Below are positions 1 through 64,000 of a stretch of 64,000 bases of DNA, one piece after another. This stretch comes from Kofleriaceae bacterium (lineage in GTDB: Bacteria; Myxococcota_A; Polyangia; Haliangiales; Haliangiaceae), in the NCBI GenBank assembly GCA_025357755.1, contig JANXOP010000374.1, positions 1 through 64,000 of the forward strand, in the 5' to 3' direction. The notes below the pieces were generated by a model that ran no database searches, had not been told where the DNA came from, and saw only the letters and a list, made by a program, of their open reading frames with translations. The position numbers and the translations under genes are program-made. Numbering within the stretch: the first letter of the stretch is position 1; every line of letters starts with the position of its first letter.

Positions 1-1
1 G

Positions 2-1507
2 GTCGCGATCGTGACCGGCGACGACATCATGGCGCAGCTCGCCGAGCTCCGCGCCGCGGGCACGGTCGATCTCGAGAGCGGGCGTGGTCTACCGGAGCAG
101 GCGCTCTCGGCGAATGCGTACCTCGGTGCGTTTCCGATCGCGCGTGCGCTCGAGCGTGGCGCCGAGATCGTGATCACCGGTCGCTGCGTCGACAGTGCGC
201 TCGCCCTGGGACCCCTGATCGCGAAGTACGGCTGGCAGCGCGACGATCTCGATCAACTCGCGCAAGGCAGCCTCGCGGGCCACATCATCGAGTGCGGCGT
301 GCAGGGCTCCGGCGGTATCACCACTGATTGGCGGCTCGTCGAGCGCGGCTACGCCGAGATGGGCTTCCCGATCGTCGAGGTCGCGGCCGATGGCAGCTTC
401 GAGGTGACGAAGCCGTACGACACCGGCGGCCTGATCTCGCCGGCCACGATCGCCGAGCAGATCGTCTACGAAGTCCACGATCCGGGGCGCTACATGCTGC
501 CCGATGTCGTGTGTGACTTCACGCAGGTCGAGCTCGAGCAGACAGGTCCCGATCGCGTGCGCGTCACGGGTGCACGCGGCCTCGCATCGCCAGCGACCTA
601 CAAGGCGAGCATCACCTACGCCGATGGCTTCCGGCTGCGAACCACGCTCTTGATCATCGGTCACGAGGCGCGCGCGAAGGCCGAGCGGGTCGGCGCGGCC
701 ATCCTCGATCGCGTGCAGCGGGTCAATGTCGCGAAGGGGCTCGGCGCATTTCGCGCGACCTCGATCGAGGCGCTCGGCTCCGAGCGCTACTTCGGCGCGG
801 CGTCGCAGGCGCAGGCCACGCGCGAAGTGGTGCTCGCGATCGGCGCCTCGCACGATCGCGAAGCCGCATTGCAAACGCTCGCTCGCGAGATCGCACCTGC
901 CGCGACGTCGATGGTGCAGAGCATCAGCGGCTTCGCGAGCGGCCGTCCGAACGTGCAACCGGTCGTACGGCTCGCCTCGTGCCTCGTGCCGAAATCTCTT
1001 GTCACGCCGCACGTCACGATCGGCGTGGACCAGCTTGCCGTGCCGCCGGACTCCACCCCCGAGGAGGTGTTGCCCTACCTGTCGCAGGTCGCCGAGGACG
1101 AACCTGCCACGACCGCCACGGGCTCGACCAAGCTCGTCCCGCTGCGCTGGCTCGCACGGGGCCGCAGCGGCGACAAAGGCAACACCGCGAACATCGGCAT
1201 CCTCGCGCGATCGCCCGAGCTCGTGCCGATCCTCCAGGCGCGGCTCACGGCCGAGGTGGTCAAGCAGTTCCTGTCGCACCTCGTGCTCGGGAGCGTGCGG
1301 CGCTATCCGTGGCCCGGCCTCGGCGGCTGGAACTTCGTGTGTGGCGACGCGCTCGGCGGAGGTGGCATCGCATCGCTGCGCATGGATCCACAGGGCAAGG
1401 CGCTCGCGCAGATCCTGCTCGAGCTGCCGATCGCGGTGCCGCTGTCGCTCGCGGTCTCCGATCCCGATCCCGATCCCGATCCCGGTCGCGATCGAGGACG
1501 CACGTGA
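2..1507 (+). CDS. AtuA-family (DUF1446) acyl-CoA/terpene catabolism protein, 5' end outside window
   Basis: The frame is open to the left edge (VAIVTGDD at the first codons), so the N-terminus is missing and about 500 residues are present. The start matches the VTGDD segment of the AtuA/DUF1446 family, and GRCVDSALALGPLI and GVQGSGGITTDW are typical of it. The last 110 residues (RWLARGRSGDKGNTANIGI, then a Gly-rich GDALGGGG stretch) match the AtuA-like ferredoxin-fold C-terminal domain. AtuA is encoded in acyclic terpene (citronellol/geranyl-CoA) and related acyl-CoA degradation clusters; its exact reaction is not settled. The carboxylase remnants and acyl-CoA ligase downstream fit that context. 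The protein ends in an Asp-Pro repeat, and its stop overlaps the GTG of the TetR gene, so the two are probably translationally coupled. Confidence 0.88.
   Translation, partial: VAIVTGDDIMAQLAELRAAGTVDLESGRGLPEQALSANAYLGAFPIARALERGAEIVITGRCVDSALALGPLIAKYGWQRDDLDQLAQGSLAGHIIECGVQGSGGITTDWRLVERGYAEMGFPIVEVAADGSFEVTKPYDTGGLISPATIAEQIVYEVHDPGRYMLPDVVCDFTQVELEQTGPDRVRVTGARGLASPATYKASITYADGFRLRTTLLIIGHEARAKAERVGAAILDRVQRVNVAKGLGAFRATSIEALGSERYFGAASQAQATREVVLAIGASHDREAALQTLAREIAPAATSMVQSISGFASGRPNVQPVVRLASCLVPKSLVTPHVTIGVDQLAVPPDSTPEEVLPYLSQVAEDEPATTATGSTKLVPLRWLARGRSGDKGNTANIGILARSPELVPILQARLTAEVVKQFLSHLVLGSVRRYPWPGLGGWNFVCGDALGGGGIASLRMDPQGKALAQILLELPIAVPLSLAVSDPDPDPDPGRDRGRT
1460..1483 (+). repeat. 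Hexanucleotide tandem repeat (GATCCC x4)
   Basis: Four perfect GATCCC units encode Asp-Pro repeats at the C-terminus of the AtuA-family protein. Because the unit is six bases, expansion or contraction changes the tail length but not the frame. The tail lies outside the conserved domain. Confidence 0.9.
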
Positions 1508-2229
1508 CGCAACCCGCGTATTCGCGCCTGCCGCGCGAGCGCCGCATCGCCGACATCATGAAGGCGGCGCGCGACGTCTTCGACGAGAAAGGCTACGCCG
1601 CCGCGTCGGTCGCCGAGATCGCGGCGCGCGCTGGTGTCGTCGAGGGCAGCGTGTATCGCTACTTCGAGCACAAGCGCGCGCTGCTGGTCGAGGTGGTCGA
1701 GCGCTGGTACGAGGAGCTGCTTTCGGACTACGACGAGCACCTCGTCGCGATCGATGGCACGTGGGACCGCCTGCGCTACCTCGTGTGGCGCCACCTCTCG
1801 ACGATCGAGCGCGAGCCGATGCTCGTGAGGCTGGTCTTCGAAGAGCTCCGGCCCGGCGCGGACTATCGAAAGACCGACGTCTTCCGGCTCGACCGCGCGT
1901 ACACGCAACGCACGCTCGACATCCTGCGCGAGGGGATCACGCGCGGCGAGATCCGCAGCGATGTCTCGCTCGCGGTCGCGCGCGACATGATCTACGGCGG
2001 TGTCGAACACCACACGTGGGCGCACGTGCGTGGTGAGGGCTCGTTCACGGCCGATGTCGTCGCCGATCAGATCATCGAGATCCTGCGCGCGGGGATCAGC
2101 GTGCCCGAAGTCGCGCACCCTGACCTCGCGCAAACCGTCAACAAGTTGCAGCTCGTGGCCGACCGGCTCGAGCGCTCCACTCGCACGGCACCCCATGTTC
2201 CAAAAAGTCCTCGTCGCAAACCGGGGTGA
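1504..2229 (+). CDS. TetR/AcrR-family transcriptional regulator
   Basis: 241 residues from the GTG at 1504, which overlaps the TGA of the preceding gene (GTGA). The N-terminal helix-turn-helix is clear: an IMKAARDVFDEKGY helix, then SVAEIAARAGVVEGSVYRYF, the usual TetR recognition helix ending in a YRYF-type motif, over residues 10-55. The remainder is a helical ligand-binding and dimerisation domain. Position inside a catabolic operon suggests that it senses an acyl-CoA or terpene-derived ligand and represses this operon, but that is inference. Its last 35 nt overlap the start codon of a dead biotin carboxylase gene, so the C-terminal tail may be unchanged from the original overlap. Confidence 0.9.
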   Translation: MTQPAYSRLPRERRIADIMKAARDVFDEKGYAAASVAEIAARAGVVEGSVYRYFEHKRALLVEVVERWYEELLSDYDEHLVAIDGTWDRLRYLVWRHLSTIEREPMLVRLVFEELRPGADYRKTDVFRLDRAYTQRTLDILREGITRGEIRSDVSLAVARDMIYGGVEHHTWAHVRGEGSFTADVVADQIIEILRAGISVPEVAHPDLAQTVNKLQLVADRLERSTRTAPHVPKSPRRKPG

Positions 2230-2275
2230 GATCGCGGTCCGCGTGATCGGCACGTTGCGGTCACTCGGGATCTCA
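2195..2275 (+). pseudogene. Remnant: N-terminus of an acyl-CoA carboxylase biotin-carboxylase subunit
   Basis: From the ATG at 2195 the frame reads MFQKVLVANRGEIAVRVIG followed by TLRSLGI. This is the invariant first 25 or so residues of biotin carboxylase subunits (AccC, methylcrotonyl-, propionyl- or geranyl-CoA carboxylase alpha). Homology stops abruptly near 2275, and the next recognisable sequence belongs to the other subunit, so several kilobases were probably deleted between the two genes. The start overlaps the TetR gene by 35 nt. No functional product is expected. Confidence 0.8.
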
Positions 2276-2280
2276 GGTGT

Positions 2281-2566
2281 TCGCCGCATGCGCGGCGCCT
2301 GGCCGAACCACCCGATCGCCTTGATGGGCGGCGTCCAGGCGGCGAACATCCTCGTCGATGTCAAGCGCCCAGCTCGAGCGCGACGGCGAGGCCGATGTGG
2401 GCGTCCTCACTCGTGTTCGAGAAGAAACACTTGCTGCGTTCCGACCCAGATGAGCGCGTATCATTCCACCTCGGAGCTTTGGGACGATGGCGTGCTAGAT
2501 CCTGCACACACGCGCGATGCACTCGGCATCGCACTCGCCGTCGCACTCGATACGCCGTTCGACGAT
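2281..2566 (+). pseudogene. Remnant: C-terminus of an acyl-CoA carboxylase carboxyltransferase (beta) subunit
   Basis: Three pieces match the end of methylcrotonyl/geranyl-type carboxyltransferase subunits in the right order. RMRGAWPNHPIALMGGVQAA then ILVDVKR reads in one frame (about 2285-2368). AQLERDGEADVGVLTRVREE then TLAAF reads in the +1 frame (2369-2440). SAYHSTSELWDDGVLDPAHT then RDALGIALAVA is back in the first frame (about 2455-2545). One insertion and one compensating deletion therefore lie within it. Joined to the biotin carboxylase start immediately upstream, it is the scar of a deletion through an alpha-beta carboxylase gene pair. Confidence 0.78.
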
Positions 2567-2599
2567 CGAGGCCATGGCGTGTTCAGAATGTGAGGAGTC

Positions 2600-4192
2600 G
2601 TGGGTGATCTAGAGCTCGAGTGGAACCTGATCCATCGCGTCAATGTCGGTGACGCCCTCGCGCGTACGGCGGCCGCGCATCCGCATCAGGAGGCGATCGT
2701 CGACGGTCCGCGTCGCTACTCGTACGCCGATCTCAACGGCTGGGTGAATCGCACCGCCCACGGCCTGTTGAGCCACGGTTACAAGCGCGGTGATGCGCTC
2801 GCCCTCCTGGCCGGGAACTGCGCCGAGTTTCTCGTGACGTACTACGCGTGCGCGCGGATCGGCGTGGTCGTGGTGCCGATCAACCTCGGCTGGCTCGAGG
2901 CCGAGACCAGCTACGTGTTGAAGCACGCGAAGGCACGCGGCATCGTGGTCGAGACCCAGCTGCTCGCGAAGGCACGTGCTGCGCTCGCACACGCGCCTGC
3001 CGTTCGCGACATCTTCGTGGCGCCGGGCACCGAGCCGGAGACACAGCTCGATCCGAACACCGTCATCCGCTTCGAGGCACTGCATGGCAGCTCGCAGGCG
3101 CCGCAGGTCCGGGTCGACGATCGCGATCCGATCACGTACCTCTACACGAGCGGCACGACCGCGGCGCCGAAGGGCGTCGTCGGCAGTCACCTCGCGATCC
3201 ACATCGAGGCGCTCACCGTCGCGATCGATATCGAGCTGCGCCGCAAGGATCGCCTGTTGTGCCTGATGCCGATGTTCCACACGGCGCAGCTCAATGCCTT
3301 CTGTACGCCGGCGGTCACGGTCGGCGCCACGATGGTGCTCCACCGCGGCTTCGACGCCGAGCGCGTGCTCGACGCGGTCGCGCACGAGCGGATCACCGTG
3401 CTGTTCGCGCTACCGGTGATGTACCGCCAGCTCGTCGAGCGGCAGCGCCAGGCTCCGCGCGTCTCGAAGTCGCTGCGCCTCGCGGTCTACGCGATGACAT
3501 CGATGCCAGACGTCGACCTGCGCGCCGCGATGGAGGCGTTCGGTTGCGACTTCGCGCTGATGTTCGGCCAGACCGAGATGAGCCCGGTCGCGACGTTCTT
3601 CCGCCCCGAGCACCAGCTCTCGCACATTGGCGCGGTCGGCACGCCGAGCATCAACGTGCAGGTCGGCATCATGGCCGAGGATGGCACCCTGCTCCCGCCG
3701 AACACGACCGGCGAGATCGTGTATCGCAGCCCGCACGTGACCGAGCGCTACCTCGACGACGAAGTCGCGAGCGCCGCGGCCTTCCGGTTCGGTTGGTTTC
3801 ATTCCGGAGATACCGGGCGGCTCGCCGATGACGGCATGCTGTGGTTCGAAGATCGCTCGAAGGACGTGATCAAATCGGGCGACGAGAACGTCGCCTCGAT
3901 CGAGGTCGAGAAACAGGTCTACGAGGTCGCACCCGACATCGCGCACGCGGTCGTGATCGGCCTGCCCCACCCGCACTGGATCGAAGCGGTCACCGTGATC
4001 GCGGTCGCCAAGCCGGGCACCACGATCGATCCCGAAGCGGTGATCGCGGCGATCAGGAAGAAGCTCGCTCCGTTCAAGGTACCGAAGGCCGTGATCGTCG
4101 TCGAGGCGATGCCGATGACGTCGACTGGGAAGATCCAGAAGCACGTGCTCCGCCAGCGCTATGCGAACCACTACGACGGCTCCGATCGGTGA
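2600..4192 (+). CDS. AMP-forming acyl-CoA synthetase (acyl-CoA ligase)
   Basis: 530 residues, the usual length of class I adenylate-forming ligases. Visible motifs are the P-loop YTSGTTAAPKGVV near residue 182, the A5-type FGQTEMSP, the A7-type GWFHSGDTGRLADDG, the hinge region DRSKDVIKSGDENV, and the C-terminal SSTGK-like TSTGKIQKHVLR carrying the adenylation lysine. It activates a carboxylic acid to its acyl-CoA with ATP; chain-length preference cannot be read. The GTG at 2600 has AGGAG only 2 nt upstream, so initiation may be weak. It sits behind the carboxylase scar and probably belonged to the same acid or terpene degradation operon. Confidence 0.92.
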   Translation: MGDLELEWNLIHRVNVGDALARTAAAHPHQEAIVDGPRRYSYADLNGWVNRTAHGLLSHGYKRGDALALLAGNCAEFLVTYYACARIGVVVVPINLGWLEAETSYVLKHAKARGIVVETQLLAKARAALAHAPAVRDIFVAPGTEPETQLDPNTVIRFEALHGSSQAPQVRVDDRDPITYLYTSGTTAAPKGVVGSHLAIHIEALTVAIDIELRRKDRLLCLMPMFHTAQLNAFCTPAVTVGATMVLHRGFDAERVLDAVAHERITVLFALPVMYRQLVERQRQAPRVSKSLRLAVYAMTSMPDVDLRAAMEAFGCDFALMFGQTEMSPVATFFRPEHQLSHIGAVGTPSINVQVGIMAEDGTLLPPNTTGEIVYRSPHVTERYLDDEVASAAAFRFGWFHSGDTGRLADDGMLWFEDRSKDVIKSGDENVASIEVEKQVYEVAPDIAHAVVIGLPHPHWIEAVTVIAVAKPGTTIDPEAVIAAIRKKLAPFKVPKAVIVVEAMPMTSTGKIQKHVLRQRYANHYDGSDR

Positions 4193-4335
4193 CCGCAGCG
4201 CTCTCCTCCAAGATCCGCGCGCACGCCCACGACGACCACGACGACGAACGCGGCTGACTCGCTTTCTCGTCGAGTTCTCGGTGCATTTGCTACACTCGCA
4301 GGGATGGCGGCACCCCGCACTCAGCTTGCTACCGC

Positions 4336-4596
4336 GGCGGGCGATGGCCCGGAGGTTAGTGGCTCGCGACCGAAGCCGAAACCGAATACGAACCACACGA
4401 GGTCTTCCTCCTCGACGTCGCGGGATGGCGCCGCGATCGAGTGGTCGAACGTCCGACAGGGAAGCCGGTTCGCATCGTTCCCGACTGGGCATGCGAGTTG
4501 CTCTCGCCGTCGAACATGAAACGCGACAGGGTCGACAAGTTCAACGTCCTGCAGCGCCATGCTGCAACCCTCTTCGGTGCCGAGGATGAAGAGTAG
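4336..4596 (+). pseudogene. Degenerate Uma2-family (DUF820) endonuclease gene
   Basis: One frame reads GGRWPGG, then TAG (4357-4359), then WLATEAETEYEPHEVFLLD, VAGWRRDRVVERPTGKPVRI and VPDWACELLSPSNMKRDRVD, ending at TAG 4594-4596. This follows the Uma2 core order, GPGGWW...P-D-x-AGWRR...PDWVCEVLSPST, so the gene carries a nonsense codon and is truncated after the core Asp/Glu region. Uma2 proteins are PD-(D/E)XK-like and often occur in many copies. I recognise nothing in 4193-4335, between the acyl-CoA ligase and the remnant. Confidence 0.72.
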
Positions 4597-4650
4597 CTGC
4601 CTAGCCGATCGGCGGGTGCGACGGGTCGAACCAGTGCTTACAACGATCTC

Positions 4651-5166
4651 GTGGCTAACCGAATGGATCCCAGCCGAGCGCAGATCGAGCGTCGGCTGCT
4701 CGATTTCGCATACACGACCGACGCGAAGATCACGGTGCCGGCCCTCGCCTACTTCGCACCGTGCACGATCGCCGAAGCGGCCGCCGTGCTCGACGAGCTC
4801 ACGTCACACGAGCGCCTGACGATGGACGTCGAAGACGACGGCACGATCGTCTATCAACTGCTCGGTCGCCAGCGGCTCGCGGACGCACCGGCTGCTCCGC
4901 CGCCGCGCGCGGTCTCTCTCGTCCCGATCTCGCACGCGCGCCGTGAAGCGAGCCCGCTTGCCGCGGCCATGCTGAGCGTGATGGTTCCCGGCGCGGGTCA
5001 CCTCTACGCCGGCCGGATCCTCGCGGCGATCATGTGGTTCGTGGTGGTCACCGCCGGCTACGCGCTGGTCCTGCCGGGCCTGGTGTTCCACCTGTTCAAC
5101 ATCATGTCGGCCGCGGCCAGCGCGCAACGCCTCAATGCCAGCTCCCGGATGATGCTCGCGGCGTAA
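4651..5166 (+). CDS. Small membrane protein with N-terminal winged-helix-like region
   Basis: 171 residues from GTG 4651 (the ATG at 4663 is an alternative). Residues 5-70 look like a small helical or winged-helix domain (IERRLLDFAYTTDAKITVPA and so on), followed by a Pro/Ala linker. A C-terminal hairpin of two membrane segments (AAMLSVMVPGAGHLYAGRIL, then MWFVVVTAGYALVLPGLVF) includes the PGAGHLYAGR turn seen in TM2-like proteins. I do not know its function. It lies alone between the Uma2 remnant and the aminopeptidase, on the same strand. Confidence 0.7.
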   Translation: MANRMDPSRAQIERRLLDFAYTTDAKITVPALAYFAPCTIAEAAAVLDELTSHERLTMDVEDDGTIVYQLLGRQRLADAPAAPPPRAVSLVPISHARREASPLAAAMLSVMVPGAGHLYAGRILAAIMWFVVVTAGYALVLPGLVFHLFNIMSAAASAQRLNASSRMMLAA

Positions 5167-5201
5167 CTAACCGCCGCCGAGGCGCCTGCTACACTGCAGG
5201 T

Positions 5202-6473
5202 GTGCGGAGCACCCTACTTTCACTCCTGATCGCGACCTCGGCGTCGGCCGGTACCTACGTCACCATCGGGACCGATGCGCTGCCGTCCGCCATGACGGTC
5301 GCGCGCCACGATCACTCCGCGCTGCACATCCTCGCCGCGCACGACGACGTCGCGGTGCTCGAGGTCCCGGACGACGAGCTCGCCCCGCTGTCTGACACGA
5401 TGCATACCCAGTTTCATCGCTGCGGTGGTTTCATGGCACACGCGTCGCTAGCCGATGCGCTCGCCGCGCCGATTCCGGAACAGAAGATCGCGTACACGCT
5501 CGATCATGCCGCTGCGGTCGAGACCGTCCTCCGCTCGCTCGACGAGCAGCGGCTCGCGACCTCGATCCGCGAGCTCTCGGCGATGCCGAATCGGTTCTAC
5601 AAATCGGCCGCAGGTGCCGAGGCTTCGACCTGGCTCGCCGAGCGCTGGCGCAGCTTCGCGACGCGTCCCGGCATCACGATCCAGCTCGTCGATCACGGCT
5701 ATCCCCAGAAGTCCGTCGTGATGACGATTCCCGGCACCACGCGTGCGCGGGAGGTGGTCGTGATCGGTGGTCACCTCGATTCGATCGCGATGGGTGGCCT
5801 GTCGTCGAACGCGCCTGGCGCCGATGACGACGCGTCCGGCATCGCCACGCTCACCGAGATCGCGCGCGGCTTGCTCGCCGCCGACTATCGGCCAGACCGT
5901 ACGATCGTGTTCGTCGCGTACGAGGCCGAGGAGATCGGCCTGCTCGGCTCGCAGGCGATCGTGCGCGACTTCCAGCGCGCGAACACGAACGTTGTCGGTG
6001 CGCTCCAGCTCGACATGACGAACTTCAAGGGCTCCGATAAAGATATCTGGCTGATGAAGGACTTCACGAGCCCGGGCCAGAACACGTTCCTCGGCACGCT
6101 GATCGACACCTACGTCGGCGCGACGTGGGGGACCGATGCGTGCGGCTATGCATGCTCGGATCACGCGTCGTGGTATCGAGCAGGCGTGCCAGTGTCGATG
6201 CCGTTCGAGTCGCGGATGGCGCAGCGCAACCAGAAGATCCACAGCGCGAAGGACACGCTCGCGCAGAGCAACAACGAAGCGACCCACGCGCTGAAGTTCG
6301 CGAAGCTCGGCGCGGCGTACGCGATCGAGATGGCGAAGGGCGAGCTCGGCGAGCGCTCCGAATCGATGACGCCGGTCACGCCCGAAAAAGCCGACAGCTC
6401 CCATCTCTGGGAGCTGTTTGCACTTGCCGGTATCGCGATCGGATCGATCGCGATGTCGCGTCGCTATCCCTAG
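5202..6473 (+). CDS. Secreted M28-family zinc aminopeptidase (leucyl aminopeptidase-like)
   Basis: 423 residues from the GTG at 5202, chosen because it gives a clean signal peptide ([17 protein letters not shown]). The M28 metal and catalytic set is complete: GGHLDSIA (His, about 189), PGADDDASG (bridging Asp, about 208), [10 protein letters not shown] (general base and ligand Glu, about 241), LQLDMTN (Asp, about 269) and [13 protein letters not shown] (His, about 319). Resemblance is closest to Vibrio-type bacterial leucyl aminopeptidases, which release hydrophobic N-terminal residues outside the cell. The C-terminus ends in a hydrophobic stretch followed by RRYP, a possible membrane tail without the Cys of MYXO-CTERM. 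Its TAG overlaps the stop of the convergent metallopeptidase (CTAG, 6470-6473). Confidence 0.9.
6385..6417 (-). terminator. Intrinsic terminator for the minus-strand M43 gene, inside the convergent CDS
   Basis: A perfect 10-bp inverted repeat (ACAGCTCCCA / TGGGAGCTGT, 6394-6403 and 6408-6417) with a 4-nt loop. Read on the minus strand it is followed after four bases by TTTTT (6385-6389). It lies about 50 nt past the stop of the M43 gene and within the last codons of the aminopeptidase gene. Confidence 0.6.
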
Positions 6474-7375
6474 CGGTACGTCGCGAACTGGCTCGCCATG
6501 CGCGCGCCCTGGCCAGCGGTGAACTTGTTCATGCACGAGTCGTCGACGTAATCCATGAAGTTAGTGATCGGGTCGACACCCGGATACTTCGAGCCGGTGC
6601 ACGTATCGCGACCCGTCGGGCAACCGAACGCCGCGGTCTTTTCGGCCGCGGTGTCGCTGACGTAGTCACCCTTGGTCGCCGAGCAGCCTCCCTGGAACGT
6701 GTGATACAGGCCCATCCAGTGGCCGATTTCGTGGGTCGCCGTGTCGCCGAGGTTGTATGGCGCCGCGGAACCGCCTGGTAGAGAGTCGAACAGCACGACC
6801 ACGCCGTCGAGCTTCGGCGAGCCGGCATAGTCGGCCGGGAACGTCGCCCAGCCGAGGAGGCCCTGGCCCATGTTGTTCGTGTAGAGGTTGAGGTCCGCCG
6901 CGCCGCCGATACGGAGAGCGGTCTTCATGTTGGTTTCGGCGGAGGTGCTCGGAGTCGCCGAGTAGTACGAATCGTTGTTCGTGTCGTCGGTGCTCGCGAG
7001 GGTGAACGCGAAGCCCTGCGCGCCGTAGGCGGCATTGAGCACCAAAAGCTGATTCGTGATCTGCGTGGTCGTCACCGCGCCGCCGGTGCCGTTGCTCGCG
7101 TGGATGCGATGGACGTGGACCTTGATCGGAGCGACGGCGTACGCGACGTCCTCGGGCTGGTTCGCGAGGAACGCGGAGACCTCGTTCTCGATCTCGGCCT
7201 TGCGCGCTTCGCTCGGCTCGACGGTCTGGCAACCGCGTTGTGCGGTCGCGGAGCCGGGCTCCTGGACGCCACCTTGCTCGGTCGAGCTCAGCGTCGAGTT
7301 GTCGTCTTCACCATCGGCACAACCGACGATCGCGACGGCGAGCAGGGAACCGAGCAGGAGCTTGCGACTGGTCAT
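6470..7375 (-). CDS. M43-family (pappalysin/cytophagalysin-like) metallopeptidase lipoprotein
   Basis: 301 residues. The ATG at 7375 is chosen because it begins a lipoprotein signal, [20 protein letters not shown], with a lipobox at VGC. The zinc motif [15 protein letters not shown] (HExxHxxGxxH, near residue 217) and a downstream Met-turn ([14 protein letters not shown]) define the M43 fold. Upstream codons in frame add no signal-like sequence. Family members cleave secreted protein substrates; here the enzyme should be tethered to a membrane or released outside. It converges on the M28 aminopeptidase with a 4-nt stop overlap, so two extracellular peptidases lie tail to tail. Confidence 0.9.
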
Positions 7376-7510
7376 GGCTGGACGGTAGGTGTCGCACTCT
7401 GCGCTGGCGACATTTGCACCGCGCGAGGCGCTGCCGGCCGCTAACACGCATACGTTGTGCGCGACGGTGTGAACGTGTAGGCAGCGGTGAGAAATCCACC
7501 CGCACCGATG

Positions 7511-7522
7511 GGCGTTAACGCC
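7511..7522. promoter_or_regulatory. 12-bp perfect palindrome GGCGTTAACGCC
   Basis: It lies in the 214-bp gap upstream of the M43 gene and is flanked by AT-rich ACAATATTTCTAAT. It looks like an operator half-site pair, but no regulator is indicated. The inner CGTTAACGCC also occurs beside the palindromes at 44936 and 45134. Confidence 0.35.
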
Positions 7523-7589
7523 ACAATATTTCTAATCGTGACCGCGTAACTGAACGGAACTGCGCAACTGGTGCAGAGGTGTGAACGGC

Positions 7590-8414
7590 CTAAACAACAA
7601 CCGCTGACAGCGGCGCCGCCAGCGCATCCGAGTAGACGGTTCGCAGCTCGACGATCCCGGGATGCGGAACTCCCCGGCCTTCACGCGTGCCGAGCCCGAT
7701 CGTTGCCCCGATCGAAAATTTCTGATCGAGGTACATCGCGAGCTCCGGGCGCGACACCGCGCGCGGAGCGATCAAGTGGCGAATCCCGGTGAGCTCTGTC
7801 GCGGCGAGTTGCCACACGCGCTCCGCGGCCTCGTCGGCCCACAGCACGCAGCGCGATTCATCGGCGATCACGGTCATCGGCAAACCGCGCGCATGGCGAT
7901 ACCGCAACCAATCGAGGTGACCGTTGCGGCCCGTCGCCGAAGGTCCGATCCACGGCCCGCTGCGCACGACCAACGTGTTCGGGCGCGCGAGCATCAACTG
8001 CTCGGCCGCGACACGCGTGTGGCCGTACACGCTCAGCGGATCGGTCGGCGAGGTCTCGTCGTACGGACCCGTGTCGCCGCTGAACACGTGATCGCTCGAG
8101 CAGTAGACGATGCGGCACGCGGCCGGCGCGTGCGCGAGTAGCACGCGCATCGCTTCGACATTCACGGTCCAGGCAAACTCCGGAGACGTCTCGCAGTTCT
8201 CGACATCGCAGACGCCCGCGCACTGCACGATCAGCGCGGGCTGGATCCTGTCGAATAGCTCCGCGACTGCGGGCTCGTCATCGAGATCGATCGCGCCCGC
8301 AATCCCCGGTGGTGGGCGTCGCGTCTTCTCGTTGACGTAGGCGGCAATCCCGGGCCGCGCGCGAAAGAGCGAGTAGCCGAGCATCGAGCTCGCACCGAAT
8401 AGGATCGCCTTCAC
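7590..8414 (-). CDS. RmlD-like NAD(P)-dependent sugar-nucleotide reductase (extended SDR)
   Basis: 274 residues. The N-terminal Rossmann motif is GASSMLGYSL; CAGVCDVENCE, YCSSDHVFSGD and YGHTRVAAEQLML follow in the order seen in dTDP-4-dehydrorhamnose reductases. The usual active-site YxxxK is YxxxR here (YGHTR), a substitution that could weaken catalysis or mark a sub-family. No other rhamnose-pathway gene (rmlA, rmlB or rmlC) is nearby, so the substrate is uncertain. It lies 5 nt from the stop side of the upstream glutaredoxin gene, probably in one transcript with it. Confidence 0.8.
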   Translation of the reverse strand: MKAILFGASSMLGYSLFRARPGIAAYVNEKTRRPPPGIAGAIDLDDEPAVAELFDRIQPALIVQCAGVCDVENCETSPEFAWTVNVEAMRVLLAHAPAACRIVYCSSDHVFSGDTGPYDETSPTDPLSVYGHTRVAAEQLMLARPNTLVVRSGPWIGPSATGRNGHLDWLRYRHARGLPMTVIADESRCVLWADEAAERVWQLAATELTGIRHLIAPRAVSRPELAMYLDQKFSIGATIGLGTREGRGVPHPGIVELRTVYSDALAAPLSAVVV

Positions 8415-8419
8415 GCAGC

Positions 8420-8731
8420 CTACGCTTCGTCGTCAGAGTCTTCGGAAGCGGCAGAGTCGTCGGAGTCTGAGACAGGTGGCTCGGCCAGCATCTTCTCGAG
8501 CCGCCCCGATCGTTCGAGGTTGCGGAGCTCGGTGTACCCGCCGATCGATTGCCCGTTGATGAAGATCTGCGGCACCGTCGATTGGCCGGTCTTGACGCGC
8601 AGCCACGACCGCGTCTGATCATCGCCCGTACAATCGATCTCTTCGAACGCGAGCTTCTTGCCGTTCAACAAGCTCGTGGCCGCGGAGCAGTAGCCGCAGA
8701 GCTCGCGGGTGTAGATCTTGATCTCGGCCAT
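8420..8731 (-). CDS. Glutaredoxin (GrxC-like) with acidic C-terminal tail
   Basis: 103 residues, of which the first 80 form a standard glutaredoxin: IYTRELCGYCSAA with the CGYC dithiol, TVPQIFINGQSIGGYTEL with the cis-Pro and GG glutathione-binding elements. The CGYC variant of CPYC occurs in bacterial Grx. An unusual tail of about 20 residues rich in Asp, Glu and Ser (SDSDDSAASEDSDDEA) follows. It reduces disulfides or glutathionylated proteins in the cytoplasm. The following RmlD-like gene starts 5 nt past its stop. Confidence 0.92.
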   Translation of the reverse strand: MAEIKIYTRELCGYCSAATSLLNGKKLAFEEIDCTGDDQTRSWLRVKTGQSTVPQIFINGQSIGGYTELRNLERSGRLEKMLAEPPVSDSDDSAASEDSDDEA

Positions 8732-8907
8732 GGCGCAGTCTACTTGTCACACTCGAGCCGCGCCACCGTCGACCCAGGGCTGCCTTTACATGCACGCCTC
8801 GAACATCTCGGTGAACCGATCGCGAAACCTCGACTTCGCGGTCGCTTGCAGCCGACTTCTTCACGCTCGAAGCCTACCACCGCGCTCCTCGGGCTCGGTC
8901 GTCGCGA

Positions 8908-9135
8908 TCAACCGAGCGCGGCGGGGCGCGTGCCAGCGTTGAGCGTACCGTGCGGCTGTGTCGACAGGTTCGTGTCGACGAGCGGGGCTTGCTCGGTCGA
9001 AGAGCACGCATTCTTCGTGTCGCCGCAGAGGTTGTACAGGTCCGGAGGCGAGTGCGGCGTGACCGAGGTCGTGGCCGGCTTCACGCAGGCGACCAGACCC
9101 GAGAGCGCGAGGCAGAGGAGGGAGATACGAACCAT
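8908..9135 (-). CDS. Small lipoprotein, unknown function
   Basis: 75 residues from the ATG at 9135: MVRISLLCLALSGLVACVKP, with lipobox LVAC, then a Ser/Thr/Pro-rich stretch and two cysteines (LCGDTKNAC) that could pair. Longer in-frame versions exist but lack a signal-like N-terminus. No family recognised. It is divergent from the lamin-tail lipoprotein at 9280. Confidence 0.6.
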   Translation of the reverse strand: MVRISLLCLALSGLVACVKPATTSVTPHSPPDLYNLCGDTKNACSSTEQAPLVDTNLSTQPHGTLNAGTRPAALG

Positions 9136-9279
9136 GAGGAGGCCCCTATAGACCAGGAGCGCCCAGCCCCGCAAGTCCCCGACTGGACACTCCGAACTGT
9201 GCGCATTTGCACGGTTTGTCGTGTCATTCACGATGTCTTCACGTCATGAAAAAGTCGCGCAACCGAGGTATGACGCCTC

Positions 9280-11007
9280 ATGCGCAGCTCCCTTGTCTTG
9301 CTTCTCGTGTTCGGTCGACTTGTCCTCTTCGCCGGGTGTGGCGACAACCGCGGCGCTCGCGCCACACCTGATGCGAGAGTCAACGCGGACGCGAAGGTCA
9401 CGGCCGATGCGAAGGTCTTCCTCGACGCGCCGCCGAATGTCGGCGACGGCATCGCCGAGGCGAAGGCGGCGGCCGATGGGACGGTGTCGCTCGCGATCAG
9501 CGGCGTCACGGTCACCTACGTCAAGCCGTTGGTCGTCGGTGCTTCGGCGACCAACGATCCGGCTGGCTTCACGATCCAGAGCGCCAAGACCGGGCCCGCA
9601 CTGTTCGTCGCGGTGGACCCCTCGACGCTGACGCCGGCGCTCGTCAAAGGCGACGTGGTCGACTTCACGATCACGACGCTCGCGACGGTCGGCGGTCAAA
9701 AGCGGGCCACCGCAATCTCGGGCGTGACGCGGACCGCGCAGGGCGCGGATGTCACCGCGCTCGCCACGGATGTCACGACCGCGACCGACCTCGTCACGGC
9801 GCTCTCGAGCTATGACAGCAAGGTCCTCAGCTTCACGGGTACGTTCGACGACGATGTCGGCACCAGTGGCGCGATGTTCTCGAAGTTCACGCTCGATACG
9901 ACCGGGATCACCGGCAACACCGCGCTGCAGTTTCGCATCCCGACGACGCTCGTCACCACGCAGACGATGACCGTCGCGTGCGTCGTCGCGGCGACCGCGG
10001 TCCCGATGGGTCGCTTCAATGCGATCGCCGAGATCCAGGCCTTCAGCGCCTCGGACTTCACGCTGACCTGCAAGCCGGTCGCGCGCAAAGCGGTCGCCGG
10101 CTCGGCGACGTCGCTCGCGGTCACGTTCTCGCGCACGATCGATCCGACCTCGATCACGGCCGATGCCTCGCAGTTCCATGTCACGGGGCTCACACTCTCG
10201 GCCCCCGTGGTGCTCGGCATGACCGTCACGCTGACCACGACCGCGCAGACCGCGCAGGCGCCGTACACGCTCACCGTGGATCCCGGGATCAAGGACGCCC
10301 AGATGAACGTCTCGACCGCGACCGCGACCACGACGTTCACCGGCTACGCCGCTCCGGCAAGCGTCAGGATCAACGAGCTCAACGCGAACATCACGGGCGG
10401 TTGCGACCTCGTCGAGCTGCGCGTGACGAACGCGGGTCAGCTCGGCAGCTTCAAGCTCGACGAGCGCGATGCCACGGTCTACACGTTCCCCGCTGACTTC
10501 CTCGTCGCCAAGAACGACTTCGTGCTCGTCCACTTCAACAGCGCGAGCGTGACGTGCAATCCGGGCGGCGCGACGACCGAGACCGCGATCAATGGCCAGC
10601 TCGCCGCGACCTACGCCGGCAATGTCGACACGGCCTACGACTACTGGATCGCCGACACCGGCATCACCTCGACCGACAACGTGATCACGCTGCTCGATCC
10701 CACCGGTGCGATCGCGGACGTGGTGTTCCTCGACGACGCGACCCCGAGCGAAGGCATGGCGACGGCAACGGCCGCTTCGGCCGCGGGCGCGGCGAACGCC
10801 TGGCTGCCTGCCCAAGCGACCTACACGAGCGCCGAGTTCTCGAACGCCGCCGTCAAGAACCTCGGCGGCACGGGGACCGCGCAGGCCGGCACCTCGATCC
10901 AGCGCGTCAACGACGTCGACACGAATGCGGCGGTGGACTGGACGACCGGCGCCGGTGTCGCCTCGACATGGGGCGCGCTCAACGCGGGCCAAGCCGTCAT
11001 CCCCTGA
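9280..11007 (+). CDS. Lipoprotein with Ig-like and lamin-tail (LTD) domains
   Basis: 575 residues. The signal ends at the lipobox LFAGC, followed by an Asp/Ala linker (ADAKVTADAKVFLDA). Residues 45-250 are beta-rich and resemble OB-fold/DUF5689-like exported domains. Residues about 265-360 look like a bacterial Ig-like domain (SLAVTFSRTIDPTSIT...). From about 365, VRINELNANITGGCDLVELR starts a lamin-tail domain. Such proteins are common on myxobacterial surfaces, where LTD modules are thought to bind partners or nucleic acid. It is probably cell-surface exposed; function unknown. Confidence 0.75.
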   Translation: MRSSLVLLLVFGRLVLFAGCGDNRGARATPDARVNADAKVTADAKVFLDAPPNVGDGIAEAKAAADGTVSLAISGVTVTYVKPLVVGASATNDPAGFTIQSAKTGPALFVAVDPSTLTPALVKGDVVDFTITTLATVGGQKRATAISGVTRTAQGADVTALATDVTTATDLVTALSSYDSKVLSFTGTFDDDVGTSGAMFSKFTLDTTGITGNTALQFRIPTTLVTTQTMTVACVVAATAVPMGRFNAIAEIQAFSASDFTLTCKPVARKAVAGSATSLAVTFSRTIDPTSITADASQFHVTGLTLSAPVVLGMTVTLTTTAQTAQAPYTLTVDPGIKDAQMNVSTATATTTFTGYAAPASVRINELNANITGGCDLVELRVTNAGQLGSFKLDERDATVYTFPADFLVAKNDFVLVHFNSASVTCNPGGATTETAINGQLAATYAGNVDTAYDYWIADTGITSTDNVITLLDPTGAIADVVFLDDATPSEGMATATAASAAGAANAWLPAQATYTSAEFSNAAVKNLGGTGTAQAGTSIQRVNDVDTNAAVDWTTGAGVASTWGALNAGQAVIP

Positions 11008-11038
11008 GCAGGGCCTTGAGGTAGGCTGCGCGGCAGTC

Positions 11039-12115
11039 ATGACCGCCAGCATCGCGTCTCGGGCTCGCATTCTCACGGGTGATACACCGACCGGTCGCTT
11101 GCACCTCGGCCACTGGGTCGGCTCGCTCGAGAACCGCGTCCGGCTCCAGGATCAGTACGACTGCTACTTCCTGATCGCGAACATGCACGCGTACACCACG
11201 CGCGCCGAGAAGGCCGTGGATGTTCGCCGCGACACGCTCGAGATCGCGAAGGACTGGCTCTCGGTCGGCATCGATCCCGAACGCTCGACGCTCGTGCTCC
11301 AGACCGAGATTCCGGCGATCGCCGAGCTGTCCTGGTACTTCGCGATGCTGTTGCCGTTCAACCGCGTCATGCGCAACCCGACCCTGAAGGCCGAGATCGA
11401 GGCCAAGGACCTCGGCGATCACTACAGCTTCGGCTTCCCGCTCTACGCGGTCGGCCAGTGCGCCGACATCCTCGCGTTCCGCGCCGAGCTCGTGCCGGTC
11501 GGCGAAGATCAGAAGGCGCACATCGAGATGTGTCGCGAGGTCGCGCGTAGCTTCAACCGGATCTACAGCGGAGTCGATCCGACCACGAAGGACGACGACG
11601 CCGTCGCGAACGGGGGCGTGTTCCCGATCCCGAGTGCGCTGCTCGGTCGGATCTCGAGGCTGATCGGCACCGACGGCAAGCACAAGATGTCGAAGAGCCT
11701 CGATAACGCGATCTTCCTGTCCGACGACACCGCGACGATCCTCAAGAAGACCAAGAAGGTCGTCACCGGTCGCCAGTCCGCCACCGATCCGGGCGTGATC
11801 GAGAACAACGCGCTGTTCCAGTACGCCCGTGCGTTCATGACCGACACCGCGCGCTACGCGGAGCTCGAGACGCTCTACACTGCCGGTCAGATCGGCGATG
11901 GCGACGTGAAGAAGGAGGTCGCCGGCGCGATCGATACGTTCCTCGCGCCGATCCGAGAGCGCCGCGCTGGCTTCGAAGGCACCCAGGGCGATGCGCGCAT
12001 CCTCGAGATCCTGCGCGAGCACACATCGCGCGCGAATGCGGTCGCCGAGGAGACCCTGCGAATGGCGAAGGCCGCGATGAAGCTCGACTACGGCGCTCGA
12101 ACGATCTCGTTCTAG
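11039..12115 (+). CDS. trpS: Tryptophanyl-tRNA synthetase
   Basis: 358 residues from the ATG at 11039. The class I signature GDTPTGRLHLGHWVGSLENR carries the HIGH-type motif (HLGH), and KHKMSKSLDNAIFLS carries KMSKS. It charges tRNA-Trp in the cytoplasm. The length is typical of bacterial TrpS, with no extra domains. It starts 31 nt after the lamin-tail gene and is followed by the desaturase, with no clear promoter between. Confidence 0.96.
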   Translation: MTASIASRARILTGDTPTGRLHLGHWVGSLENRVRLQDQYDCYFLIANMHAYTTRAEKAVDVRRDTLEIAKDWLSVGIDPERSTLVLQTEIPAIAELSWYFAMLLPFNRVMRNPTLKAEIEAKDLGDHYSFGFPLYAVGQCADILAFRAELVPVGEDQKAHIEMCREVARSFNRIYSGVDPTTKDDDAVANGGVFPIPSALLGRISRLIGTDGKHKMSKSLDNAIFLSDDTATILKKTKKVVTGRQSATDPGVIENNALFQYARAFMTDTARYAELETLYTAGQIGDGDVKKEVAGAIDTFLAPIRERRAGFEGTQGDARILEILREHTSRANAVAEETLRMAKAAMKLDYGARTISF

Positions 12116-12195
12116 GGGGGCGATAGCTGCGTCCGCACGCCACACCCTGCACCCGCGTGGTTCTGTTAGTTCGATGACCGGATTGTGGCTGGCGC

Positions 12196-12213
12196 ACCCC
12201 CTGAAAATGGGGT
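12196..12213 (+). promoter_or_regulatory. Hairpin just upstream of the desaturase start
   Basis: ACCCC (12196-12200) pairs with GGGGT (12209-12213) across an 8-nt AT-rich loop, 12 nt before the desaturase ATG. A 5-bp GC stem this close could influence ribosome access; no protein operator is recognised. Confidence 0.25.
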
Positions 12214-12225
12214 CATCTGCACGCG

Positions 12226-13311
12226 ATGGCCGAGCACTTCATCGGGGACGTCCCCCTCTATCCACGGTCCCACTACGTGGCAGAGCTACGGCCCGAGATC
12301 CCGGAGGCGGCATATGCCCCCGCCCGCTCTCGGCTGCTCTTGGTTCCGCTGTACCTCGCGATCGTCGTGCTCGGTGGCTTGTCGATCGCGCTCGGTTGGG
12401 CACCCTGGCCGACCTGGCCGGTGATAGCGATCGTGATGGGCATCGCGTTTTCCTGCCAGACCTTCATCACGCACGAGGGGCTGCACGGCGGCATCACGCG
12501 CAACAAGACGCTCCAGAACCTCCAGGCGTACATCGGCTTTCTACCGTTCATGCTCGCACCGCGGATCTGGGTCGCCTGGCACAACCAGACCCACCACGCG
12601 ATCACGAACCAGCCCGGTGATCCGGATGCGTTTCCCACGCTCGAGACCTACAACTCCGATGCGAACGCGAAGCTCGCGGTCGATGTCTTCGCGGTCGGGC
12701 CGCGCCGCCTGCGTGGCCTGCTCACGTTCCTGTTCGGCTTCACGATCCAGTCGGCCCACCAGACCCACAGCATGAAGAAGTTCAAGTACGCGAGCGGCGG
12801 CACGTTCGCGCTCGCCGCGGTCGAGACCGCGATCTATGTCGGGTTCTGGATCGCGCTCGCGTTCGTCGTCGGCATCGTGCCGTGGCTGTTCATGTGCGTG
12901 ATCCCGATGATGGTCGCGAACATCTTCGTGATGTCGTTCATCCTCACGAACCACTCGCTCAGCCCGTTCATCCCGATCAACGATCCGTTGATCACGGGCC
13001 TCTCGGTCACCGTGCCGAAGTTCGTCGATCGGATCACGCTGAACTTCGGCTTCCACACCGAGCACCACTTGTTCCCTGCGATGAGCTCGCGCCACGCACA
13101 CTTGATTCGCAAGCTCTGTATCGAGCACTGGCCCGAGCGCTATCAGTCGATGCCGCTCGTCACCGCACTGTTCGAGCTCAATCGCACCGCGCGCGTCTAC
13201 AAGGACGCAGTCACGCTCTACGACCCGGACACGAAGCAGTCTTGGCCCGCGATCCTGCCCCGCGCAGCGCAACGCGCCGGAAGCGTCGCGGAACACCAGC
13301 CTGCTGCCTGA
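12226..13311 (+). CDS. Membrane fatty-acid desaturase (di-iron, histidine-box type)
   Basis: 361 residues. The three histidine boxes that hold the two irons are intact: HEGLHGG (HxxxH), WHNQTHHA (HxxHH) and HTEHHLFP (HxxHH). Four hydrophobic segments lie in two pairs, after the N-terminal 40 residues and around residues 190-250, as in the integral-membrane desaturase/hydroxylase superfamily. It would introduce a double bond (or a hydroxyl group) into an acyl chain, using electrons from a carrier not encoded nearby. The C-terminal 40 residues are polar. Confidence 0.92.
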   Translation: MAEHFIGDVPLYPRSHYVAELRPEIPEAAYAPARSRLLLVPLYLAIVVLGGLSIALGWAPWPTWPVIAIVMGIAFSCQTFITHEGLHGGITRNKTLQNLQAYIGFLPFMLAPRIWVAWHNQTHHAITNQPGDPDAFPTLETYNSDANAKLAVDVFAVGPRRLRGLLTFLFGFTIQSAHQTHSMKKFKYASGGTFALAAVETAIYVGFWIALAFVVGIVPWLFMCVIPMMVANIFVMSFILTNHSLSPFIPINDPLITGLSVTVPKFVDRITLNFGFHTEHHLFPAMSSRHAHLIRKLCIEHWPERYQSMPLVTALFELNRTARVYKDAVTLYDPDTKQSWPAILPRAAQRAGSVAEHQPAA

Positions 13312-13324
13312 TATAGTGGGCGCC

Positions 13325-14149
13325 ATGCGCCCCCTCCTCGTCGTGATGTTGCTCGCCGCGCCGGCGCTCGCGGATTCGCGTACCCGAGAGCTCGCGACGG
13401 GCTACACGAAGGAGCTGACCGCCTGCAAGCGCAGCGCGGAGGGCGTCCTGAAGGTCACGACCGGCGCACAGCAGCTCGTCGAAGGCGGTGCCAAGGAATA
13501 CGCCGCGGACCTCGACGCGCTCCACACCGGCCTCGATCAGGTCAACGCGTACTGTGGCGAGCTCGATGCGACGCTGCAACTGATCGCGGATCCGAACGTC
13601 GCATACAAGCCGCTCGAGCATCAGCTCGACGACCACGACAACAAGATCCGGAAGCTCCGCGCGAGTAGCAAGAAGGCGCTCGAGACGCTAGGCCCCGTGA
13701 TCGGCAAGCTCGTGCCTGCGATCAATGCGCGCGTCGGCACGCCGGAGCCGAGTACGAAGCACACGCCGATCAAGTTCCCTTCGGGCCGGTCGATCGATGC
13801 ACCGGCCCTGCCCGGCTCGTGGAAGGTGTCGGGATCGAGCGCGACGGACACGGTCGAATATGCCGAGGGCAAGGCGAGCTCCACCATCAGCGTCCAGGCG
13901 ATCGTCGGCACGTGCGCAGATCAGAAGAAAGCGATCGCGAGCTGGTCGGTCGATGAACCGCGCACCGATGGCACCAAGGACCTCACCTGGTATGTCGGGT
14001 ACGCGCGCGATGCGCGACGCGTGCGAATGGCGTGTCGCGATGGCAAGGGCGGATCGGTCGTCGGTAAGATCGATGATCCCGAGGCCGCGAAGTGGCCGCA
14101 GCTCGAGGTCGTGTTGACCGGGATGATCGCGGCGCGCGAGCCTAAATGA
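13325..14149 (+). CDS. Secreted protein of unknown function
   Basis: 274 residues from the ATG at 13325, which starts a good signal peptide (MRPLLVVMLLAAPALADSRT). The N-terminal half is helical with two cysteines; the C-terminal half is beta-rich (KASSTISVQAIVGTC...). No family recognised. Its TGA overlaps the ATG of the alpha/beta hydrolase gene (ATGA), so the two are co-transcribed and translationally coupled. Confidence 0.75.
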   Translation: MRPLLVVMLLAAPALADSRTRELATGYTKELTACKRSAEGVLKVTTGAQQLVEGGAKEYAADLDALHTGLDQVNAYCGELDATLQLIADPNVAYKPLEHQLDDHDNKIRKLRASSKKALETLGPVIGKLVPAINARVGTPEPSTKHTPIKFPSGRSIDAPALPGSWKVSGSSATDTVEYAEGKASSTISVQAIVGTCADQKKAIASWSVDEPRTDGTKDLTWYVGYARDARRVRMACRDGKGGSVVGKIDDPEAAKWPQLEVVLTGMIAAREPK

Positions 14150-15231
14150 TGATCCGGATCGCAGGGGTGCTCGCTCTGGTCGCGTGTGGCACACCCTCGG
14201 TGCCGCCCGACCGCACCGTCGAAGTCGCCGGGACCTACAGCGTCGGATCGACCCGGTTCGTGGTGAGCGACACCGCGCGCGGCCGCGACCTCGTCGCGCA
14301 AGCGTGGTTCCCGAGCACGACCCCCGCGAGGGACACCCCGGTCGAGATGCTCGAGACCTCCCCGATCGCGGTGCAATACACCCAGCTGCTCGCGACCGCG
14401 CCCGCTAATTGCCCGAGCCACACGCTGCCGATCGCGCTCGACGGTGCCGCGGTCGCCGGAATCTTTCCGCTCGTCTTGATCTCGCATTGTCACGCGTGCA
14501 CGCGGCTCTCTAATGCGACGACCGCGATCCGGCTCGCGAGCCACGGTTTCGTCGTCGTGTCGGTCGAGCATCTCGGCGATACGCTGTGGGAACACCTCGC
14601 GGGCAGCGACGCCGACCTCGATGCCCAGGAGCTCGAGGTTCGCACGGCAGATCTCCGCGCGGCGCTCGATCAAGTCGTGGCCGGGGGCACGCCGATCAGC
14701 GCCATGGCGGATCTCGAGCACGTCGGCGTGCTCGGGCACAGCTTCGGTGCGGTGACCGCAGGTCGCGTCGCGCAGCTCGACGCGCGCGTCTCGGCCGCGG
14801 CCGCGCTGTGCGCCCCGATGGAGAATCCGCTGACGCCCGGCGTGATGATCGCGGCGCTGAAGGTGCCGCTGATGTTCGTGGTCGCGGAGCAAGACAACAG
14901 CATCACCGAGCTCGGCAACAACTTGATCCGGATGAACTACACCGCCGCGACGGTGCCCGCGTACAAGATCGAAGTGCCCGATGCCGGCCACTGGTCGGTC
15001 TCGGATCTCGACGGGCTCGCACCGATCTTTGCGCCAGGATGCGGCGCTGCGACGCGCCAGACCGATGGCTTACCGTTCACGTACCTCGATCCGGAGACCG
15101 GTCGGAACATCGCCGCCGCGTACGCGGTCGCGTTCTTCGAGGCAACGCTGCAGTCCGATGCGGGCGCGCAGGCCTATCTCGAAGCGGCGAGCCCGACCTT
15201 CGGCGTCGCGTTGGACGTTCAACATCACTAA
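14146..15231 (+). CDS. Alpha/beta-hydrolase lipoprotein (PAF-acetylhydrolase/dienelactone hydrolase-like)
   Basis: 361 residues from the ATG at 14146 (14149 is equally possible). The start MMIRIAGVLALVACGT contains a lipobox. The nucleophile elbow is GHSFGAVTAG, preceded by an oxyanion strand FPLVLISHCHAC; an Asp after MFVVAEQD and the His of DAGHWSV complete a plausible triad. The pattern resembles bacterial PAF-acetylhydrolase-like esterases. It likely hydrolyses an ester outside the cytoplasm. Its TAA overlaps the stop of the convergent AraC regulator (15228-15231). Confidence 0.82.
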   Translation: MMIRIAGVLALVACGTPSVPPDRTVEVAGTYSVGSTRFVVSDTARGRDLVAQAWFPSTTPARDTPVEMLETSPIAVQYTQLLATAPANCPSHTLPIALDGAAVAGIFPLVLISHCHACTRLSNATTAIRLASHGFVVVSVEHLGDTLWEHLAGSDADLDAQELEVRTADLRAALDQVVAGGTPISAMADLEHVGVLGHSFGAVTAGRVAQLDARVSAAAALCAPMENPLTPGVMIAALKVPLMFVVAEQDNSITELGNNLIRMNYTAATVPAYKIEVPDAGHWSVSDLDGLAPIFAPGCGAATRQTDGLPFTYLDPETGRNIAAAYAVAFFEATLQSDAGAQAYLEAASPTFGVALDVQHH

Positions 15232-16223
15232 CGACTACGCAGCCGGTACGCGATCGGCGTCGAGCCTGTCCACTTGCGGAACGCGCGCGTGAAGTTCGGC
15301 AGCTCGGTGTAACCGAGCTTGGCCGCGACCTCGCCGATCGAGAGTGCGCGATTGTCGACGAGCAGCAGTGCACGCTGGCGACGGAGGTCATCGCGGATCT
15401 TCGAGAACGTGGTGCCTTGCTCCGCGAGCCGCCGCTTCAAGGTGCGGGTCGACAGGTGCATCGTCTTGGCGACCTCGAGAAGCGTGGTCGCGGCATCGCG
15501 CTCGAGCGCCGCGCGGATCCGGGTGCCGAGCTCGCCATCGCTGGTCGAAGCGAGCTCGCGTTCGCACTGCTCGATCGCGAGCCGGGTCGCAACGGTATCT
15601 GCATTGCGCAGCTTCATCGCGAGCAGCTTCGAGGGAAACACGAGGCGATGCGCCGGCCGATCGAAGCGCATGCGCTCCACCGTCGGCGCCAAAATCCGAG
15701 CTGGCGCGGGAAACGCGCACTCCGCATAACCTTCTGGAGCGTGGCCCGTGAGCTCGGTGCCGAGCTGCCAGATCCCGACGAGCAGTGCGAGCACCACGAG
15801 CTCGCGCAGGGCTCCGAGGTCGACGCGCTCGGAGATCACGAGCGATGCGGTCTCGGCTTCGACCACGAGCGCGAGCTCGATCGCCGACGTGCGGATCGAC
15901 GAGAACCGGACCGCGAGCTCGAGCGCATCGCGCACCGTGTTCGCGGTCATGGCGGCAAAGCCGAGGAAGCCGTGCGACGACACCCGCATCCGCAGGCCGA
16001 GGTGCACGCCGAGGGCGGGCTCGCCGGTGAGCTGCGTCGCACGAGCGACCACCGCTTCACACACGCGGAGCGGCACGCGCGTCGTCGGATCGGCGAGCTG
16101 CTCGAGCGAGAGCGGCAAGCCGGCGAGCACGGCCTCGGGCGAGACCTTCCAGGTCCTGACGAGGTCGAGCAGATCGCGTAGATACGCGCCTGGGAGCTCG
16201 TAGACCTGTTTCATCTTGGTCAC
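15228..16223 (-). CDS. AraC-family regulator with arabinose-binding-like N-terminal domain (OruR type)
   Basis: 331 residues. Residues 20-205 match the AraC N-terminal domain of the OruR/ArgR-like group (SSHGFLGFAAMTANTVRDAL, and so on). The C-terminal 95 residues carry two helix-turn-helix units: EVAKTMHLSTRTLKRRLAEQ, then SIGEVAAKLGYTELPNFTRA, ending FRKWTGSTPIAYR, the AraC signature. It is divergent from the metal-dependent hydrolase gene with 71 bp between the starts and is therefore the likely regulator of that gene. The ligand is unknown. Confidence 0.92.
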   Translation of the reverse strand: MTKMKQVYELPGAYLRDLLDLVRTWKVSPEAVLAGLPLSLEQLADPTTRVPLRVCEAVVARATQLTGEPALGVHLGLRMRVSSHGFLGFAAMTANTVRDALELAVRFSSIRTSAIELALVVEAETASLVISERVDLGALRELVVLALLVGIWQLGTELTGHAPEGYAECAFPAPARILAPTVERMRFDRPAHRLVFPSKLLAMKLRNADTVATRLAIEQCERELASTSDGELGTRIRAALERDAATTLLEVAKTMHLSTRTLKRRLAEQGTTFSKIRDDLRRQRALLLVDNRALSIGEVAAKLGYTELPNFTRAFRKWTGSTPIAYRLRSR

Positions 16224-16294
16224 TGGCCCCAGATGATAACTCCTCAGCCTCCCGAGACCTACGGCTGTATCGCGTTCGCTCCCATGATCGAGCC

Positions 16295-17122
16295 ATGGAC
16301 ATTCCCCGCCGCAACGTCGAGCTCGCGTTCGATCCGGCGACCGTGCCTCGCGATTGGGTCAACGACGACGCCTACGAGACCACGTTCATGGCCGCGCTCT
16401 CGCTCCTGTTCCCCGAGGGCGAACAGTTCTTCGTCCGCGCGGTGAAAGCGCTCCAGGACCGCGTGACTGATCCAGCGCTCGCAAAGGCTGTGACCGGGTT
16501 CATCGGTCAAGAAGCGATGCACGGGCGCGAGCACCGCATGTTCAACGACATGCTGGTCGCCCACGGCTTCACCGAAGCGCCCGCGATCGATGCGAAGCTC
16601 GAGCGCTTCCTGCATCGCGTTCGGAAGACGCTCTCGCCGCACCAGCAGCTCGCGGTGACCTGTGCGCTCGAGCACTTCACCGCGATCCTCGCGGAGCAGC
16701 TCCTCGGTGATCCGCATCAGCGCGATCGCATTCACGCCAGCGTCAAGCCCTTGTGGATGTGGCACGCCATGGAGGAGAGCGAGCACAAGGCGGTTGCCTT
16801 CGACGTCTATCGCGAGGCGAACGGCACGTACTCGACCCGCGCGTCGATGATGCTACTCACGACGGTGGTGTTCTTCGCGGTCCAGTTCGCCGCGCACGTC
16901 AAGCTCATGCAGACCCGCGGCATCCTCGACAAGCCATGGAGATGGGCGCGCGGCTTCACGCGGCTCTATCTGTACCCGGCACTCCTGCCGCGGCTTCTGC
17001 CTTCGTACCTCGCGTACTTCAAGCCGAGCTTTCACCCGAACGAGCGGGATACGACCGCCCTCCTCGCAGAGTGGCGCGAGAAGCTGTTCGGCCCGCAGGG
17101 CTGGATCGAGCTCGCGGCTTAG
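16295..17122 (+). CDS. Predicted metal-dependent hydrolase (PF10118-type, ferritin-like di-metal)
   Basis: 275 residues. The conserved acidic/histidine set is visible: FPEGEQFF, IGQEAMHGREHRMFN, CALEHFTAI and WHAMEESEHKAVAFD. This is the arrangement of the COG3687/PF10118 metal-dependent hydrolases, whose helices resemble di-iron ferritin-like proteins. The C-terminal third holds a hydrophobic segment (MMLLTTVVFFAVQFAAHV). Substrate unknown. The divergent AraC gene shares the upstream region, pointing to inducer-dependent control. Confidence 0.85.
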   Translation: MDIPRRNVELAFDPATVPRDWVNDDAYETTFMAALSLLFPEGEQFFVRAVKALQDRVTDPALAKAVTGFIGQEAMHGREHRMFNDMLVAHGFTEAPAIDAKLERFLHRVRKTLSPHQQLAVTCALEHFTAILAEQLLGDPHQRDRIHASVKPLWMWHAMEESEHKAVAFDVYREANGTYSTRASMMLLTTVVFFAVQFAAHVKLMQTRGILDKPWRWARGFTRLYLYPALLPRLLPSYLAYFKPSFHPNERDTTALLAEWREKLFGPQGWIELAA

Positions 17123-17126
17123 TTAG

Positions 17127-17360
17127 TTAGGTCCGGCCGATGACGCGGCGAACGTTCTCGATCGTCCGAGAGAGCCAGGACTTCGGGCCGTTCTTGCCCT
17201 CGCGCTCGGCGCGCGCAGCGGCGAGCGGCTGGGTCTCTACGAAGTTCGCCGCGCTCCTCGCGGCAGCGTCGACCTTGCCGCCCTTGATGAAATCGCGAAC
17301 GTCATTGTTGTAGCGGTTCGCCGAGACCTTGTCGCCTTCGCCTTGATTCTGGTTGCTCAT
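17127..17360 (-). CDS. Small conserved hypothetical protein
   Basis: 77 residues, charged and helical, with an ANRYNNDVRDFIKGGKVDAA segment and a C-terminal basic helix (RTIENVRRVIGR). Proteins of this type appear as short uncharacterised genes in proteobacteria. No function can be assigned. It converges on the preceding hydrolase gene, with 4 bp between their ends. Confidence 0.65.
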   Translation of the reverse strand: MSNQNQGEGDKVSANRYNNDVRDFIKGGKVDAAARSAANFVETQPLAAARAEREGKNGPKSWLSRTIENVRRVIGRT

Positions 17361-17397
17361 GCGAAAACTTAGAGCATTCGCTGTGCCATGCGAATTT

Positions 17398-17769
17398 CTA
17401 GCGCTTGTCGCGTTTCGTGAACCAGTAGGCCCACGCGATCAGCACCACCTGCAACGGCAGCCGTGCCCACAGCGCCCACTGAGGCACGGGCTTGTCACCG
17501 AGCGGCAGGTGATTGAGCGCCATGTTGAGGTTCGCGGGGAACACCGCGACGAACAGCGCGATCAAGCCCCACGCCGCGAGCCGGCGCGTTTGCGGCAGAA
17601 TCAACCCGAGCCCGCCGAGGATCTCGGCAACACCGGAGAGCTGGACGAGCAACGCGTGCGCGGGCAACGCGTCCGGCATCATCCCGAGGTACGGCGCCGG
17701 GTTGTAGAAGTGGTTGATGCCTGCGATGACCATCACGACGGTCAGCACCCATCGCAGGATCGTCTTCAT
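17398..17769 (-). CDS. DoxX-family small membrane protein
   Basis: 123 residues from the ATG at 17769. Four hydrophobic segments: ILRWVLTVVMVIAGINHF, HALLVQLSGVAEILGGLGLI, AAWGLIALFVAVFPANLNMA and LPLQVVLIAWAYWF. The NHFYNPAPYLGMMPDALP loop after the first segment is characteristic of DoxX-like proteins. Some family members take part in membrane thiol or quinone redox; the role here is unknown. The ATG overlaps the TGA of a short upstream frame (TGATG), suggesting coupling. Confidence 0.85.
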   Translation of the reverse strand: MKTILRWVLTVVMVIAGINHFYNPAPYLGMMPDALPAHALLVQLSGVAEILGGLGLILPQTRRLAAWGLIALFVAVFPANLNMALNHLPLGDKPVPQWALWARLPLQVVLIAWAYWFTKRDKR

Positions 17770-17948
17770 CACCACAGATCTGTCGCACGAATCACGACCG
17801 GAAGCTCGCCCGGTTCGTCGCCCCGGTGGATGGTTTCCGCCGGTACGCCATCGCCCCAGATGCGAGGATGGCAGAGTTGTGGGCGTCGCCCCGGTACGCA
17901 GGTCGCCAGGATCGCACACGTGTCATACGCGCGCGCCAACACCTCCAC
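17769..17948 (-). CDS. Possible small protein translationally coupled to DoxX
   Basis: A 59-residue frame from GTG 17948 (GTG 17942 also possible) ends at a TGA overlapping the DoxX ATG. Content includes TCAILATCVPGRRPQLCHPR, with three cysteines and a CHP segment, then LPVVIRATDLW. I recognise no family. The TGATG overlap and the lack of another gene in the 210-bp gap after gltD support it; length and start uncertainty argue for caution. Confidence 0.4.
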   Translation of the reverse strand: MEVLARAYDTCAILATCVPGRRPQLCHPRIWGDGVPAETIHRGDEPGELPVVIRATDLW

Positions 17949-17979
17949 GGTCAGCTCGTTCTCTTCACAGACGATCGAG

Positions 17980-19373
<1,394 letters not shown>

Positions 19374-19374
<1 letters not shown>

Positions 19375-22300
19375 TACGTCGCCACTCGCAGCTGCTGGGG
19401 ACGTTGCTTGCGCGCCTCGAGGACGCGCTTGTAATCGGTGGGGATGACCTTCACGAACTTACTGACCATGTGATCCCAGTTGTCGAGCAGCTTCTTGCCG
19501 CGCGCGCTGCCGGTGAAGCGAACGTGATCTTCGACGAGGCCGCGCACGAGCCACAGGTCGCTCTCGTCGGCGAGGGGCTCGAGCTCGACCATGTCGAGGT
19601 TGCAACGCGCGCGGAAGGCTTGCGCCGGATCCCACACGTACGCGACGCCCCCGCTCATGCCGGCGCCGAAGTTGCGACCGACACTACCGAGCACCACGAC
19701 CACACCACCGGTCATGTACTCGCAGCCGTGATCGCCGACACCCTCGACGACCGCGCGTGCACCGGAGTTGCGCACCGCGAAGCGCTCGCCGCCGAGGCCG
19801 TTCGCGAACAAGTCGCCGCCGGTCGCACCGTAGAGTGCGACGTTGCCGATGATCACGTTGTCCTCCGCGACAAACCGCGCGCCAGCCGGTGGCTTGACGA
19901 TGATGCGCCCGCCCGCCATGCCCTTGCCGGTGTAGTCGTTCGCTTCGCCGGTCAGCTCGAGTGTGACGCCCGGCGAGAGGAATGCGCCGAGGCTCTGCCC
20001 GGCCGAGCCGGCGTAGCGGATCGTGATCTCGTTGTCCGGCAGGCCGCGCGCACCATGGAGCTTCGCGAGGTGACCCGACAGCAGCGTGCCCGCGGCGCGC
20101 TTGGAGTTCTGGATCGGCAGCGAGATATCGATCGGCAGCTTGTCGAGTCTCGTGATGACCTCGTGATCGACGTGGTCGGAGAGATCCCACGGTTGCGCGC
20201 GCGCGAACCGCCGCGGCACGTTCGCCGGTACGACCGGCGGCTGGAGGATCGCGGAGAGATCGAGGCGCGCCGCCTTGCCGTGCCACGCGAGGCTACGCTT
20301 GCGCGTGCGCAGCTTCTCGACGCGGCCGACGATCTCGTCGATCGAGCGCACGCCGAGCCGCGCGAGGTGAGCGCGCACGCCTTCCGCGACGAACGTGAAG
20401 TACGCGACGACCTCCTCGGGCGTGCCGGTGTAGCGCTTGCGCAGCTCCGGATCCTGGGTCGCGATGCCGACCGAGCACGTGTTGAGATGACACTTGCGCA
20501 GCATCACGCAGCCGGTCGCGATCAGCGACGCGGTTGCCATGCCGAACTCTTCACCTCCGAGGAGCGCCGCGACGATCACGTCGCGCGAGGTCCGCAGCCC
20601 ACCATCGACCTGCACGCGCACGCGGTCGCGCAGCCGGTTCTCGACGAGGACTTGCTGGGTCTCGGCCACCCCGAGCTCCCACGGCAAGCCCGCGTGCTTG
20701 AGGCTCGACAGCGGTGAAGCGCCGGTGCCACCTTCGTAGCCCGCGATCACGACGCACGCCGCGCGCGCCTTCGCGACCCCGGCCGCGACCAGGCCGACAC
20801 CGACCTGACTGACCAGCTTCACGCTCACGCGGGCGGTCGGATTGACCGCGGTCAGATCGTAAACGAGCTGCGCGAGGTCCTCGATCGAGTAGATGTCGTG
20901 GTGCGGCGGTGGCGAGATCAGCGTGACGCCCGGCGTCGAGCAGCGCACCTTCGCGATCCGCTCGTCGACCTTCGCGCCGGGGAGCTGACCGCCCTCGCCC
21001 GGCTTCGCGCCTTGCGCGATCTTGATCTGCAAGTCATCGGCGCTGACCAGGTAGTGGGTGGTGACGCCGAACCGGCCCGAGGCGATCTGCTTGATCGCCG
21101 AGCGCCGCATGTCGCCGTTCGCGTCGGGCTCGAAGCGATGCGATTCCTCGCCGCCCTCGCCGGAGTTCGATCGGCCACCGATCCGGTTCATCGCGACCGC
21201 GAGCGTCTCGTGTGCCTCGGCGCTGATCGACCCAAACGACATCGCGCCGGTGACGAAGCGCTGGAAGATCGTCTCGACCGATTCGACCTCTTCGATCGGC
21301 ACCGGATCGTGCGCGTACTGGATCTCGAGCAGGCCGCGCAGCGTGACGAGCGCGCGATCTTCGTCGTCGCACAAGCGCTCGAACTCGGTGAAGAGCTCCG
21401 CGTCGCGACGGCGCACGGCGTCCTGGAGCGCCGCGATGGTCTGCGGGTTCCACTTGTGGAGCTCGCCCGTGCGACGCCAGCGGTACTGCCCCGAGACCGG
21501 CAGCATCGGCTCGAACTTCGCGAAGCCTCGCTCGTGGCGGACTTGCGCTTCACCTGCAAGCTCGGCGAGGCCCACGCCACCGATGCGCGAGGGCACGCCG
21601 GTGAACCATTGCTCGACGAGGTCGCGATCGAGCCCGACCGCCTCGAAGATCTGGGCGCCGCGGTAGCTCTGCACGGTCGAGATGCCCATCTTGGACATGA
21701 TCTTGAGCAGGCCCTCCTCGAGCGCATGGATGTACTTCGCGGGATCGAGGCCGCGCGCCCTGACGGTATCGAGCGCGAGGTAGGGGTTCACGGCCGCAGC
21801 GCCGAAGCCGATCAACATCGCGATGTCGTGGCACTCGCGCGCTTCCGCAGTCTCGACGACGATGCCGACCTGCATGCGAATGCCTTCGCGGATCAAATGC
21901 TGTTGGACCGCCGAGAGCGCGAGCAACGAGGGAATCGCGATATGGGTCGCGTCGACGCCGCGATCGCTGAGGATCAGCAGGTTGTGGCCGTCGTCGATCG
22001 CGGCGACCGCGGCCTTGCACAACCGTGCGATCGCCTTGTCGATCCAGGGCTCGCCGAGCGCCATCGGCCACACCATCGACAGCGTGATCGTATCGAACAC
22101 GCCTTCACGCACCGTCCGGATCTTCGCGACATCTCGGCTATCGATCACCGGGCCGCGCAAGCGCAGCTGATGACATTGCTCGGGCGTCTCGTCGAACGTG
22201 TTGCCATCGGGCCCCATCGTGGTCTCGAGCGACATCACGAGCGCCTCGCGGATCGGATCGATCGGCGGGTTCGTGACCTGCGCGAACAGCTGATGGAAGT

Positions 22301-23804
22301 ATGCCGACAGGTTCGGCGCGCGATCCGAGAGCACCGCGAGCGGCGTATCGGTGCCCATCGAGCCGACCGGTTCCTTGCCGGTCTCGGCCATCGGGATGAC
22401 GATCAGATCGAGATCCTCGTCGGAGTAACCGAACGCTCGCTGCAAGCGCACGAGCTCCTCGCCCGTGATCGCGACCGCCGGCACGGCATCGTCCGCATCG
22501 GCGAGCTCGAACACGTTCTTGTCGAGCCACTTCTTGTACGGGAACCGCCCGGCGACGTCGGCCTTGAGCTCGGCATCGTCGACGATCCGGCCTTCTGCGG
22601 TATCGACGACGAACATCATGCCAGGCGTCAGCCGGCCCTTCGCCTTGACCTGCTCGATCGGGACATCGATCACGCCGACCTCCGAGGCGAGGATCACGCG
22701 ATCGTCGGTCGTGAGCGTCCAACGCGCCGGGCGAAGGCCATTGCGATCGAGCGTCGCTCCGACGAGCTGACCGTCGAAGAACACGATCGCCGCGGGGCCA
22801 TCCCACGGCTCCATCAGCGAGGTCGCGTAGCGATAGAAGCTGGTCCGGTTCTCGTCGAGCAGGCCGTTCTCCCACGCTTCGGGGATCATCATCATCATCG
22901 AGTGCGGCAGCGTGCGACCGCCGAGCGTGAGCAGCTCGACCATGTTGTCGAACTGAGCCGAATCGCTCTTGCCGGGCACGATGATCGGCATCAGGCGCTC
23001 GAGGCCGCCGTGAAACTTCGCCGAGTGGAGCTGGCTGCGCCGCGCCTGCATCCAGTTGCTGTTGCCGCGCAGCGTGTTGATCTCGCCGTTGTGCGCGATG
23101 TAGCGAAACGGCTGCGCGAGGTCCCACGTCGGGAACGTGTTCGTCGAGAACCGCGAGTGCACGACCGCGACCGCACTCTCGACCTCTTCGCGTTGCAGAT
23201 CGAGGAAGAAGTTGCTGAGCCGCGCGGGCAGCAACAGCCCCTTGTAGACGATCGTCTCGGTCGACAGGCTCGCGATGTGGAAGTAGCCGATCGGATCGGC
23301 GCCGCGCTCGCGCACCCGATTCTCGGCGAGCTTCCGGATCACGAACAGCGTGCGCTCCCAGGCCGATGGCGGCACGCGGCGCATGCGAATGAACACCTGA
23401 CGAAACACCGGCATCACGTCGCGCGCGACGGGACCGGCGACGCTCGGATCGATCGGCACGTCGCGCCAGCCGACGACTCGCTGGCCTTCTTCGTGGACCG
23501 CGCCTTCGATCAGCTGCTCGCACGCCTCGCGCATCGCGGGATCCGGCGGCAGGAACACGTTGCCGACCGCGAACTTGCGATTCGGATGGAGGTCGAAGCC
23601 GAGCCGCGTGGCCTCCGCGCGAAAGAACTTCTCCGGAAGCTGGATCGCGATGCCCGCGCCATCGCCGGTATCCGGGTCGGCGCCGGTGGCGGCGCGATGC
23701 GAGAGCCGGCGCAAGATGCCCAGCCCCTGGTCGACGATCGAGTGCGAACGCGTGCCCTTGATATTGGCAACGAATCCGACGCCACACGCGTCGCGGAAAT
23801 CCAT
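19374..23804 (-). CDS. gltB: Glutamate synthase large subunit
   Basis: 1476 residues, full length for the bacterial enzyme. The class II glutaminase domain starts at DACGVGF; the nucleophile Cys is residue 7, so the removable propeptide is only six residues, and an in-frame stop 15 nt upstream rules out a longer one. The central domain and the FMN synthase domain follow, with the 3Fe-4S motif CVMLRKCHLNTC near residue 1100. The C-terminal GXGXG beta-helix (FLSPGVTLELTGEANDYTGK, and so on) follows. With GltD it assimilates ammonia by way of glutamine. It is divergent from the VIT/vWA lipoprotein gene, and their promoters share about 125 bp. Confidence 0.97.
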
Positions 23805-23930
23805 AACGCAGTGAGTCTAAGGGCAGACCTCGTCAGGGAAAAGCGATTTCTCCGCCTTAACGGACGTGGGACACCGCGCAGCGCAAACGGGTCCATGGAA
23901 CTTCACCGGGCACGCGCATGTCGATACGCC

Positions 23931-26900
23931 ATGCGCAGTGCCTGGATCGGTCTCTTGCTCGTCGCGTGTTCGTCTCCCGTGTCGCCGCCACCGCAGGATC
24001 GCCCTCTGGCCACGACGCGCGTGGTGATCGAGGCACCCCGCATCGCGCCGGCGCGCGAGCCGATCGCACCGTGGTCGCTGACCGCGTCGGATGGCAGCGG
24101 GCTCGAGCTCCAGTCCGTCGATGCGCGCGCGGTCGTCGAAGGTCCGCTCGCGTACACCGAGCTTCACCTCAAGTTTCACAATCCCGAACCCCGAGCCCGC
24201 GAAGGCACGTTCGCGATCACGTTGCCGTCACGTGCGGCGGTGTCGCGCTTCGCGATGTTCGAGGACGGTCACTACAAGGAAGCGGAGGTCGTCGCGAAGG
24301 CGCTCGCTCGCCGCGCGTACGACGATGCGATCCACGCGAACATCGATCCCGCGATCCTCGAGAAGGGGGCGGGCAATCAGTTCACGGCGCGCGTGTTTCC
24401 GATTCCAGCGAGCGGCGACAAGGAGCTCGTGATCTCGTACAGCCAGGAGCTCGTCGGGGCGGGCTACCTGTTGCCGCTCACCGGCTTGCCCACGATCGCG
24501 GAGGTCGGGGTATCGCTGCAGAGCACCGACGCGGCCGGGGTGCGCCACGAGCAGACGTTGCACCAGAAACAATGGCAACCCGACCACGATTTCTGGATGG
24601 ACGTGGAGACCCCTGTGGGGCTCGCGAGCGGAGGCACGATCGCGGCAGCGTTCGAGGTCCAGCCGCTCGGCACCGCGTCGCTCGACGCGCCGACCGCGCT
24701 GACGATCCTCGTCGATACGAGCGCCTCGCGCGCACCGGGATTTCGCCACTACATCGAGCGCGTGCGTACGCTCGTCCATGACCTCGCCGCGCGCTACGAC
24801 GGCCTGACCGTCGAGCTCGTCGCGTTCGATCAAGGAATCGCGGCGATGTACGCGGGCCCCGCGAAGGCGATGGGAGAGGTGGAGATCGCCGCGTTCGTCG
24901 AGCGCCGGGCCGATGGCGCCTCGGATCTCGAGCGCGCGCTCGCGAGCGTGAAACCTGGAGCGCGTATCGCGATCATCACCGATGGGGTGGTGACCGCGGG
25001 CCTCGAGAACGCGCCGCTGGTCGAGGCGTGGAAGCGTGCGCGGCCCGCGCGCGTCGACGTCCTGCTCGCCGGTGGCGTGCGCGACGAGACCACCGCGACG
25101 GCGCTCGTGCGTGCCGGCGCGCGCGCCGGTGACGTCTTCGATTTCGACGACCAGCTCTCGGAGATCGAGACCGGGCTTGGAGAGAGCGTGCGGACCGACG
25201 TGCCCGTCGAGGTCGCGGGTGCGACCTGGTTCTACCCGCACGTGATTCCCTCGGTGCGTGCCGGCACGCACGTGATGGTCTACGCGCGAATGCCCGCGTT
25301 CGCTGGCCCGCTCGCGGCGACGATCGATCACGCGGCGAGGACCATCGCGGTTCGCCCGGGCACGCCGGCGCTCGTCGAGCGAGCGGCCGCGAGCGCCGAG
25401 ATCGCCGACCTCGAAAACCAGCTTGCCGCCGCCACGACCGAGCCCGCGAAGAAAGAGCTCGCGAAGAAGATCGAGCTCACGTCGGTGGCGTCACGGGTCG
25501 TGTCGTCGCAAGCGACGATGCTGATCCTCGATAGCGATCGCGAGTACGACAGGTACGGCATCGATCGTCAGGCGCTCGTCGACATCCTCGTCGTCGGCAC
25601 GCACGGACTCGAACAACAGCACCGCTCGTTCGTCGCAAGCCGCGATCGCAAGGCGGGCCGTGGCAAGCCCGGCTTGAACGACTTCATGCTCGGTCTCGGT
25701 GGTAACGGGGTCGGCGGTGGCGGTGAGGGCTGGGGAACGATCGGCACGGGCCGCTTCGGCACGATCGGGCACGGGGCGGGTGTCGGCTATGGACGTGGGA
25801 CCTTGGTCGGTCACGCCGCGTCCGTGCCGACGATCCGCATCAGTCAGGCGACCTCCATGGGATCGCTCGACCTGGCGCCGGTCCGGCGCTACGTCCGGCG
25901 CCACCTCGAGAAGATCAGGTACTGCTACGAGAAGGAGCTGCTCGCGCGTCCGCAGCTGGCGGGTACGTTGCAGACCCGGTTCGAGATCAAACCGGATGGT
26001 CACACCGGTGACGTGACGGTCTCCGGGTTCGACGACAAGGTCGCCGCGTGCGTCCAGGACGTACTCACGAACGTCGAGTTCCCGGCGGTCACTGGCGAAA
26101 CGATCATCGTGAACTATCCGTTCACGTTTCGATCGGAGAATACGCCGCCCGACGACAACGGATTCGACGAGGTCGCGGCCGCGATCGCCGCGCCGACCCT
26201 GCACCCGAACCCCGGCACTCCGGCACCAGCGCCGGCGCCTCGCCACGACCGCGCTGGGGTCCCCGAGACCCCCGAGGTCCGCAACGTCCCCAGCGTGCCA
26301 GCCTCGCACGGGGGCACGCCATCGGCTCAAGTCGAACCCGTGCCGACGCCCACCTCCGACCCCGGCGTGCCGGCTGCTCCTGCGCCCCGCTCCGAGGTCG
26401 CGTCGGCACCGCGGCCGGTCGACGACATGCCGCGGTTCGATCCCGCGGCGAGCGCGTTGCGCGGCAAGCTCGCCACGGTGATGCGTGCGATCGCGAAGCA
26501 CGATCCAAATGCTCTCGTCCTCGCGCAGAGCTGGCGCGATGCTCAGCCGACCGACGTCACCGCGATCATCGCGCTCGGCGAGGTCGCCGAAGCGAATGGC
26601 GACGTCCCCGGCGCCGCACGGATCTACGGCTCGCTGATCGATCTCTATCCATCGCGTGCCGACTATCGGCGGTTCGCAGGCGAACGTCTCGAGCGGCTCG
26701 GCATGCCCGCGAACTGGCTCGCGATCGACACCTATCGCCACGCCGCGACCGATCGTCCGGATCAAGTCACCGGTCACCGCCTACTCGCTTACGCGCTCGT
26801 CCGCGCGAACGACTACGCCGGTGCACTGACCGCGATCTTGCGCGGGGTCGACGAGAAGACCGCCGATGACCGCTACCGCGGCGCCGATCGCGTGTTCCGC

Positions 26901-27356
26901 CGGGATGCGGGCATGATCGCCGCCGCGTTCCTCGCGCACGGAGGTGATCGCGCCGCGATCACCAAGCAGCTCGCGAAGCGCCACCTCGATCTGTTCACCG
27001 CGCGCTCCGAGCGCGTGCTGCTGTACTGGGAGACCGATGCGAACGATGTCGATCTGCACATCCGAGATGCCCGTGGCAATCACGCCTGGTACTCGCACCT
27101 TCCGATGGACTCGGGCGGCGAGCTCTATGCCGATATCACCACCGGGTACGGCCCCGAGTGCTTCGAGATCGTCGGCCGCGCGACCGCCGGTCCATACGCG
27201 ATCGGCGTGCACTACTATCGCCAGGGCCCGATGGGCTACGGCATGGGGCTCGTACAGATCGTTCGCTTCGACGGCAAGGACTTCGCGTTCGAAGACCGCC
27301 CCTATCTGATCATGCAGGACGAGGCGTACGTCTCGCTCGGTATCGCGCGACTCTGA
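23931..27356 (+). CDS. Multidomain lipoprotein: VIT, vWA, AgmX/PglI C-terminal, TPR-like, DUF2135-like
   Basis: 1141 residues from the ATG at 23931 (MRSAWIGLLLVACSS, lipobox LVAC; the ATG at 23895 is a longer option). Domains in order: VIT about 50-190; vWA about 250-400 with TILVDTSASRAPG as a slightly altered metal-site motif; a helical region; a Gly-rich linker about 585-630; an AgmX/PglI-type domain about 642-733 (VRRYVRRHLEKIRYCYEKEL); a Pro-rich linker 756-836; TPR-like helices about 843-990; and a DUF2135-like domain from 1023 (LLYWETDANDVDLHIRDARG). AgmX/PglI domains belong to adventurous-gliding and adhesion proteins of myxobacteria. It is probably an outer-surface adhesion or motility-linked protein. 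Confidence 0.85.
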   Translation: MRSAWIGLLLVACSSPVSPPPQDRPLATTRVVIEAPRIAPAREPIAPWSLTASDGSGLELQSVDARAVVEGPLAYTELHLKFHNPEPRAREGTFAITLPSRAAVSRFAMFEDGHYKEAEVVAKALARRAYDDAIHANIDPAILEKGAGNQFTARVFPIPASGDKELVISYSQELVGAGYLLPLTGLPTIAEVGVSLQSTDAAGVRHEQTLHQKQWQPDHDFWMDVETPVGLASGGTIAAAFEVQPLGTASLDAPTALTILVDTSASRAPGFRHYIERVRTLVHDLAARYDGLTVELVAFDQGIAAMYAGPAKAMGEVEIAAFVERRADGASDLERALASVKPGARIAIITDGVVTAGLENAPLVEAWKRARPARVDVLLAGGVRDETTATALVRAGARAGDVFDFDDQLSEIETGLGESVRTDVPVEVAGATWFYPHVIPSVRAGTHVMVYARMPAFAGPLAATIDHAARTIAVRPGTPALVERAAASAEIADLENQLAAATTEPAKKELAKKIELTSVASRVVSSQATMLILDSDREYDRYGIDRQALVDILVVGTHGLEQQHRSFVASRDRKAGRGKPGLNDFMLGLGGNGVGGGGEGWGTIGTGRFGTIGHGAGVGYGRGTLVGHAASVPTIRISQATSMGSLDLAPVRRYVRRHLEKIRYCYEKELLARPQLAGTLQTRFEIKPDGHTGDVTVSGFDDKVAACVQDVLTNVEFPAVTGETIIVNYPFTFRSENTPPDDNGFDEVAAAIAAPTLHPNPGTPAPAPAPRHDRAGVPETPEVRNVPSVPASHGGTPSAQVEPVPTPTSDPGVPAAPAPRSEVASAPRPVDDMPRFDPAASALRGKLATVMRAIAKHDPNALVLAQSWRDAQPTDVTAIIALGEVAEANGDVPGAARIYGSLIDLYPSRADYRRFAGERLERLGMPANWLAIDTYRHAATDRPDQVTGHRLLAYALVRANDYAGALTAILRGVDEKTADDRYRGADRVFRRDAGMIAAAFLAHGGDRAAITKQLAKRHLDLFTARSERVLLYWETDANDVDLHIRDARGNHAWYSHLPMDSGGELYADITTGYGPECFEIVGRATAGPYAIGVHYYRQGPMGYGMGLVQIVRFDGKDFAFEDRPYLIMQDEAYVSLGIARL

Positions 27357-27363
27357 TCTCCGA

Positions 27364-27663
27364 TCACGGAACGATGCCGACGCACTCGTCCGCGCAATTG
27401 AAGGCCGCGCCAGCGCACGAGGCATCGTCCTCGCACGTCTGGCACGCGTCGGCCTTGTTCATGTACGCGTCGTTGCTGTTCGCGGAGTCCTTGCACTTGG
27501 ACTCGCATGTCGCGATGTCGTAGTTCTTGTCGAAGCATTCCGAGTAGCGATTGCAGATGTGATCGCAGTCGTACGCGTTCTTGACGGTGTCGCAACCCGC
27601 GCCGTACGCGGCAACACCGGCGACCATCGCGACCCAGACGATTCCAAGCTTGGCTAGATGCAT
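27364..27663 (-). CDS. Cysteine-rich small lipoprotein or secreted protein
   Basis: 99 residues: a hydrophobic signal, then GAGCDTVKNAYDCDHICNRY. It holds eleven cysteines, one at a probable lipobox (YGAGC) and ten that could form five disulfides, in CxxxC and CxxC spacings (CESKC, CQTC). Similar Cys-rich small exported proteins are frequent in Myxococcota genomes; function unknown. It converges on the VIT/vWA gene. Confidence 0.75.
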   Translation of the reverse strand: MHLAKLGIVWVAMVAGVAAYGAGCDTVKNAYDCDHICNRYSECFDKNYDIATCESKCKDSANSNDAYMNKADACQTCEDDASCAGAAFNCADECVGIVP

Positions 27664-27731
27664 ATGTGCGAGGCGTTTTGCACGCCTCGTGCCTGCACGA
27701 AAACTTGCTCGCGGGCGGAGGGCCCGCGACG

Positions 27732-28235
27732 ATGGCGGCGATGGACAAGCAGTCGCTGGTGGACCAGTTGCGCGAACAACTCTCCATGACGGCGCGCGCT
27801 GCGCTCACGTCGCGCGACGCCGCGGCGATGGAGGCGCGCGACGGCGCGACGCCCGACGAGAAGCGCGAAGACGCGCGCGCGGCACATCAGCTCGGCACGC
27901 TTGGCAAAGCCCAGCAACGCCGGGCACAAGACGCGATCGCTGCGGCCGATGCGCTCGCTGCCTTTCGCCCACCTGCGCTCCCAGGCACGGCTCGAATTCA
28001 GTTGGGAGCGATCGTCGAGATCGAAGATGACGAACGTGGCGAAGGCCGCACGTTCTTTCTCGCACCGGTCGGCGCGGGCATGACGCTGACCGGCCCGGGT
28101 GGCGATGGACATCTCTCGGTCGTCACACCCGTGTCGCCGATCGGCAAGGCCGTGATCGGCAAGAAGACCGGCGACGTCATCGATGTGACGGTCGATGGCG
28201 AGCTCCGCGAGTGGCAGATCACATACGTCGAATAG
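27732..28235 (+). CDS. GreA/GreB C-terminal-domain protein without the Gre coiled coil
   Basis: 167 residues from the ATG at 27732, about 10 nt after a GGAGGG-type Shine-Dalgarno sequence; the ATG at 27741 is too far from it. Residues 90-167 match the FKBP-like C-terminal domain of GreA/GreB (AIVEIEDDERGEGRTFFLAP, then SPIGKAVIGKKTGDVIDVTV). The N-terminal 85 residues are an acidic/basic helical region (LVDQLREQLSMTARAALTSR), unlike the normal Gre coiled coil with its catalytic tip acids. It may bind RNA polymerase by the Gre secondary-channel site and compete with GreA or DksA. Confidence 0.78.
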   Translation: MAAMDKQSLVDQLREQLSMTARAALTSRDAAAMEARDGATPDEKREDARAAHQLGTLGKAQQRRAQDAIAAADALAAFRPPALPGTARIQLGAIVEIEDDERGEGRTFFLAPVGAGMTLTGPGGDGHLSVVTPVSPIGKAVIGKKTGDVIDVTVDGELREWQITYVE

Positions 28236-28275
28236 CCGAGCAGCTCGAGTAGCTCGCACGTGGCGTGAGCGCACA

Positions 28276-28293
28276 GCGAGCCAAACGGCTCGC
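28276..28293 (+). other. Perfect 7-bp hairpin in the gap before the AI-2E permease gene
   Basis: GCGAGCC (28276-28282), loop AAAC, GGCTCGC (28287-28293). No T-run follows, so it is at best a weak or Rho-assisted terminator of the Gre-like gene, or an mRNA-stability hairpin. Confidence 0.35.
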
Positions 28294-28366
28294 ACGCCCG
28301 AGCGCAAGTGCCACGTCACGCTCGATTCGCAGCTGGCACGAACGCCGCAGTGGATTTCGCATACGT

Positions 28367-29596
28367 ATGGCCACGAGCACGCTGCCGAACCCGTCACGAC
28401 GCATCGAGATCGCCCCCAAGACGATCTTCCTCGTCCTCGGCGTGATCGCCGGCGTCTGGGCGCTCGGCCAGCTCCGGACCGTAGTGACCGTGTTGACGAT
28501 CGCTCTCGTCATGGTCGGCACGTTCGACCCGGTCGTCGCTTGGCTCGAGAAGCGGGGGCTCGGGCGTGGTCGCGCGCTGGTGCTGGTGTTCTCGATCGCC
28601 GGACTCGCGGCGATCGGCGTGATCGTGTTGATGGTGCCGCCGCTCGTGCAACAGATGCTGAGCCTGGTCGACCAGGCACCCAAGCAGCGCCTGAACATGA
28701 TCCACACGCTCCAGCAATACTCGTGGTCCAAGCCGTTCGTAAAGACGCTCCAAGATCTGCCGGTCGACGATCTGGGCCGCCGCGCGGGTAGCGCGATGAT
28801 CGGCTACTCGATGAGCATGCTCGAGATGCTGGGGTACGGCATCTCGACCCTGTTCCTCTCGATCTATCTGCTCGCCGATCCGGTGCGCTCGAAGGGCCTG
28901 CTCTACGCGGTGGTGCCCCGCCACCACCACGTCAAGCTCGCGAAGGTGCTGCTCGAGCTCAAGGTGATCGTCGGTGGCTACATGCGCGGTCAGCTGATCA
29001 CGTCCCTGGCCATCGCGGTGTTCGTGTTCATCCTGCTCACGGTGCTCGGCGCCGACAACGCGCTCGCGATCGCTCTGTTCGCGGGGATCACCGACATCAT
29101 CCCGTTCGTCGGCGGGTACGTCGCGAGTGCGCCGGTGATCATCGCGACGATCCCGAACGGCACGACGACCGCGCTGATCGTCGCAGGGCTGATGGTGCTC
29201 TACCAGGAGTTCGAGAGCCGCATTCTTGTCCCCCGCGTCTACGGCCGCACGTTGCGGTTGCCGCCCGCGATCATCCTGATCGCCCTGCTCGTCGGTGGCA
29301 CGCTGGCTGGCATCGTAGGCGCGCTGCTCTCGCTGCCGATCGCGGCAGGGCTCGCGATGGTGATGAAGGAGCTCCGCTTCGATCTACCGGGCGAGACCGT
29401 CGATCACGATCGGATTCGCCGGCTCGACGAGCAAGCAATCCGCGTCTACGAGGAGCTCACCGAGAACATTCCGGCGGCCGAAGCTGGCGTGATCGCGGAC
29501 GACCTCGCGAACCTGGTCAAACGCAGCGAAGACGGTGGTCCGACCCTCTCCGCGCAGCTGCCGGTGCTCCCGAGCGAGCCGCCGCCGGGTACCTGA
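28367..29596 (+). CDS. AI-2E-family permease
   Basis: 409 residues from the ATG at 28367. Seven to eight membrane segments follow the family order, with a central soluble stretch (QMLSLVDQAPKQRLNMIHTL). The conserved core LFAGITDIIPFVGGYVASAP and YQEFESRILVPRVYGRTLRL is present. Family members export small molecules (AI-2, sodium/proton exchange, others); the substrate here cannot be told. The cytoplasmic tail is about 65 residues. Its stop overlaps the start of the PEBP gene (TGATG), so the two form an operon. Confidence 0.9.
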   Translation: MATSTLPNPSRRIEIAPKTIFLVLGVIAGVWALGQLRTVVTVLTIALVMVGTFDPVVAWLEKRGLGRGRALVLVFSIAGLAAIGVIVLMVPPLVQQMLSLVDQAPKQRLNMIHTLQQYSWSKPFVKTLQDLPVDDLGRRAGSAMIGYSMSMLEMLGYGISTLFLSIYLLADPVRSKGLLYAVVPRHHHVKLAKVLLELKVIVGGYMRGQLITSLAIAVFVFILLTVLGADNALAIALFAGITDIIPFVGGYVASAPVIIATIPNGTTTALIVAGLMVLYQEFESRILVPRVYGRTLRLPPAIILIALLVGGTLAGIVGALLSLPIAAGLAMVMKELRFDLPGETVDHDRIRRLDEQAIRVYEELTENIPAAEAGVIADDLANLVKRSEDGGPTLSAQLPVLPSEPPPGT

Positions 29597-30078
29597 TGCA
29601 CCCACGCACGAGCATGCGCCTTGTCCTCGGTACCCTGTGCTTCAGCGCGACCGCGTTCGCCGGCGCACCGGCGAAGATGACCGTGATGTCCTCGGCGTTC
29701 GCCCCGAATGCCGCGATCCCCGACGAGTACACGTGCACCGGGAGCGATGTCTCGCCCCAGCTGACCTGGACGAACGTGCCGGTCACCGCGAAGAGCATCG
29801 CGGTGCTCGTAGAGGATCCAGATGCCACTCACGGCACGAAGGTCCACTGGCTGGTCACCGGCATCGATCCAGTGACCAATGCGCTGGCGCGCGACGCGGG
29901 CGTGCAGCGTTATGAAGGTCCGTGCCCGCCGGCCGGGGCCGTCCATCGCTACCACTTCGACGTGTATGCGCTCGACATCACGCTCCCGGCCGCGCGTGAC
30001 CGGACCCAGTTCATGACCGCGATTTCAGGGCACGTCGTCGGCCATGGCGAGCTGATCGGCACATACCAGAAGAAGTGA
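29596..30078 (+). CDS. Exported PEBP-family (YbhB/YbcL, Raf-kinase-inhibitor-like) protein
   Basis: 160 residues; the signal peptide ends near AFAGAPA. The fold motifs are IPDEYTCTGSDVSPQLTWTN, AVLVEDPDATHGTKVHWLV with the DPDA ligand-pocket element, and GPCPPAGAVHRYHFDVYAL with the PP-x-G-x-HRY signature. These proteins bind phospholipid-like or small anionic ligands; bacterial roles are poorly known. It is coupled to the AI-2E permease gene upstream. Confidence 0.93.
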   Translation: MHPRTSMRLVLGTLCFSATAFAGAPAKMTVMSSAFAPNAAIPDEYTCTGSDVSPQLTWTNVPVTAKSIAVLVEDPDATHGTKVHWLVTGIDPVTNALARDAGVQRYEGPCPPAGAVHRYHFDVYALDITLPAARDRTQFMTAISGHVVGHGELIGTYQKK

Positions 30079-30103
30079 TCATCCGTCGTGGTCTACTACC
30101 CCC

Positions 30104-31312
30104 ATGACCACGGCTCCGCCCAACGCCTTCGTCGGTCGCCAAGCGATCTTCGATCGCCGGCTCGTCGTGATCGGGTACGAGCTGTTGTTCCGCAACAGCA
30201 TGGAGAATCGCGCGAAGTTCGATAACCCGAACCAGGCGACGGCGACCACGATGCTGAACGCGTTCGTCGAGCTCGGGCTCGATACGCTCGTCGGCAAGGT
30301 GCCGGTCTGGGTCAACCTGCCGGCGGATTTCTTGCTCGGCCGCTATCAGATTCCATTGCCACCCGAGCGCACCGTGATCGAAGTACTCGAGGACGTGCCC
30401 GTGACACCCGCGCTGCTCGCAGCCCTCGAGGGATTTCGCGCCGAGGGCTTCAAGATCGCGCTCGACGATTTCATCCTGACCGACGAGACACGGCCGATGG
30501 TCGCACTCGCGAACTACATCAAGGTGGATGTGCTCGGCATCGCGAAGGACGAGATCCGACGCCAGTACGATGCGCTCCACGGCCTCGGTCCGACGCTGCT
30601 CGCCGAGAAGATCTCGACTCACGACGAGCACATCTTCCTGCGCGACCTCGGGTTCGCTCTCTATCAAGGTCACTTTCTCGAGCTCCCGATCATCGCGAAG
30701 ACGACGCGAATGCCTCACGACCGCGTCGCGCTCGTGAAGATCCTCAACGCGCTCTACAAAGACCGGCTCGATCTCGGCGAGCTCGAGAACCTGGTCGCCT
30801 CCGAGGTCGGCCTCGCTGTTCGGTTGATCAAGCTCGCGAGCTCCGCCGCGATGTCGCTCGGCCAGCCGATCGCTTCGGTACGCCAGGCCGTGCTGCGCCT
30901 CGGCGTCCAGCAGGTCGGCGCGTTGATCATGCTGATCATGGTCGCGGGCTTCGACGACAAGCCGATCGATCTCGCGCGTCAGGCACTGGTCCGCGCGCGC
31001 ATGGCGCAAGAGCTCGCCAAGCACGCGAAGCTGCCCTCCGATCAGCTGTTCACCGCCGGGCTGCTCTCGCTGCTCGACGCGATGCTCGATCGTCCGCTGC
31101 GCGACGTGATGGCCGAGCTGTCGGTCGCGCCGATGGTCAAGCAAGCACTCGACGGTGGCACCTCACCGGCCGCGAAGATCCTCGATACCGTGCGCCACCA
31201 GAACCGCGGCGACCTCGCGCACGTGCTCGGCTCGCACTTCACCTCTCACCAGGTGTTCGTTGCCTGGTTCGATGCGATCCGCTGGGCCGACGAGATCATC
31301 GCGAAATTCTGA
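30104..31312 (+). CDS. EAL-HDOD signalling protein (YuxH-like), catalytically degenerate EAL
   Basis: 402 residues. Residues 8-200 form an EAL-like domain starting VGRQAIFDRRLVVIGYELLF: the canonical E-A-L is YELL and most metal ligands are replaced, so cyclic-di-GMP hydrolysis is unlikely. Residues 205-400 are an HDOD domain (LENLVASEVGLAVRLIKLAS and so on). Such EAL-HDOD proteins act as non-catalytic adaptors in motility and biofilm control. It is the first gene of a same-strand run reaching 36811. Confidence 0.88.
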   Translation: MTTAPPNAFVGRQAIFDRRLVVIGYELLFRNSMENRAKFDNPNQATATTMLNAFVELGLDTLVGKVPVWVNLPADFLLGRYQIPLPPERTVIEVLEDVPVTPALLAALEGFRAEGFKIALDDFILTDETRPMVALANYIKVDVLGIAKDEIRRQYDALHGLGPTLLAEKISTHDEHIFLRDLGFALYQGHFLELPIIAKTTRMPHDRVALVKILNALYKDRLDLGELENLVASEVGLAVRLIKLASSAAMSLGQPIASVRQAVLRLGVQQVGALIMLIMVAGFDDKPIDLARQALVRARMAQELAKHAKLPSDQLFTAGLLSLLDAMLDRPLRDVMAELSVAPMVKQALDGGTSPAAKILDTVRHQNRGDLAHVLGSHFTSHQVFVAWFDAIRWADEIIAKF

Positions 31313-31346
31313 AGACTATGGGTCGGTGCGGTATGATGCCGAGCTC

Positions 31347-31781
31347 ATGGAGAGCTACGAGAAACGAACGTGGTGGAGTCGGCACGACCTCAGCAAACGG
31401 CTGCAAAGTCCGGCATTCCTCGAGGCGGCGGTCACGACCGCGTTCCTCGTCGCGGCCTCCGACGGCAGCGCGAGTGAGGCCGAGCAGGATGCCTTGCTCG
31501 ATCGGCTCGAGATCCTCGGTGGCGTCGATCGCGACGCGATCGACGAGCAGCTCACCGCCGTCGCACAGAAGCTCGAGGCGAGTGGCTTCGAACCTCTGAT
31601 CGCACGAGTCGACGAGCTCACCGACGAGGCCGACGGCGAAGCCGTGATGATGCTCGGCCTCGCGATCGCGCTCGCCGACGATGATTTCTCGAACGACGAG
31701 CGCGAGATCGCGGGCCAGCTCGCGACGGCGCTCGGCTTGACGCTCGATCTCGACAAGCTCGTCGCCGAAATTCGCGGGTGA
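31347..31781 (+). CDS. TerB-like (tellurite-resistance/DjlA N-terminal type) acidic helical protein
   Basis: 144 residues from the ATG at 31347. It is acidic and helical, with ASDGSASEAEQDALLDRL and the second-half repeat LADDDFSNDEREIAGQLA, the pattern of paired metal-binding Asp/Glu loops in TerB-like domains. The role of stand-alone TerB proteins is not clear; some are membrane-associated stress adaptors. Its stop overlaps the GTG of the NlpC-like lipoprotein gene. Confidence 0.72.
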   Translation: MESYEKRTWWSRHDLSKRLQSPAFLEAAVTTAFLVAASDGSASEAEQDALLDRLEILGGVDRDAIDEQLTAVAQKLEASGFEPLIARVDELTDEADGEAVMMLGLAIALADDDFSNDEREIAGQLATALGLTLDLDKLVAEIRG

Positions 31782-32329
31782 AGCTGTTCGCGCTCGCCGT
31801 GGTCGGGTGCGCTGTCGCCCCGGGTCGACCACTGCCACCCGAGGAGCCGGGCTCGCCTATCAGCGTCGCGCGCGCACGCGAGTGGTCCGCAGCGAAGCTC
31901 GGCTACTGTCAGGCGCCGAATCACCAGCGCGATGGCGATGCCGATTGTTCGACGACCTGCGATCGCGAGGACAACCCGGCATGGGACGCGTATCGCTCGG
32001 ATTGTTCCGGCCTCGTCGCGTATGCGTGGCAATTGCCTGCGCCCGGTGTCACGACGCAGGACCTCGCGCCGTTCCACGTCGTGCTGACCCATCCGATCGC
32101 CGCGATCGCGCTCGCCCCCGGCGATGCGGTCAACAACCGCGGCCACACCATGCTGTTCGCTGCGTGGAGCTCGAGGCCGTATGTCGCGCGCTTTGTCGAG
32201 GAGCCGGGCTGCCACTCGCCCACCCCCTTCGCACACGAGATCGAGGCCACGGTGATGACCTCGGGCGACCAGATCATCGTGTTCGGCAAAGGCCGTTACA
32301 CCGCGATCCGCAACGACGCCGCGCCATGA
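31778..32329 (+). CDS. NlpC/P60- or CHAP-like cysteine peptidase lipoprotein
   Basis: 183 residues from the GTG at 31778 (GTGA overlap). A lipobox occurs early (VVGCA). The catalytic-type Cys is in YRSDCSGLVAYAWQLP and the His in NNRGHTMLFAAW, the order and spacing of NlpC/P60 amidases that cut peptidoglycan stem peptides. Extra cysteines (CSTTCDRED) may form a disulfide. A periplasmic cell-wall role is likely. Confidence 0.72.
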   Translation: MKLFALAVVGCAVAPGRPLPPEEPGSPISVARAREWSAAKLGYCQAPNHQRDGDADCSTTCDREDNPAWDAYRSDCSGLVAYAWQLPAPGVTTQDLAPFHVVLTHPIAAIALAPGDAVNNRGHTMLFAAWSSRPYVARFVEEPGCHSPTPFAHEIEATVMTSGDQIIVFGKGRYTAIRNDAAP

Positions 32330-32332
32330 CTC

Positions 32333-33451
32333 GTGGCATCCTTTGCCCGCGTGCGGATCGGTGACCTGCTAGTGGAGAAGGGCTGGGCGCGCGCGCGCGA
32401 TGTCGCTGCGGCGCTGTCCTCCTCCGACGTCGGGCGCCTATGCTCGGTCTTGATCGCGCGCGGGGTCCTCGAGTTCGATGTCGCGGCCCGCGCGCTCGGC
32501 GAACAGCGCGGCGTACCCGCGGCACTCGCTCGTCATCTCGAAGGCCGTGATATGGCTCTCGCCGCGAAGCTGCCGAGCGATTTCGGCCGCGCCTCGTGCG
32601 CGCTCCCGATCGGACGCACCACGGGTGGCGCGATGATCGTCGCCGCGCGCGATCCGGATGCAGCGCTCCGGACCTCGCTCGAACGGCTGGTCGGGTCGGT
32701 CACCCTCGTGATCACGCCCGCAACCCGGCTCGAACAGTTGGTAGCCGCGGCGTACGGCGAGGCGCCGCGCGACGAGTTCGATATCGATCTCGATTCGGCG
32801 GTCGATCTCGCGCCGCTCGAACCTCCGCCGCCCGATGTCGACATGCTCGATCCGGACAGCATTCGCATGGCGCTCTCGTCGCTCGATGACGTGCGGGTCG
32901 CAAAGGATCCGAGCCAGAGCGGGCTGATCCAGATGACCACGCTGTCTTCGTCGTCGAGCATCAAGCTGCAGCCGGCCGGGCGCGCGCTGCCACCCGCGGC
33001 GCCGAAGATCGCGGCGATCCGCGAGGCCCTCGAGCGCGCCGTGACGCGCGACGCGGCCAGCGACCTCGCGATGAGCTTCATCGCCGGGCGCTGGCTCGCC
33101 GGTGCGATCGTCGTGGTGCGGGAAGCGACCGCGATCGGCTATCGCGGGCATGGCATCGCGGATCTCGCGGAGCTCCATCTGCCGCTCCGCCTGCCCTCGA
33201 CGATCGCGCGTGCGATCGAGACCCAGCAGACCGAGAGCGTGATGCCGTCGAGCCCCGCGCAGGATCAGCTGGCGCGCGTGCTCCACGCGCAAGTCATCAC
33301 CGCGGCGCCCGTGATCGTTGCGAGTCAAGTGATCGCGGTCGTCGCGACCGGCGATTCGATCCATGGACCTGCCGATACCAACGCCGCGAGCGAGCTCGGT
33401 CAGCTCGCGCAGGCGCTCGGTGAAGCTTGGGATCGGATCCGTCGCGGATGA
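32333..33451 (+). CDS. GspE/MshE N-terminal-like domain protein
   Basis: 372 residues from GTG 32333; the GTG at 32351 (VRIGDLLVEKGW) is the more conventional start. Residues 5-150 resemble the MshEN/GspE-II N-terminal domain, which binds cyclic-di-GMP in secretion ATPases (IGDLLVEKGW, LASALG-like, LPIGRTTGGAMIVAARDPDA). A Pro/Asp linker follows, then about 150 C-terminal residues that may be a GAF-like sensor. There is no ATPase domain. A c-di-GMP-responsive adaptor is an inference. Confidence 0.68.
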   Translation: MASFARVRIGDLLVEKGWARARDVAAALSSSDVGRLCSVLIARGVLEFDVAARALGEQRGVPAALARHLEGRDMALAAKLPSDFGRASCALPIGRTTGGAMIVAARDPDAALRTSLERLVGSVTLVITPATRLEQLVAAAYGEAPRDEFDIDLDSAVDLAPLEPPPPDVDMLDPDSIRMALSSLDDVRVAKDPSQSGLIQMTTLSSSSSIKLQPAGRALPPAAPKIAAIREALERAVTRDAASDLAMSFIAGRWLAGAIVVVREATAIGYRGHGIADLAELHLPLRLPSTIARAIETQQTESVMPSSPAQDQLARVLHAQVITAAPVIVASQVIAVVATGDSIHGPADTNAASELGQLAQALGEAWDRIRRG

Positions 33452-34722
33452 CGCCGATGACCTCTGCGCACCGCACGTGGCGCACGAAGGTGTTCGTCTC
33501 GACCTGGCTGAGCTACATCGGCTTCTACTTCTGTCGTCGCCCTTTTTCCGCCGCGAAGTCCGCGCTGGGCGAACAGAATCACTGGGACGCACGCACGCTC
33601 GGCAACATCTACGCGGCGTATTTGATCGCGTACGCGCTCGGTCAGTTCCTCGCATCCGCGATGGGACCGCGCCTCGGCCCACGCAAGAACGTGCTGCTCG
33701 GCATGGGGCTCTCCGTGATCGTCACGCTCGCGATGGGGATCTCGATGTCGCCGTGGGTGATGGCCGGGTTGATCGCGGTCAACGGGCTCGCCCAAGCGAC
33801 CGGTTGGTCCGGCAACGTCGGCACGATGGCGAACTGGTTCCACAAGCACGAGCGCGGCAAGGTGATGGGCCTCTGGTCGACGAACTTCACCGTCGGCGCG
33901 ATCACCGCCGGGCTCGTGATGGGGCTCGTGCTCGGCGATAGCTCGACCGCGGATCAGCCGTGGCGATGGTGCTTCTTCACCGGCGCCGCCGTGCTGTCGA
34001 TCATCTGGATCCAGTTCTTCTTCCTGCAGCGCAGCAAGCCCGAAGACGTCGGGCTCGCCGGCATCGATGACCCGGTCACGACCATCGACGAATCCAAGGT
34101 GGTGGAGCCGGTCGGCATGTCGCGCGATCAGAAGATCAACCTCGGGCTCGTCGCGGGCTTCTACTTCTTCTCGAAGCTCGTGCGCTACGCGATCTGGTCG
34201 TGGGCCGCGTTCTTCCTCGCCGAGCAGTATCATCTGTCGGGCAAGGCGGCGAACACCTACGCGATCGCGTTCGACATCTGCGGCATGCCGGGCGTGTTCC
34301 TCACCGGCTACCTCTCCGACAAGTACTTCAAGAGCCGGCGTGCCGGCGTCGCGTTCGTGATGATGCTCGGCATGACCGGCGCGACCGCTCTCCTGATCGT
34401 GTTCGGCGGCTCCAGCGTGCCGGTGTTCGTCGCGCTGCTCGGCCTCGTGGGGTTCTTCCTCTACGGCCCCGATGCGCTGCTCTCCGGCGCAGGGGCGATG
34501 GACATCGGCAGCCGGCGCCAGGCGACCTTTGCGGCCGCGGTGATCTCCGGCTTCGGCAGTATGGGACCGATCGTCCAGGAGGTCATCGTGCCGCGGGTCT
34601 ACGACCAGAAGACCTCGGGCATGGGCCCGGTGTTCGCGATCTTGTTCATCTCCTCGGCCTGTGCGGCGGTGTTTTGCGCGATCCTGGTCTATCGAAATCG
34701 CAAAGGCGGCCGAGGCATCTAA
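33448..34722 (+). CDS. MFS transporter, organophosphate:phosphate antiporter (GlpT/UhpT-like) family
   Basis: 424 residues from ATG 33448, overlapping the previous TGA. Twelve hydrophobic segments; FYFCRRPFSAAKSALGE is the GlpT-family YYxRK/R-type start, and GLAQATGWSGNVGTMANWF is the family signature after segment four. The two halves are separated by a charged loop around residues 195-225. It would exchange a sugar phosphate or glycerol phosphate for phosphate across the inner membrane. Neighbours are signalling genes; the transport link is unclear. Confidence 0.9.
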   Translation: MTPMTSAHRTWRTKVFVSTWLSYIGFYFCRRPFSAAKSALGEQNHWDARTLGNIYAAYLIAYALGQFLASAMGPRLGPRKNVLLGMGLSVIVTLAMGISMSPWVMAGLIAVNGLAQATGWSGNVGTMANWFHKHERGKVMGLWSTNFTVGAITAGLVMGLVLGDSSTADQPWRWCFFTGAAVLSIIWIQFFFLQRSKPEDVGLAGIDDPVTTIDESKVVEPVGMSRDQKINLGLVAGFYFFSKLVRYAIWSWAAFFLAEQYHLSGKAANTYAIAFDICGMPGVFLTGYLSDKYFKSRRAGVAFVMMLGMTGATALLIVFGGSSVPVFVALLGLVGFFLYGPDALLSGAGAMDIGSRRQATFAAAVISGFGSMGPIVQEVIVPRVYDQKTSGMGPVFAILFISSACAAVFCAILVYRNRKGGRGI

Positions 34723-35651
34723 TGGCCATCCTGATCGTCCATCCAGACCGCAAGACCCAGCGCATCGTGCAGCGCATCCTCGGCGTGACGGGCTATCGCA
34801 TCGAAGTGGCCGACGATCTCGAGCAGGGCATCCGCTTGCTCCAGCACATCTCGCCGCGCCTGGTCGTGGTCGATGGCTCGGCCCTGACCTCGCCATTCGC
34901 CGCACCGTTCTTCGCGGCCGTGCGCGCCAAGCGTGCCGAGGCCTGCATGATGTTGCTCGGTGCGAATACGCTCGAGCAGATTCCCCACATCCTCGAGCTC
35001 GGCGCGATCACGAACCTGCTCGTGCATCCGATGCCCGTGCTCGCCGAAGAGCTCACGATCACCGCGCACAAGCTCGTGCGCAACGACCTGTTCGGCGCCG
35101 AGAAGTACCTCCTGTGGGGCACGCAGCTCCACGAGATCGACATCACGCGATCGACGCAACGCCCGAAGATCGTGGCCGACCTCTCGGAAGCAGTGCGCGC
35201 GCGCGGCCAGAGCGCGCGCGTCGCCTCGATGGCCATGCTCGTCGCCGACGAGCTGATCTCGAATGCCGTGCACAACGCGCCGTGCGATGCCGACGGCAAC
35301 CACTATCGCAGCGAGGTCGCGCGCGATACCGACCTCGAGCTCGATGCGCGCCACCAAGTCCGGTTACGCTGGGGCTGCGATGCGCGGTACGTTGCGATCG
35401 AGGTCAACGACCACTTCGGGAGCCTCGATCGCAACACGATCCTGCGCTCGCTCGCAAAACAAGATGTCCGCGAAGCCGGTGGTGGAGCCGGCATGGGAGT
35501 CGCGTTGAGTTACCGAAGCTGTGATCACCTCGTGTTCAATCTGGCTCCCGGGAAGAGGACGGAGATCATCGCGTTGATCGACGTGCGCTATAGTCCGTCC
35601 GAACGCATCCCTGCTTCGTCCTTCAACGTCTTCGTGGAGAGCTCGACGTGA
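34722..35651 (+). CDS. Receiver-like domain fused to GHKL (HATPase) domain
   Basis: 309 residues from ATG 34722, overlapping the transporter's TAA (TAATG). The N-terminal 120 residues are receiver-like (ILIVHPDRKTQRIVQRILG, Asp in LVVVDGSALT). The C-terminal part is an HATPase of anti-sigma kinase type: N-box VADELISNAVHNAP, G1-like IEVNDHFGSLD, G2-like AGGGAGMGVALSYRS. There is no histidine phosphoacceptor helix, so it is not a sensor kinase. Adjacent STAS protein suggests an RsbW/SpoIIAB-like partner switch. Confidence 0.8.
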   Translation: MAILIVHPDRKTQRIVQRILGVTGYRIEVADDLEQGIRLLQHISPRLVVVDGSALTSPFAAPFFAAVRAKRAEACMMLLGANTLEQIPHILELGAITNLLVHPMPVLAEELTITAHKLVRNDLFGAEKYLLWGTQLHEIDITRSTQRPKIVADLSEAVRARGQSARVASMAMLVADELISNAVHNAPCDADGNHYRSEVARDTDLELDARHQVRLRWGCDARYVAIEVNDHFGSLDRNTILRSLAKQDVREAGGGAGMGVALSYRSCDHLVFNLAPGKRTEIIALIDVRYSPSERIPASSFNVFVESST

Positions 35652-36148
35652 CCGACATCCGCGGCCGCCTACATATCGATCCCGGTGCGAACGGCACCTG
35701 GGTACTCGCCGGCTCGATCGACGAGACGTCGCAGCTCGGAGAGCTCCTCGCGCGTGCCCAGCAGGGTCGGCTCATGCTCGATCTCGGCGGCGTGCAGTTC
35801 ATCAACTCGCTCGGCGTGCGTGACTGGATCCGCATGCAGACCGAGGCCACCAAGCAGCACCTCGCGATCGACCTCCTCCGGGTCTCCGAGCCGATCATCC
35901 ATCAGTTCAACATGATCATCGCGACGCGCGGGAGCTCGCACGTCGCGTCGTTCTACGCGCCCTACGCGTGCGATGCCTGCGGCCGCGAGGAGTCGCTGCT
36001 GATCGATGCGGATGTCCACGCCGCGTCGCTGGCGCAGCTGGTCCCCCCCACCCAGACCTGCCCGGAATGCGCGGCGCAGATGGCCTTCAATGATTTCCCC
36101 GAGCGCTATTTTTCGTTCCTCGTTCCAGATTCGTCCCGACCAGGCTAA
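35648..36148 (+). CDS. STAS-domain anti-anti-sigma-like protein with C-terminal zinc ribbon
   Basis: 166 residues from GTG 35648, overlapping the HATPase gene's TGA. Residues 1-95 are STAS-like; LDLGGVQFINSLGVRDWI aligns with the phosphorylatable Ser strand-helix of SpoIIAA/RsbV (Ser in FINS). Residues 105-150 hold CDACGRE and CPECAAQM, a probable zinc ribbon not usual in anti-anti-sigma factors. Its HATPase neighbour could phosphorylate it. Confidence 0.78.
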   Translation: MTDIRGRLHIDPGANGTWVLAGSIDETSQLGELLARAQQGRLMLDLGGVQFINSLGVRDWIRMQTEATKQHLAIDLLRVSEPIIHQFNMIIATRGSSHVASFYAPYACDACGREESLLIDADVHAASLAQLVPPTQTCPECAAQMAFNDFPERYFSFLVPDSSRPG

Positions 36149-36157
36149 AAGCGGCGG

Positions 36158-36811
36158 GTGCTCGAACACTTCGCCACGTTCGTCCAGGACTTCGTCGCCC
36201 GGGTCGGCTATCCGGGTCTGTTCCTGCTGATCACGCTCGAGAGTACGCTGGTGCCGATTCCCTCGGAATTGGTCATGCCGTTCGCGGGGGTGCTCGCGTC
36301 GCACGGCACGTTCTCGCTGCCCGTGATCTTGATCATCAACACGACCGCCGCGCTGCTCGGCTCGGGCATCAGCTACTGGATCGGAGCCGCTGGCGGCAAG
36401 CCGTTGCTCCTCAAGTACGGCAAGTTCGCACTGATCCGGAAGCACGACATCGAGATGACCGAGCGGTACTTTGCCAACCACGGCAAGACCACGATCCTGG
36501 TCGCCCGGTTCCTTCCCATCATCCGTCACATCATCTCGGTGCCCGCCGGCATCGCGCGCATGCCGCTCGTGCCGTTCTTCACGCAGACATTCATCGGTTC
36601 GACGATCTGGGGGAGCGTCCTAATTCTTCTCGGGTATCACTTCGGCGACGCGTTTCTCGAGACTGCCAAGCGGGTGAAGCACGTCGACCTGATCATCGGC
36701 GTGGTCATCCTCGCCGTGCTATTAGCCCTCGCAATCCGATTCGTGGTACGTCGCCGACGAGAGCCGTCGGCGCAGGCCGGTCAGCAAGACGAATCCAAGC
36801 TCGCAGACTGA
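36158..36811 (+). CDS. DedA/VTT-family membrane protein
   Basis: 217 residues from GTG 36158. The family motifs are LESTLVPIPSELVMPFAG (E-x(3)-P-x-P-x-E), a central GSGISYWIGAAGGKPLL and ARFLPIIRHIISVPAGIARM, with the G-x-x-R/FLPxxRH helical hairpin of VTT proteins. DedA proteins are phospholipid scramblase/flippase-like and recycle undecaprenyl phosphate or phosphatidylethanolamine. The C-terminal tail is basic then acidic. It follows the STAS gene by 9 bp. Confidence 0.92.
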   Translation: MLEHFATFVQDFVARVGYPGLFLLITLESTLVPIPSELVMPFAGVLASHGTFSLPVILIINTTAALLGSGISYWIGAAGGKPLLLKYGKFALIRKHDIEMTERYFANHGKTTILVARFLPIIRHIISVPAGIARMPLVPFFTQTFIGSTIWGSVLILLGYHFGDAFLETAKRVKHVDLIIGVVILAVLLALAIRFVVRRRREPSAQAGQQDESKLAD

Positions 36812-36812
36812 C

Positions 36813-37925
36813 GTGTCTACCCACGTGTCGTACCCCAGTCGTCCTCCCACCGCCCCCCCGCAGCCCTCCCCAGCTATGGCCGCGCATGCGTCCGAGAGCG
36901 TGCTAGCTTCAGCGGCAATGGGGTTGTCGTCGGCCCAAGCACAAGCGTTCGCAACGCGCGTGCTCGACCGTCACGAAACCGAGCTCGTCGAGCAGGCCCT
37001 GGGTGCCGTGGCTGCCGAGTCGCCGACCGACGCGGCGATCCTGCGGACCATGATCGACGAGCTGCGGTCGACCTCGGAGTTGCTCGAGCGCCAGCGACCG
37101 CTCCGCGCGCCCACCGCACTCGCCGGCGAAGCCCGCGACGAGACCACGCTGATCGACCACCTCTGTACGATCGACGGCCTCTCCGGCGACCTGTCGTTGC
37201 CGCTCAAGGCGACGCTGTCGCGGACGCACCTGCTCACCAAGATCAACTTCCTGCGTGGCTTCGTGAAGGCCACCGGCGCGCTCCATCACATCCCGAGTGC
37301 GGTCCAGATCACGCACGACCTCCGCGAAGAGGTCGCGCAATCGATCTACACGCTGCTCGCGGAGGAGCTCTTGCTCGCGCTCCTGCGCAAGCCCGATGTC
37401 ACGCGCCGCACCAAGCAGCGCGCCGCGGATCAGTTGATCACCATCTGGGACGATGCCGCGCTCGAGATCGACGACTTCGCGCCGCTGCTCGAATCGGCAT
37501 GGCACGCGCGCAACCGGATCAACAGCGCCTACGGCACGCTGCTCGGCGCGACCGAGACGTTCCGCTTGGTCCGCGAAGACTGCAGCCCCGAGGTCCTCGA
37601 TTTCTTCGGCCGCGATGGCATGAGCATCGACGAAGCGTCGGCGTTCGAGGAGTTCCTGTTCAACATGACGCACGAGGAGCTCGCCACGCTCCGTCGCGCG
37701 ATGCAGCAGCAGCACATCGGAGCCGCGAGCCCCGCGTGGGCCGCCGAAGTGCTGGGTCGTCAGATCGAAGAGCTCGAGCACTCGCACGAGATCGATCCCA
37801 TGGCGCTCTATCGCAGCTACCAGCGTCGCCAGCTCGCCGCCGACTTCCGCCTGATGTCGGGAGCGCCGGGGCCTCGCCGTACGGCCGAGGGCTACTTGAT
37901 GGTCTATCTGTTAGACCAGCAGTAG
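36813..37925 (+). CDS. Cytoplasmic helical protein, unknown function
   Basis: 370 residues from the GTG at 36813, one base after the DedA stop; the ATGs at 36876 and 36918 are alternatives because the first 20 residues are a Pro/Ser stretch. The rest is helical and charged, with Leu/Glu/Arg repeats (EEVAQSIYTLLAEELLLALL). No signal peptide, membrane segment or catalytic motif is seen. No family recognised. Confidence 0.65.
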   Translation: MSTHVSYPSRPPTAPPQPSPAMAAHASESVLASAAMGLSSAQAQAFATRVLDRHETELVEQALGAVAAESPTDAAILRTMIDELRSTSELLERQRPLRAPTALAGEARDETTLIDHLCTIDGLSGDLSLPLKATLSRTHLLTKINFLRGFVKATGALHHIPSAVQITHDLREEVAQSIYTLLAEELLLALLRKPDVTRRTKQRAADQLITIWDDAALEIDDFAPLLESAWHARNRINSAYGTLLGATETFRLVREDCSPEVLDFFGRDGMSIDEASAFEEFLFNMTHEELATLRRAMQQQHIGAASPAWAAEVLGRQIEELEHSHEIDPMALYRSYQRRQLAADFRLMSGAPGPRRTAEGYLMVYLLDQQ

Positions 37926-37958
37926 CCAGCTCGGCTAGCAGGCACGAGCGGGACCGAA

Positions 37959-38414
37959 CTACGCTTTGACCGCGAGCGCTTCGTTCAGGTGCTTCTCGAG
38001 CAGCCGCGCGAGCTCGGGAATCGCTTCGACCACGTTGCGCTTCGCGGAGTCGCGCATGCGCATGTACATCTTCTTCGCCGTGGTGTGCGACGTGTTCGCT
38101 GCTCGCTCGTCGGTGACCTTGAGCAGATCCTCGGCCACATCATCCGAGCGCGCGATCACGTAATCGGCGAACGTGCTCGGCTTGGTGACCTCCCACTTGT
38201 CGTAGTGGGGCTGGATCTTGCCGAGCCAATCGTCGAGCAGGGCGTCGACGACCTCGGGGACGAACTTGCCCTTGATCGCCTTGATCGTCGAATAGGCGCC
38301 CTTGATCAGGAAGCCCTTCTGTTTGACCTGGGAATCGATCAACCCGACGGTCTCTTCGACCACCTTGGGGCGAACCGGTTCTCGACCTAGCGTATCGACG
38401 AGGATGCTCGACAT
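37959..38414 (-). CDS. DUF6918-like conserved protein
   Basis: 151 residues, soluble and helical. The segment VKQKGFLIKGAYSTIKAIKG then FVPEVVDALLDDWLGKIQPH resembles the DUF6918 family of short proteins found in actinobacteria and myxobacteria (my recollection of the family pattern). Function unknown. It converges on the helical-protein gene and precedes a TPR-like protein on the same strand. Confidence 0.68.
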   Translation of the reverse strand: MSSILVDTLGREPVRPKVVEETVGLIDSQVKQKGFLIKGAYSTIKAIKGKFVPEVVDALLDDWLGKIQPHYDKWEVTKPSTFADYVIARSDDVAEDLLKVTDERAANTSHTTAKKMYMRMRDSAKRNVVEAIPELARLLEKHLNEALAVKA

Positions 38415-38447
38415 CGCCTTGCGCGTACCACAAAGGATCTTCCGACG

Positions 38448-38999
38448 CTACTGCGCGGGTTCCTTGAACGAAACGCCATATCGATCACACCGGGTCTTCA
38501 TCTGCTCGCGATCGCCCTTGGGCAGCTTCTCGAACCACTGCTGCGCCATGACCGAGTCGCCATCGATGCACGAGGCCGAGACCATGATTCGCATCATGCG
38601 GATGTTCGTCGGCTGCTTCGCCAGGACCTTGCCAGCGACCATCTTGGCCTCGTCCCAATCGCCCTTGTCGTAGGCCGAGTTCGCGCGCGCCATGATCGCA
38701 TCGACCTTCACATCGGGTCGCTCGAGCGCGATCGTCGGATCCTCGTCGGAGCCCGACGAGGGCTCGGCCGCCATGGTTGGATTGGTCACCGGAGCCTGGT
38801 GCGTGGCCGCCGCCCTGTGGTCGGTGGCAGGCGTGGGGGCGCGGTCCGGCGGGTCCGCGGCGGGGTCGAGGTGCCTCGGAGGCGGGCTCGCGCTAGCCGC
38901 CACGGCGCTCGGCGTGGACCGGACCTGGACGAACAGATAGACACCGGCGATCACCACGAACGCGGCTAGCAAGCCGAGGAGGGCATGTCGCACGGGCAC
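38448..38999 (-). CDS. Membrane-anchored TPR-like protein
   Basis: 183 residues from GTG 38999 (GTG 38993 is an alternative). One membrane anchor (ALLGLLAAFVVIAGVYLFV) near the N-terminus is followed by a low-complexity Ala/Pro/Asp spacer. A C-terminal helical pair resembles a TPR (MARANSAYDKGDWDEAKMVA then GKVLAKQPTNIRMMRIMVSA). Probably a periplasmic or cytoplasmic scaffold; partner unknown. It is divergent from the kinase gene at 39124, so the two could share a control region of about 125 bp. Confidence 0.7.
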   Translation of the reverse strand: MPVRHALLGLLAAFVVIAGVYLFVQVRSTPSAVAASASPPPRHLDPAADPPDRAPTPATDHRAAATHQAPVTNPTMAAEPSSGSDEDPTIALERPDVKVDAIMARANSAYDKGDWDEAKMVAGKVLAKQPTNIRMMRIMVSASCIDGDSVMAQQWFEKLPKGDREQMKTRCDRYGVSFKEPAQ

Positions 39000-39123
39000 G
39001 ATAAAGCGATAGCACGCGGCGGTTTGCACTCCAAGCGCGCGCCCGCTTGTCAGCCGGTGACACCGCCGCGGAAGGGGCATGGATTGTGTCTATCGGTGCT
39101 GGCCGCGCTACGATGCATGTCGG

Positions 39124-40869
39124 ATGGCAAGCGCGCCGCGCGTTCCTGCGCAGAAGGTCCCCGAGGTCAAGATCGGTGACCTCGTGCTCGACCGTTATCG
39201 CGTGATCGAACAGATCGGATCTGGCGGCCACAGTGTGGTGTTCAAGGGCACCGACGAACGCTTGTCGCGACCGGTCTGCGTGAAAGTGTTCAGCGGGCTC
39301 GGAGGACTCTCTGGGGTTGGCCGCACGAGCTACGAGCACTTCGTTCAAGAAGCGTTCGCGCTCTCGCGACTCACGCATCCGAACACGCTGCGGATCTATG
39401 ACTTCGGCCATCTCGGTCAAAAAGATTCCGCTGGCATGCCGCTGCAAGTGTGCGAGTACATGAACGGCGGCACGCTGTCGCAGATCGTCCGCGAGCAAGG
39501 CAAGCAAGGGCTCGCCGAGACCGTGCGGATCACCGCCGCGATGTGCGCCGCACTCGCCGAGGCGCACGGGCTCGGGATCGTGCATCGCGATATCAAGCCG
39601 CAGAACATCTTGTTCGGCTCGGTCGGCGAATCGCGGTTGCCGAAGCTCGCCGATTTCGGCATCGCGAAGTGGAGTGCCGACACCGACGCCGATCGCGAAC
39701 AGCGCGCCGAGGACACCGCGATCGTCGCGGGCCAGAAGCTCGCGATGTACTCTCCGAGCTGGGCCGCGCCCGAACAACTCGCGGGCCAGCCAGTGTCCGC
39801 GGCGACCGATATCTATTCGCTCGCGGTCGTCGCGATCTACATGCTGACGACCAAGGCGATCTTCGCCGACGAAGATGTCTACGCGGGCTACAAGAAGCGG
39901 CGCCACGCTAACGATCACGTCAGGGAAGCGCTCGCGCCACTCGGGCTCTCGCGCGGCGTGACCGAGGTGCTCACGCGCGCGCTCGCGTTCGATCCGAAGA
40001 AGCGCTTGGTCCGCGTCGACGAGCTCGCGACCGAGCTCGAGAATCTGCTCGATCTCTCGACCTCCGAGATCGAGCGCTTGCCGGCGGCGCCGGAGTTTCA
40101 TTCGCTGCCGACCCCCACGACGCCGGAGAGAGCACTCACGCCACCGGCGGCAACACCGGTCGTGCGCACGACGCGCCCCCCGGCACCGGTCCAGCCCGTG
40201 TATCCGGTCTACTCGGAGCAACCGCAGTACCCGCAGTACGCGCAACCGCCGGTGCCCGCGACGCGCGATCCGATCACGCCGCCGGCGATTCCCGTGGCGA
40301 CCGCGCCGATGCCTCCGGTGATTCCGGTGCCGATGGACATGACGCCGCAGACCTTCCACGCGCCGGCGACCCACGCGTGGATGGCGAATGTACCGGTGCC
40401 GACCGGAGCCGTGCGGAGGCTCGCACTCTCGGATGGTGCGCAAGGTGTCGCGGATCGTCGGGTGCACTTCGCGATGGTCACGAGCGGGATTGCCGACCTC
40501 GTCGGGCTGCACGGCACGAAGGTGCGCATCACGCTGATTCCCGGTCCCGGCGGTCAGCGCAATGTTCACGTCAAAGGGCTGACGTGCTTCATCGCGCCGC
40601 TCGGCGGCCGGCCCTCACCTGCGGTGTCGCTCACCAAATCGAGTGACCTCGCCCTGGTCACGCCGCGCGCGCAGGAGATCGGGCACCTTCGCGTGATGCA
40701 AGGTGCGGTCGAAGGGTCGCTCGTTGTCTTCACGATCGGCAACGAGCGTGTCGGCCTCGGACTCGACGATGTCGCGGACCCGATCCTGTTCGACTTCGGC
40801 CCCGGCTCGGATGCATATTTTGTGTATACTCAAGGACGTACGGTGCCCAAGTCTGGAAGACGCGGGTAA
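39124..40869 (+). CDS. Hanks-type Ser/Thr protein kinase with Pro-rich linker and unknown C-terminal domain
   Basis: 581 residues from ATG 39124. The kinase core is complete: P-loop IGSGGHSVVFKG, Lys54 in VCVKVF, HRDIKPQN with Asp156, DFG at 177-179 and SWAAPEQ. Residues about 325-445 are a Pro/Thr/Val linker. The last 140 residues (LSDGAQGVADRRVHFAMVTS and so on) are beta-rich and resemble no domain I know; no membrane segment is present. It phosphorylates cytoplasmic Ser/Thr targets. It lies 8 bp before a second kinase gene. Confidence 0.93.
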   Translation: MASAPRVPAQKVPEVKIGDLVLDRYRVIEQIGSGGHSVVFKGTDERLSRPVCVKVFSGLGGLSGVGRTSYEHFVQEAFALSRLTHPNTLRIYDFGHLGQKDSAGMPLQVCEYMNGGTLSQIVREQGKQGLAETVRITAAMCAALAEAHGLGIVHRDIKPQNILFGSVGESRLPKLADFGIAKWSADTDADREQRAEDTAIVAGQKLAMYSPSWAAPEQLAGQPVSAATDIYSLAVVAIYMLTTKAIFADEDVYAGYKKRRHANDHVREALAPLGLSRGVTEVLTRALAFDPKKRLVRVDELATELENLLDLSTSEIERLPAAPEFHSLPTPTTPERALTPPAATPVVRTTRPPAPVQPVYPVYSEQPQYPQYAQPPVPATRDPITPPAIPVATAPMPPVIPVPMDMTPQTFHAPATHAWMANVPVPTGAVRRLALSDGAQGVADRRVHFAMVTSGIADLVGLHGTKVRITLIPGPGGQRNVHVKGLTCFIAPLGGRPSPAVSLTKSSDLALVTPRAQEIGHLRVMQGAVEGSLVVFTIGNERVGLGLDDVADPILFDFGPGSDAYFVYTQGRTVPKSGRRG

Positions 40870-40877
40870 TCGCAGCT

Positions 40878-42674
40878 ATGGGTCAGACACCGCCTCCACC
40901 TACTGGTCCACCGAGTGGTCGCCAGCCTTCGCAGGGGCCTGCGCCGAGCGAGGAGTTTGTCGACTACAACGACTTCGAGAGTGACGCGACCAACGTCAAT
41001 CAGATCCCGCAGCCGGGTCAGCCGATGCCACCGGGTCTGGCGACTCCGGTGCCACGCAACTCGGCACCGCAGATGTTTCCGCAAGGCTCGCCGCAGCTCT
41101 CGCACCTCGGCCCGCCGGTGCAGCAGCAGCCGCAGATGTCGCCGCACCCGCAGGGCATGATCACGAATCCCGGGCAGCCGATGCAGCAGCAGCCCGGGCC
41201 GCCGATGTCGCAAGTCTCCGGCGTGATCGCGCAAGCAACGCCGTACGTGTCGCGCTCGCGGATCTACGCGTTCGTCGTGGACGAGACCGGGATGCCGATC
41301 GAGCTCGGCTCGGGCCGGTTCGCGAAGGCGTATCTCGGCGAGGAGCGCTGGGTCGAATCCAAGACCACGCTGCGTCGCCCGGTCGCGATCAAGTGCCTCC
41401 AGCGCGGCGTCAACGACGAAGACCAGATGCGCTTTCAGATCGAGAAGGAGATCCTCGAGCGCGTTCAGGGTCACCCGAACATCGTCGAGCTCCTCGCCTC
41501 CGGCGAAGGCGACAGCGCCGGCTTCATTCCGCCGGCCATCCGCGAGAAGGTCGAGAACGATTTCATGATCCTCGAGCTGCTCGACATGAGCCTCGAGGAA
41601 CGCTTGAAGGGCGCGCGTCAAAAGCGCCGTCGCGATGATCTCCTCGCGGTGCCGTTGCGCGAGCGGATCTTCCGCGTGCTCGAGTACACCATCCCGGTCG
41701 CGACCGCGGTCGAGTTCGCGCACCTCGTGCGCGATACGTGTCACCGCGATATCAAGCCGGCGAACATCCTCGTCAAGCTGCCGGATCCGAACCTGCGCGG
41801 CGCGCAGATGAAGATCAAGCTCGCTGACTTCAACGTCGGCAAGGTCGCCGATCCGGATCTCGACGTCTCGATGACGCGATTCCAGTCGGTGCCGGGCACG
41901 CTGTACTTCCAGTCGCCCGAGCAAGAGACCAACACGTTCGAGCTGCTCGTCAACACGACCCAGGGTTCGCCCGAGGTCGAGTTCTTCGAGGACTTCTACA
42001 TCGACATCTTCGAGAACGACACGTTCTCGCTGTTCAACCGCAACGAGCTCTACTCGATCGCGGCCGCGGATCGCACGCGCAAGAAGCTCTTGCTCAACCG
42101 ACCGTTCGCCGAGGGCTCCGAGATCAACGTGCGCGGACGCGTGGTCAAGAGCGTCGGTCGCCCGGCCGACATCTACTCGCTCGGCGCGGTGTTCTACTAC
42201 TTGATCTCCGGCGCGTACGCGAACCCGAAGAACTTGTTCGACGCGTTCCGGAAGTTCGTCGAGTACGAACGGCGCGACGAGAACAACTCGATCGCGGCGT
42301 ACATCGAGCACGAGTACCGCACGATCCAGAACCTGCGCGCGCCGAAGGCCGACGGCCAGGGTGCGCCCGAGCTCGCGCCTGAAGATCGGTTCTTCAGCTA
42401 CAAGCACTACCTCGACGGCAACGGCGAGCTCATCGATCCGGCGATCATGATGATCATCGCGAAGGCGATGATCCGGAACAAACCCGATAGCTACTGCCTC
42501 TCGTACGACCTGCGTACGACCGGCATCTCGGCGATGGTCCACGATCTGCTCTCGCTCTACGTCGCGTTCGGCATCGATCCGTCGGCGCGCATCGCATACT
42601 CGAACGAGGGCTACGCTGCCCCCAAGAAGTCCGGCACGATGCGTCGCGCCTTCGACAAGTTGTTCAAGAAATGA
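40878..42674 (+). CDS. Atypical Ser/Thr kinase with DFN motif and approximately 80-residue insertion in the activation segment
   Basis: 598 residues. The N-terminal 125 residues are Pro/Gln/Met-rich and disordered. Kinase parts are ELGSGRFAKAYLG, Lys172 in VAIKCL, HRDIKPAN with Asp291, and LADFNVGK (DFN replaces DFG at 317-319). SPEQ at 346-349 is normally followed within about 20 residues by the DxxSLG helix; here DIYSLG is at 431-436, so roughly 80 residues (350-430, rich in Phe, Glu and Asp) are inserted at the P+1/substrate-binding region. Catalytic Lys and Asp are kept. The stop overlaps the ATG of the TGA-containing gene. Confidence 0.88.
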   Translation: MGQTPPPPTGPPSGRQPSQGPAPSEEFVDYNDFESDATNVNQIPQPGQPMPPGLATPVPRNSAPQMFPQGSPQLSHLGPPVQQQPQMSPHPQGMITNPGQPMQQQPGPPMSQVSGVIAQATPYVSRSRIYAFVVDETGMPIELGSGRFAKAYLGEERWVESKTTLRRPVAIKCLQRGVNDEDQMRFQIEKEILERVQGHPNIVELLASGEGDSAGFIPPAIREKVENDFMILELLDMSLEERLKGARQKRRRDDLLAVPLRERIFRVLEYTIPVATAVEFAHLVRDTCHRDIKPANILVKLPDPNLRGAQMKIKLADFNVGKVADPDLDVSMTRFQSVPGTLYFQSPEQETNTFELLVNTTQGSPEVEFFEDFYIDIFENDTFSLFNRNELYSIAAADRTRKKLLLNRPFAEGSEINVRGRVVKSVGRPADIYSLGAVFYYLISGAYANPKNLFDAFRKFVEYERRDENNSIAAYIEHEYRTIQNLRAPKADGQGAPELAPEDRFFSYKHYLDGNGELIDPAIMMIIAKAMIRNKPDSYCLSYDLRTTGISAMVHDLLSLYVAFGIDPSARIAYSNEGYAAPKKSGTMRRAFDKLFKK

Positions 42675-42988
42675 GCAACGTGGTGCCTGCAATGTCCGGC
42701 TCGATCGCTGACATGAAGTTGCTCCGCGATCGCTGCAACGAGATCGGGATCGTCGCCGAGATTGGCTGCCCACCGGGCGCAGCCGGTCATGGTTGAGGGA
42801 CCAAGACGCACCTCCTGGTTCAGGAGGATCAAGTGCCGAAGCTGAACGAGCTGCTCGCGAATGACTGGCGCGAGCTGAGCGGTGGCGCCGAAGTGGATCT
42901 CTCGGGCGAGGCCTGCCCGGCGTGCGGCTGCACGCGGCCCCTCGAGGCCGGCGCTTGCAGTGATTGCGGCTTGCAGCTCGAGTTCTAG
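42671..42988 (+). CDS. Candidate selenoprotein with C-terminal zinc ribbon (in-frame TGA at codon 42)
   Basis: From ATG 42671, overlapping the kinase TGA (ATGA), the frame gives 41 residues (MSNVVPAMSGSIADMKLLRD and so on, ending CPPGAAGHG). A TGA (42794-42796) follows, then the same frame stays open for 63 residues (GTKTHLLVQEDQVPKLNELL and so on) with C-P-A-C-G-C and C-S-D-C-G, a zinc ribbon, to TAG 42986-42988. Read as selenocysteine it is 105 residues with Cys33 eight residues before Sec42. A perfect hairpin at the expected SECIS distance follows the TGA. Alternatives: a nonsense mutation, or a separate short gene from GTG 42833, which has AGGAGG 5 nt upstream. I recall Cys in this position in related small zinc-ribbon proteins, but cannot check. 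Confidence 0.6.
42811..42827 (+). promoter_or_regulatory. SECIS-like hairpin downstream of the in-frame TGA
   Basis: CCTCCTG (42811-42817), GTT, CAGGAGG (42821-42827): a perfect 7-bp stem. If the last G-C pair is open, the tip is GGTTC, resembling the GGUCU loop of E. coli fdhF as I recall it. The stem begins 14 nt after the TGA and the GG lies 20 nt after it. The 3' arm includes AGGAGG, which is also a Shine-Dalgarno for GTG 42833; both roles cannot be excluded. Confidence 0.5.
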
Positions 42989-43002
42989 CGTACGCTCGGC
43001 AG

Positions 43003-44220
43003 ATGGTCCGAATCGCAGCGGTGCTGGCGATGTTGATCGCGTGCGGAAGCAGCAAGAACGCGCCCGACGGAGGCGGGACCGCTGGCGACGGTAGCGGCGG
43101 CACGCACGACGGATCGCCAGGCTCGAGCACCGGCCTCCACGTCGTGAAGGGGACGACCGGCACGAACGGCCAGCTCGTCGACGCGAACGGGGCCACGGTT
43201 CACATGCACGGCGTGGATCGCTCGAGCACCGAGTACGCGTGCCTGAACGGCAGCGTGTTCTCGGGCGCGCACGATCAAGCGAGCGTCGAGGCGATGAAGA
43301 GCTGGCACATCAACAGCGTGCGCGTGCCGCTGAACGAGGATTGTTGGCTCGGGATCAACGGCCTGCCCGCCGCGAGCAGTGGCCAGCCGTATCGCGATGC
43401 GATCCGCGCGTGGGTCTCGCTCCTCGAGGCTAACAACATGCTCGTGATCCTCGATCTTCACTGGGCGGCACCCGGCACGCAAAAGTCCGACCGCCAGCTC
43501 GGCATGGCCGATCTGGATCACGCGCCGGAATTCTGGACCGAGGTCGCGACCGCCTACGCCGCCGATCACGCCTCGGTGATCTTCGACCTCTTCAACGAGC
43601 CGTTCATCACCGATTGGGACTGCTGGGTGAACGGCGGCACGTGCAGCAAGGATGCGAACAACGCGACCTATCAGGTCGCCGGCATGAAGCAGCTGCTCGC
43701 CGCGGTGCGCGCGACCGGCGCCGACAACGTCGTGATCATGGGCGGCCTCGCCTACTCCGCCGATTTCACGCAGTGGGTCGCGAGGGTCGGAACGATCGCG
43801 ACAAGTGGCGCGGACACCACGAACGTCGCGGCCTCGTGGCACGCGTACAGCGATCAATCGGTCCAGACCCTGTGCCCGACGCAGTACAATAACTATTCGA
43901 CCTCGCAGACCTGCGCCGACGGCGCGACCACTGCCATGAACTACGGCATCCCTGGCGTGCTCGCCGCGGGCTATCCGGTCGTCGTCGGCGAGATCGGCAT
44001 CGGCCTCTACACCCAGGCGCTCGGGCCGTACAGCGCCACCCAGGCGGGTCAGCTCACCACGTGGCTCGAGAACCTGCTCGCGTGGCTCGATGGCCAGGGC
44101 CAGGGCTACAACGCCTGGGACTGGAACACCGAGGCGCCTCCGTTGTTGCTGAGTAACTTCGATGGCACGCCGTCACCGTATTTCGGCATCACGTACAAAG
44201 CGCACCTGGCCGGGCTCTGA
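43003..44220 (+). CDS. GH5-family glycoside hydrolase (cellulase-like) lipoprotein
   Basis: 405 residues from ATG 43003. The signal ends at the lipobox LIACGS, followed by a Gly/Ser/Asp linker. The GH5 barrel starts near residue 52 (HVVKGTTGTNGQLVDANGAT, GVDRSS). The acid/base Glu is in VIFDLFNEPF near residue 198, and the nucleophile Glu is in YPVVVGEIGIG near 328; HWAA and SWHAYSD are other barrel-end elements. It likely cuts beta-1,4-glucan or mannan chains outside the cell. It is 14 bp past the candidate selenoprotein gene, so possibly in the same transcript, and is followed by the repeat tract. Confidence 0.9.
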   Translation: MVRIAAVLAMLIACGSSKNAPDGGGTAGDGSGGTHDGSPGSSTGLHVVKGTTGTNGQLVDANGATVHMHGVDRSSTEYACLNGSVFSGAHDQASVEAMKSWHINSVRVPLNEDCWLGINGLPAASSGQPYRDAIRAWVSLLEANNMLVILDLHWAAPGTQKSDRQLGMADLDHAPEFWTEVATAYAADHASVIFDLFNEPFITDWDCWVNGGTCSKDANNATYQVAGMKQLLAAVRATGADNVVIMGGLAYSADFTQWVARVGTIATSGADTTNVAASWHAYSDQSVQTLCPTQYNNYSTSQTCADGATTAMNYGIPGVLAAGYPVVVGEIGIGLYTQALGPYSATQAGQLTTWLENLLAWLDGQGQGYNAWDWNTEAPPLLLSNFDGTPSPYFGITYKAHLAGL

Positions 44221-44457
44221 GATCTTCCGATCGGTTGCGCACTCCAACTCGAGCCCGAGCCTGCGGCTCGTCGTCGCTCGCTCGGTGCATCGGCTTCGCC
44301 CCGACCGTCGCCTGACCGCAGCCACCGCAGTTGCTGCTCTCCGAATGACCCGCGATGACCGCGCTCGATCCAACGTCACCCTGCCGATGCTGTCGAGCTT
44401 CGATCGACGTCGGCAAGACAATGCGCTGCCCGGGCGTAGGCATGCACGCGCCGAGGC
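44221..44457. other. Non-coding stretch between GH5 gene and repeats
   Basis: No frame here looks like a protein, and no RNA gene is evident. A weak hairpin (CGAGCC-TGC-GGCTCG) sits near 44265, about 45 nt past the GH5 stop, without a T-run. Confidence 0.5.
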
Positions 44458-44870
44458 GGGACGGCGACTCGCGGTTGGTTCGGGCGCTTGACTCGCGATC
44501 ACACCGTCGCGTTCGGCTATGGGAGCTCCCGCCGCGCACACGCGAGCGCTGCTCGGATCAGCAGCTCGAGATCGGACCTATCAACCCTTCGCACGTGCCT
44601 CCTCGACCTGGCGAGCAGTCTCGGGTTTCCTGAAGCCGAGCTTCGCCTGCGTCACGACAACAGCGCTCTCGAACTTCGAACGCCCCACGGGGGCGTCGGG
44701 ACGGAGACTCGCGGTGGGTTCGATTTCGTACCGGATCCGGTCGGGCGCTTGACTCGCGATCATACCGTCGCGAAGCGCGGGCGTGCCGATCGCGGCCTCA
44801 GGCGGCAGCCATCGTGCGCAGCTATGGACCCGAGCGCTGCCCGGATCAGTAGCTCGAGGTCGGGGCCTAG
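44458..44870. repeat. Degenerate direct duplication (two copies, about 240 bp apart)
   Basis: GGGACGGMGACTCGCGG followed by GGGCGCTTGACTCGCGATCA and YACCGTCGCG occurs at 44458-44512 and again at 44698-44770, with an inserted 22-bp stretch in the second copy. CGAGCGCTG then CGGATCAG and AGCTCGAG recur at 44551-44577 and 44831-44855. A CGCCCC-ACG-GGGGCG inverted repeat at 44681-44695 relates this block to the palindromes downstream. Confidence 0.65.
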
Positions 44871-44929
44871 CGTTCACGAGGCCGCGCACATCGGCGACGA
44901 GCCTGTGGCTGCCAGACGCTCGGCGTAAA

Positions 44930-45330
44930 CGTTAACGCCCCACGTGGGGCGCACCCTTGACCGAGCGGGCCCGCGAACCTCGGCGAGGAGCTGGTCGACT
45001 CGAAGAAACGCGCGACCCCCGAACATCGGAGACATGTCGATCGATGCGGCGCTCGCGTCCTGCGCGCTCGAAGACCATCGCTGGTTCGATCTACGCCGCG
45101 CCGTTCAGCACAGATGCTCGGCGTGAACGTTAACGCCCCACGTGGGGCGCACCCTGGACCGAGGCCGCGAACATGGGCGACGAGCTCGACTCGATCGGAG
45201 ACAAGTCTGTCGATGCGGTGCTCGCGTCCTGCGCTGGTGCTCTCGCTCGCAGACCGTTGCTGGTTCGAGCTGCTCCGCGCTTTCAGCCGGTGCGCCAAAC
45301 GTCCGCACCCCACGTGGGGCGCCCCTCGAC
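44930..45330. repeat. Tandem array of about 170-200-bp degenerate repeats with a 16-bp palindrome
   Basis: The perfect palindrome CGCCCCACGTGGGGCG lies at 44936-44951 and 45134-45149, each preceded by CGTTAA and followed by GCACCCT-GACCGAG; a third core CCCCACGTGGGG is at 45308-45319. Between cores, CGATGCGG-GCTCGCGTCCTGC and GTTGCTGGTTCGA-like blocks also repeat. Spacing is 198 bp then 172 bp. Frames across it give arginine-rich peptides with no family, so I read it as non-coding. Confidence 0.7.
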
Positions 45331-45563
45331 GGAACCCACCATCAGCGACCGGCTGGTCGACTCGAGCTCGCGCGGGCATCTTGTCGATTTGCTTCGGCTG
45401 TCTTCCCCGTGGTCAGACTCGCCCGTCGAACACTCGCGCGCGTCATTCAAACGCTCGTCACGAACGAAGCAGCAAAGCTCGATGCATGCCGGTTGACGCG
45501 AGGCTCCCCGCTGCAACCGTTCGATGCCCCGTGGAGAGACGAGGGATGACGATGGCTGGCTTG

Positions 45564-46949
45564 CTAGCGATGACGGCGGCGGCGGAACAGCACCGCACCG
45601 ACGCCGAGCGCGAGCAGCATCGCGGCGCGCGAATCACCGCCTGTCGAGACCGCGCAGCAACCACCACCGTCGGGCGTGCACAGGTTCTGCGCGCCGACCA
45701 CCGTACATGCGAAGCCACCCGGACAGGTGTTCGCGTCGTCGCAGGTCTGGGTGCAGAACTGCGAGCCATCCACGTTCGACGCGCACACGTTGCCGCTGCA
45801 GTCGGGGCCGTTGAGGCAGCTCTCGCCGGTCGCGCCGAGCGCGATCGTGACCGGGATATCGCGCTTCGTGATGTTGCCCGAGAGATCGATCGCCTGGACC
45901 TCGAGCGTGTAGCTGCCGAGCGGTATCTTGCTCAGAGCGACCGTATAGGTGTTGCCCGCGGGGGACGTGCTCGACGCCATCGTGGTGCCGTTGAGGAGCA
46001 CGGCGACTTGATCCATCGCGGTGTCGTCAGTCGCTTCCGCGACCACGTTGAACGAAGGCGGCAGCGTGTTGTCGTCGCCCGGCGAATCGACGTTCAGGGT
46101 CGGCGGCGTGGTCTCGACCGGGCGCACGCCGATGTACTGGGTGAGTCGCTTGTCCGAGTTCGTCATCTGGCCCGATGCGGTCGTCTGGCACATGCAATTC
46201 GTCTGCGTCTGGCTATCAGTGCCGCAATGCGCATCGACGGTCGTGAACGACTTCGCGTGGGCGGTCGCGAACGGGACGTAGGACATCGTGTCGGCGTCCG
46301 CGACCTCGTGTTCGAGCGCGAGCAAGTGACCGACCTCGTGCGCGATCGTCGCGCACAGCTCGTCGTCCTGGTTCGTGATGCCGATGTGGTTCGTCGCGAA
46401 CGAGAACGCGATGCCCTTCTCGGTCACGCCGCAGAAGTTGTCGGCCGACGCGACGCCGAGGATGCCCGAGCTCGCGGACCAACCGGTCGACGAGCCGGTG
46501 CCGCCGACGACGGCCTCGACATAGTTGCCAGAGGTCGGCTCGGTCTCGGTGATCGAGACGTTGTACGGTTTGTAGTGCTTCTTCACGCACGTCACGATGT
46601 AGGGCCAGTTGAAGACCGCATCGATTGGCGGAATCACCGCATTCGCGTGTGGCGAGCCATCGCCCGCGGCGATCGTGCTCGCGATATTCGTGGAGGCATC
46701 CGTGACGTTGCCCGACTTGATCGTGTACGTGCCGCCGTTCTTGTTGAGATAGATCGTGCGAACCGGGGTGGCCGGATTCGCGATGAACGCCGCATCCTCG
46801 GCGCCGGGCCGGGCCTCCTGGCGGGTGCCGCAGCTCTCGGGGCCACGGATCAAGACGCCATTCGCATCGACGTGCGCCGTGTGCCCTGCTGGAGCAGCCA
46901 TCGCAGGCGTGGTCAAAAGCAGGACAACAACCCAGGGAGCCTTTGACAT
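45564..46949 (-). CDS. Secreted HExxH metallopeptidase with MYXO-CTERM tail
   Basis: 461 residues. Signal peptide MSKAPWVVVLLLTTPAMAAP. The zinc motif AHEVGHLLALEHE (HExxHxxxxEH type) lies near residue 205, with SADNFCGVTEKG upstream and a probable Met-turn DADTMSYVPF. Residues about 285-375 are an Ig-like domain, then a Cys-rich segment (CSGNVCASNVDGSQFCTQTC). The end, CCAVSTGGDSRAAM then LLALGVGAVLFRRRRHR, fits MYXO-CTERM: a Cys pair, a hydrophobic span and terminal Arg. The protein should be anchored at the outer surface. It is divergent from prfC. Confidence 0.9.
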   Translation of the reverse strand: MSKAPWVVVLLLTTPAMAAPAGHTAHVDANGVLIRGPESCGTRQEARPGAEDAAFIANPATPVRTIYLNKNGGTYTIKSGNVTDASTNIASTIAAGDGSPHANAVIPPIDAVFNWPYIVTCVKKHYKPYNVSITETEPTSGNYVEAVVGGTGSSTGWSASSGILGVASADNFCGVTEKGIAFSFATNHIGITNQDDELCATIAHEVGHLLALEHEVADADTMSYVPFATAHAKSFTTVDAHCGTDSQTQTNCMCQTTASGQMTNSDKRLTQYIGVRPVETTPPTLNVDSPGDDNTLPPSFNVVAEATDDTAMDQVAVLLNGTTMASSTSPAGNTYTVALSKIPLGSYTLEVQAIDLSGNITKRDIPVTIALGATGESCLNGPDCSGNVCASNVDGSQFCTQTCDDANTCPGGFACTVVGAQNLCTPDGGGCCAVSTGGDSRAAMLLALGVGAVLFRRRRHR

Positions 46950-47072
46950 GTCGAGAGCTTACAGAGAGTCAGCCTCAAACGGACGCCTTGGAAACCTGGC
47001 AGTTACCAACGCGACCGCGGTGCCCGGTACGCGCTTGCCGGGGTGGGCTCCATCCCGTAGATTCGCGCGCCC

Positions 47073-48686
<1,614 letters not shown>

Positions 48687-48696
48687 CCTGTCCGCG

Positions 48697-49110
48697 ATGA
48701 CCGACCGAGCGCTACTCGTGGTTTTGCTCGGTTTTGGGTCGCTGATCGGGTGCGAGGACCGCACGGCAGGCGCTTGCCAGTGCACGCCCGCGAACACGGT
48801 GCGAACCAAGCACGCGGGCGACGCCCAGCCGATCGACAGCGCGGGACTCCTGGCGATGCTGCGCAAGCATCGCCAGCTGCTCGCCGACAATGCGAATCGC
48901 CGCGACGTGAAGATGGTCGACGACGAGATCCGGATCGTGGTCACCGAGATGTGCCAGCCGTGCGGCTCGTGGGTCGGCGATCGCCTGACGGTCGAGGAGA
49001 TGTTCCCGATCACGAAGCTCGACGATGCGACCGGCGCGGTCTGCCTCGGCCTCACGCTGCGCGACGGCACGACCGCGTTCGGCGGCGAGCGGCCGAACGC
49101 CTGTCGCTAG
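48697..49110 (+). CDS. Lipoprotein, unknown function
   Basis: 137 residues from ATG 48697. The signal MTDRALLVVLLGFGSLIGCE carries a lipobox. It has five further cysteines (CQC, CQPC, one each later) and a possible helical centre (LLAMLRKHRQLLADNANRRD). It starts 10 bp after prfC. No family recognised. Confidence 0.7.
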   Translation: MTDRALLVVLLGFGSLIGCEDRTAGACQCTPANTVRTKHAGDAQPIDSAGLLAMLRKHRQLLADNANRRDVKMVDDEIRIVVTEMCQPCGSWVGDRLTVEEMFPITKLDDATGAVCLGLTLRDGTTAFGGERPNACR

Positions 49111-49136
49111 CCCGCCGTTAGATGTAGGCTCGCGCC

Positions 49137-49487
49137 GTGGCGGAGCAAGGAGCTGGAGTGACGGCGGACACGCGCGAGGCACCATTGCTCGATCGGCTGC
49201 GCGAGGCGCTCGCGACCAAGAACGCCGAGACCTGTAGTGAGGTCCTGCGCGCGGCCTTTCTGCCGGATGAAGATCTCGAGGAAGAAGCGGCAGCGACGGC
49301 GCAGCGCGAGCTCGTCGAGCTGTTATTCGCGACCAACCCGGATCCGACGTTCGTCGCGAGTGCGCTCCGTCGTTACTTGAGCGCGGTCGATCTGAGTCGC
49401 GAGCAGTGGAAGACCATCGCCACGGGCGGCGAGCTCCTCGGAAACAACGCGATCCGCGCGTTCGCATCCGCGCGCGCGACCCGCTAG
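49137..49487 (+). CDS. Small cytoplasmic helical protein, unknown function
   Basis: 116 residues from GTG 49137. It is acidic and helical throughout (LRAAFLPDEDLEEEAAATAQ). No signal, membrane segment or known motif. It converges on the beta-barrel-like gene with a 4-bp overlap of their ends. Confidence 0.6.
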   Translation: MAEQGAGVTADTREAPLLDRLREALATKNAETCSEVLRAAFLPDEDLEEEAAATAQRELVELLFATNPDPTFVASALRRYLSAVDLSREQWKTIATGGELLGNNAIRAFASARATR

Positions 49488-50236
49488 CGCCAGCCGATCG
49501 TCACGAACGCGACGCGCTGTTTCGGATTGTTCTGCGGGCCCAGGATGCTCGTGAACCCGAGCTCGCCACCGAGCTCGAGGTGCGAAGTGGCCATGGCGCG
49601 CACGCCCAGCGCCGCGGGGATGTGCCAGCCATCGGTAGCGACCGCGAGGTCGCTATTCCAGCCGGTGTGAAACTCGACGACCCAGCGACACGTGGGTTGG
49701 ATCGCGAGGACGATCGGCACCCACAGCTCCGCGCGGTTGCCCTGGGCGTTGTTGCCTAGCCCGAGCTGCAGATAGGGATCGCTCGTGATCGCGATCCGCC
49801 CACGATGCCAGCGCGCCTCCGCGCCGAGCGTGAGTGCGGGCTTCACGGGATCGAGATCGCGGATCAAGAACCGCGCGTGCGCGGCGAGGTCGAATTGCCC
49901 CGAGACCAGTGCGTAAAGTCCGTCGAGGCCGCCGCCGCGATAGACGCCGTCGCAGAGAAAGTCGTCGCGCCTTGCACAGATGCTGGCGCCCGGTGCGATC
50001 CGGTCTACGCTCGGGTCGCTGTGAACGAGCCCGAGCGTCAACCGCGGCGTGATGCCGATCCAGAGGTCCGGCGCGAAAGAGAACGGACGCGCGAAGCCAC
50101 CGGGCGCGAGGTTCGTTTCGATCACGAGCTGGGCGGCGACCTGATGCTCGTCGAGCACGAGCGGTCGACTGATCAGATCATCGGGGCTCGCACTCGCCGC
50201 GCGTGCAATCAACAACAGCGCGAGCGGCCAACGCAC
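49484..50236 (-). CDS. Exported beta-rich protein, probably an outer-membrane barrel
   Basis: 250 residues from GTG 50236. The signal peptide is VRWPLALLLIARAASASPDD. Alternating hydrophobic/polar beta strands (HLELGGELGFTSILG, LTLGLVHSDPSVD) and a final strand ending in an aromatic residue two from the end (VAFVTIGWR) suggest an outer-membrane barrel. It is divergent from the polysaccharide deacetylase gene; only a few bases separate the likely starts. Confidence 0.65.
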   Translation of the reverse strand: MRWPLALLLIARAASASPDDLISRPLVLDEHQVAAQLVIETNLAPGGFARPFSFAPDLWIGITPRLTLGLVHSDPSVDRIAPGASICARRDDFLCDGVYRGGGLDGLYALVSGQFDLAAHARFLIRDLDPVKPALTLGAEARWHRGRIAITSDPYLQLGLGNNAQGNRAELWVPIVLAIQPTCRWVVEFHTGWNSDLAVATDGWHIPAALGVRAMATSHLELGGELGFTSILGPQNNPKQRVAFVTIGWR

Positions 50237-50257
50237 GCGTGGACCCTAGCATGTGCG

Positions 50258-50989
50258 GTGCTCGCGATCGGCGCCTGTCATTATGATGTCGGTAAGGCAG
50301 ATTCGGCGTTCTACAACTGGGACGGCCGCAAGGTGCACTGCGCGATCGATATCGATACGTTCGCGCGGATCGGCAACGAGAGCATCGATACGGGGCTCGA
50401 TCGTGCGCGCGATCGCGGCGAGGTCCTCGAGCTCTACAACCACGGCCCCGGCGTCACGATCTCGCCCGATGTGATCGAGCACGTCCTCGCCGGCGCGCAG
50501 AGCCGCGGGCTCGCGTTCGTGACCTACGCCGACATGGCGAAGGGCCTCCGGCCTGCGGGCGGTGGCCTCGCCTACTCGTTCGATGACAACTACGCCAAGC
50601 CGTGGGCCGAGCAGCGCGATCTGTTCAAGCAGTACGGAGCGCGGGTCACGTTCTTCATCGCGTACTGGGAGAAGACCTCCGCGATCGATCGCGGCTACAT
50701 CCACGATCTCGCGAGCGATGGCCACGACATCGAAGCGCACACCGTGAAGCACTATCGCGCGCCGGTGTACGTCGAGCAAAAGGGCTTGAACGCGTGGATC
50801 GACGACGAGGTCCAGCCCTCGATCGACGCGCTGAACAACGATGGCTTCCCGCCGGTCACGGTGTTCGCGTATCCGTACGGTGCGCGGACCGACGAGACCG
50901 ATCGCGCGGCGCTCGATCGCGTCGACATCGTGAGATCGGTCGCGTACACGTGGGAGAGTCCCGCGACCGACCCGTGTCCCAACGACTAA
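50258..50989 (+). CDS. Polysaccharide deacetylase (NodB-like) lipoprotein, start uncertain
   Basis: The body is NodB-like: LAYSFDDNYAKPW (catalytic Asp pair), DIEAHTVKHYRAP (HxxxH metal His) and VTVFAYPYGARTDETD. An ideal lipobox LAIGAC ends at 50278, but no ATG, GTG or TTG precedes it by 15-25 codons. GTG 50258 leaves only six residues; ATG 50144 overlaps the divergent gene by 93 bp. An indel in the signal region or an unusual start is possible. It would remove acetyl groups from a cell-surface glycan. Confidence 0.72.
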   Translation: MLAIGACHYDVGKADSAFYNWDGRKVHCAIDIDTFARIGNESIDTGLDRARDRGEVLELYNHGPGVTISPDVIEHVLAGAQSRGLAFVTYADMAKGLRPAGGGLAYSFDDNYAKPWAEQRDLFKQYGARVTFFIAYWEKTSAIDRGYIHDLASDGHDIEAHTVKHYRAPVYVEQKGLNAWIDDEVQPSIDALNNDGFPPVTVFAYPYGARTDETDRAALDRVDIVRSVAYTWESPATDPCPND

Positions 50990-50993
50990 TTAA

Positions 50994-52874
50994 TTAGCTG
51001 AGCTTTCCCATCGCCTCGTACTCGGCTTGGGCGGATTTGTAGAGCAGCGCATCCGTGATCGGACTCGCTTCATCCGCAGCGAGGAACGCAGCGCGGATCA
51101 TCGCGTTCTTGATGTAACCGCCGCTCATCTCGAAGCGGCGACCGAGACTCGCAAAATCGATCGAGGCTGCAGGCGCGTTCTTCGGGATCATTGCCGCCCA
51201 GAGTGCCGATCGTTCCTCCGCATCCGGCAAGTCGAGACGTAGGTGTAGCGACAACCGACGCTGAAACGCAGGGTCGATGTTGCTCTCGTGGTTGGACGTG
51301 AGGATGCAGATACCCGTGAAGCTCTCGAGTCGTTGCAACAGATAGTTAGTCTCGAGGTTGGCGTATCGGTCGTTGCTCGATTTCACGTCCGTGCGTTTTC
51401 CGAAGAGCGAGTCGGCCTCGTCGAACAACAGCACCGCATGTGCAGCTTCCGCCGCATCGAAGAGCTCGGCGAGGTGTTTCTCCGTCTCGCCGATGTACTT
51501 CGAGACGAGCTGGCTCAGATCCGCCACGTAGATCTCGAGATCGAGTTCCTTCGCGACGAGGGAGGCGAGCATTGTCTTGCCCGTGCCCGGCGGACCGGAG
51601 AACAGAGCGGCGATCCCGAGTCCCTTGCCGACCTTGTCGCCGAAGCCCCATTCCTCGTACACCATTCCTCGACGCCGGACGCGTGCGACGAGCTCGCGCA
51701 AGGAATTCACATGCTCGTCCGCGAGGACGAGATCGTCCCAGCACTGTTTGACATCCAGGCGGCGTGCGAGGCCAGACAACCGGTCGTCGAGCACCGAACG
51801 AACACCGGCCACGATATCGCGCGACTCGAGGTCTCGCCCCTGAGCTCGTGCTCGTGCCGACTTCGCAGCACGATCTACCAGCGCAGGTGCGATCGGATAC
51901 TGCGCTGCGAGATGCCGAGCGTCACTCTCCGTGCCCGCCGCTAGCGCACGGTGCCAGTGGCTCGCGCGATCCTTGGACAAAGGCGCGGCGAGTGGAACCT
52001 CGATGACAGGACGATTCCACCGCAGCGCAGTCGCGCGATCGCGCGATGTCACGAACAGGGTGCCCTCGATCGCGCTCAACCGGTCGACGAGTGTTTGTTG
52101 ATCGTCTCGATCGAGCATATCGAGATCGCGGACGAGTGGCTGGGCTCCGAGAAGTTTGCACTCGCGAACGATGGCGGCAAAGACCTCAGCATCCTTGGCG
52201 AGCTTACGAGAGTCGATCTCGAGAACTTGAAGATCGCATTCGTGCGCCGTTGCGACGAGTACCGAGCGTCGACCGAGTCCACGCGCACCGGTCGCGATCA
52301 CGACGCCGTTGGTTTTTATTGCGTCGCGCGCAGCCGATGCAACTCCCGGCGCAAGCGCGAGCTCTTCGAGCGAAACAGGACCGGAAAGGAAGCACGAGGG
52401 AAGCGCCGGGTCGACCCTAGTATCGCCGTACAACCACGCGACGATCCGCCTCGAGATGGTCCATGCCCACTGCGTCTCATGGAGCTCGGGACCACCTCCA
52501 TCGCAGCGTTCGATAACACCGAGCTGGCGAAGCGGTGATGTGGGTCCGAGCTCGAAGAACGCGACGCGCGGAGATCCTTCGTACGCGATGCGACCGATCA
52601 CGTCTGCGGTGATCCGATTCGAACCTACCGCTTCGGCGATACGCGCGCGAAACGAACCATCGAGCATCGTGGCCGTGAGCGTCCACACGACGTGCATCGC
52701 CATGTCCGAGAGCCCGAGACGCTGCTGAAGAATGTTAGATGGCAGAAGCTCGGAGGCGACCGCGTTCAATTCCTCGGCGATGCGAGACAGCTCGGGAACG
52801 ATCGCCCCGCCCCGCACGGCCAGTGCAGCGGAGGCTAAACGGAGCTGACAATCGAGGTACGTTGACGCGTCCAT
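50994..52874 (-). CDS. AAA+ ATPase with degenerate N-terminal ATPase-like domain (eCIS/Afp15-like)
   Basis: 626 residues. The C-terminal AAA domain is complete: Walker A GPPGTGKTMLASLVAKEL near 428, Walker B VLLFDEADSLFGKR near 481, sensor-1 CILTSNHESNIDPAF with arginine finger QRRLSLH. The N-terminal 330 residues contain an ATPase-like region with altered motifs (GVVIATGARGLGRRS, LVRDLDMLDRDD). This two-domain layout is that of the AAA ATPases encoded in extracellular contractile injection clusters, but no sheath, tube or baseplate gene is in view. It may remodel or load the neighbouring helical protein. Confidence 0.85.
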   Translation of the reverse strand: MDASTYLDCQLRLASAALAVRGGAIVPELSRIAEELNAVASELLPSNILQQRLGLSDMAMHVVWTLTATMLDGSFRARIAEAVGSNRITADVIGRIAYEGSPRVAFFELGPTSPLRQLGVIERCDGGGPELHETQWAWTISRRIVAWLYGDTRVDPALPSCFLSGPVSLEELALAPGVASAARDAIKTNGVVIATGARGLGRRSVLVATAHECDLQVLEIDSRKLAKDAEVFAAIVRECKLLGAQPLVRDLDMLDRDDQQTLVDRLSAIEGTLFVTSRDRATALRWNRPVIEVPLAAPLSKDRASHWHRALAAGTESDARHLAAQYPIAPALVDRAAKSARARAQGRDLESRDIVAGVRSVLDDRLSGLARRLDVKQCWDDLVLADEHVNSLRELVARVRRRGMVYEEWGFGDKVGKGLGIAALFSGPPGTGKTMLASLVAKELDLEIYVADLSQLVSKYIGETEKHLAELFDAAEAAHAVLLFDEADSLFGKRTDVKSSNDRYANLETNYLLQRLESFTGICILTSNHESNIDPAFQRRLSLHLRLDLPDAEERSALWAAMIPKNAPAASIDFASLGRRFEMSGGYIKNAMIRAAFLAADEASPITDALLYKSAQAEYEAMGKLS

Positions 52875-52993
52875 GCGCTAGGTATCGGCGCCGTGATGTT
52901 CTAGTTGCATGTTTTATTACCCAACGAAAATAGCCACATAGCGCAGCTTCCGAAGAGTCCTTCCGTTAGCATTCCGCCGCCGGCGGTCCGCGT
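52875..52993 (-). promoter_or_regulatory. AT-richer leader of the AAA ATPase gene
   Basis: In this otherwise GC-rich window the 119 bp include a minus-strand GTTGGGTAATAAAACATG, the most AT-rich stretch nearby, 35-55 bp upstream of the start. A promoter is likely; no clean -35/-10 pair can be named. Confidence 0.4.
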
Positions 52994-53533
52994 CTACTTA
53001 ACGACGTAGACGAACACAGTGAATTTTTCACTTGGCGTTTCGCGCGGAACGCCCGCAACGATCATGTGTCGGATGGTCGCGATGAAAACGCGCCCGTCAT
53101 CCCACGAGTGGTCCTTGTCGATCAGTTCAACGGACCTCACCCTCGCCATTTCGATCTCCCAGCCAGCTCGTTCGACTCCCAACAAAGTGGGTGCGACCAA
53201 CTTGTTCAGGGTAGCTAAATCCCGAAGGTTAACCTCTACCCGCAGCGCGAAGAGGCGACGGGTCTTTTGATCGAATGCCATCGCGTTGCCCGGAATGCTG
53301 TGGTCCGGGTCCTGCGTGCCGCATCGAATTCCCTCCACTCCGGGCGGGTACTTCAAGAAATCGAGCGCCGTTCGTGCGCGCGCAAGCTGATCATCGGGTT
53401 CGACGCCACCGCCATTAGTGCCGGCGCATAGCGCTCCCAACAACTCGCCTGCATCGTCTGGAAGACGTCCTAGCAGAGAAGTCGGCTTCGAGCATGCGCC
53501 CACGGTCACGACGAGCCAGAGAATGCTTCGCAC
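52994..53533 (-). CDS. Lipoprotein coupled to the 640-residue protein gene
   Basis: 179 residues from GTG 53533, which overlaps the upstream TAG (TAGTG). The signal VRSILWLVVTVGACSKP carries a lipobox at VGAC. The rest is a compact alpha/beta protein ending in FTVFVYVVK. No family recognised. The overlap argues that it works with the product of the upstream gene. Confidence 0.7.
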   Translation of the reverse strand: MRSILWLVVTVGACSKPTSLLGRLPDDAGELLGALCAGTNGGGVEPDDQLARARTALDFLKYPPGVEGIRCGTQDPDHSIPGNAMAFDQKTRRLFALRVEVNLRDLATLNKLVAPTLLGVERAGWEIEMARVRSVELIDKDHSWDDGRVFIATIRHMIVAGVPRETPSEKFTVFVYVVK

Positions 53534-55455
53534 TAGTACTTCCTTCCGACACCACGCACGCCATGCCCCGCCATGCGCATCATCAATTGCTCGAATCGCG
53601 GGATCACACCGCCGAGCCGTACGCTCCAGTGCGCATCCTGCTGCGACACGCGTAGATACGCGCTTGTGATGCGCTGATAAACTTCGAGCTCTTCGGCAGA
53701 CATGGGACGCACTGCAGGGGGCCGATTGTAAGCAAGCGATGGATTCTTATCCGCGCTCTCGGCAGGGTGTTTCATGCCAGAACGTTCGAGTTGTTGATTT
53801 CTCGCCGTTGAAACGCATCCCTCGTAGTCGAACGTGTTCCGAGCGAGCGTGGAGAGCGTTCGATACTGCTCGACCTTGCCCATCACGGCCATCATCGTGG
53901 AGTAAATCTCCAGCCCGCCACCTGGTGCCAGATTCCCTTGGCCTCCGGCGACCAACGCAGCTTGGTGCTCCGAAGCGTATGCGTCCAATTGCGCGCCCAT
54001 ATCCACGAAATCCTGCTGCCGCAACGCGAGCGTGTTTGCGCCCATTTCGCGCACACGTTCATCGAACGCCTGGCCCGCGCTGGCGTACTTGTTCTTCGCC
54101 GCCTTGGTTTCCGCGAGGTCTGCAGTGAGCTGCAGTGCCTGGGAATTCCCGCGCTCTCCGTCGAGCAGTGCCTGCAACTTTCCCATCTTGTCCTGCGACC
54201 AGAGCTGCATTCCCATCGAGACGACGCCCGACAACGATAGAGAGGGAAGCTCCTCGGGAGCGGGCACGACCGGCATCTGTGGGCCACTCGCGGCGACCGA
54301 TGCCTGGCCCTTGCCCCAGTACTCCTCGTGATTTTCGACCTCGTACGCCTTCGCATGCACCAAGATCTCGGACTCGTAGTCGGCCGGATGTGCCTCGGCA
54401 TGCTGGGCTTGCTTCTCGGCGTCCCGGCGCATGCCTGCGGCTTTGTATTTCCCAGTGCCGATCGAAGTGGTCACTTTATGCTCGGCACGGATGGCGCTGT
54501 TCGCGTGCGTCATGGTGCTCTCGGTGAACGTCGCGATGCCGTTCCAGAACGCGATCACGTTATTGATCGAATCGATTTTCGACTGGGTCTCGGCGGTCTT
54601 CTCGTCAGCGATCTTTTTCTGATCTTTCACGAGTCCGCGATAGACGTCGAGATACGCATCGCGGAGCGTGCGGTACGACTCGCCGAGGAGTCGCACCTCC
54701 GTGCCGACCGCAGTCCCATCGAGCTTCGGCTGTGCGCGCGACTGGACGGTGTGATCGTCTGCTCGCTTCGACCAAGAGGTCGCTCCCGAAGCCCCGTGGA
54801 GAACATTCGCGTCGACGAGCTCCGTCGCCATATCGAGCGAGCCCTCGATCGAAGCAATGAATGCGACCGCGTCCTTGTCTTTGCTCGGATCGAAACCCAT
54901 GAGTCGCGCCGCCTCGACCATCTCCGCCATCGCTGTGTGGCTCGCGTTCGCGATCGGCACCCAGGAGTTGTACGCGGTGCACTGAGAATTTTGCTCTAGC
55001 TCGTATCGCATCATCGACTGTTCGTTCGCGTTGGCCCAGCCCTGCGAGTACGTCTTCTTGGTGGTCAGCCAATCAGGATCGCCGTGTTTGGGATGGTTCG
55101 CCTCGACACTCTCTTGCTGTTCCTTGATGCCTGCCTCGCAAGCAGCGAGGACCGGATTCACGGGCGCCGCGATCACGCCCCACGATCCTTCGTTCTCGAC
55201 AGCGGCCACCGTACTTGCCGCAGACAAGCGGTCTCCGTAGCCACTCTGCCCGCGATGCACGCCTTCGATCGTCGTGGCTTTTTCGTGGCCACCCGAAAAG
55301 ACATCGGCGTCGTGAGCGGGTTCATGGACGCCACCACGCGCTTCGTCCCACCCACCTCCGAACTCATCCTCGTACTTTGCGTACGCGCGTTCGGCCTTCA
55401 TCGAGCTGGTTTGCTGAAGAGCCGAGCTGCGATCCAAACCTTCTTCATTACCCAT
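53533..55455 (-). CDS. 640-residue helical protein, unknown function
   Basis: ATG 55455 has GAGGA 5 nt upstream, a good Shine-Dalgarno. The protein is soluble, Gln/Ala/Glu-rich and mostly helical (EKTAETQSKIDSINNVIAFW, LQLTADLAETKAAKNKYASA), with coiled-coil potential and no signal or catalytic motif. It lies between an eCIS-type AAA ATPase/lipoprotein pair and a small upstream gene on one strand. It could be a secreted cargo or structural protein; this is inference. Parts of the gene are less GC-rich than the surroundings (53761-53820 is 31 of 60 G+C). Confidence 0.75.
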   Translation of the reverse strand: MGNEEGLDRSSALQQTSSMKAERAYAKYEDEFGGGWDEARGGVHEPAHDADVFSGGHEKATTIEGVHRGQSGYGDRLSAASTVAAVENEGSWGVIAAPVNPVLAACEAGIKEQQESVEANHPKHGDPDWLTTKKTYSQGWANANEQSMMRYELEQNSQCTAYNSWVPIANASHTAMAEMVEAARLMGFDPSKDKDAVAFIASIEGSLDMATELVDANVLHGASGATSWSKRADDHTVQSRAQPKLDGTAVGTEVRLLGESYRTLRDAYLDVYRGLVKDQKKIADEKTAETQSKIDSINNVIAFWNGIATFTESTMTHANSAIRAEHKVTTSIGTGKYKAAGMRRDAEKQAQHAEAHPADYESEILVHAKAYEVENHEEYWGKGQASVAASGPQMPVVPAPEELPSLSLSGVVSMGMQLWSQDKMGKLQALLDGERGNSQALQLTADLAETKAAKNKYASAGQAFDERVREMGANTLALRQQDFVDMGAQLDAYASEHQAALVAGGQGNLAPGGGLEIYSTMMAVMGKVEQYRTLSTLARNTFDYEGCVSTARNQQLERSGMKHPAESADKNPSLAYNRPPAVRPMSAEELEVYQRITSAYLRVSQQDAHWSVRLGGVIPRFEQLMMRMAGHGVRGVGRKY

Positions 55456-55493
55456 GGTTTCCTCTATCGTTCAGCTGCGTCGTGGTTGCGTGG

Positions 55494-56018
55494 TTACGGG
55501 CGATGCTCGGCAAGTGCTGCCCGCCGCCGTGCATCGCCGAGGAAGCGGACCAACCGGTCGCGTCGATCTCGCGTTAGCCGCGCGAAGTCCTTCACAACCG
55601 GGTCGTCTGCAGCGGGAATCGTGAGGCGCCTATGCAGGGCCATCGCATCGCAGACCGGTAGAGAAGCGAAGATGGTGCCGAGCGCATGCTCCTTGTCGTG
55701 AAACGCCGTGTGCGCGCTCACGCCCGCGGGAGCAGGCGACCGCAAGACCGTGACGATCGCGGTCTCGAGCTCGGCGGAGAGCGGCGACCACGAAATCTTG
55801 AACGGGACGTCGGTCGGAGGCACCGAAGGATTGGGGATCTCCTCGACAGGAACGACGCGAAGCGCTGGAGAGTCTGAGGGGTGGTCGTCGCGCGTACGAC
55901 GTTTCTCGAGGACGCTTGGGGTGTTCGAACCGACAAAGAGCGGCTTGGCCTCGTTCGTGACCGAACTGGAACGTACGAGTTGGAGCCGCGCGGGAGCGCG
56001 GGATTCTGCTGTCTTCAT
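55494..56018 (-). CDS. Small helical protein, first gene of the AAA cassette
   Basis: 174 residues. The N-terminal 75 residues are low-complexity and probably disordered; the C-terminal 95 are helical (FARLTRDRRDRLVRFLGDAR). No signal or known domain. It lies 38 bp upstream of the 640-residue protein gene on the same strand, so all four genes from 56018 to 50994 are probably one unit. Confidence 0.65.
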   Translation of the reverse strand: MKTAESRAPARLQLVRSSSVTNEAKPLFVGSNTPSVLEKRRTRDDHPSDSPALRVVPVEEIPNPSVPPTDVPFKISWSPLSAELETAIVTVLRSPAPAGVSAHTAFHDKEHALGTIFASLPVCDAMALHRRLTIPAADDPVVKDFARLTRDRRDRLVRFLGDARRRAALAEHRP

Positions 56019-56246
56019 GCAGCTGCTATCGGCAGCTGGCTTGCTTGGTTGCTAAGAACTTTCGCGCCTCCGAACAGCCTTCGTGGTCTTGAACGGGCGT
56101 GTGTTCGGTCCCACGGAGCGGTCGCCGATCACCAGGGCTTCGAAAGGCCCTTGACGACGTCGCTGCGAGCGAACACCTGCGAACACTCCTCCCACTCGTC
56201 ACGCGTGCAGCGCCAGCATATGTGGTGCCGGGCGCAACCGGCAGGA

Positions 56247-56867
56247 TCAGTGCGGAGCACCGATTGGCTGATCGACCAGCAGCGCATCGGGAGGCGTGGC
56301 CGGGAGCGCGCAGGTAGCGAGGCTTGGAGAGGCGATTCCGCTGGCGAAACAGCCTAGCTCCAGCAGGTGGCCCTCGACGACGAACATGCGCGCGCGGGAA
56401 TTCATTTGCGTCTGCGGGCCCCTGATCGTGAGGTCGACGTCGACGTGCCGGCTACGCAGATCGATGTCGCACGTCGCCCACATGCCTCGGTCGCGGCCGC
56501 CAAGCTCGGCCGCGGTCTTCGTATCCGCCGCCACGTCCCGCAGCGTGAGGCCCGCGTAGGCGCTCGAATGCTCGATGGCCATGAGGTAGACGAGCTCGCC
56601 GCCGCCTCCGCTAGGTTCGCGACCGACAACCTCGACCTTGGCTTCGGGATCCCGCCGTTTTCCAGCCGCCGCGATGCGCTGTTCGTGCTCCTTCGTCATC
56701 GGGACCGAAGGGCCAGGCACATCCATCCTCACCTTGAATCGGAGCCCGAGCTCGAGGCGGGTGGCATCCTCCACGCCTTCGCGGTTGCTGCGGTGGCAGC
56801 CCACGATAGCGGCCACACCCACGAGCAGCATCCCCGGCGTGCTCGCGATCCGCGACCTAGCGTTCAT
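56247..56867 (-). CDS. Lipoprotein, unknown function
   Basis: 206 residues. Signal ending at the lipobox AAIVGCHR, then a polar alpha/beta body. Only two other cysteines near the C-terminus (GCFASG, ATCALP) could pair. No family recognised. The 228 bp between this gene and 56018 hold nothing I can name. Confidence 0.65.
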   Translation of the reverse strand: MNARSRIASTPGMLLVGVAAIVGCHRSNREGVEDATRLELGLRFKVRMDVPGPSVPMTKEHEQRIAAAGKRRDPEAKVEVVGREPSGGGGELVYLMAIEHSSAYAGLTLRDVAADTKTAAELGGRDRGMWATCDIDLRSRHVDVDLTIRGPQTQMNSRARMFVVEGHLLELGCFASGIASPSLATCALPATPPDALLVDQPIGAPH

Positions 56868-56949
56868 GTCGAGAACATGCAGATTCGCGGTCCCTGCGGC
56901 AACCGCAATGCAAACGTGGCGCGGAACGGTGCGTTATTGTCGCGAGGGC

Positions 56950-57594
56950 TCAGTGGCTCTTGTCGACCCAGCAGTCGGCGATGCCGGTCTCGCTGACGCC
57001 GCCGCCGCTGCTGTTGAGGACCCAGTCGCCACCACTCTTGGTGAGGTACGACTTGGTGCCGAACTCGTCGGACCGGAGCTTGAGCTTCTTGCTCGTCCAC
57101 TCGCTGATAGAGAGTGGGCGGTCTTGGAAGCTACCCGACGAGGTCAGCTCCTCGAGCGTGAGCGACGCGCCGTCACTCTTCACCGTGACCTGCTGATCGG
57201 GTCCAAGGCTCGTGTTGCAGTCGAGCAGCTTGCCCTTTGGCAACGTGACGGGCCCGTTCGATTTCGCGTATGCGACGAGCTTCGCGAACACGGTCTTGCC
57301 GACGTACGGAATCGCGTCGAGCTCGGCGAGCGTCGCGAAGCTCGAGCCGTGCGTCGCGATGCCGTGTGCGACCTTCTTGGCGAGGCCGACGTCGCCTACC
57401 AGCTCGTCCTCGGTCTTGGTGTTGACGATCGCGAGGACGGCCAGCGCAGTCGGAGAGCCCTCGGCGATCGTGCCGTCGGCTTTGCCATCGGTGGTGAAGC
57501 TATCGTCGACGCTGTCCTCCGCGTCCGTGTTCGAGTCCTCCAGACAACCCGCGGCCATCGCGACCAACAACACCGACACTAGTTGAGCTCTCAT
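56950..57594 (-). CDS. Lipoprotein with helix-hairpin-helix (ComEA-like) region
   Basis: 214 residues from ATG 57594. Signal MRAQLVSVLLVAMAAGCLED, lipobox AAGC, then an Asp-rich spacer. Residues 55-110 contain two helix-hairpin-helix-like units: LVGDVGLAKKVAHGIATHGS and FATLAELDAIPYVGKTVFAK, the pattern of ComEA-type DNA-binding HhH domains. The C-terminal half has a Cys pair and a beta-rich end. It may bind DNA at the cell surface, but this is inference. Confidence 0.72.
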   Translation of the reverse strand: MRAQLVSVLLVAMAAGCLEDSNTDAEDSVDDSFTTDGKADGTIAEGSPTALAVLAIVNTKTEDELVGDVGLAKKVAHGIATHGSSFATLAELDAIPYVGKTVFAKLVAYAKSNGPVTLPKGKLLDCNTSLGPDQQVTVKSDGASLTLEELTSSGSFQDRPLSISEWTSKKLKLRSDEFGTKSYLTKSGGDWVLNSSGGGVSETGIADCWVDKSH

Positions 57595-57666
57595 AGTGCC
57601 CACCGCAGTGAGCAAGTTGCGTTCCGTTTACCCACCGTGGATTCACAACATGTTGCAGGCGCGTGT

Positions 57667-57688
57667 CATGGCAGATCGATTTGCCATG
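57667..57688. promoter_or_regulatory. Inverted repeat upstream of the HhH lipoprotein gene
   Basis: CATGGCA (57667-57673) and TGCCATG (57682-57688) flank GATCGATT, 73 bp upstream of the start on the minus strand. It could be an operator. Confidence 0.3.
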
Positions 57689-57695
57689 GCTACCG

Positions 57696-57732
57696 AAAAT
57701 GCGAGCGGGCTCCGGTTGCCGCCGGAGCCCGC
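57696..57732 (-). terminator. Intrinsic terminator of the transglutaminase-elicitor gene
   Basis: A perfect 11-bp stem, GCGGGCTCCGG (57705-57715) and CCGGAGCCCGC (57722-57732), with a 6-nt loop. On the minus strand it is followed by TCGCATTTT. It lies about 20 bp past the stop at 57753. Confidence 0.65.
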
Positions 57733-57752
57733 CTTACTGCCTAGGCTAACTA

Positions 57753-59435
57753 TTAGAGCGAGAAGCTAAGGTTAAACTTGTTGAGCGTGCCGTCATCTTG
57801 GGCGGCGTTGTCGACGACCTTGAGCGTCCACTTGCCGTTCGCCGTGCCGACCTCCGCGGCGGTCAGCGTGTACGAGTCGACGATGTTCGCGGTGCCGCCG
57901 CCGGTGTTCTGGCGGAGCGTCTTGACCGCCACGCCGTCCTTCTGGAGCGTGAGCGTGAGGTCACCCGAGTAGGTGTGCGTGATATCGACCGAGACGGTCG
58001 CTCCCTTCGCGCCGGTCACGCCGGTCACGTTGAGATCGGCCGAGACACCGGTCGGGTTGTTGTCCGGGATCGCGGCGTTCGGGGTCGACGGGAAATCCTT
58101 GTTGGTACCCGTGCCGGTGTCGGTCGTCGCAGCGGCAACCGAGAGCTTGATCAGTTGCTTGACCTTCGCGACATCGACGTTCGGGTTCGAAGGCGCCCAC
58201 GTGCCGGTCGGCGACCACAGGAAGTCGATGTGCGCGTTCTCCGAATCGGTGCAGAACCGGCCGCCGATGATCTTGCCGGCATCGTTGAGCTCGAGGATGT
58301 AGTGGTAGTCGTCGGTCGAGACGTTGTCGCGGTAGCCGATCGGCGCGAGGCCCGGTGAGCCTTCGACGACGTAGCTCACGGTCATCTTGACCTCGTAGAG
58401 CGACTTCGCCGCGGTGTTGTAAGTCCACTTGGTGCCGGTGTTGCCGACACACGTGTTCGCGGCGCTCGCCGCGACCTTCACCTGCTTGGTCACTTCGTAG
58501 CCGACGACCGGCTGGTTCCACACTTCGTAGTTCGCGGTGCGGTCTTCGACCAGCGGCAGCTGCGAGAGGCCGAGGAAGTTCGTCATGATCACGTGGAGCG
58601 CGCCCGGGTTGACGTCCGAGCAATCATCGTTCGCCGAGCCGTGGACATCGTGCGTGATGTCCTTCGAGTTGCAGCGACCACCGAGCATCACGGCGCTCGT
58701 CGTATCGAAGGCGTTCTGGATGATGGCCTTGATGTCGCCGACTTCGAACTTCACGCCAGCAAGCGTCACCGCGTGCTGCGGCTCGGGAACCAGCTGCGAT
58801 GCCGGCGTCCAGGCGTGGCACGTACCCCACCAACCCTGCACGCCGTCGATGCCGTCGGTCCCGTAGTCATCGGTCTTGCCGTCGCCATCGTTGTCTTTGC
58901 CGTCATGCATCGCGGCGCCGCCCTGGAAGTTCTGGACTTGCCACTTCGCTGCCGGACCCGCGCAGCCGTAGTAGGTGTCCCACTCGGCCTTCGCGCCGGC
59001 GCCATAGAATGCACTCGGGTAGTGCGCGCAACCGGCCGCGTTGTTAAACGCCGTGTCGTACTTCTCGAGCGGCGATTGAATGTTGGCGCCCTGCCAGCGG
59101 TTGTTGTGCGAGCCCTCGCCGGTCGGCCAATACGTATCGGCCCAGACCGTCGCCGCTTTACCGACCGCCTCGGGATAGGTGTCCTTCCAGACCGGCGTGT
59201 TGCGCCAGCCTTTCTTCGGCAGCGTGCTCAGCGTGTACGTCAGATGTTGAGACATCCGCGCCGGATCGTTCTTGTAGTCGTAGCCGTCTGCCTTGCCGCC
59301 GCCCGAGGAGGGCGCCGCGCAGTCGATATCGCCGGGAAGGCACTCGTCAGAGGAGTCCGAAGATGCGCAGCCAGACAACAGCTGTGCGCCACCGAAGATG
59401 GTGAGGCCGAGGGTGGTTAGCAGGCTGCGTTTCAT
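57753..59435 (-). CDS. Transglutaminase-elicitor-like lipoprotein with C-terminal P (proprotein-convertase) domain
   Basis: 560 residues from ATG 59435. Lipobox LLSGCASS. Residues 60-440 match the transglutaminase elicitor family known from Phytophthora: HLTYTLSTLPKKGWRNTPVW near the start, and WWGTCHAWTPASQLVPEP with the presumed catalytic Cys near 203, plus a DGKDNDGDGKTDDYG calcium-type loop. Residues about 470-560 form a P/Homo B domain (HTYSGDLTLTLQKDGV, GKWTLKVVDNAAQDDGTLNK). It may crosslink or modify surface proteins. A perfect terminator follows. Confidence 0.8.
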   Translation of the reverse strand: MKRSLLTTLGLTIFGGAQLLSGCASSDSSDECLPGDIDCAAPSSGGGKADGYDYKNDPARMSQHLTYTLSTLPKKGWRNTPVWKDTYPEAVGKAATVWADTYWPTGEGSHNNRWQGANIQSPLEKYDTAFNNAAGCAHYPSAFYGAGAKAEWDTYYGCAGPAAKWQVQNFQGGAAMHDGKDNDGDGKTDDYGTDGIDGVQGWWGTCHAWTPASQLVPEPQHAVTLAGVKFEVGDIKAIIQNAFDTTSAVMLGGRCNSKDITHDVHGSANDDCSDVNPGALHVIMTNFLGLSQLPLVEDRTANYEVWNQPVVGYEVTKQVKVAASAANTCVGNTGTKWTYNTAAKSLYEVKMTVSYVVEGSPGLAPIGYRDNVSTDDYHYILELNDAGKIIGGRFCTDSENAHIDFLWSPTGTWAPSNPNVDVAKVKQLIKLSVAAATTDTGTGTNKDFPSTPNAAIPDNNPTGVSADLNVTGVTGAKGATVSVDITHTYSGDLTLTLQKDGVAVKTLRQNTGGGTANIVDSYTLTAAEVGTANGKWTLKVVDNAAQDDGTLNKFNLSFSL

Positions 59436-59573
59436 GTGACGGGGCAAAAGCACCCCGCGTGCCAGGAATCTTGGTCGTGCTTACAAGAGGTTGCACCTCT
59501 GTCCCACTGGTGACTTCTGTAGCTCTTGCCGGCTGATCGATCCGCCAGGCCAGATCAGCTACCGTGGAAGCTG

Positions 59574-60443
59574 ATGAGGGCCTTGTTCGCGGTCGCACTG
59601 GCTGGATGTTCGACGACGGCGGTCCATGGCCACGCGGTGACGCTGCGTCCTGCCTGCGGTCCCAACACCATCTGGAATGGCGCGAGCTGCGCCCCTGCCG
59701 GCGACGCTCCGAAACAGCTCGCGGCCGGTGCCGCCGCGGTCGCGGCGCAGGATCCCGAGGCGATCGCTGCCGCGGTCTCGGCCGCCGAGAAGTCCGGCCC
59801 CCTCGACTACAGCTCCAACATCAAGTTGTGGGAGGAGCGCGGCATCGGCCTCGCGTATGGCGATGACGATCCGGGCGCGAAGACCGCGTTCGATATGATG
59901 CTCGCGCTCGATCCCGGTCACGTCCTGAGCTACCAGCTCTCGCCGAAGGCGACGCTCGTGTTCGAGGAGGTCCGCAAGGCGCAGCCGATCGCGCCGACGA
60001 TCGACGTCAACTGGAGCCGCGGCCAGAAGGTCGGCGATCCGCTGCCGATCGATATCGAGGTCGTCGCCGATCGCAAAAAGTTCCTCGATCGCGCGACGCT
60101 CTTCGTGCGCTCGCGCGGCGAGTCCGGCTGGCACGCGACCGACCTCGTGCTCGCGAAGGACAAGACCGTCGTCTTGCCGGCGATCCACTCCGACAAGCCG
60201 GTCTCGCTCGAGCTCTACCTTCGCGCCTATGACTCGCACAACAACGAGGTGCTGAGCTGGGCCGACCCGCAGCATCCGCGCGAGCTCGCGCTCCGCTACG
60301 AGCCGCCGACCCCGTGGTTCCGCAAGTGGTGGGTGTGGGCGATCAGCGGAAGCGTGCTCGCACTCGCGACGGGCGTCACGGTCTACGAGCTCACCATCGC
60401 GCCGCCCGATACCGTCGGTGGCAGCGCGACCGTGGCGCACTAG
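59574..60443 (+). CDS. Lipoprotein with C-terminal membrane segment
   Basis: 289 residues from ATG 59574. Lipobox ALAGCS. A helical stretch around 85-130 (GIGLAYGDDDPGAKTAFDMM) may be TPR-like; a beta-rich domain follows (residues about 150-245). A C-terminal membrane span (WVWAISGSVLALATGVTVYEL) ends the protein, so it is anchored at both ends. This layout occurs in uncharacterised myxobacterial proteins. It is convergent with the propeller lipoprotein gene, one base between their ends. Confidence 0.7.
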   Translation: MRALFAVALAGCSTTAVHGHAVTLRPACGPNTIWNGASCAPAGDAPKQLAAGAAAVAAQDPEAIAAAVSAAEKSGPLDYSSNIKLWEERGIGLAYGDDDPGAKTAFDMMLALDPGHVLSYQLSPKATLVFEEVRKAQPIAPTIDVNWSRGQKVGDPLPIDIEVVADRKKFLDRATLFVRSRGESGWHATDLVLAKDKTVVLPAIHSDKPVSLELYLRAYDSHNNEVLSWADPQHPRELALRYEPPTPWFRKWWVWAISGSVLALATGVTVYELTIAPPDTVGGSATVAH

Positions 60444-60444
60444 C

Positions 60445-62175
60445 CTACTGCGTGACGACGATCTGCTCGGTCCACTGCGCGATGTGATTGTTGCTGTCGA
60501 TGTTCTGGAACGGCAACCGGAACGTCGGCGCGCTCGGGTCGGTGCCCGCTTCGACCGCGGCCGGCGAGAAGGCGGTCATCCAGATCTGCGGACGCGAGAG
60601 CCCGACGATCCGCGTCCCGAAGTCACGCTGACTCGACGCCGTGATCCAGTAGATCGGATCCACGCCGACCGTCTGCTGGAACGGGGCCCAGCGCGCCCAC
60701 GAGTTGGTCTTGCCGATCGCTGCGTCGAGGGTCGCGAGCTCGACCGGCGGCGCCGAGCCATCGGCCTTGACGACCCACACCGAGGCGCTCGGGTTGTTGT
60801 AGGCGCCGCCGGCCGAGTTGTCGGTCGACTTGTTGAACAGCACGTACTTGCCGTCCGGCGAGAACGATGGATAGTAGTTGTTCAGGGCATCGGAGACGAG
60901 CATCCGCTCGGCACCGAACGTGCTCGTCGCCTGATCGTATGGGCGGATCCAGAGCTGGCCATGACCGAATGCGTAGTCGGTGTTGTAGCCGGCGCTCGGG
61001 ACGCGCACGTACACGAGCTGCGTACCGTCGGCCGACACGTCGGGATGCGTGACCTTGTCGGTACCCGTGATCGTCATCGTCGTCTGGATCGCTTGCGACG
61101 CGTAGTCGCGGACGACGAGCGTGCCGTCGTGGACCGCGAGGTACTGCGTACCATCGGGCGTGAACGAACCGAAGTTCCACGCGTTCGCCTCGACGCCGAG
61201 GGACTTCGTCGCGACGTCGACCATATTCGACGCGCCATCACCACCGTCGTACGTGACGGCCATGCGCGTCCCATCGCGCGAGATGACGTGACATGCGACG
61301 CAGCGACCATTCGTCTGCACGGTCGTCATGTACTGCTCGGCCGGCAATCCCGGCTTCGACATGTCGTGACGCCAGACCCCTTCGGGGCTCGTCGTGCCTT
61401 GGCTCGCCCAGTAGTAGATGCCACCGTTCATCTCTTCCTTGGTGAGCTTCACGAGGCGTGGCGCGCCCGCGCCGACGCCCGCAGCCGGGTTCGCGCTGTT
61501 GACGGCGCGGACTTGATACGTGACGGTGTCTGCGGTGCCGATCGCCGCCGCCCACTCCGTCGCGAGGAACGCTGACCAGCCCGCGCCCGCACCCGCCGCG
61601 GCCATGCCGTTACCGCCGGGGACATAGACGCGGATATCCGAGAGATCGGTGTGCAGCGAGATCTCGAAGATGTCGTTCGAGCTCGCGTCCGTCCAATGGA
61701 TCTCGAAATCGCCGAGGTTGCGCGGCATCACGACATCCGGCGGTGGATAGACGACCGTCGGTGCGAGCGCGGCGACCTCGGTGCCGGTGAAGAGATCCTG
61801 CGTGTTCGCGGGCAACGTCGGATCGACGCGCACCCCCTTGGCGTGAACGATCACGGTCGCCGAGGCAGCCTTCGCGCTGTACGCCGCCGAGACATCGAGC
61901 TTGCCTGCACCGAGTGCCGTCAGCGTGTGCTCGGTGAAGTTGCCGCCGTAGTCGACCGCGAAGTTGGTATCCGCGGTGACATCCTTCGTCGTGCCGTCGG
62001 CGTACGTGAGCGTCGCCGTGAAGTCTTCGGTGACCGGCACCGAGTTCGTGATCGTAAGCTGGCTGCTCGGCGGATCGATCGTCAGCACCGCGGTCGATTC
62101 GTCTTGGCCCGCGTGATGCGCGGGTCCGCACGCAGCCGCAGCAAGACACACCAAGCCAAGAAGCGTTGCCCTCAT
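60445..62175 (-). CDS. Lipoprotein with TolB-like beta-propeller and one CxxCH (haem-type) motif
   Basis: 576 residues. Lipobox LAAAACGP. Residues about 30-115 are Ig-like (Big-2 type); about 280-560 have WD/TolB-like strands (GTDKVTHPDVSADGTQLVYV, YYPSFSPDGKYVLFNKS). A CVACH motif in NGRCVACHVISRDG near residue 293 would bind c-type haem if the Cys pair is used, but with only one such motif it could also be a zinc or disulfide site. It is a probable surface or periplasmic protein of unknown role. Confidence 0.75.
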   Translation of the reverse strand: MRATLLGLVCLAAAACGPAHHAGQDESTAVLTIDPPSSQLTITNSVPVTEDFTATLTYADGTTKDVTADTNFAVDYGGNFTEHTLTALGAGKLDVSAAYSAKAASATVIVHAKGVRVDPTLPANTQDLFTGTEVAALAPTVVYPPPDVVMPRNLGDFEIHWTDASSNDIFEISLHTDLSDIRVYVPGGNGMAAAGAGAGWSAFLATEWAAAIGTADTVTYQVRAVNSANPAAGVGAGAPRLVKLTKEEMNGGIYYWASQGTTSPEGVWRHDMSKPGLPAEQYMTTVQTNGRCVACHVISRDGTRMAVTYDGGDGASNMVDVATKSLGVEANAWNFGSFTPDGTQYLAVHDGTLVVRDYASQAIQTTMTITGTDKVTHPDVSADGTQLVYVRVPSAGYNTDYAFGHGQLWIRPYDQATSTFGAERMLVSDALNNYYPSFSPDGKYVLFNKSTDNSAGGAYNNPSASVWVVKADGSAPPVELATLDAAIGKTNSWARWAPFQQTVGVDPIYWITASSQRDFGTRIVGLSRPQIWMTAFSPAAVEAGTDPSAPTFRLPFQNIDSNNHIAQWTEQIVVTQ

Positions 62176-62295
62176 GGCGAGAATTCTAGCTGTTCCTCCT
62201 CGGATTGGAAGGCACTGACTACGTCGGCACCGAGGAGAATTGGTGAGGTCAACTGTCTCCAGCGACCGGAAAATCTCCGGTCCGACAGCCCTACC

Positions 62296-63942
62296 TCACT
62301 TCTGTTCGATGACGTTGAGGTGCTCGCCGTCGTGCAGTTCGATGACCTGGGTATCGAGGAGCTCGTTCGACTTTCCGTCGAAGAACTTGATCGTGTGCTT
62401 GCCGGCCGGGAGCTTCTTCTTGTTGATCGGCGGGGTCAGCGGACTGCCTCCGTCGATCTGCATGAAGTTCGTACCCTGCGTCGCGCGGAGCGTCACGGTG
62501 CCCGTGCCGACCGGGGCAACGATCATAGGCATCGCATCCGGTTTGATCGAAATCACACCCGCGTCGCGGTGCTTCGCGATCGTGCGGGCCGCATCGACGA
62601 CCACGCCGGCATCGATCACGATCGCGACCTCGGCATCGGCGGCGACAGGCGGCGCATCGAGCGGTCCGGGCTGGACGATCAGTGCCGCATCCGAGTGGCC
62701 GAGCGCGGCATCCGCGACCTTCGCGATCGGCTTGTCATGCTTCGCGGTCGCGACGTACATCACGATGCTCGCGATCAACAGTGCGAGCACCGCGCCGAGA
62801 AGGATCTTGCGATTCCTCGCAGGGACCGGCGCGAGGTCGTCATCGCCGTCGTCGTCCTTGCCGAGCGAGGTCTGGATCGGCGCATCGGCGAGCGCACCCG
62901 GCGGCAGCACGGCCGCGGCTTCCTCGGCGGTCTGCGCCTTCGCCACCGCACCGACCTGCGTCGGTTGATCCGTCGGCCGGCTCGAAGCGCGCGGTAACGT
63001 CTGAGAGCCGGCGGTCACGCGGGCGAGCCATTCGCGATGCGCGAGCCGTTCGCCTTCGAGCTCGCGCTCGGCCCACGCCGCCAACGTCTCGCCGCCGGCG
63101 CTCTGGATCACCTGCTCGAGCGCTTCGCCAAACGCGGCCGCGGTCGGTGTGCGGCGCTCGACATCGCGCGTGAGCGCACCCATCACCGCCGCATCGAGGC
63201 CGGTGGGGAGCGGCTTGCCGAGGCTCTGCGAGGGCGGCACCAGCTCCTGGCTATCGACGGCCATCGCGATCGCGTAGATCGAATCGCCGTCGAACAGGCT
63301 CTTGCCGGTGAGCAGCTCCCACGTCACGACGCCGAGCGAGAACACGTCGCTGCGCCGATCCATCGGGTCGTTCTTGACCTGCTCCGGCGACATATAAGGC
63401 GGCTTGCCTTTGACGGTCCCGAACTCCGTCACCGGCGCCTGGCGGTTCTTGATGAGTGCGATGCCGAAATCGATGACCTTGACGTGGCCGTCGTAGCCGA
63501 TCATCAAGTTGTCGGGGCTGATGTCGCGATGGACGAGCCCCATCAGCGCGCCACTCGGATCGCGCGCCTCGTGCGCTGCGTGGAGGCCGCGGCTCGCCTC
63601 GGCGATCGCGCGCGCGGTCATGATCGCGGGCATCCGATGCTCGCCCAGGTCGCGCATCGGAATCCCGGCGACGTACTCCATCACCATGTAGAGCGTGCCG
63701 CCCTCTTCGCCGAAATCGTGCACGGTCGCGATGCCCGGATGGTTGAGGCGCGCGAGGATCGCGGCTTCGTCGAGGAACATTGCGCGCACCGCCGGGGCTT
63801 GCGCGTACTCGGGCCGGATCGTCTTGATCGCGACCAGCTGTTCGAACGCGCCGGGGCCGCGACGGCGGCCGAGCAGCACGGCACCCATGCCGCCGCTCTT
63901 CAGCTCGTAAAGGATCTCGTAGGCCCCGAAGCGCGCGATCAC
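62296..63942 (-). CDS. Ser/Thr protein kinase with membrane span and PEGA-like C-terminal domain
   Basis: 548 residues from GTG 63942. Motifs are SGGMGAVLLGRR, Lys40 in VAIKTI, HRDISPDN with Asp140 (S instead of K after HRDI, common in myxobacterial kinases), VIDFG at 156-160, and YMSPEQ. A juxtamembrane region is followed by KILLGAVLALLIASIVMYVA near 380-400 and an extracytoplasmic part ending in a PEGA-like domain (PAGKHTIKFFDGKSNELLDT). It is a bitopic receptor-like kinase that could sense an extracytoplasmic signal. Confidence 0.92.
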   Translation of the reverse strand: MIARFGAYEILYELKSGGMGAVLLGRRRGPGAFEQLVAIKTIRPEYAQAPAVRAMFLDEAAILARLNHPGIATVHDFGEEGGTLYMVMEYVAGIPMRDLGEHRMPAIMTARAIAEASRGLHAAHEARDPSGALMGLVHRDISPDNLMIGYDGHVKVIDFGIALIKNRQAPVTEFGTVKGKPPYMSPEQVKNDPMDRRSDVFSLGVVTWELLTGKSLFDGDSIYAIAMAVDSQELVPPSQSLGKPLPTGLDAAVMGALTRDVERRTPTAAAFGEALEQVIQSAGGETLAAWAERELEGERLAHREWLARVTAGSQTLPRASSRPTDQPTQVGAVAKAQTAEEAAAVLPPGALADAPIQTSLGKDDDGDDDLAPVPARNRKILLGAVLALLIASIVMYVATAKHDKPIAKVADAALGHSDAALIVQPGPLDAPPVAADAEVAIVIDAGVVVDAARTIAKHRDAGVISIKPDAMPMIVAPVGTGTVTLRATQGTNFMQIDGGSPLTPPINKKKLPAGKHTIKFFDGKSNELLDTQVIELHDGEHLNVIEQK

Positions 63943-63963
63943 GTACCCGCCAAACGATACACG

Positions 63964-64000
63964 CTATTCGGCGTCGTCGCCTGTCGCGGGTCGCTCGACG
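63964..64000 (-). CDS. Possible C-terminus of a gene continuing beyond the window
   Basis: On the minus strand the last bases read VERPATGDDAE followed by TAG at 63964-63966. It lies 22 bp upstream of the kinase start. Only 11 codons are visible, so this is a weak call. Confidence 0.25.
   Translation of the reverse strand, partial: VERPATGDDAE

Follow-up and report, generated by a model that had tools for sequence, protein, structure and literature searches.

P0001 and P0002 are probably an RsbW/SpoIIAB-type serine protein kinase and its substrate in a variant of partner switching, the target of which is probably not a sigma factor. Their genes overlap on the forward strand of the window (the whole 64,000-nucleotide stretch of DNA that was analyzed) at 34722-35651 (P0001, a receiver-like N terminus joined to an RsbW/SpoIIAB-type HATPase) and 35648-36148 (P0002, a STAS protein with a CxxC...CxxC ribbon). 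Judged by comparison with relatives, the pair is probably one copy of a little-described switch that has been duplicated many times in some Myxococcota. No published account of such a pair was found with the term combinations tried.

The gene pair and its operon

The GTG start of P0002 (35648) and the TGA stop of P0001 (35649-35651), read directly, share a GTGA overlap at 35648..35651, just as an earlier, sequence-only reading had described. That reading had also called the products an RsbW-like ATPase with a receiver-like domain and an anti-anti-sigma-like protein with CxxC...CxxC. Both descriptions held up, the first through predicted folds and sub-cut-off Pfam matches in P0001 and the second through a STAS fold and two CxxC knuckles in P0002. 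The two genes are neighbors in 11/11 close relatives, which led us to reject chance or an annotation artifact as the source of the pair; they overlap by 1 to 4 nt in eight and lie 0, 2, and 24 nt apart in the other three. The architecture of P0001 was found again in 56 nonredundant homologs, later 62, a recurrence that places it far beyond chance. The receiver-HATPase fusion is a conserved family and no accident.

Upstream, a gene for a GlpT/PgtP-like MFS transporter (33427..34722; PF07690, 134.5 bits; TIGR00881, 199.3 bits, below cut-off) overlaps P0001 by one base (TAATG, 34720-34724). It is preceded by a gene for an MshEN-type, c-di-GMP-binding-like protein (32333..33451; PF05157, 25.5 bits against a cut-off of 23.1), and 8/11 relatives encode a related protein upstream of the pair; the contigs of the other three (L002, L003, and L004) start too close. 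Nine nucleotides downstream of P0002 is a gene for a UptA-like DedA-family protein (36158..36811; VTT_dom, 78.4 bits; UptA model, 137 bits, below its cut-off of 250), found downstream of the pair in 9/11 relatives, followed by one for a conserved protein without a Pfam family (36813..37925), full-length copies of which in relatives are 77 to 82% identical. A 57% identical copy of this last protein adjoins another receiver-HATPase paralog in L059. All of these genes are on the forward strand. No SpoIIE-type PP2C was found in the window or its operon.

Probable kinase and receiver-like domains of P0001

Residues 133-291 of P0001 (35118..35594) match HATPase_c_2 of Pfam at 22.8 bits, under the cut-off of 27.4, and the predicted structure of residues 133-289 aligns with SpoIIAB (1th8_A; Z 12.5, 131 residues, 2.8 Å). 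The model has the Bergerat fold of RsbW/SpoIIAB kinases. HATPase_c_2 matches only 14 of 33 diverse members of the kinase family even at an E value of 0.01. Because its score is under that of the curated family, P0001 is described here as a divergent RsbW/SpoIIAB relative and is not filed as a member.

Loss of ATP-binding residues, raised as a concern in the sequence-only reading, was not seen among the 62 family members. The N box (residues 176-187, DELISNAVHNAP; 35247..35282) contains E177 (35250-35252), which we take to be the general-base Glu, and N181 (35262-35264); E177, A186, and P187 are kept in 62/62 sequences and N181 in 61/62. The G1 motif (residues 230-235, D-H-F-G-S-L; 35409..35426) follows a family pattern, D-x-F-G-x-L, with unusual spacing compared to the common D-x-G-x-G; D230, G233, and L235 are invariant, and F232 is kept in 58/62. 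G257 and G259 of the G2 motif (residues 254-259, GGAGMG; 35481..35498) and T280 are also kept in all 62. It is very unlikely that P0001 has lost kinase activity and acts only as a nucleotide-dependent scaffold for P0002: the G1 form could alter catalysis, and one shortened relative (L118) lacks the G1 Asp, but across the family the presumed general base and the nucleotide residues show little or no variation, and the partner Ser is kept in every single or first STAS module counted. A serine kinase is the reading of P0001 that we prefer.

Residues 1-121 (34722..35084) were identified as receiver-like by Response_reg of Pfam (17.8 bits, below the cut-off of 30.2), by predicted fold, and by alignment with canonical receivers; the predicted structure aligns with receivers such as Spo0F (6ifh; Z 13.0, 2.2 Å). 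Receiver residues were read off an alignment that included canonical receivers encoded at the same loci. P0001 has H7-P8 where canonical receivers have two acids, L79 at the Thr/Ser position, and H102 at the switch Lys position, so that D51 alone of the two-component residue set is present and P0001 does not qualify as a response regulator. H7-P8 is the state of the window clade, and among 56 homologs, on a tally of the eight commonest letters in each column, an acid occupies the first pocket column in 6 and the second in 2 to 4. D51 is kept in 41 of these 56 and in 45/62 of the larger set, and the switch Lys is kept in 9/62. On these residues, the domain is a pseudo-receiver whose acidic pocket has been lost in nearly all members. 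The phospho-input suggested by the sequence-only reading is unsupported, given that HP stands where two acids would be expected and that the Lys is rare. Two genomes with the same cluster encode a HATPase without a receiver (L118 and L124). The degenerate receiver would probably be a docking or dimerization element, or an address that separates paralogous pairs, with a phospho-Asp switch less likely.

STAS domain, serine, and ribbon of P0002

Residues 1-100 of P0002 (35648..35947) match STAS_2 (19.7 bits, cut-off 29.2) and STAS (12.1 bits, cut-off 22.6) of Pfam and ant_ant_sig (16.2 bits, cut-off 53.45), all short of the curated RsbV/SpoIIAA (STAS) family score. The top Foldseek matches are SpoIIAA chains (1tid_D, E value of 4.5e-4), with RsbV (6m36) next, and structural comparison with TM1442 (1vc1) gave a Z of 8.9. 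P0002 has the STAS fold, but because SLC26-type STAS domains score alike, the fold leaves its function unsettled. Ser54 (FINS-LG; 35807..35809) presumably corresponds to the Ser that is phosphorylated in SpoIIAA/RsbV and stands in an N-S motif where D-S is usual. The concern that this Ser might not be conserved in homologs was not borne out. In the alignments, Ser is present in 60/60 single or first modules and in 0/13 second modules of tandem STAS proteins, and one further member (L124) has Thr.

The zinc-ribbon-like part comprises Cys108, Cys111, Cys138, and Cys141 in two knuckles (CDAC...CPEC; 35969..36070). Zn_ribbon_8 scored 12.0 bits against a cut-off of 34.4 (Pfam), and neither Pfam nor a second curated-model search placed a ribbon family over its cut-off on P0002. 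None of the four Cys varies among the 12 members of the window's clade, and all four were present in 40/40 modules first sampled. That count suggested an essential metal site, an idea overturned by the larger set of 73 modules, of which 52 have two CxxC knuckles, 13 have CxxC with a wider second knuckle, 1 has CxxC only (a class set by the script's rule), and 7 have none; two knuckles are present in 65/73. This motif count was preferred to an alignment-column count, the 57/73 CCCC of which partly reflects misalignment of the second knuckle. Because the seven modules without CxxC still keep the Ser, the ribbon is inessential to the switch; it would probably bind zinc structurally and aid recognition.

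The metal or redox input that had been proposed for the ribbon is thereby weakened, although the invariance of the Cys in the window clade speaks for it. A full two-component output, in which a histidine kinase phosphorylates D51 and so gates the HATPase while the ribbon adds metal or redox input, is very doubtful. It would fit the retention of D51 and of the clade's Cys, and LvrC of Leptospira works in this way with a canonical receiver, according to the passages available (PMC13269768), but it is at odds with the missing acidic pocket and switch Lys, with the receiver-less HATPases, and with the modules that have lost their ribbon Cys.

Co-occurrence, phosphatases, and the proposed switch

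The same 282 Myxococcota genomes were searched with profiles for both families, replacing a single-sequence search (68/282 genomes, E value of 0.001) in which many weak rows match the receiver part alone. From the best 14 and best 8 candidates per genome, the kinase family was found in 35 genomes and the STAS-ribbon family in 39; a comparison of the fusion across Myxococcota had been proposed by the sequence-only reading. All 35 kinase genomes are shared (Fisher P = 1.3e-40, a value that overstates independence in a phylogenetically structured sample). A STAS-ribbon gene lies within 3 kb of 16/58 kinase places, compared to 0.23 expected, and none lies within 10 kb of 32/58. Family-tree distances of kinase and STAS proteins are correlated (r = 0.755), with 45 of 4,320 within-genome re-pairings as good or better. 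Of the STAS-only genomes (G123, G166, G204, and G232), two of the group f41 have clusters in which the HATPase is short and has no receiver (L118, where the G1 Asp is also missing, and L124), and the contig of G232 ends soon after its PP2C gene. G123, also f41, has a STAS-ribbon gene but no kinase-family match. Gene orders in low-GC L115 to L117 and L124 were left out of the counts, since simple gene calling fails there, and L124 was read from open reading frames. Plasmid sequences gave no match to P0001 (E value of 1e-10) or P0002 (E value of 1e-3). The window's genome encodes at least ten such kinases together with at least eleven STAS-ribbon proteins, and a Pfam STAS search of it finds none of these proteins.

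In 25/39 genomes, a SpoIIE-type PP2C is encoded no more than 10 kb from a place of either family, compared to about 1.3 expected; in 14/39, including all eight f38 genomes, none of the PP2C matches listed is close. The window's genome has 12 PP2C matches, and of its own family loci only C184 has one nearby. The order in several loci is STAS-ribbon, (PAS), HAMP-PP2C, TPR, PhnD-like, and receiver-HATPase. One linked cluster, in L108, has a SpoIIE-type PP2C homolog at 5580-7163 along with a pair of its own. The fusion partners of related STAS-ribbon modules are Hanks-type kinases, PilZ, FIST, and PDZ-like or membrane segments. A Ser/Thr kinase is often close to family loci as well; with at least 154 Pkinase matches in the 8.6-Mb genome, we discounted such proximity and used only direct fusions.

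Most likely, P0001 would phosphorylate Ser54 of its translationally coupled STAS partner, and the phosphate would be removed by a SpoIIE-type PP2C from elsewhere in the cell. P0002 would thus pass from P0001 to a downstream target and back, depending on whether it is phosphorylated. We infer that this target is probably not a sigma factor, because STAS-ribbon modules are fused to such other modules and the operon includes a transporter, a DedA protein, and a c-di-GMP-binding-like protein. The anti-sigma reading, in which P0001 holds a sigma factor, is unlikely. The best structural match of P0001 is LvrC (9qih; Foldseek E value of 5.9e-12), a Rec-regulated putative anti-sigma factor, although its own sigma factor likewise goes without a name in the passages available (PMC13269768). 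The 55 Sigma70_r2 matches in the window's genome could be unlinked targets, but the search for a linked sigma factor, suggested by the sequence-only reading, placed none of them on the window's contig, C272, and C361 is alone among the paralog loci in having one at a distance of 3 kb or less.

Beyond the non-sigma switch, we tentatively suggest that the STAS-ribbon could be a portable, Ser-phosphorylated docking module off sigma control, each copy with its own pseudo-receiver kinase, the receiver and ribbon serving as insulation codes and the Ser-less second modules as nonswitchable docking domains. If so, these codes would prevent cross talk among the paralogs of this one cell. Myxococcota have very large kinase sets with few explained wiring rules, and through a coherent, coinherited kinase-STAS-phosphatase family missed by standard models, part of this wiring can be put to the test. 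Such a family is a natural experiment for studying pseudo-receivers and the insulation of paralogous partner switches, with the Ser-less second modules as a ready control.

The sequence-only reading had held that neither extra domain is usual in a partner switch. This holds only in part: a REC-HATPase fusion is known from LvrC, as far as the passages of its description go (PMC13269768). LvrC, with an N-terminal Rec and a Bergerat domain, is not found by the kinase-family sequence profile; its individual domains match those of P0001, but in the model they are arranged differently relative to each other (9qih_B; Z 13.7, 256 residues aligned, root mean square deviation of 19.0 Å). Its Rec is canonical and is phosphorylated by LvrB, in contrast to the degenerate receiver of P0001, which lacks the phosphorylatable form of LvrC-type proteins, and the same passages name no STAS-ribbon partner (PMC13269768). 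Sorangium cellulosum has 71 COG1366 proteins, some fused to eukaryotic-like kinases and in this like the fusions among the paralogs here; the passages available contain no mention of a ribbon or of a receiver-HATPase partner (PMC2887360).

The RsbW/RsbV/RsbU and SpoIIAB/SpoIIAA/SpoIIE switches of Bacillus have the same type of HATPase kinase and a STAS partner with a switch Ser, and, as in these, a SpoIIE-type PP2C is encoded nearby in many relatives of the pair. Structural comparison places SpoIIAB and SpoIIAA/RsbV among the top matches of P0001 and P0002. The pair differs in its receiver-like domain on the kinase, its ribbon on the STAS protein, N-S instead of D-S, D-x-F-G-x-L in G1, the lack of a linked sigma factor, and a PP2C outside the operon. 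HsbR, SypE, and CrsR also combine a receiver with an RsbW-like kinase for a STAS partner, with the PP2C in the same protein, while the PP2C near the family described here has its own gene or belongs to a giant protein. In Pseudomonas aeruginosa, SiaB/SiaC come from different kinase and STAS families and are not known to have a receiver or ribbon. They too pair a kinase with a STAS-like protein, their target is not a sigma factor, as is probable here, and SiaC is among the structural matches of P0002 (6kko_C, Z 6.2; 6k4f, Z 5.8).

A conserved gene pair in a changing neighborhood

The genes for the receiver-HATPase protein P0001 (34722-35651) and the STAS-ribbon protein P0002 (35648-36148) meet at a GTGA junction, as a sequence-only reading had described. 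Both belong to a same-strand gene run that comprises a TerB-like gene (from 31155), a gene of unknown product (from 31778), an MshEN-type (c-di-GMP-binding-like) gene (32333-33451), an MFS transporter gene (from 33427), the pair, a DedA/UptA-like gene (from 36158) and, last in the collinear run, the gene for a conserved unknown protein (36813-37925). The MshEN-type gene overlaps the downstream MFS gene and is retained in relatives. The conserved unknown is 77 to 82% identical in close relatives having a full-length copy. A 57% identical copy at locus L059 (4521-5717) adjoins a different receiver-HATPase paralogue.

A GTDB scan yielded 11 close relatives (65 to 78% identity). The two genes are adjacent in all 11, with a stop/start overlap in eight and gaps of 0, 2, and 24 nt in the remaining three. 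Flanking genes are less constant than the pair: the DedA gene follows it in 9 of the 11, at L008 and L011 the MFS gene gives way to a divergent one on the opposite strand, and the MFS gene was not found at L009. The pair is real and conserved. The genome that carries the pair encodes at least 10 receiver-HATPases and at least 11 STAS-ribbon proteins, and both families occur together at five of its loci (C272, the contig of the pair, and C217, C153, C184, and C236).

Domain identity and conserved residues

P0001 and P0002 score below the cut-offs in Pfam and NCBIfam. When the whole genome was searched for STAS with Pfam, two other places matched, but P0002 and all its paralogues were missed. 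Predicted structures settled the domain identities. The P0002 model (mean pLDDT, 88.8) resembles SpoIIAA and RsbV; a second structure comparison gave a best Z score of 8.9, with SLC26 STAS domains scoring similarly. The P0001 model (mean pLDDT, 78.1) matches LvrC along its length and SpoIIAB over residues 133 to 289.

Across 62 non-redundant kinases, E177, A186, P187, D230, G233, L235, G257, G259, and T280 are invariant and N181 is present in 61. The suggestion that phospho-input arrives through the receiver found no support: D51 is kept in 45/62 sequences, Lys occupies the Lys position in 9/62, and the first pocket column is acidic in 6 of 56 receiver parts aligned with canonical receivers.

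In a set of 73 non-redundant STAS-ribbon modules, which excludes L124, every single or first module (60 of 60) carries the putative switch residue Ser54; the L124 protein has Thr at this position. The 13 modules lacking Ser are all of the second type: 12 come second in a tandem protein, and the other belongs to a protein truncated by a contig end. By a strict rule, two Cys knuckles occur in 65/73 modules; seven have no CxxC and retain the Ser and the rest of the domain. Ser54 is therefore the better conserved feature, and the proposed metal or redox input via the ribbon is likewise unsupported. Loss of the cysteines with the Ser and surrounding domain kept was seen at L094, L100 to L103, L116, and L120.

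Phylum-wide co-occurrence and a PP2C phosphatase

Two diverse profiles, one of 21 STAS-ribbon modules and one of 33 kinases, were run on the same 282 Myxococcota genomes. STAS-ribbon proteins were found in 39 genomes (E value of 1e−5) and receiver-HATPases in 35 (E value of 1e−10), all 35 within the 39 (Fisher P = 1.3e−40, inflated by shared ancestry). Both families were present in seven and neither in six of the listed f31 genomes; in f33, three genomes have both and the others listed have neither. Thus, despite the inflated P value, presence and absence co-vary inside families too. A STAS-ribbon gene lies within 3 kb of 16/58 kinase places (0.23 expected) and within 10 kb of 26/58. Kinase and STAS-ribbon tree distances are correlated (r = 0.755 over 28 linked pairs); 45 of 4,320 re-pairings, restricted to within the three multi-pair genomes so that species history was kept, gave a correlation at least as high.

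Loci read directly in which the two genes stand several kilobases apart often hold an intervening cluster, in the order STAS-ribbon protein with what looks by eye like a membrane anchor, a PAS protein in some cases, HAMP-SpoIIE PP2C (PF07228, 128.8 bits in L108), TPR protein, PhnD-like binding protein, and receiver-HATPase. At L062, L057, and L064, a giant protein with a C-terminal PP2C lies beside the pair; those at L062 (933-6086) and L057 (1-4851) also carry an N-terminal Hanks kinase. In 25 of the 39 genomes, a listed PP2C sits no more than 10 kb from a STAS-ribbon or kinase place, where density would predict about 1.3 such genomes; the other 14, including all eight f38 genomes, have none listed within that distance, and PP2C is absent from the operon of P0001 and P0002. 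In two f41 genomes, a short receiver-less HATPase fills the usual receiver-HATPase position in the PP2C cluster (L118, 8382-8990; L124, 8071-8673).

Outputs and comparison with known partner switches

STAS-ribbon modules can be fused to a Hanks kinase plus membrane segment, to receiver and PilZ domains, to a PDZ-like C terminus, or to a FIST domain, and receiver-HATPases can be joined to membrane and PEGA parts. This variety argues for diverse non-sigma outputs. Sigma70_r2 matches number 55 in the genome, with none on C272. Two receiver-HATPase paralogues (L043, 6782-8923; L073, 5850-8087) have an apparently membrane-anchored, PEGA-like C-terminal extension, Pfam confirmed as PEGA in L043. At L051, a receiver-PilZ-STAS-ribbon fusion (7307-8464) and a sigma-70-family gene, ECF-like by eye (10383-10976), are convergent within 3 kb. 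The pairs at L054 and L056 have a response regulator in their vicinity, together with a gene judged PilT-like by eye.

A myxobacterial phosphatome study describes many Sorangium STAS proteins, among them fusions to eukaryotic-like kinases, as well as SpoIIE-like phosphatases (PMC2887360). The Rec-Bergerat architecture is already known from LvrC, whose receiver is canonical; the fusion itself is therefore not new (PMC13269768). Literature searches that combined STAS with partner switching and a zinc ribbon, with zinc fingers and anti-anti-sigma factors, or with Myxococcota found no paper.

A kinase, STAS protein, and PP2C phosphorylation scheme is established for RsbW-RsbV-RsbU. By analogy, P0001 would most likely bind ATP and P0002 and phosphorylate Ser54, a PP2C acting in trans would strip the phosphate from P0002, and P0002, free or phosphorylated, would engage its target. 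Given the transporter and DedA neighbors, that target could perhaps lie in the envelope. For the pseudo-receiver and the ribbon, a role in recognition is the best reading, and P0001-P0002 is mechanistically well anchored as a variant of the partner switch.

Follow-up and report, generated by a model that had tools for sequence, protein, structure and literature searches.

A predicted selenoprotein gene of Myxococcota related to selenoprotein DG

The locus and its interrupted reading frame

The window considered here, that is, the whole 64,000-nucleotide stretch of contig JANXOP010000374.1 that was analysed (all of the features described below lie on its forward strand), contains at positions 42671-42988 a small gene whose frame runs from ATG 42671 through a TGA codon at 42794-42796 to TAG 42986-42988 and is open except for that one TGA. 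The joined product amounts to 105 residues, encoded by 105 codons followed by TAG, with the in-frame TGA at residue 42, exactly as the original prediction had laid it out when it proposed that the TGA encodes selenocysteine (Sec). The ATG, found also in the closest relative (L016/L045), overlaps by four nucleotides (ATGA) the stop codon of an upstream Ser/Thr protein kinase-like gene (40878-42674; Pfam Pkinase, 68 bits), a position supported by synteny within the genus; two adjacent genes of this kind are in fact found upstream, between 39079 and 42674, in an order conserved in the genus. Further downstream, at 47073-48686, lies the gene of peptide chain release factor 3 (RF3, prfC; NF001964, 763 bits).

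The protein appears to be composed of two parts, an N-terminal ferredoxin-like core of the DUF2007 type (42680-42871) and a C-terminal zinc ribbon, CPACG...CSDCG (42914-42970), whose four Cys are invariant in the family alignment and which gives weak matches to known zinc ribbons. Between TGA and ribbon, at 42811-42827, the transcript can form a hairpin with the six-pair stem CCUCCU/AGGAGG and the loop GGUUC.

The Sec/Cys column and the machinery to decode it

The joined protein was used as the query in a search of 144 genomes, the window's own among them; matches were found in 55, and 50 genes were aligned; many of the relatives that carry the protein are uncultured. The peptide is conserved both upstream and downstream of the TGA, zinc ribbon included, and the column of residue 42, placed in the motif G-U-G-T-K, is occupied by TGA in 33 of the 50 genes (that of the window counted), by Cys in 16 and by Ala in one, the comparison with homologues that had been suggested at the outset thus placing Cys opposite the TGA. 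Five extra TGA members emerged from a search of the wider phylum, and with this wider sampling the same column holds 38 U and 18 C rows. In the tree, which is built on few columns and leaves many forks unresolved, well-supported branches divide the TGA rows into two groups or more, which requires at least two Sec/Cys changes. The single Ala belongs to a member of the Cys lineage (L057, genome G131), in which the reactive residue has likely been lost.

The possibility, raised with the original prediction, that the TGA of the window assembly is a sequencing error or the product of a recent nonsense mutation might draw on the draft state of the genome (450 contigs), but the identical codon recurs in 33 species and five more, with the protein conserved on both sides of it, and this recurrence across independent genomes excludes a sequencing error and refutes that rival as a whole.

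According to a second rival raised at the same time, the TGA closes a 41-residue peptide, and translation starts afresh at GTG 42833, behind the Shine-Dalgarno-like AGGAGG (42822-42827; the whole putative site spans 42822-42835), to give a separate second protein. Both sequence elements are indeed present, and their spacing in the window is suitable; the homologues, however, do not start at this GTG, which is kept in only 3 of the 33 with a TGA, the first start codon after the TGA varies from 2 to 47 codons downstream, the Cys homologues read as one continuous frame, and distant members replace the AGGAGG and yet keep the hairpin. The site was rejected, and re-initiation is considered highly improbable.

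No more credible is a reading without Sec, in which a suppressor tRNA or an altered code would let the TGA specify another amino acid, such as Cys or Trp. That relatives carry Cys at this position would agree with it, but the upstream kinase gene itself terminates at TGA, the downstream hairpin would be left with no role, and the machinery for Sec is at hand. Indeed, the window's own genome encodes a tRNA-Sec (selC; anticodon TCA, 69 bits), selA (504 bits), selB (322 bits) and selD (319 bits), all on contigs other than that of the window; the four genes for which a search had been proposed are therefore present, including selB and selC, whose absence was to count against the selenoprotein reading. 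Among the genomes compared, the call of tRNA-Sec relies on a clear gap in score, real ones exceeding 60 bits and the remainder reaching at most about 52; on this basis it is present in 31 of the 33 genomes with a TGA gene versus 4 of the 17 with the Cys or Ala form (Fisher P 6e-7, a value that ignores kinship, TGA genes and tRNA-Sec both clustering by lineage). The two TGA genomes without a recognised tRNA-Sec (G001 and G024) are drafts, and selB scores above the cut-off in both; of the four tRNA-Sec-bearing genomes outside the TGA set, three have the Cys form, alongside one more. Two strong tRNA-Sec copies were seen within a single genome in G008 (C163) and in G075 (C260/C272), which could reflect duplication or redundancy of the assembly.

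The hairpin downstream of the TGA

The bacterial SECIS is a hairpin just 3' of the TGA, with a G among the first bases of its loop and a distance from the codon of about 16-37 nt. In the window the loop reads GGUUC, and an interval of 20 nt lies between the TGA and its first G (42817), in agreement with this rule. A hairpin carrying GU in its loop is possible at this location in each of the 33 TGA genes, and the five TGA members of the wider phylum have one too, while the Cys relatives are devoid of it; the SECIS-like element that had been proposed from the window is thus confirmed as a feature that recurs in every TGA homologue folded, and its conservation, the lack of which was to count against the proposal, holds in TGA genes only. 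The folding energies follow the same division: in the TGA genes the hairpin region has a mean of -10.9 kcal/mol, compared with -6.8 kcal/mol for synonymous recodings, and in the Cys genes the same region has a mean of -3.5 versus -3.1 kcal/mol. A scan of the window against Rfam gave no match.

Taken alone, the hairpin of the window has only a modest advantage over synonymous recodings of its peptide (P about 0.11), and in close relatives the per-sequence synonymous-shuffle test is weak (P about 0.1-0.3); the conserved peptide LLV(Q/E)E fixes much of the hairpin, so that little support for it can be drawn from close relatives. Within this peptide the choice of codons is nonetheless biased, the first Leu being CTC in 33 of 33 genes and the Val always GTC or GTT, never GTG, a codon in frequent use in the genes of the window. 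The strongest evidence for a SECIS comes from distant members with different and still complementary stems: in four of them (L161, L167, L063 and L064) LLV(E/Q)E is replaced by LAVA(S/G) and the hairpin is retained, as GCUCGC-GGUC-GCGAGC-type structures whose loop begins at the same base as that of the window, and in L038 the outermost stem pair has changed from C-G to G-C in a compensatory manner. Since the loop of the distant members is shorter by one base, counting pairs in a fixed register underrates their stems. It is on conservation across species and covariation, and not on the window by itself, that the weight of the hairpin rests.

What computation establishes is that the TGA is a conserved codon of the Sec type, that the SECIS-type hairpin is conserved with it, and that the genome is equipped to decode such a codon. 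That Sec is actually inserted in the host organism is very likely from these comparisons of sequence; the SelB system would insert it at codon 42, directed by the hairpin 20 nt downstream. Supported by the recurrent TGA, the Sec machinery and the conserved hairpin, the selenoprotein reading put forward by the original prediction is given a probability of about 0.95.

Family relationships, fold and possible role

The label 'new' attached to that reading has not survived, a related family having been predicted as a selenoprotein in 2025: selenoprotein DG was proposed by deep-Sep in Desulfosediminicola (PMC12013277) and is listed with the motif GUxG in a 2026 review (PMC13188914). The corresponding NCBIfam model, NF049953 ('zinc ribbon-containing (seleno)protein DG'), is matched by all 13 members scanned, across the Sec region as well as the C-terminal ribbon; the window protein aligns with it over residues 3-103 (model positions 58-171) at 41.3 bits and E 1.5e-10, below the cut-off of 130 bits, a score that none of the genomes among the 144 and the 379 searched attains. 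The best Cys relative, L159, reaches 116.5 bits, with its Cys in register with the Sec column of the window. The differences from DG are nevertheless several: the model includes an N-terminal zinc ribbon (model positions ~4-34) that neither the window gene nor its close relatives possess, the window branch beginning only near model position 58; the Sec motif is GUGT in the window branch versus GUxG in DG; and DG comes from Desulfosediminicola, the window branch from Myxococcota. That additional N-terminal zinc ribbon is present in longer relatives, L159 and L160 among them. Judging from these profile matches, the window gene and its relatives are no entirely new family; they make up a Myxococcota branch, short and divergent, that is related to selenoprotein DG. 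Also observed in the Myxococcota was a broad group of proteins (L162-L183) in which two zinc ribbons surround a related core with neither Cys nor Sec in the loop.

As to the fold, the structure predicted for the core, at moderate confidence (pLDDT 66.8, for a model derived from two sequences), has the order strand-helix-strand-strand-helix. No significant Pfam domain was detected in the window protein, a sequence search against solved structures gave no match (best E 0.05), and Foldseek returned generic ferredoxin-like or PII-like matches only, none with an E below 0.001. Comparison of profiles by hhalign is more informative: the core matches DUF2007 (PF09413), a putative signal-transducing domain with a like order of secondary structure elements, over 55 columns at 89% probability, a likeness seen by profile comparison only, as the window protein itself has no direct Pfam match and stays below the gathering score. 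The DUF2007 relatives compared are without an invariant Cys at the aligned loop, unlike the Sec/Cys of the window family. The protein would accordingly be described, by likeness, as an N-terminal ferredoxin-like (DUF2007-type) domain followed by a C-terminal four-Cys zinc ribbon, with Sec probably placed in the loop that precedes a core strand, the third. In such a setting Sec42 would most likely be the reactive selenolate of a small regulatory protein concerned with redox reactions or with the handling of chalcogens or metals; a redox/chalcogen role of Sec as reactive residue, suggested by likeness at the level of the fold, may be given an even chance.

A different function for the same selenoprotein has to be weighed, namely that of a selenium or sulfur carrier like DUF3343 (Se_S_carrier, PF11823), instead of a redox switch. 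DUF3343, for which a role in Se/S trafficking has been proposed (PMC5322559), is a small domain with one invariant Cys-Gly, and hhalign sets its invariant Cys opposite Sec42; the match of the core is weak, at 59% probability, below the 89% obtained for DUF2007, and DUF2007 and DUF3343, set against each other in the same comparison, give barely a match (2.8%). The DUF3343 proteins seen are without a C-terminal zinc ribbon, unlike the window protein; in the searches with PF11823 the Pfam gathering score was not reached, one member giving E 0.09, and the window's own genome yielded none. With selA, selB, selC and selD on other contigs, the gene has no known link to selenium genes either. A carrier function is on balance unlikely, albeit worth retaining beside the redox/chalcogen reading.

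RF3 is encoded near the gene in 12 flanks examined in the taxonomic family of the window, the window excluded; in eight of them it lies downstream with the same orientation, and in four it is divergent. None of the other taxonomic families examined showed this linkage, which may be simple synteny. That the branch would be a distinct subfamily, with Sec on a DUF2007-like sensory domain, and the linkage to RF3 a real functional tie, the protein for example regulating translation termination in response to selenium or redox state and taking the efficiency of UGA decoding as its own input, is very doubtful.

For the Myxococcota the analysis adds at least 38 well-supported Sec-encoding genes, which the present NCBI model leaves unclaimed because they fall below the cut-off of NF049953, and which the usual rules of annotation would cut at the TGA or start too late. 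For the DG family, predicted by computer, it provides backing through the exchange of Sec and Cys, the co-occurrence with the Sec machinery and the covariation of the SECIS, and it points to a likely fold for that family.
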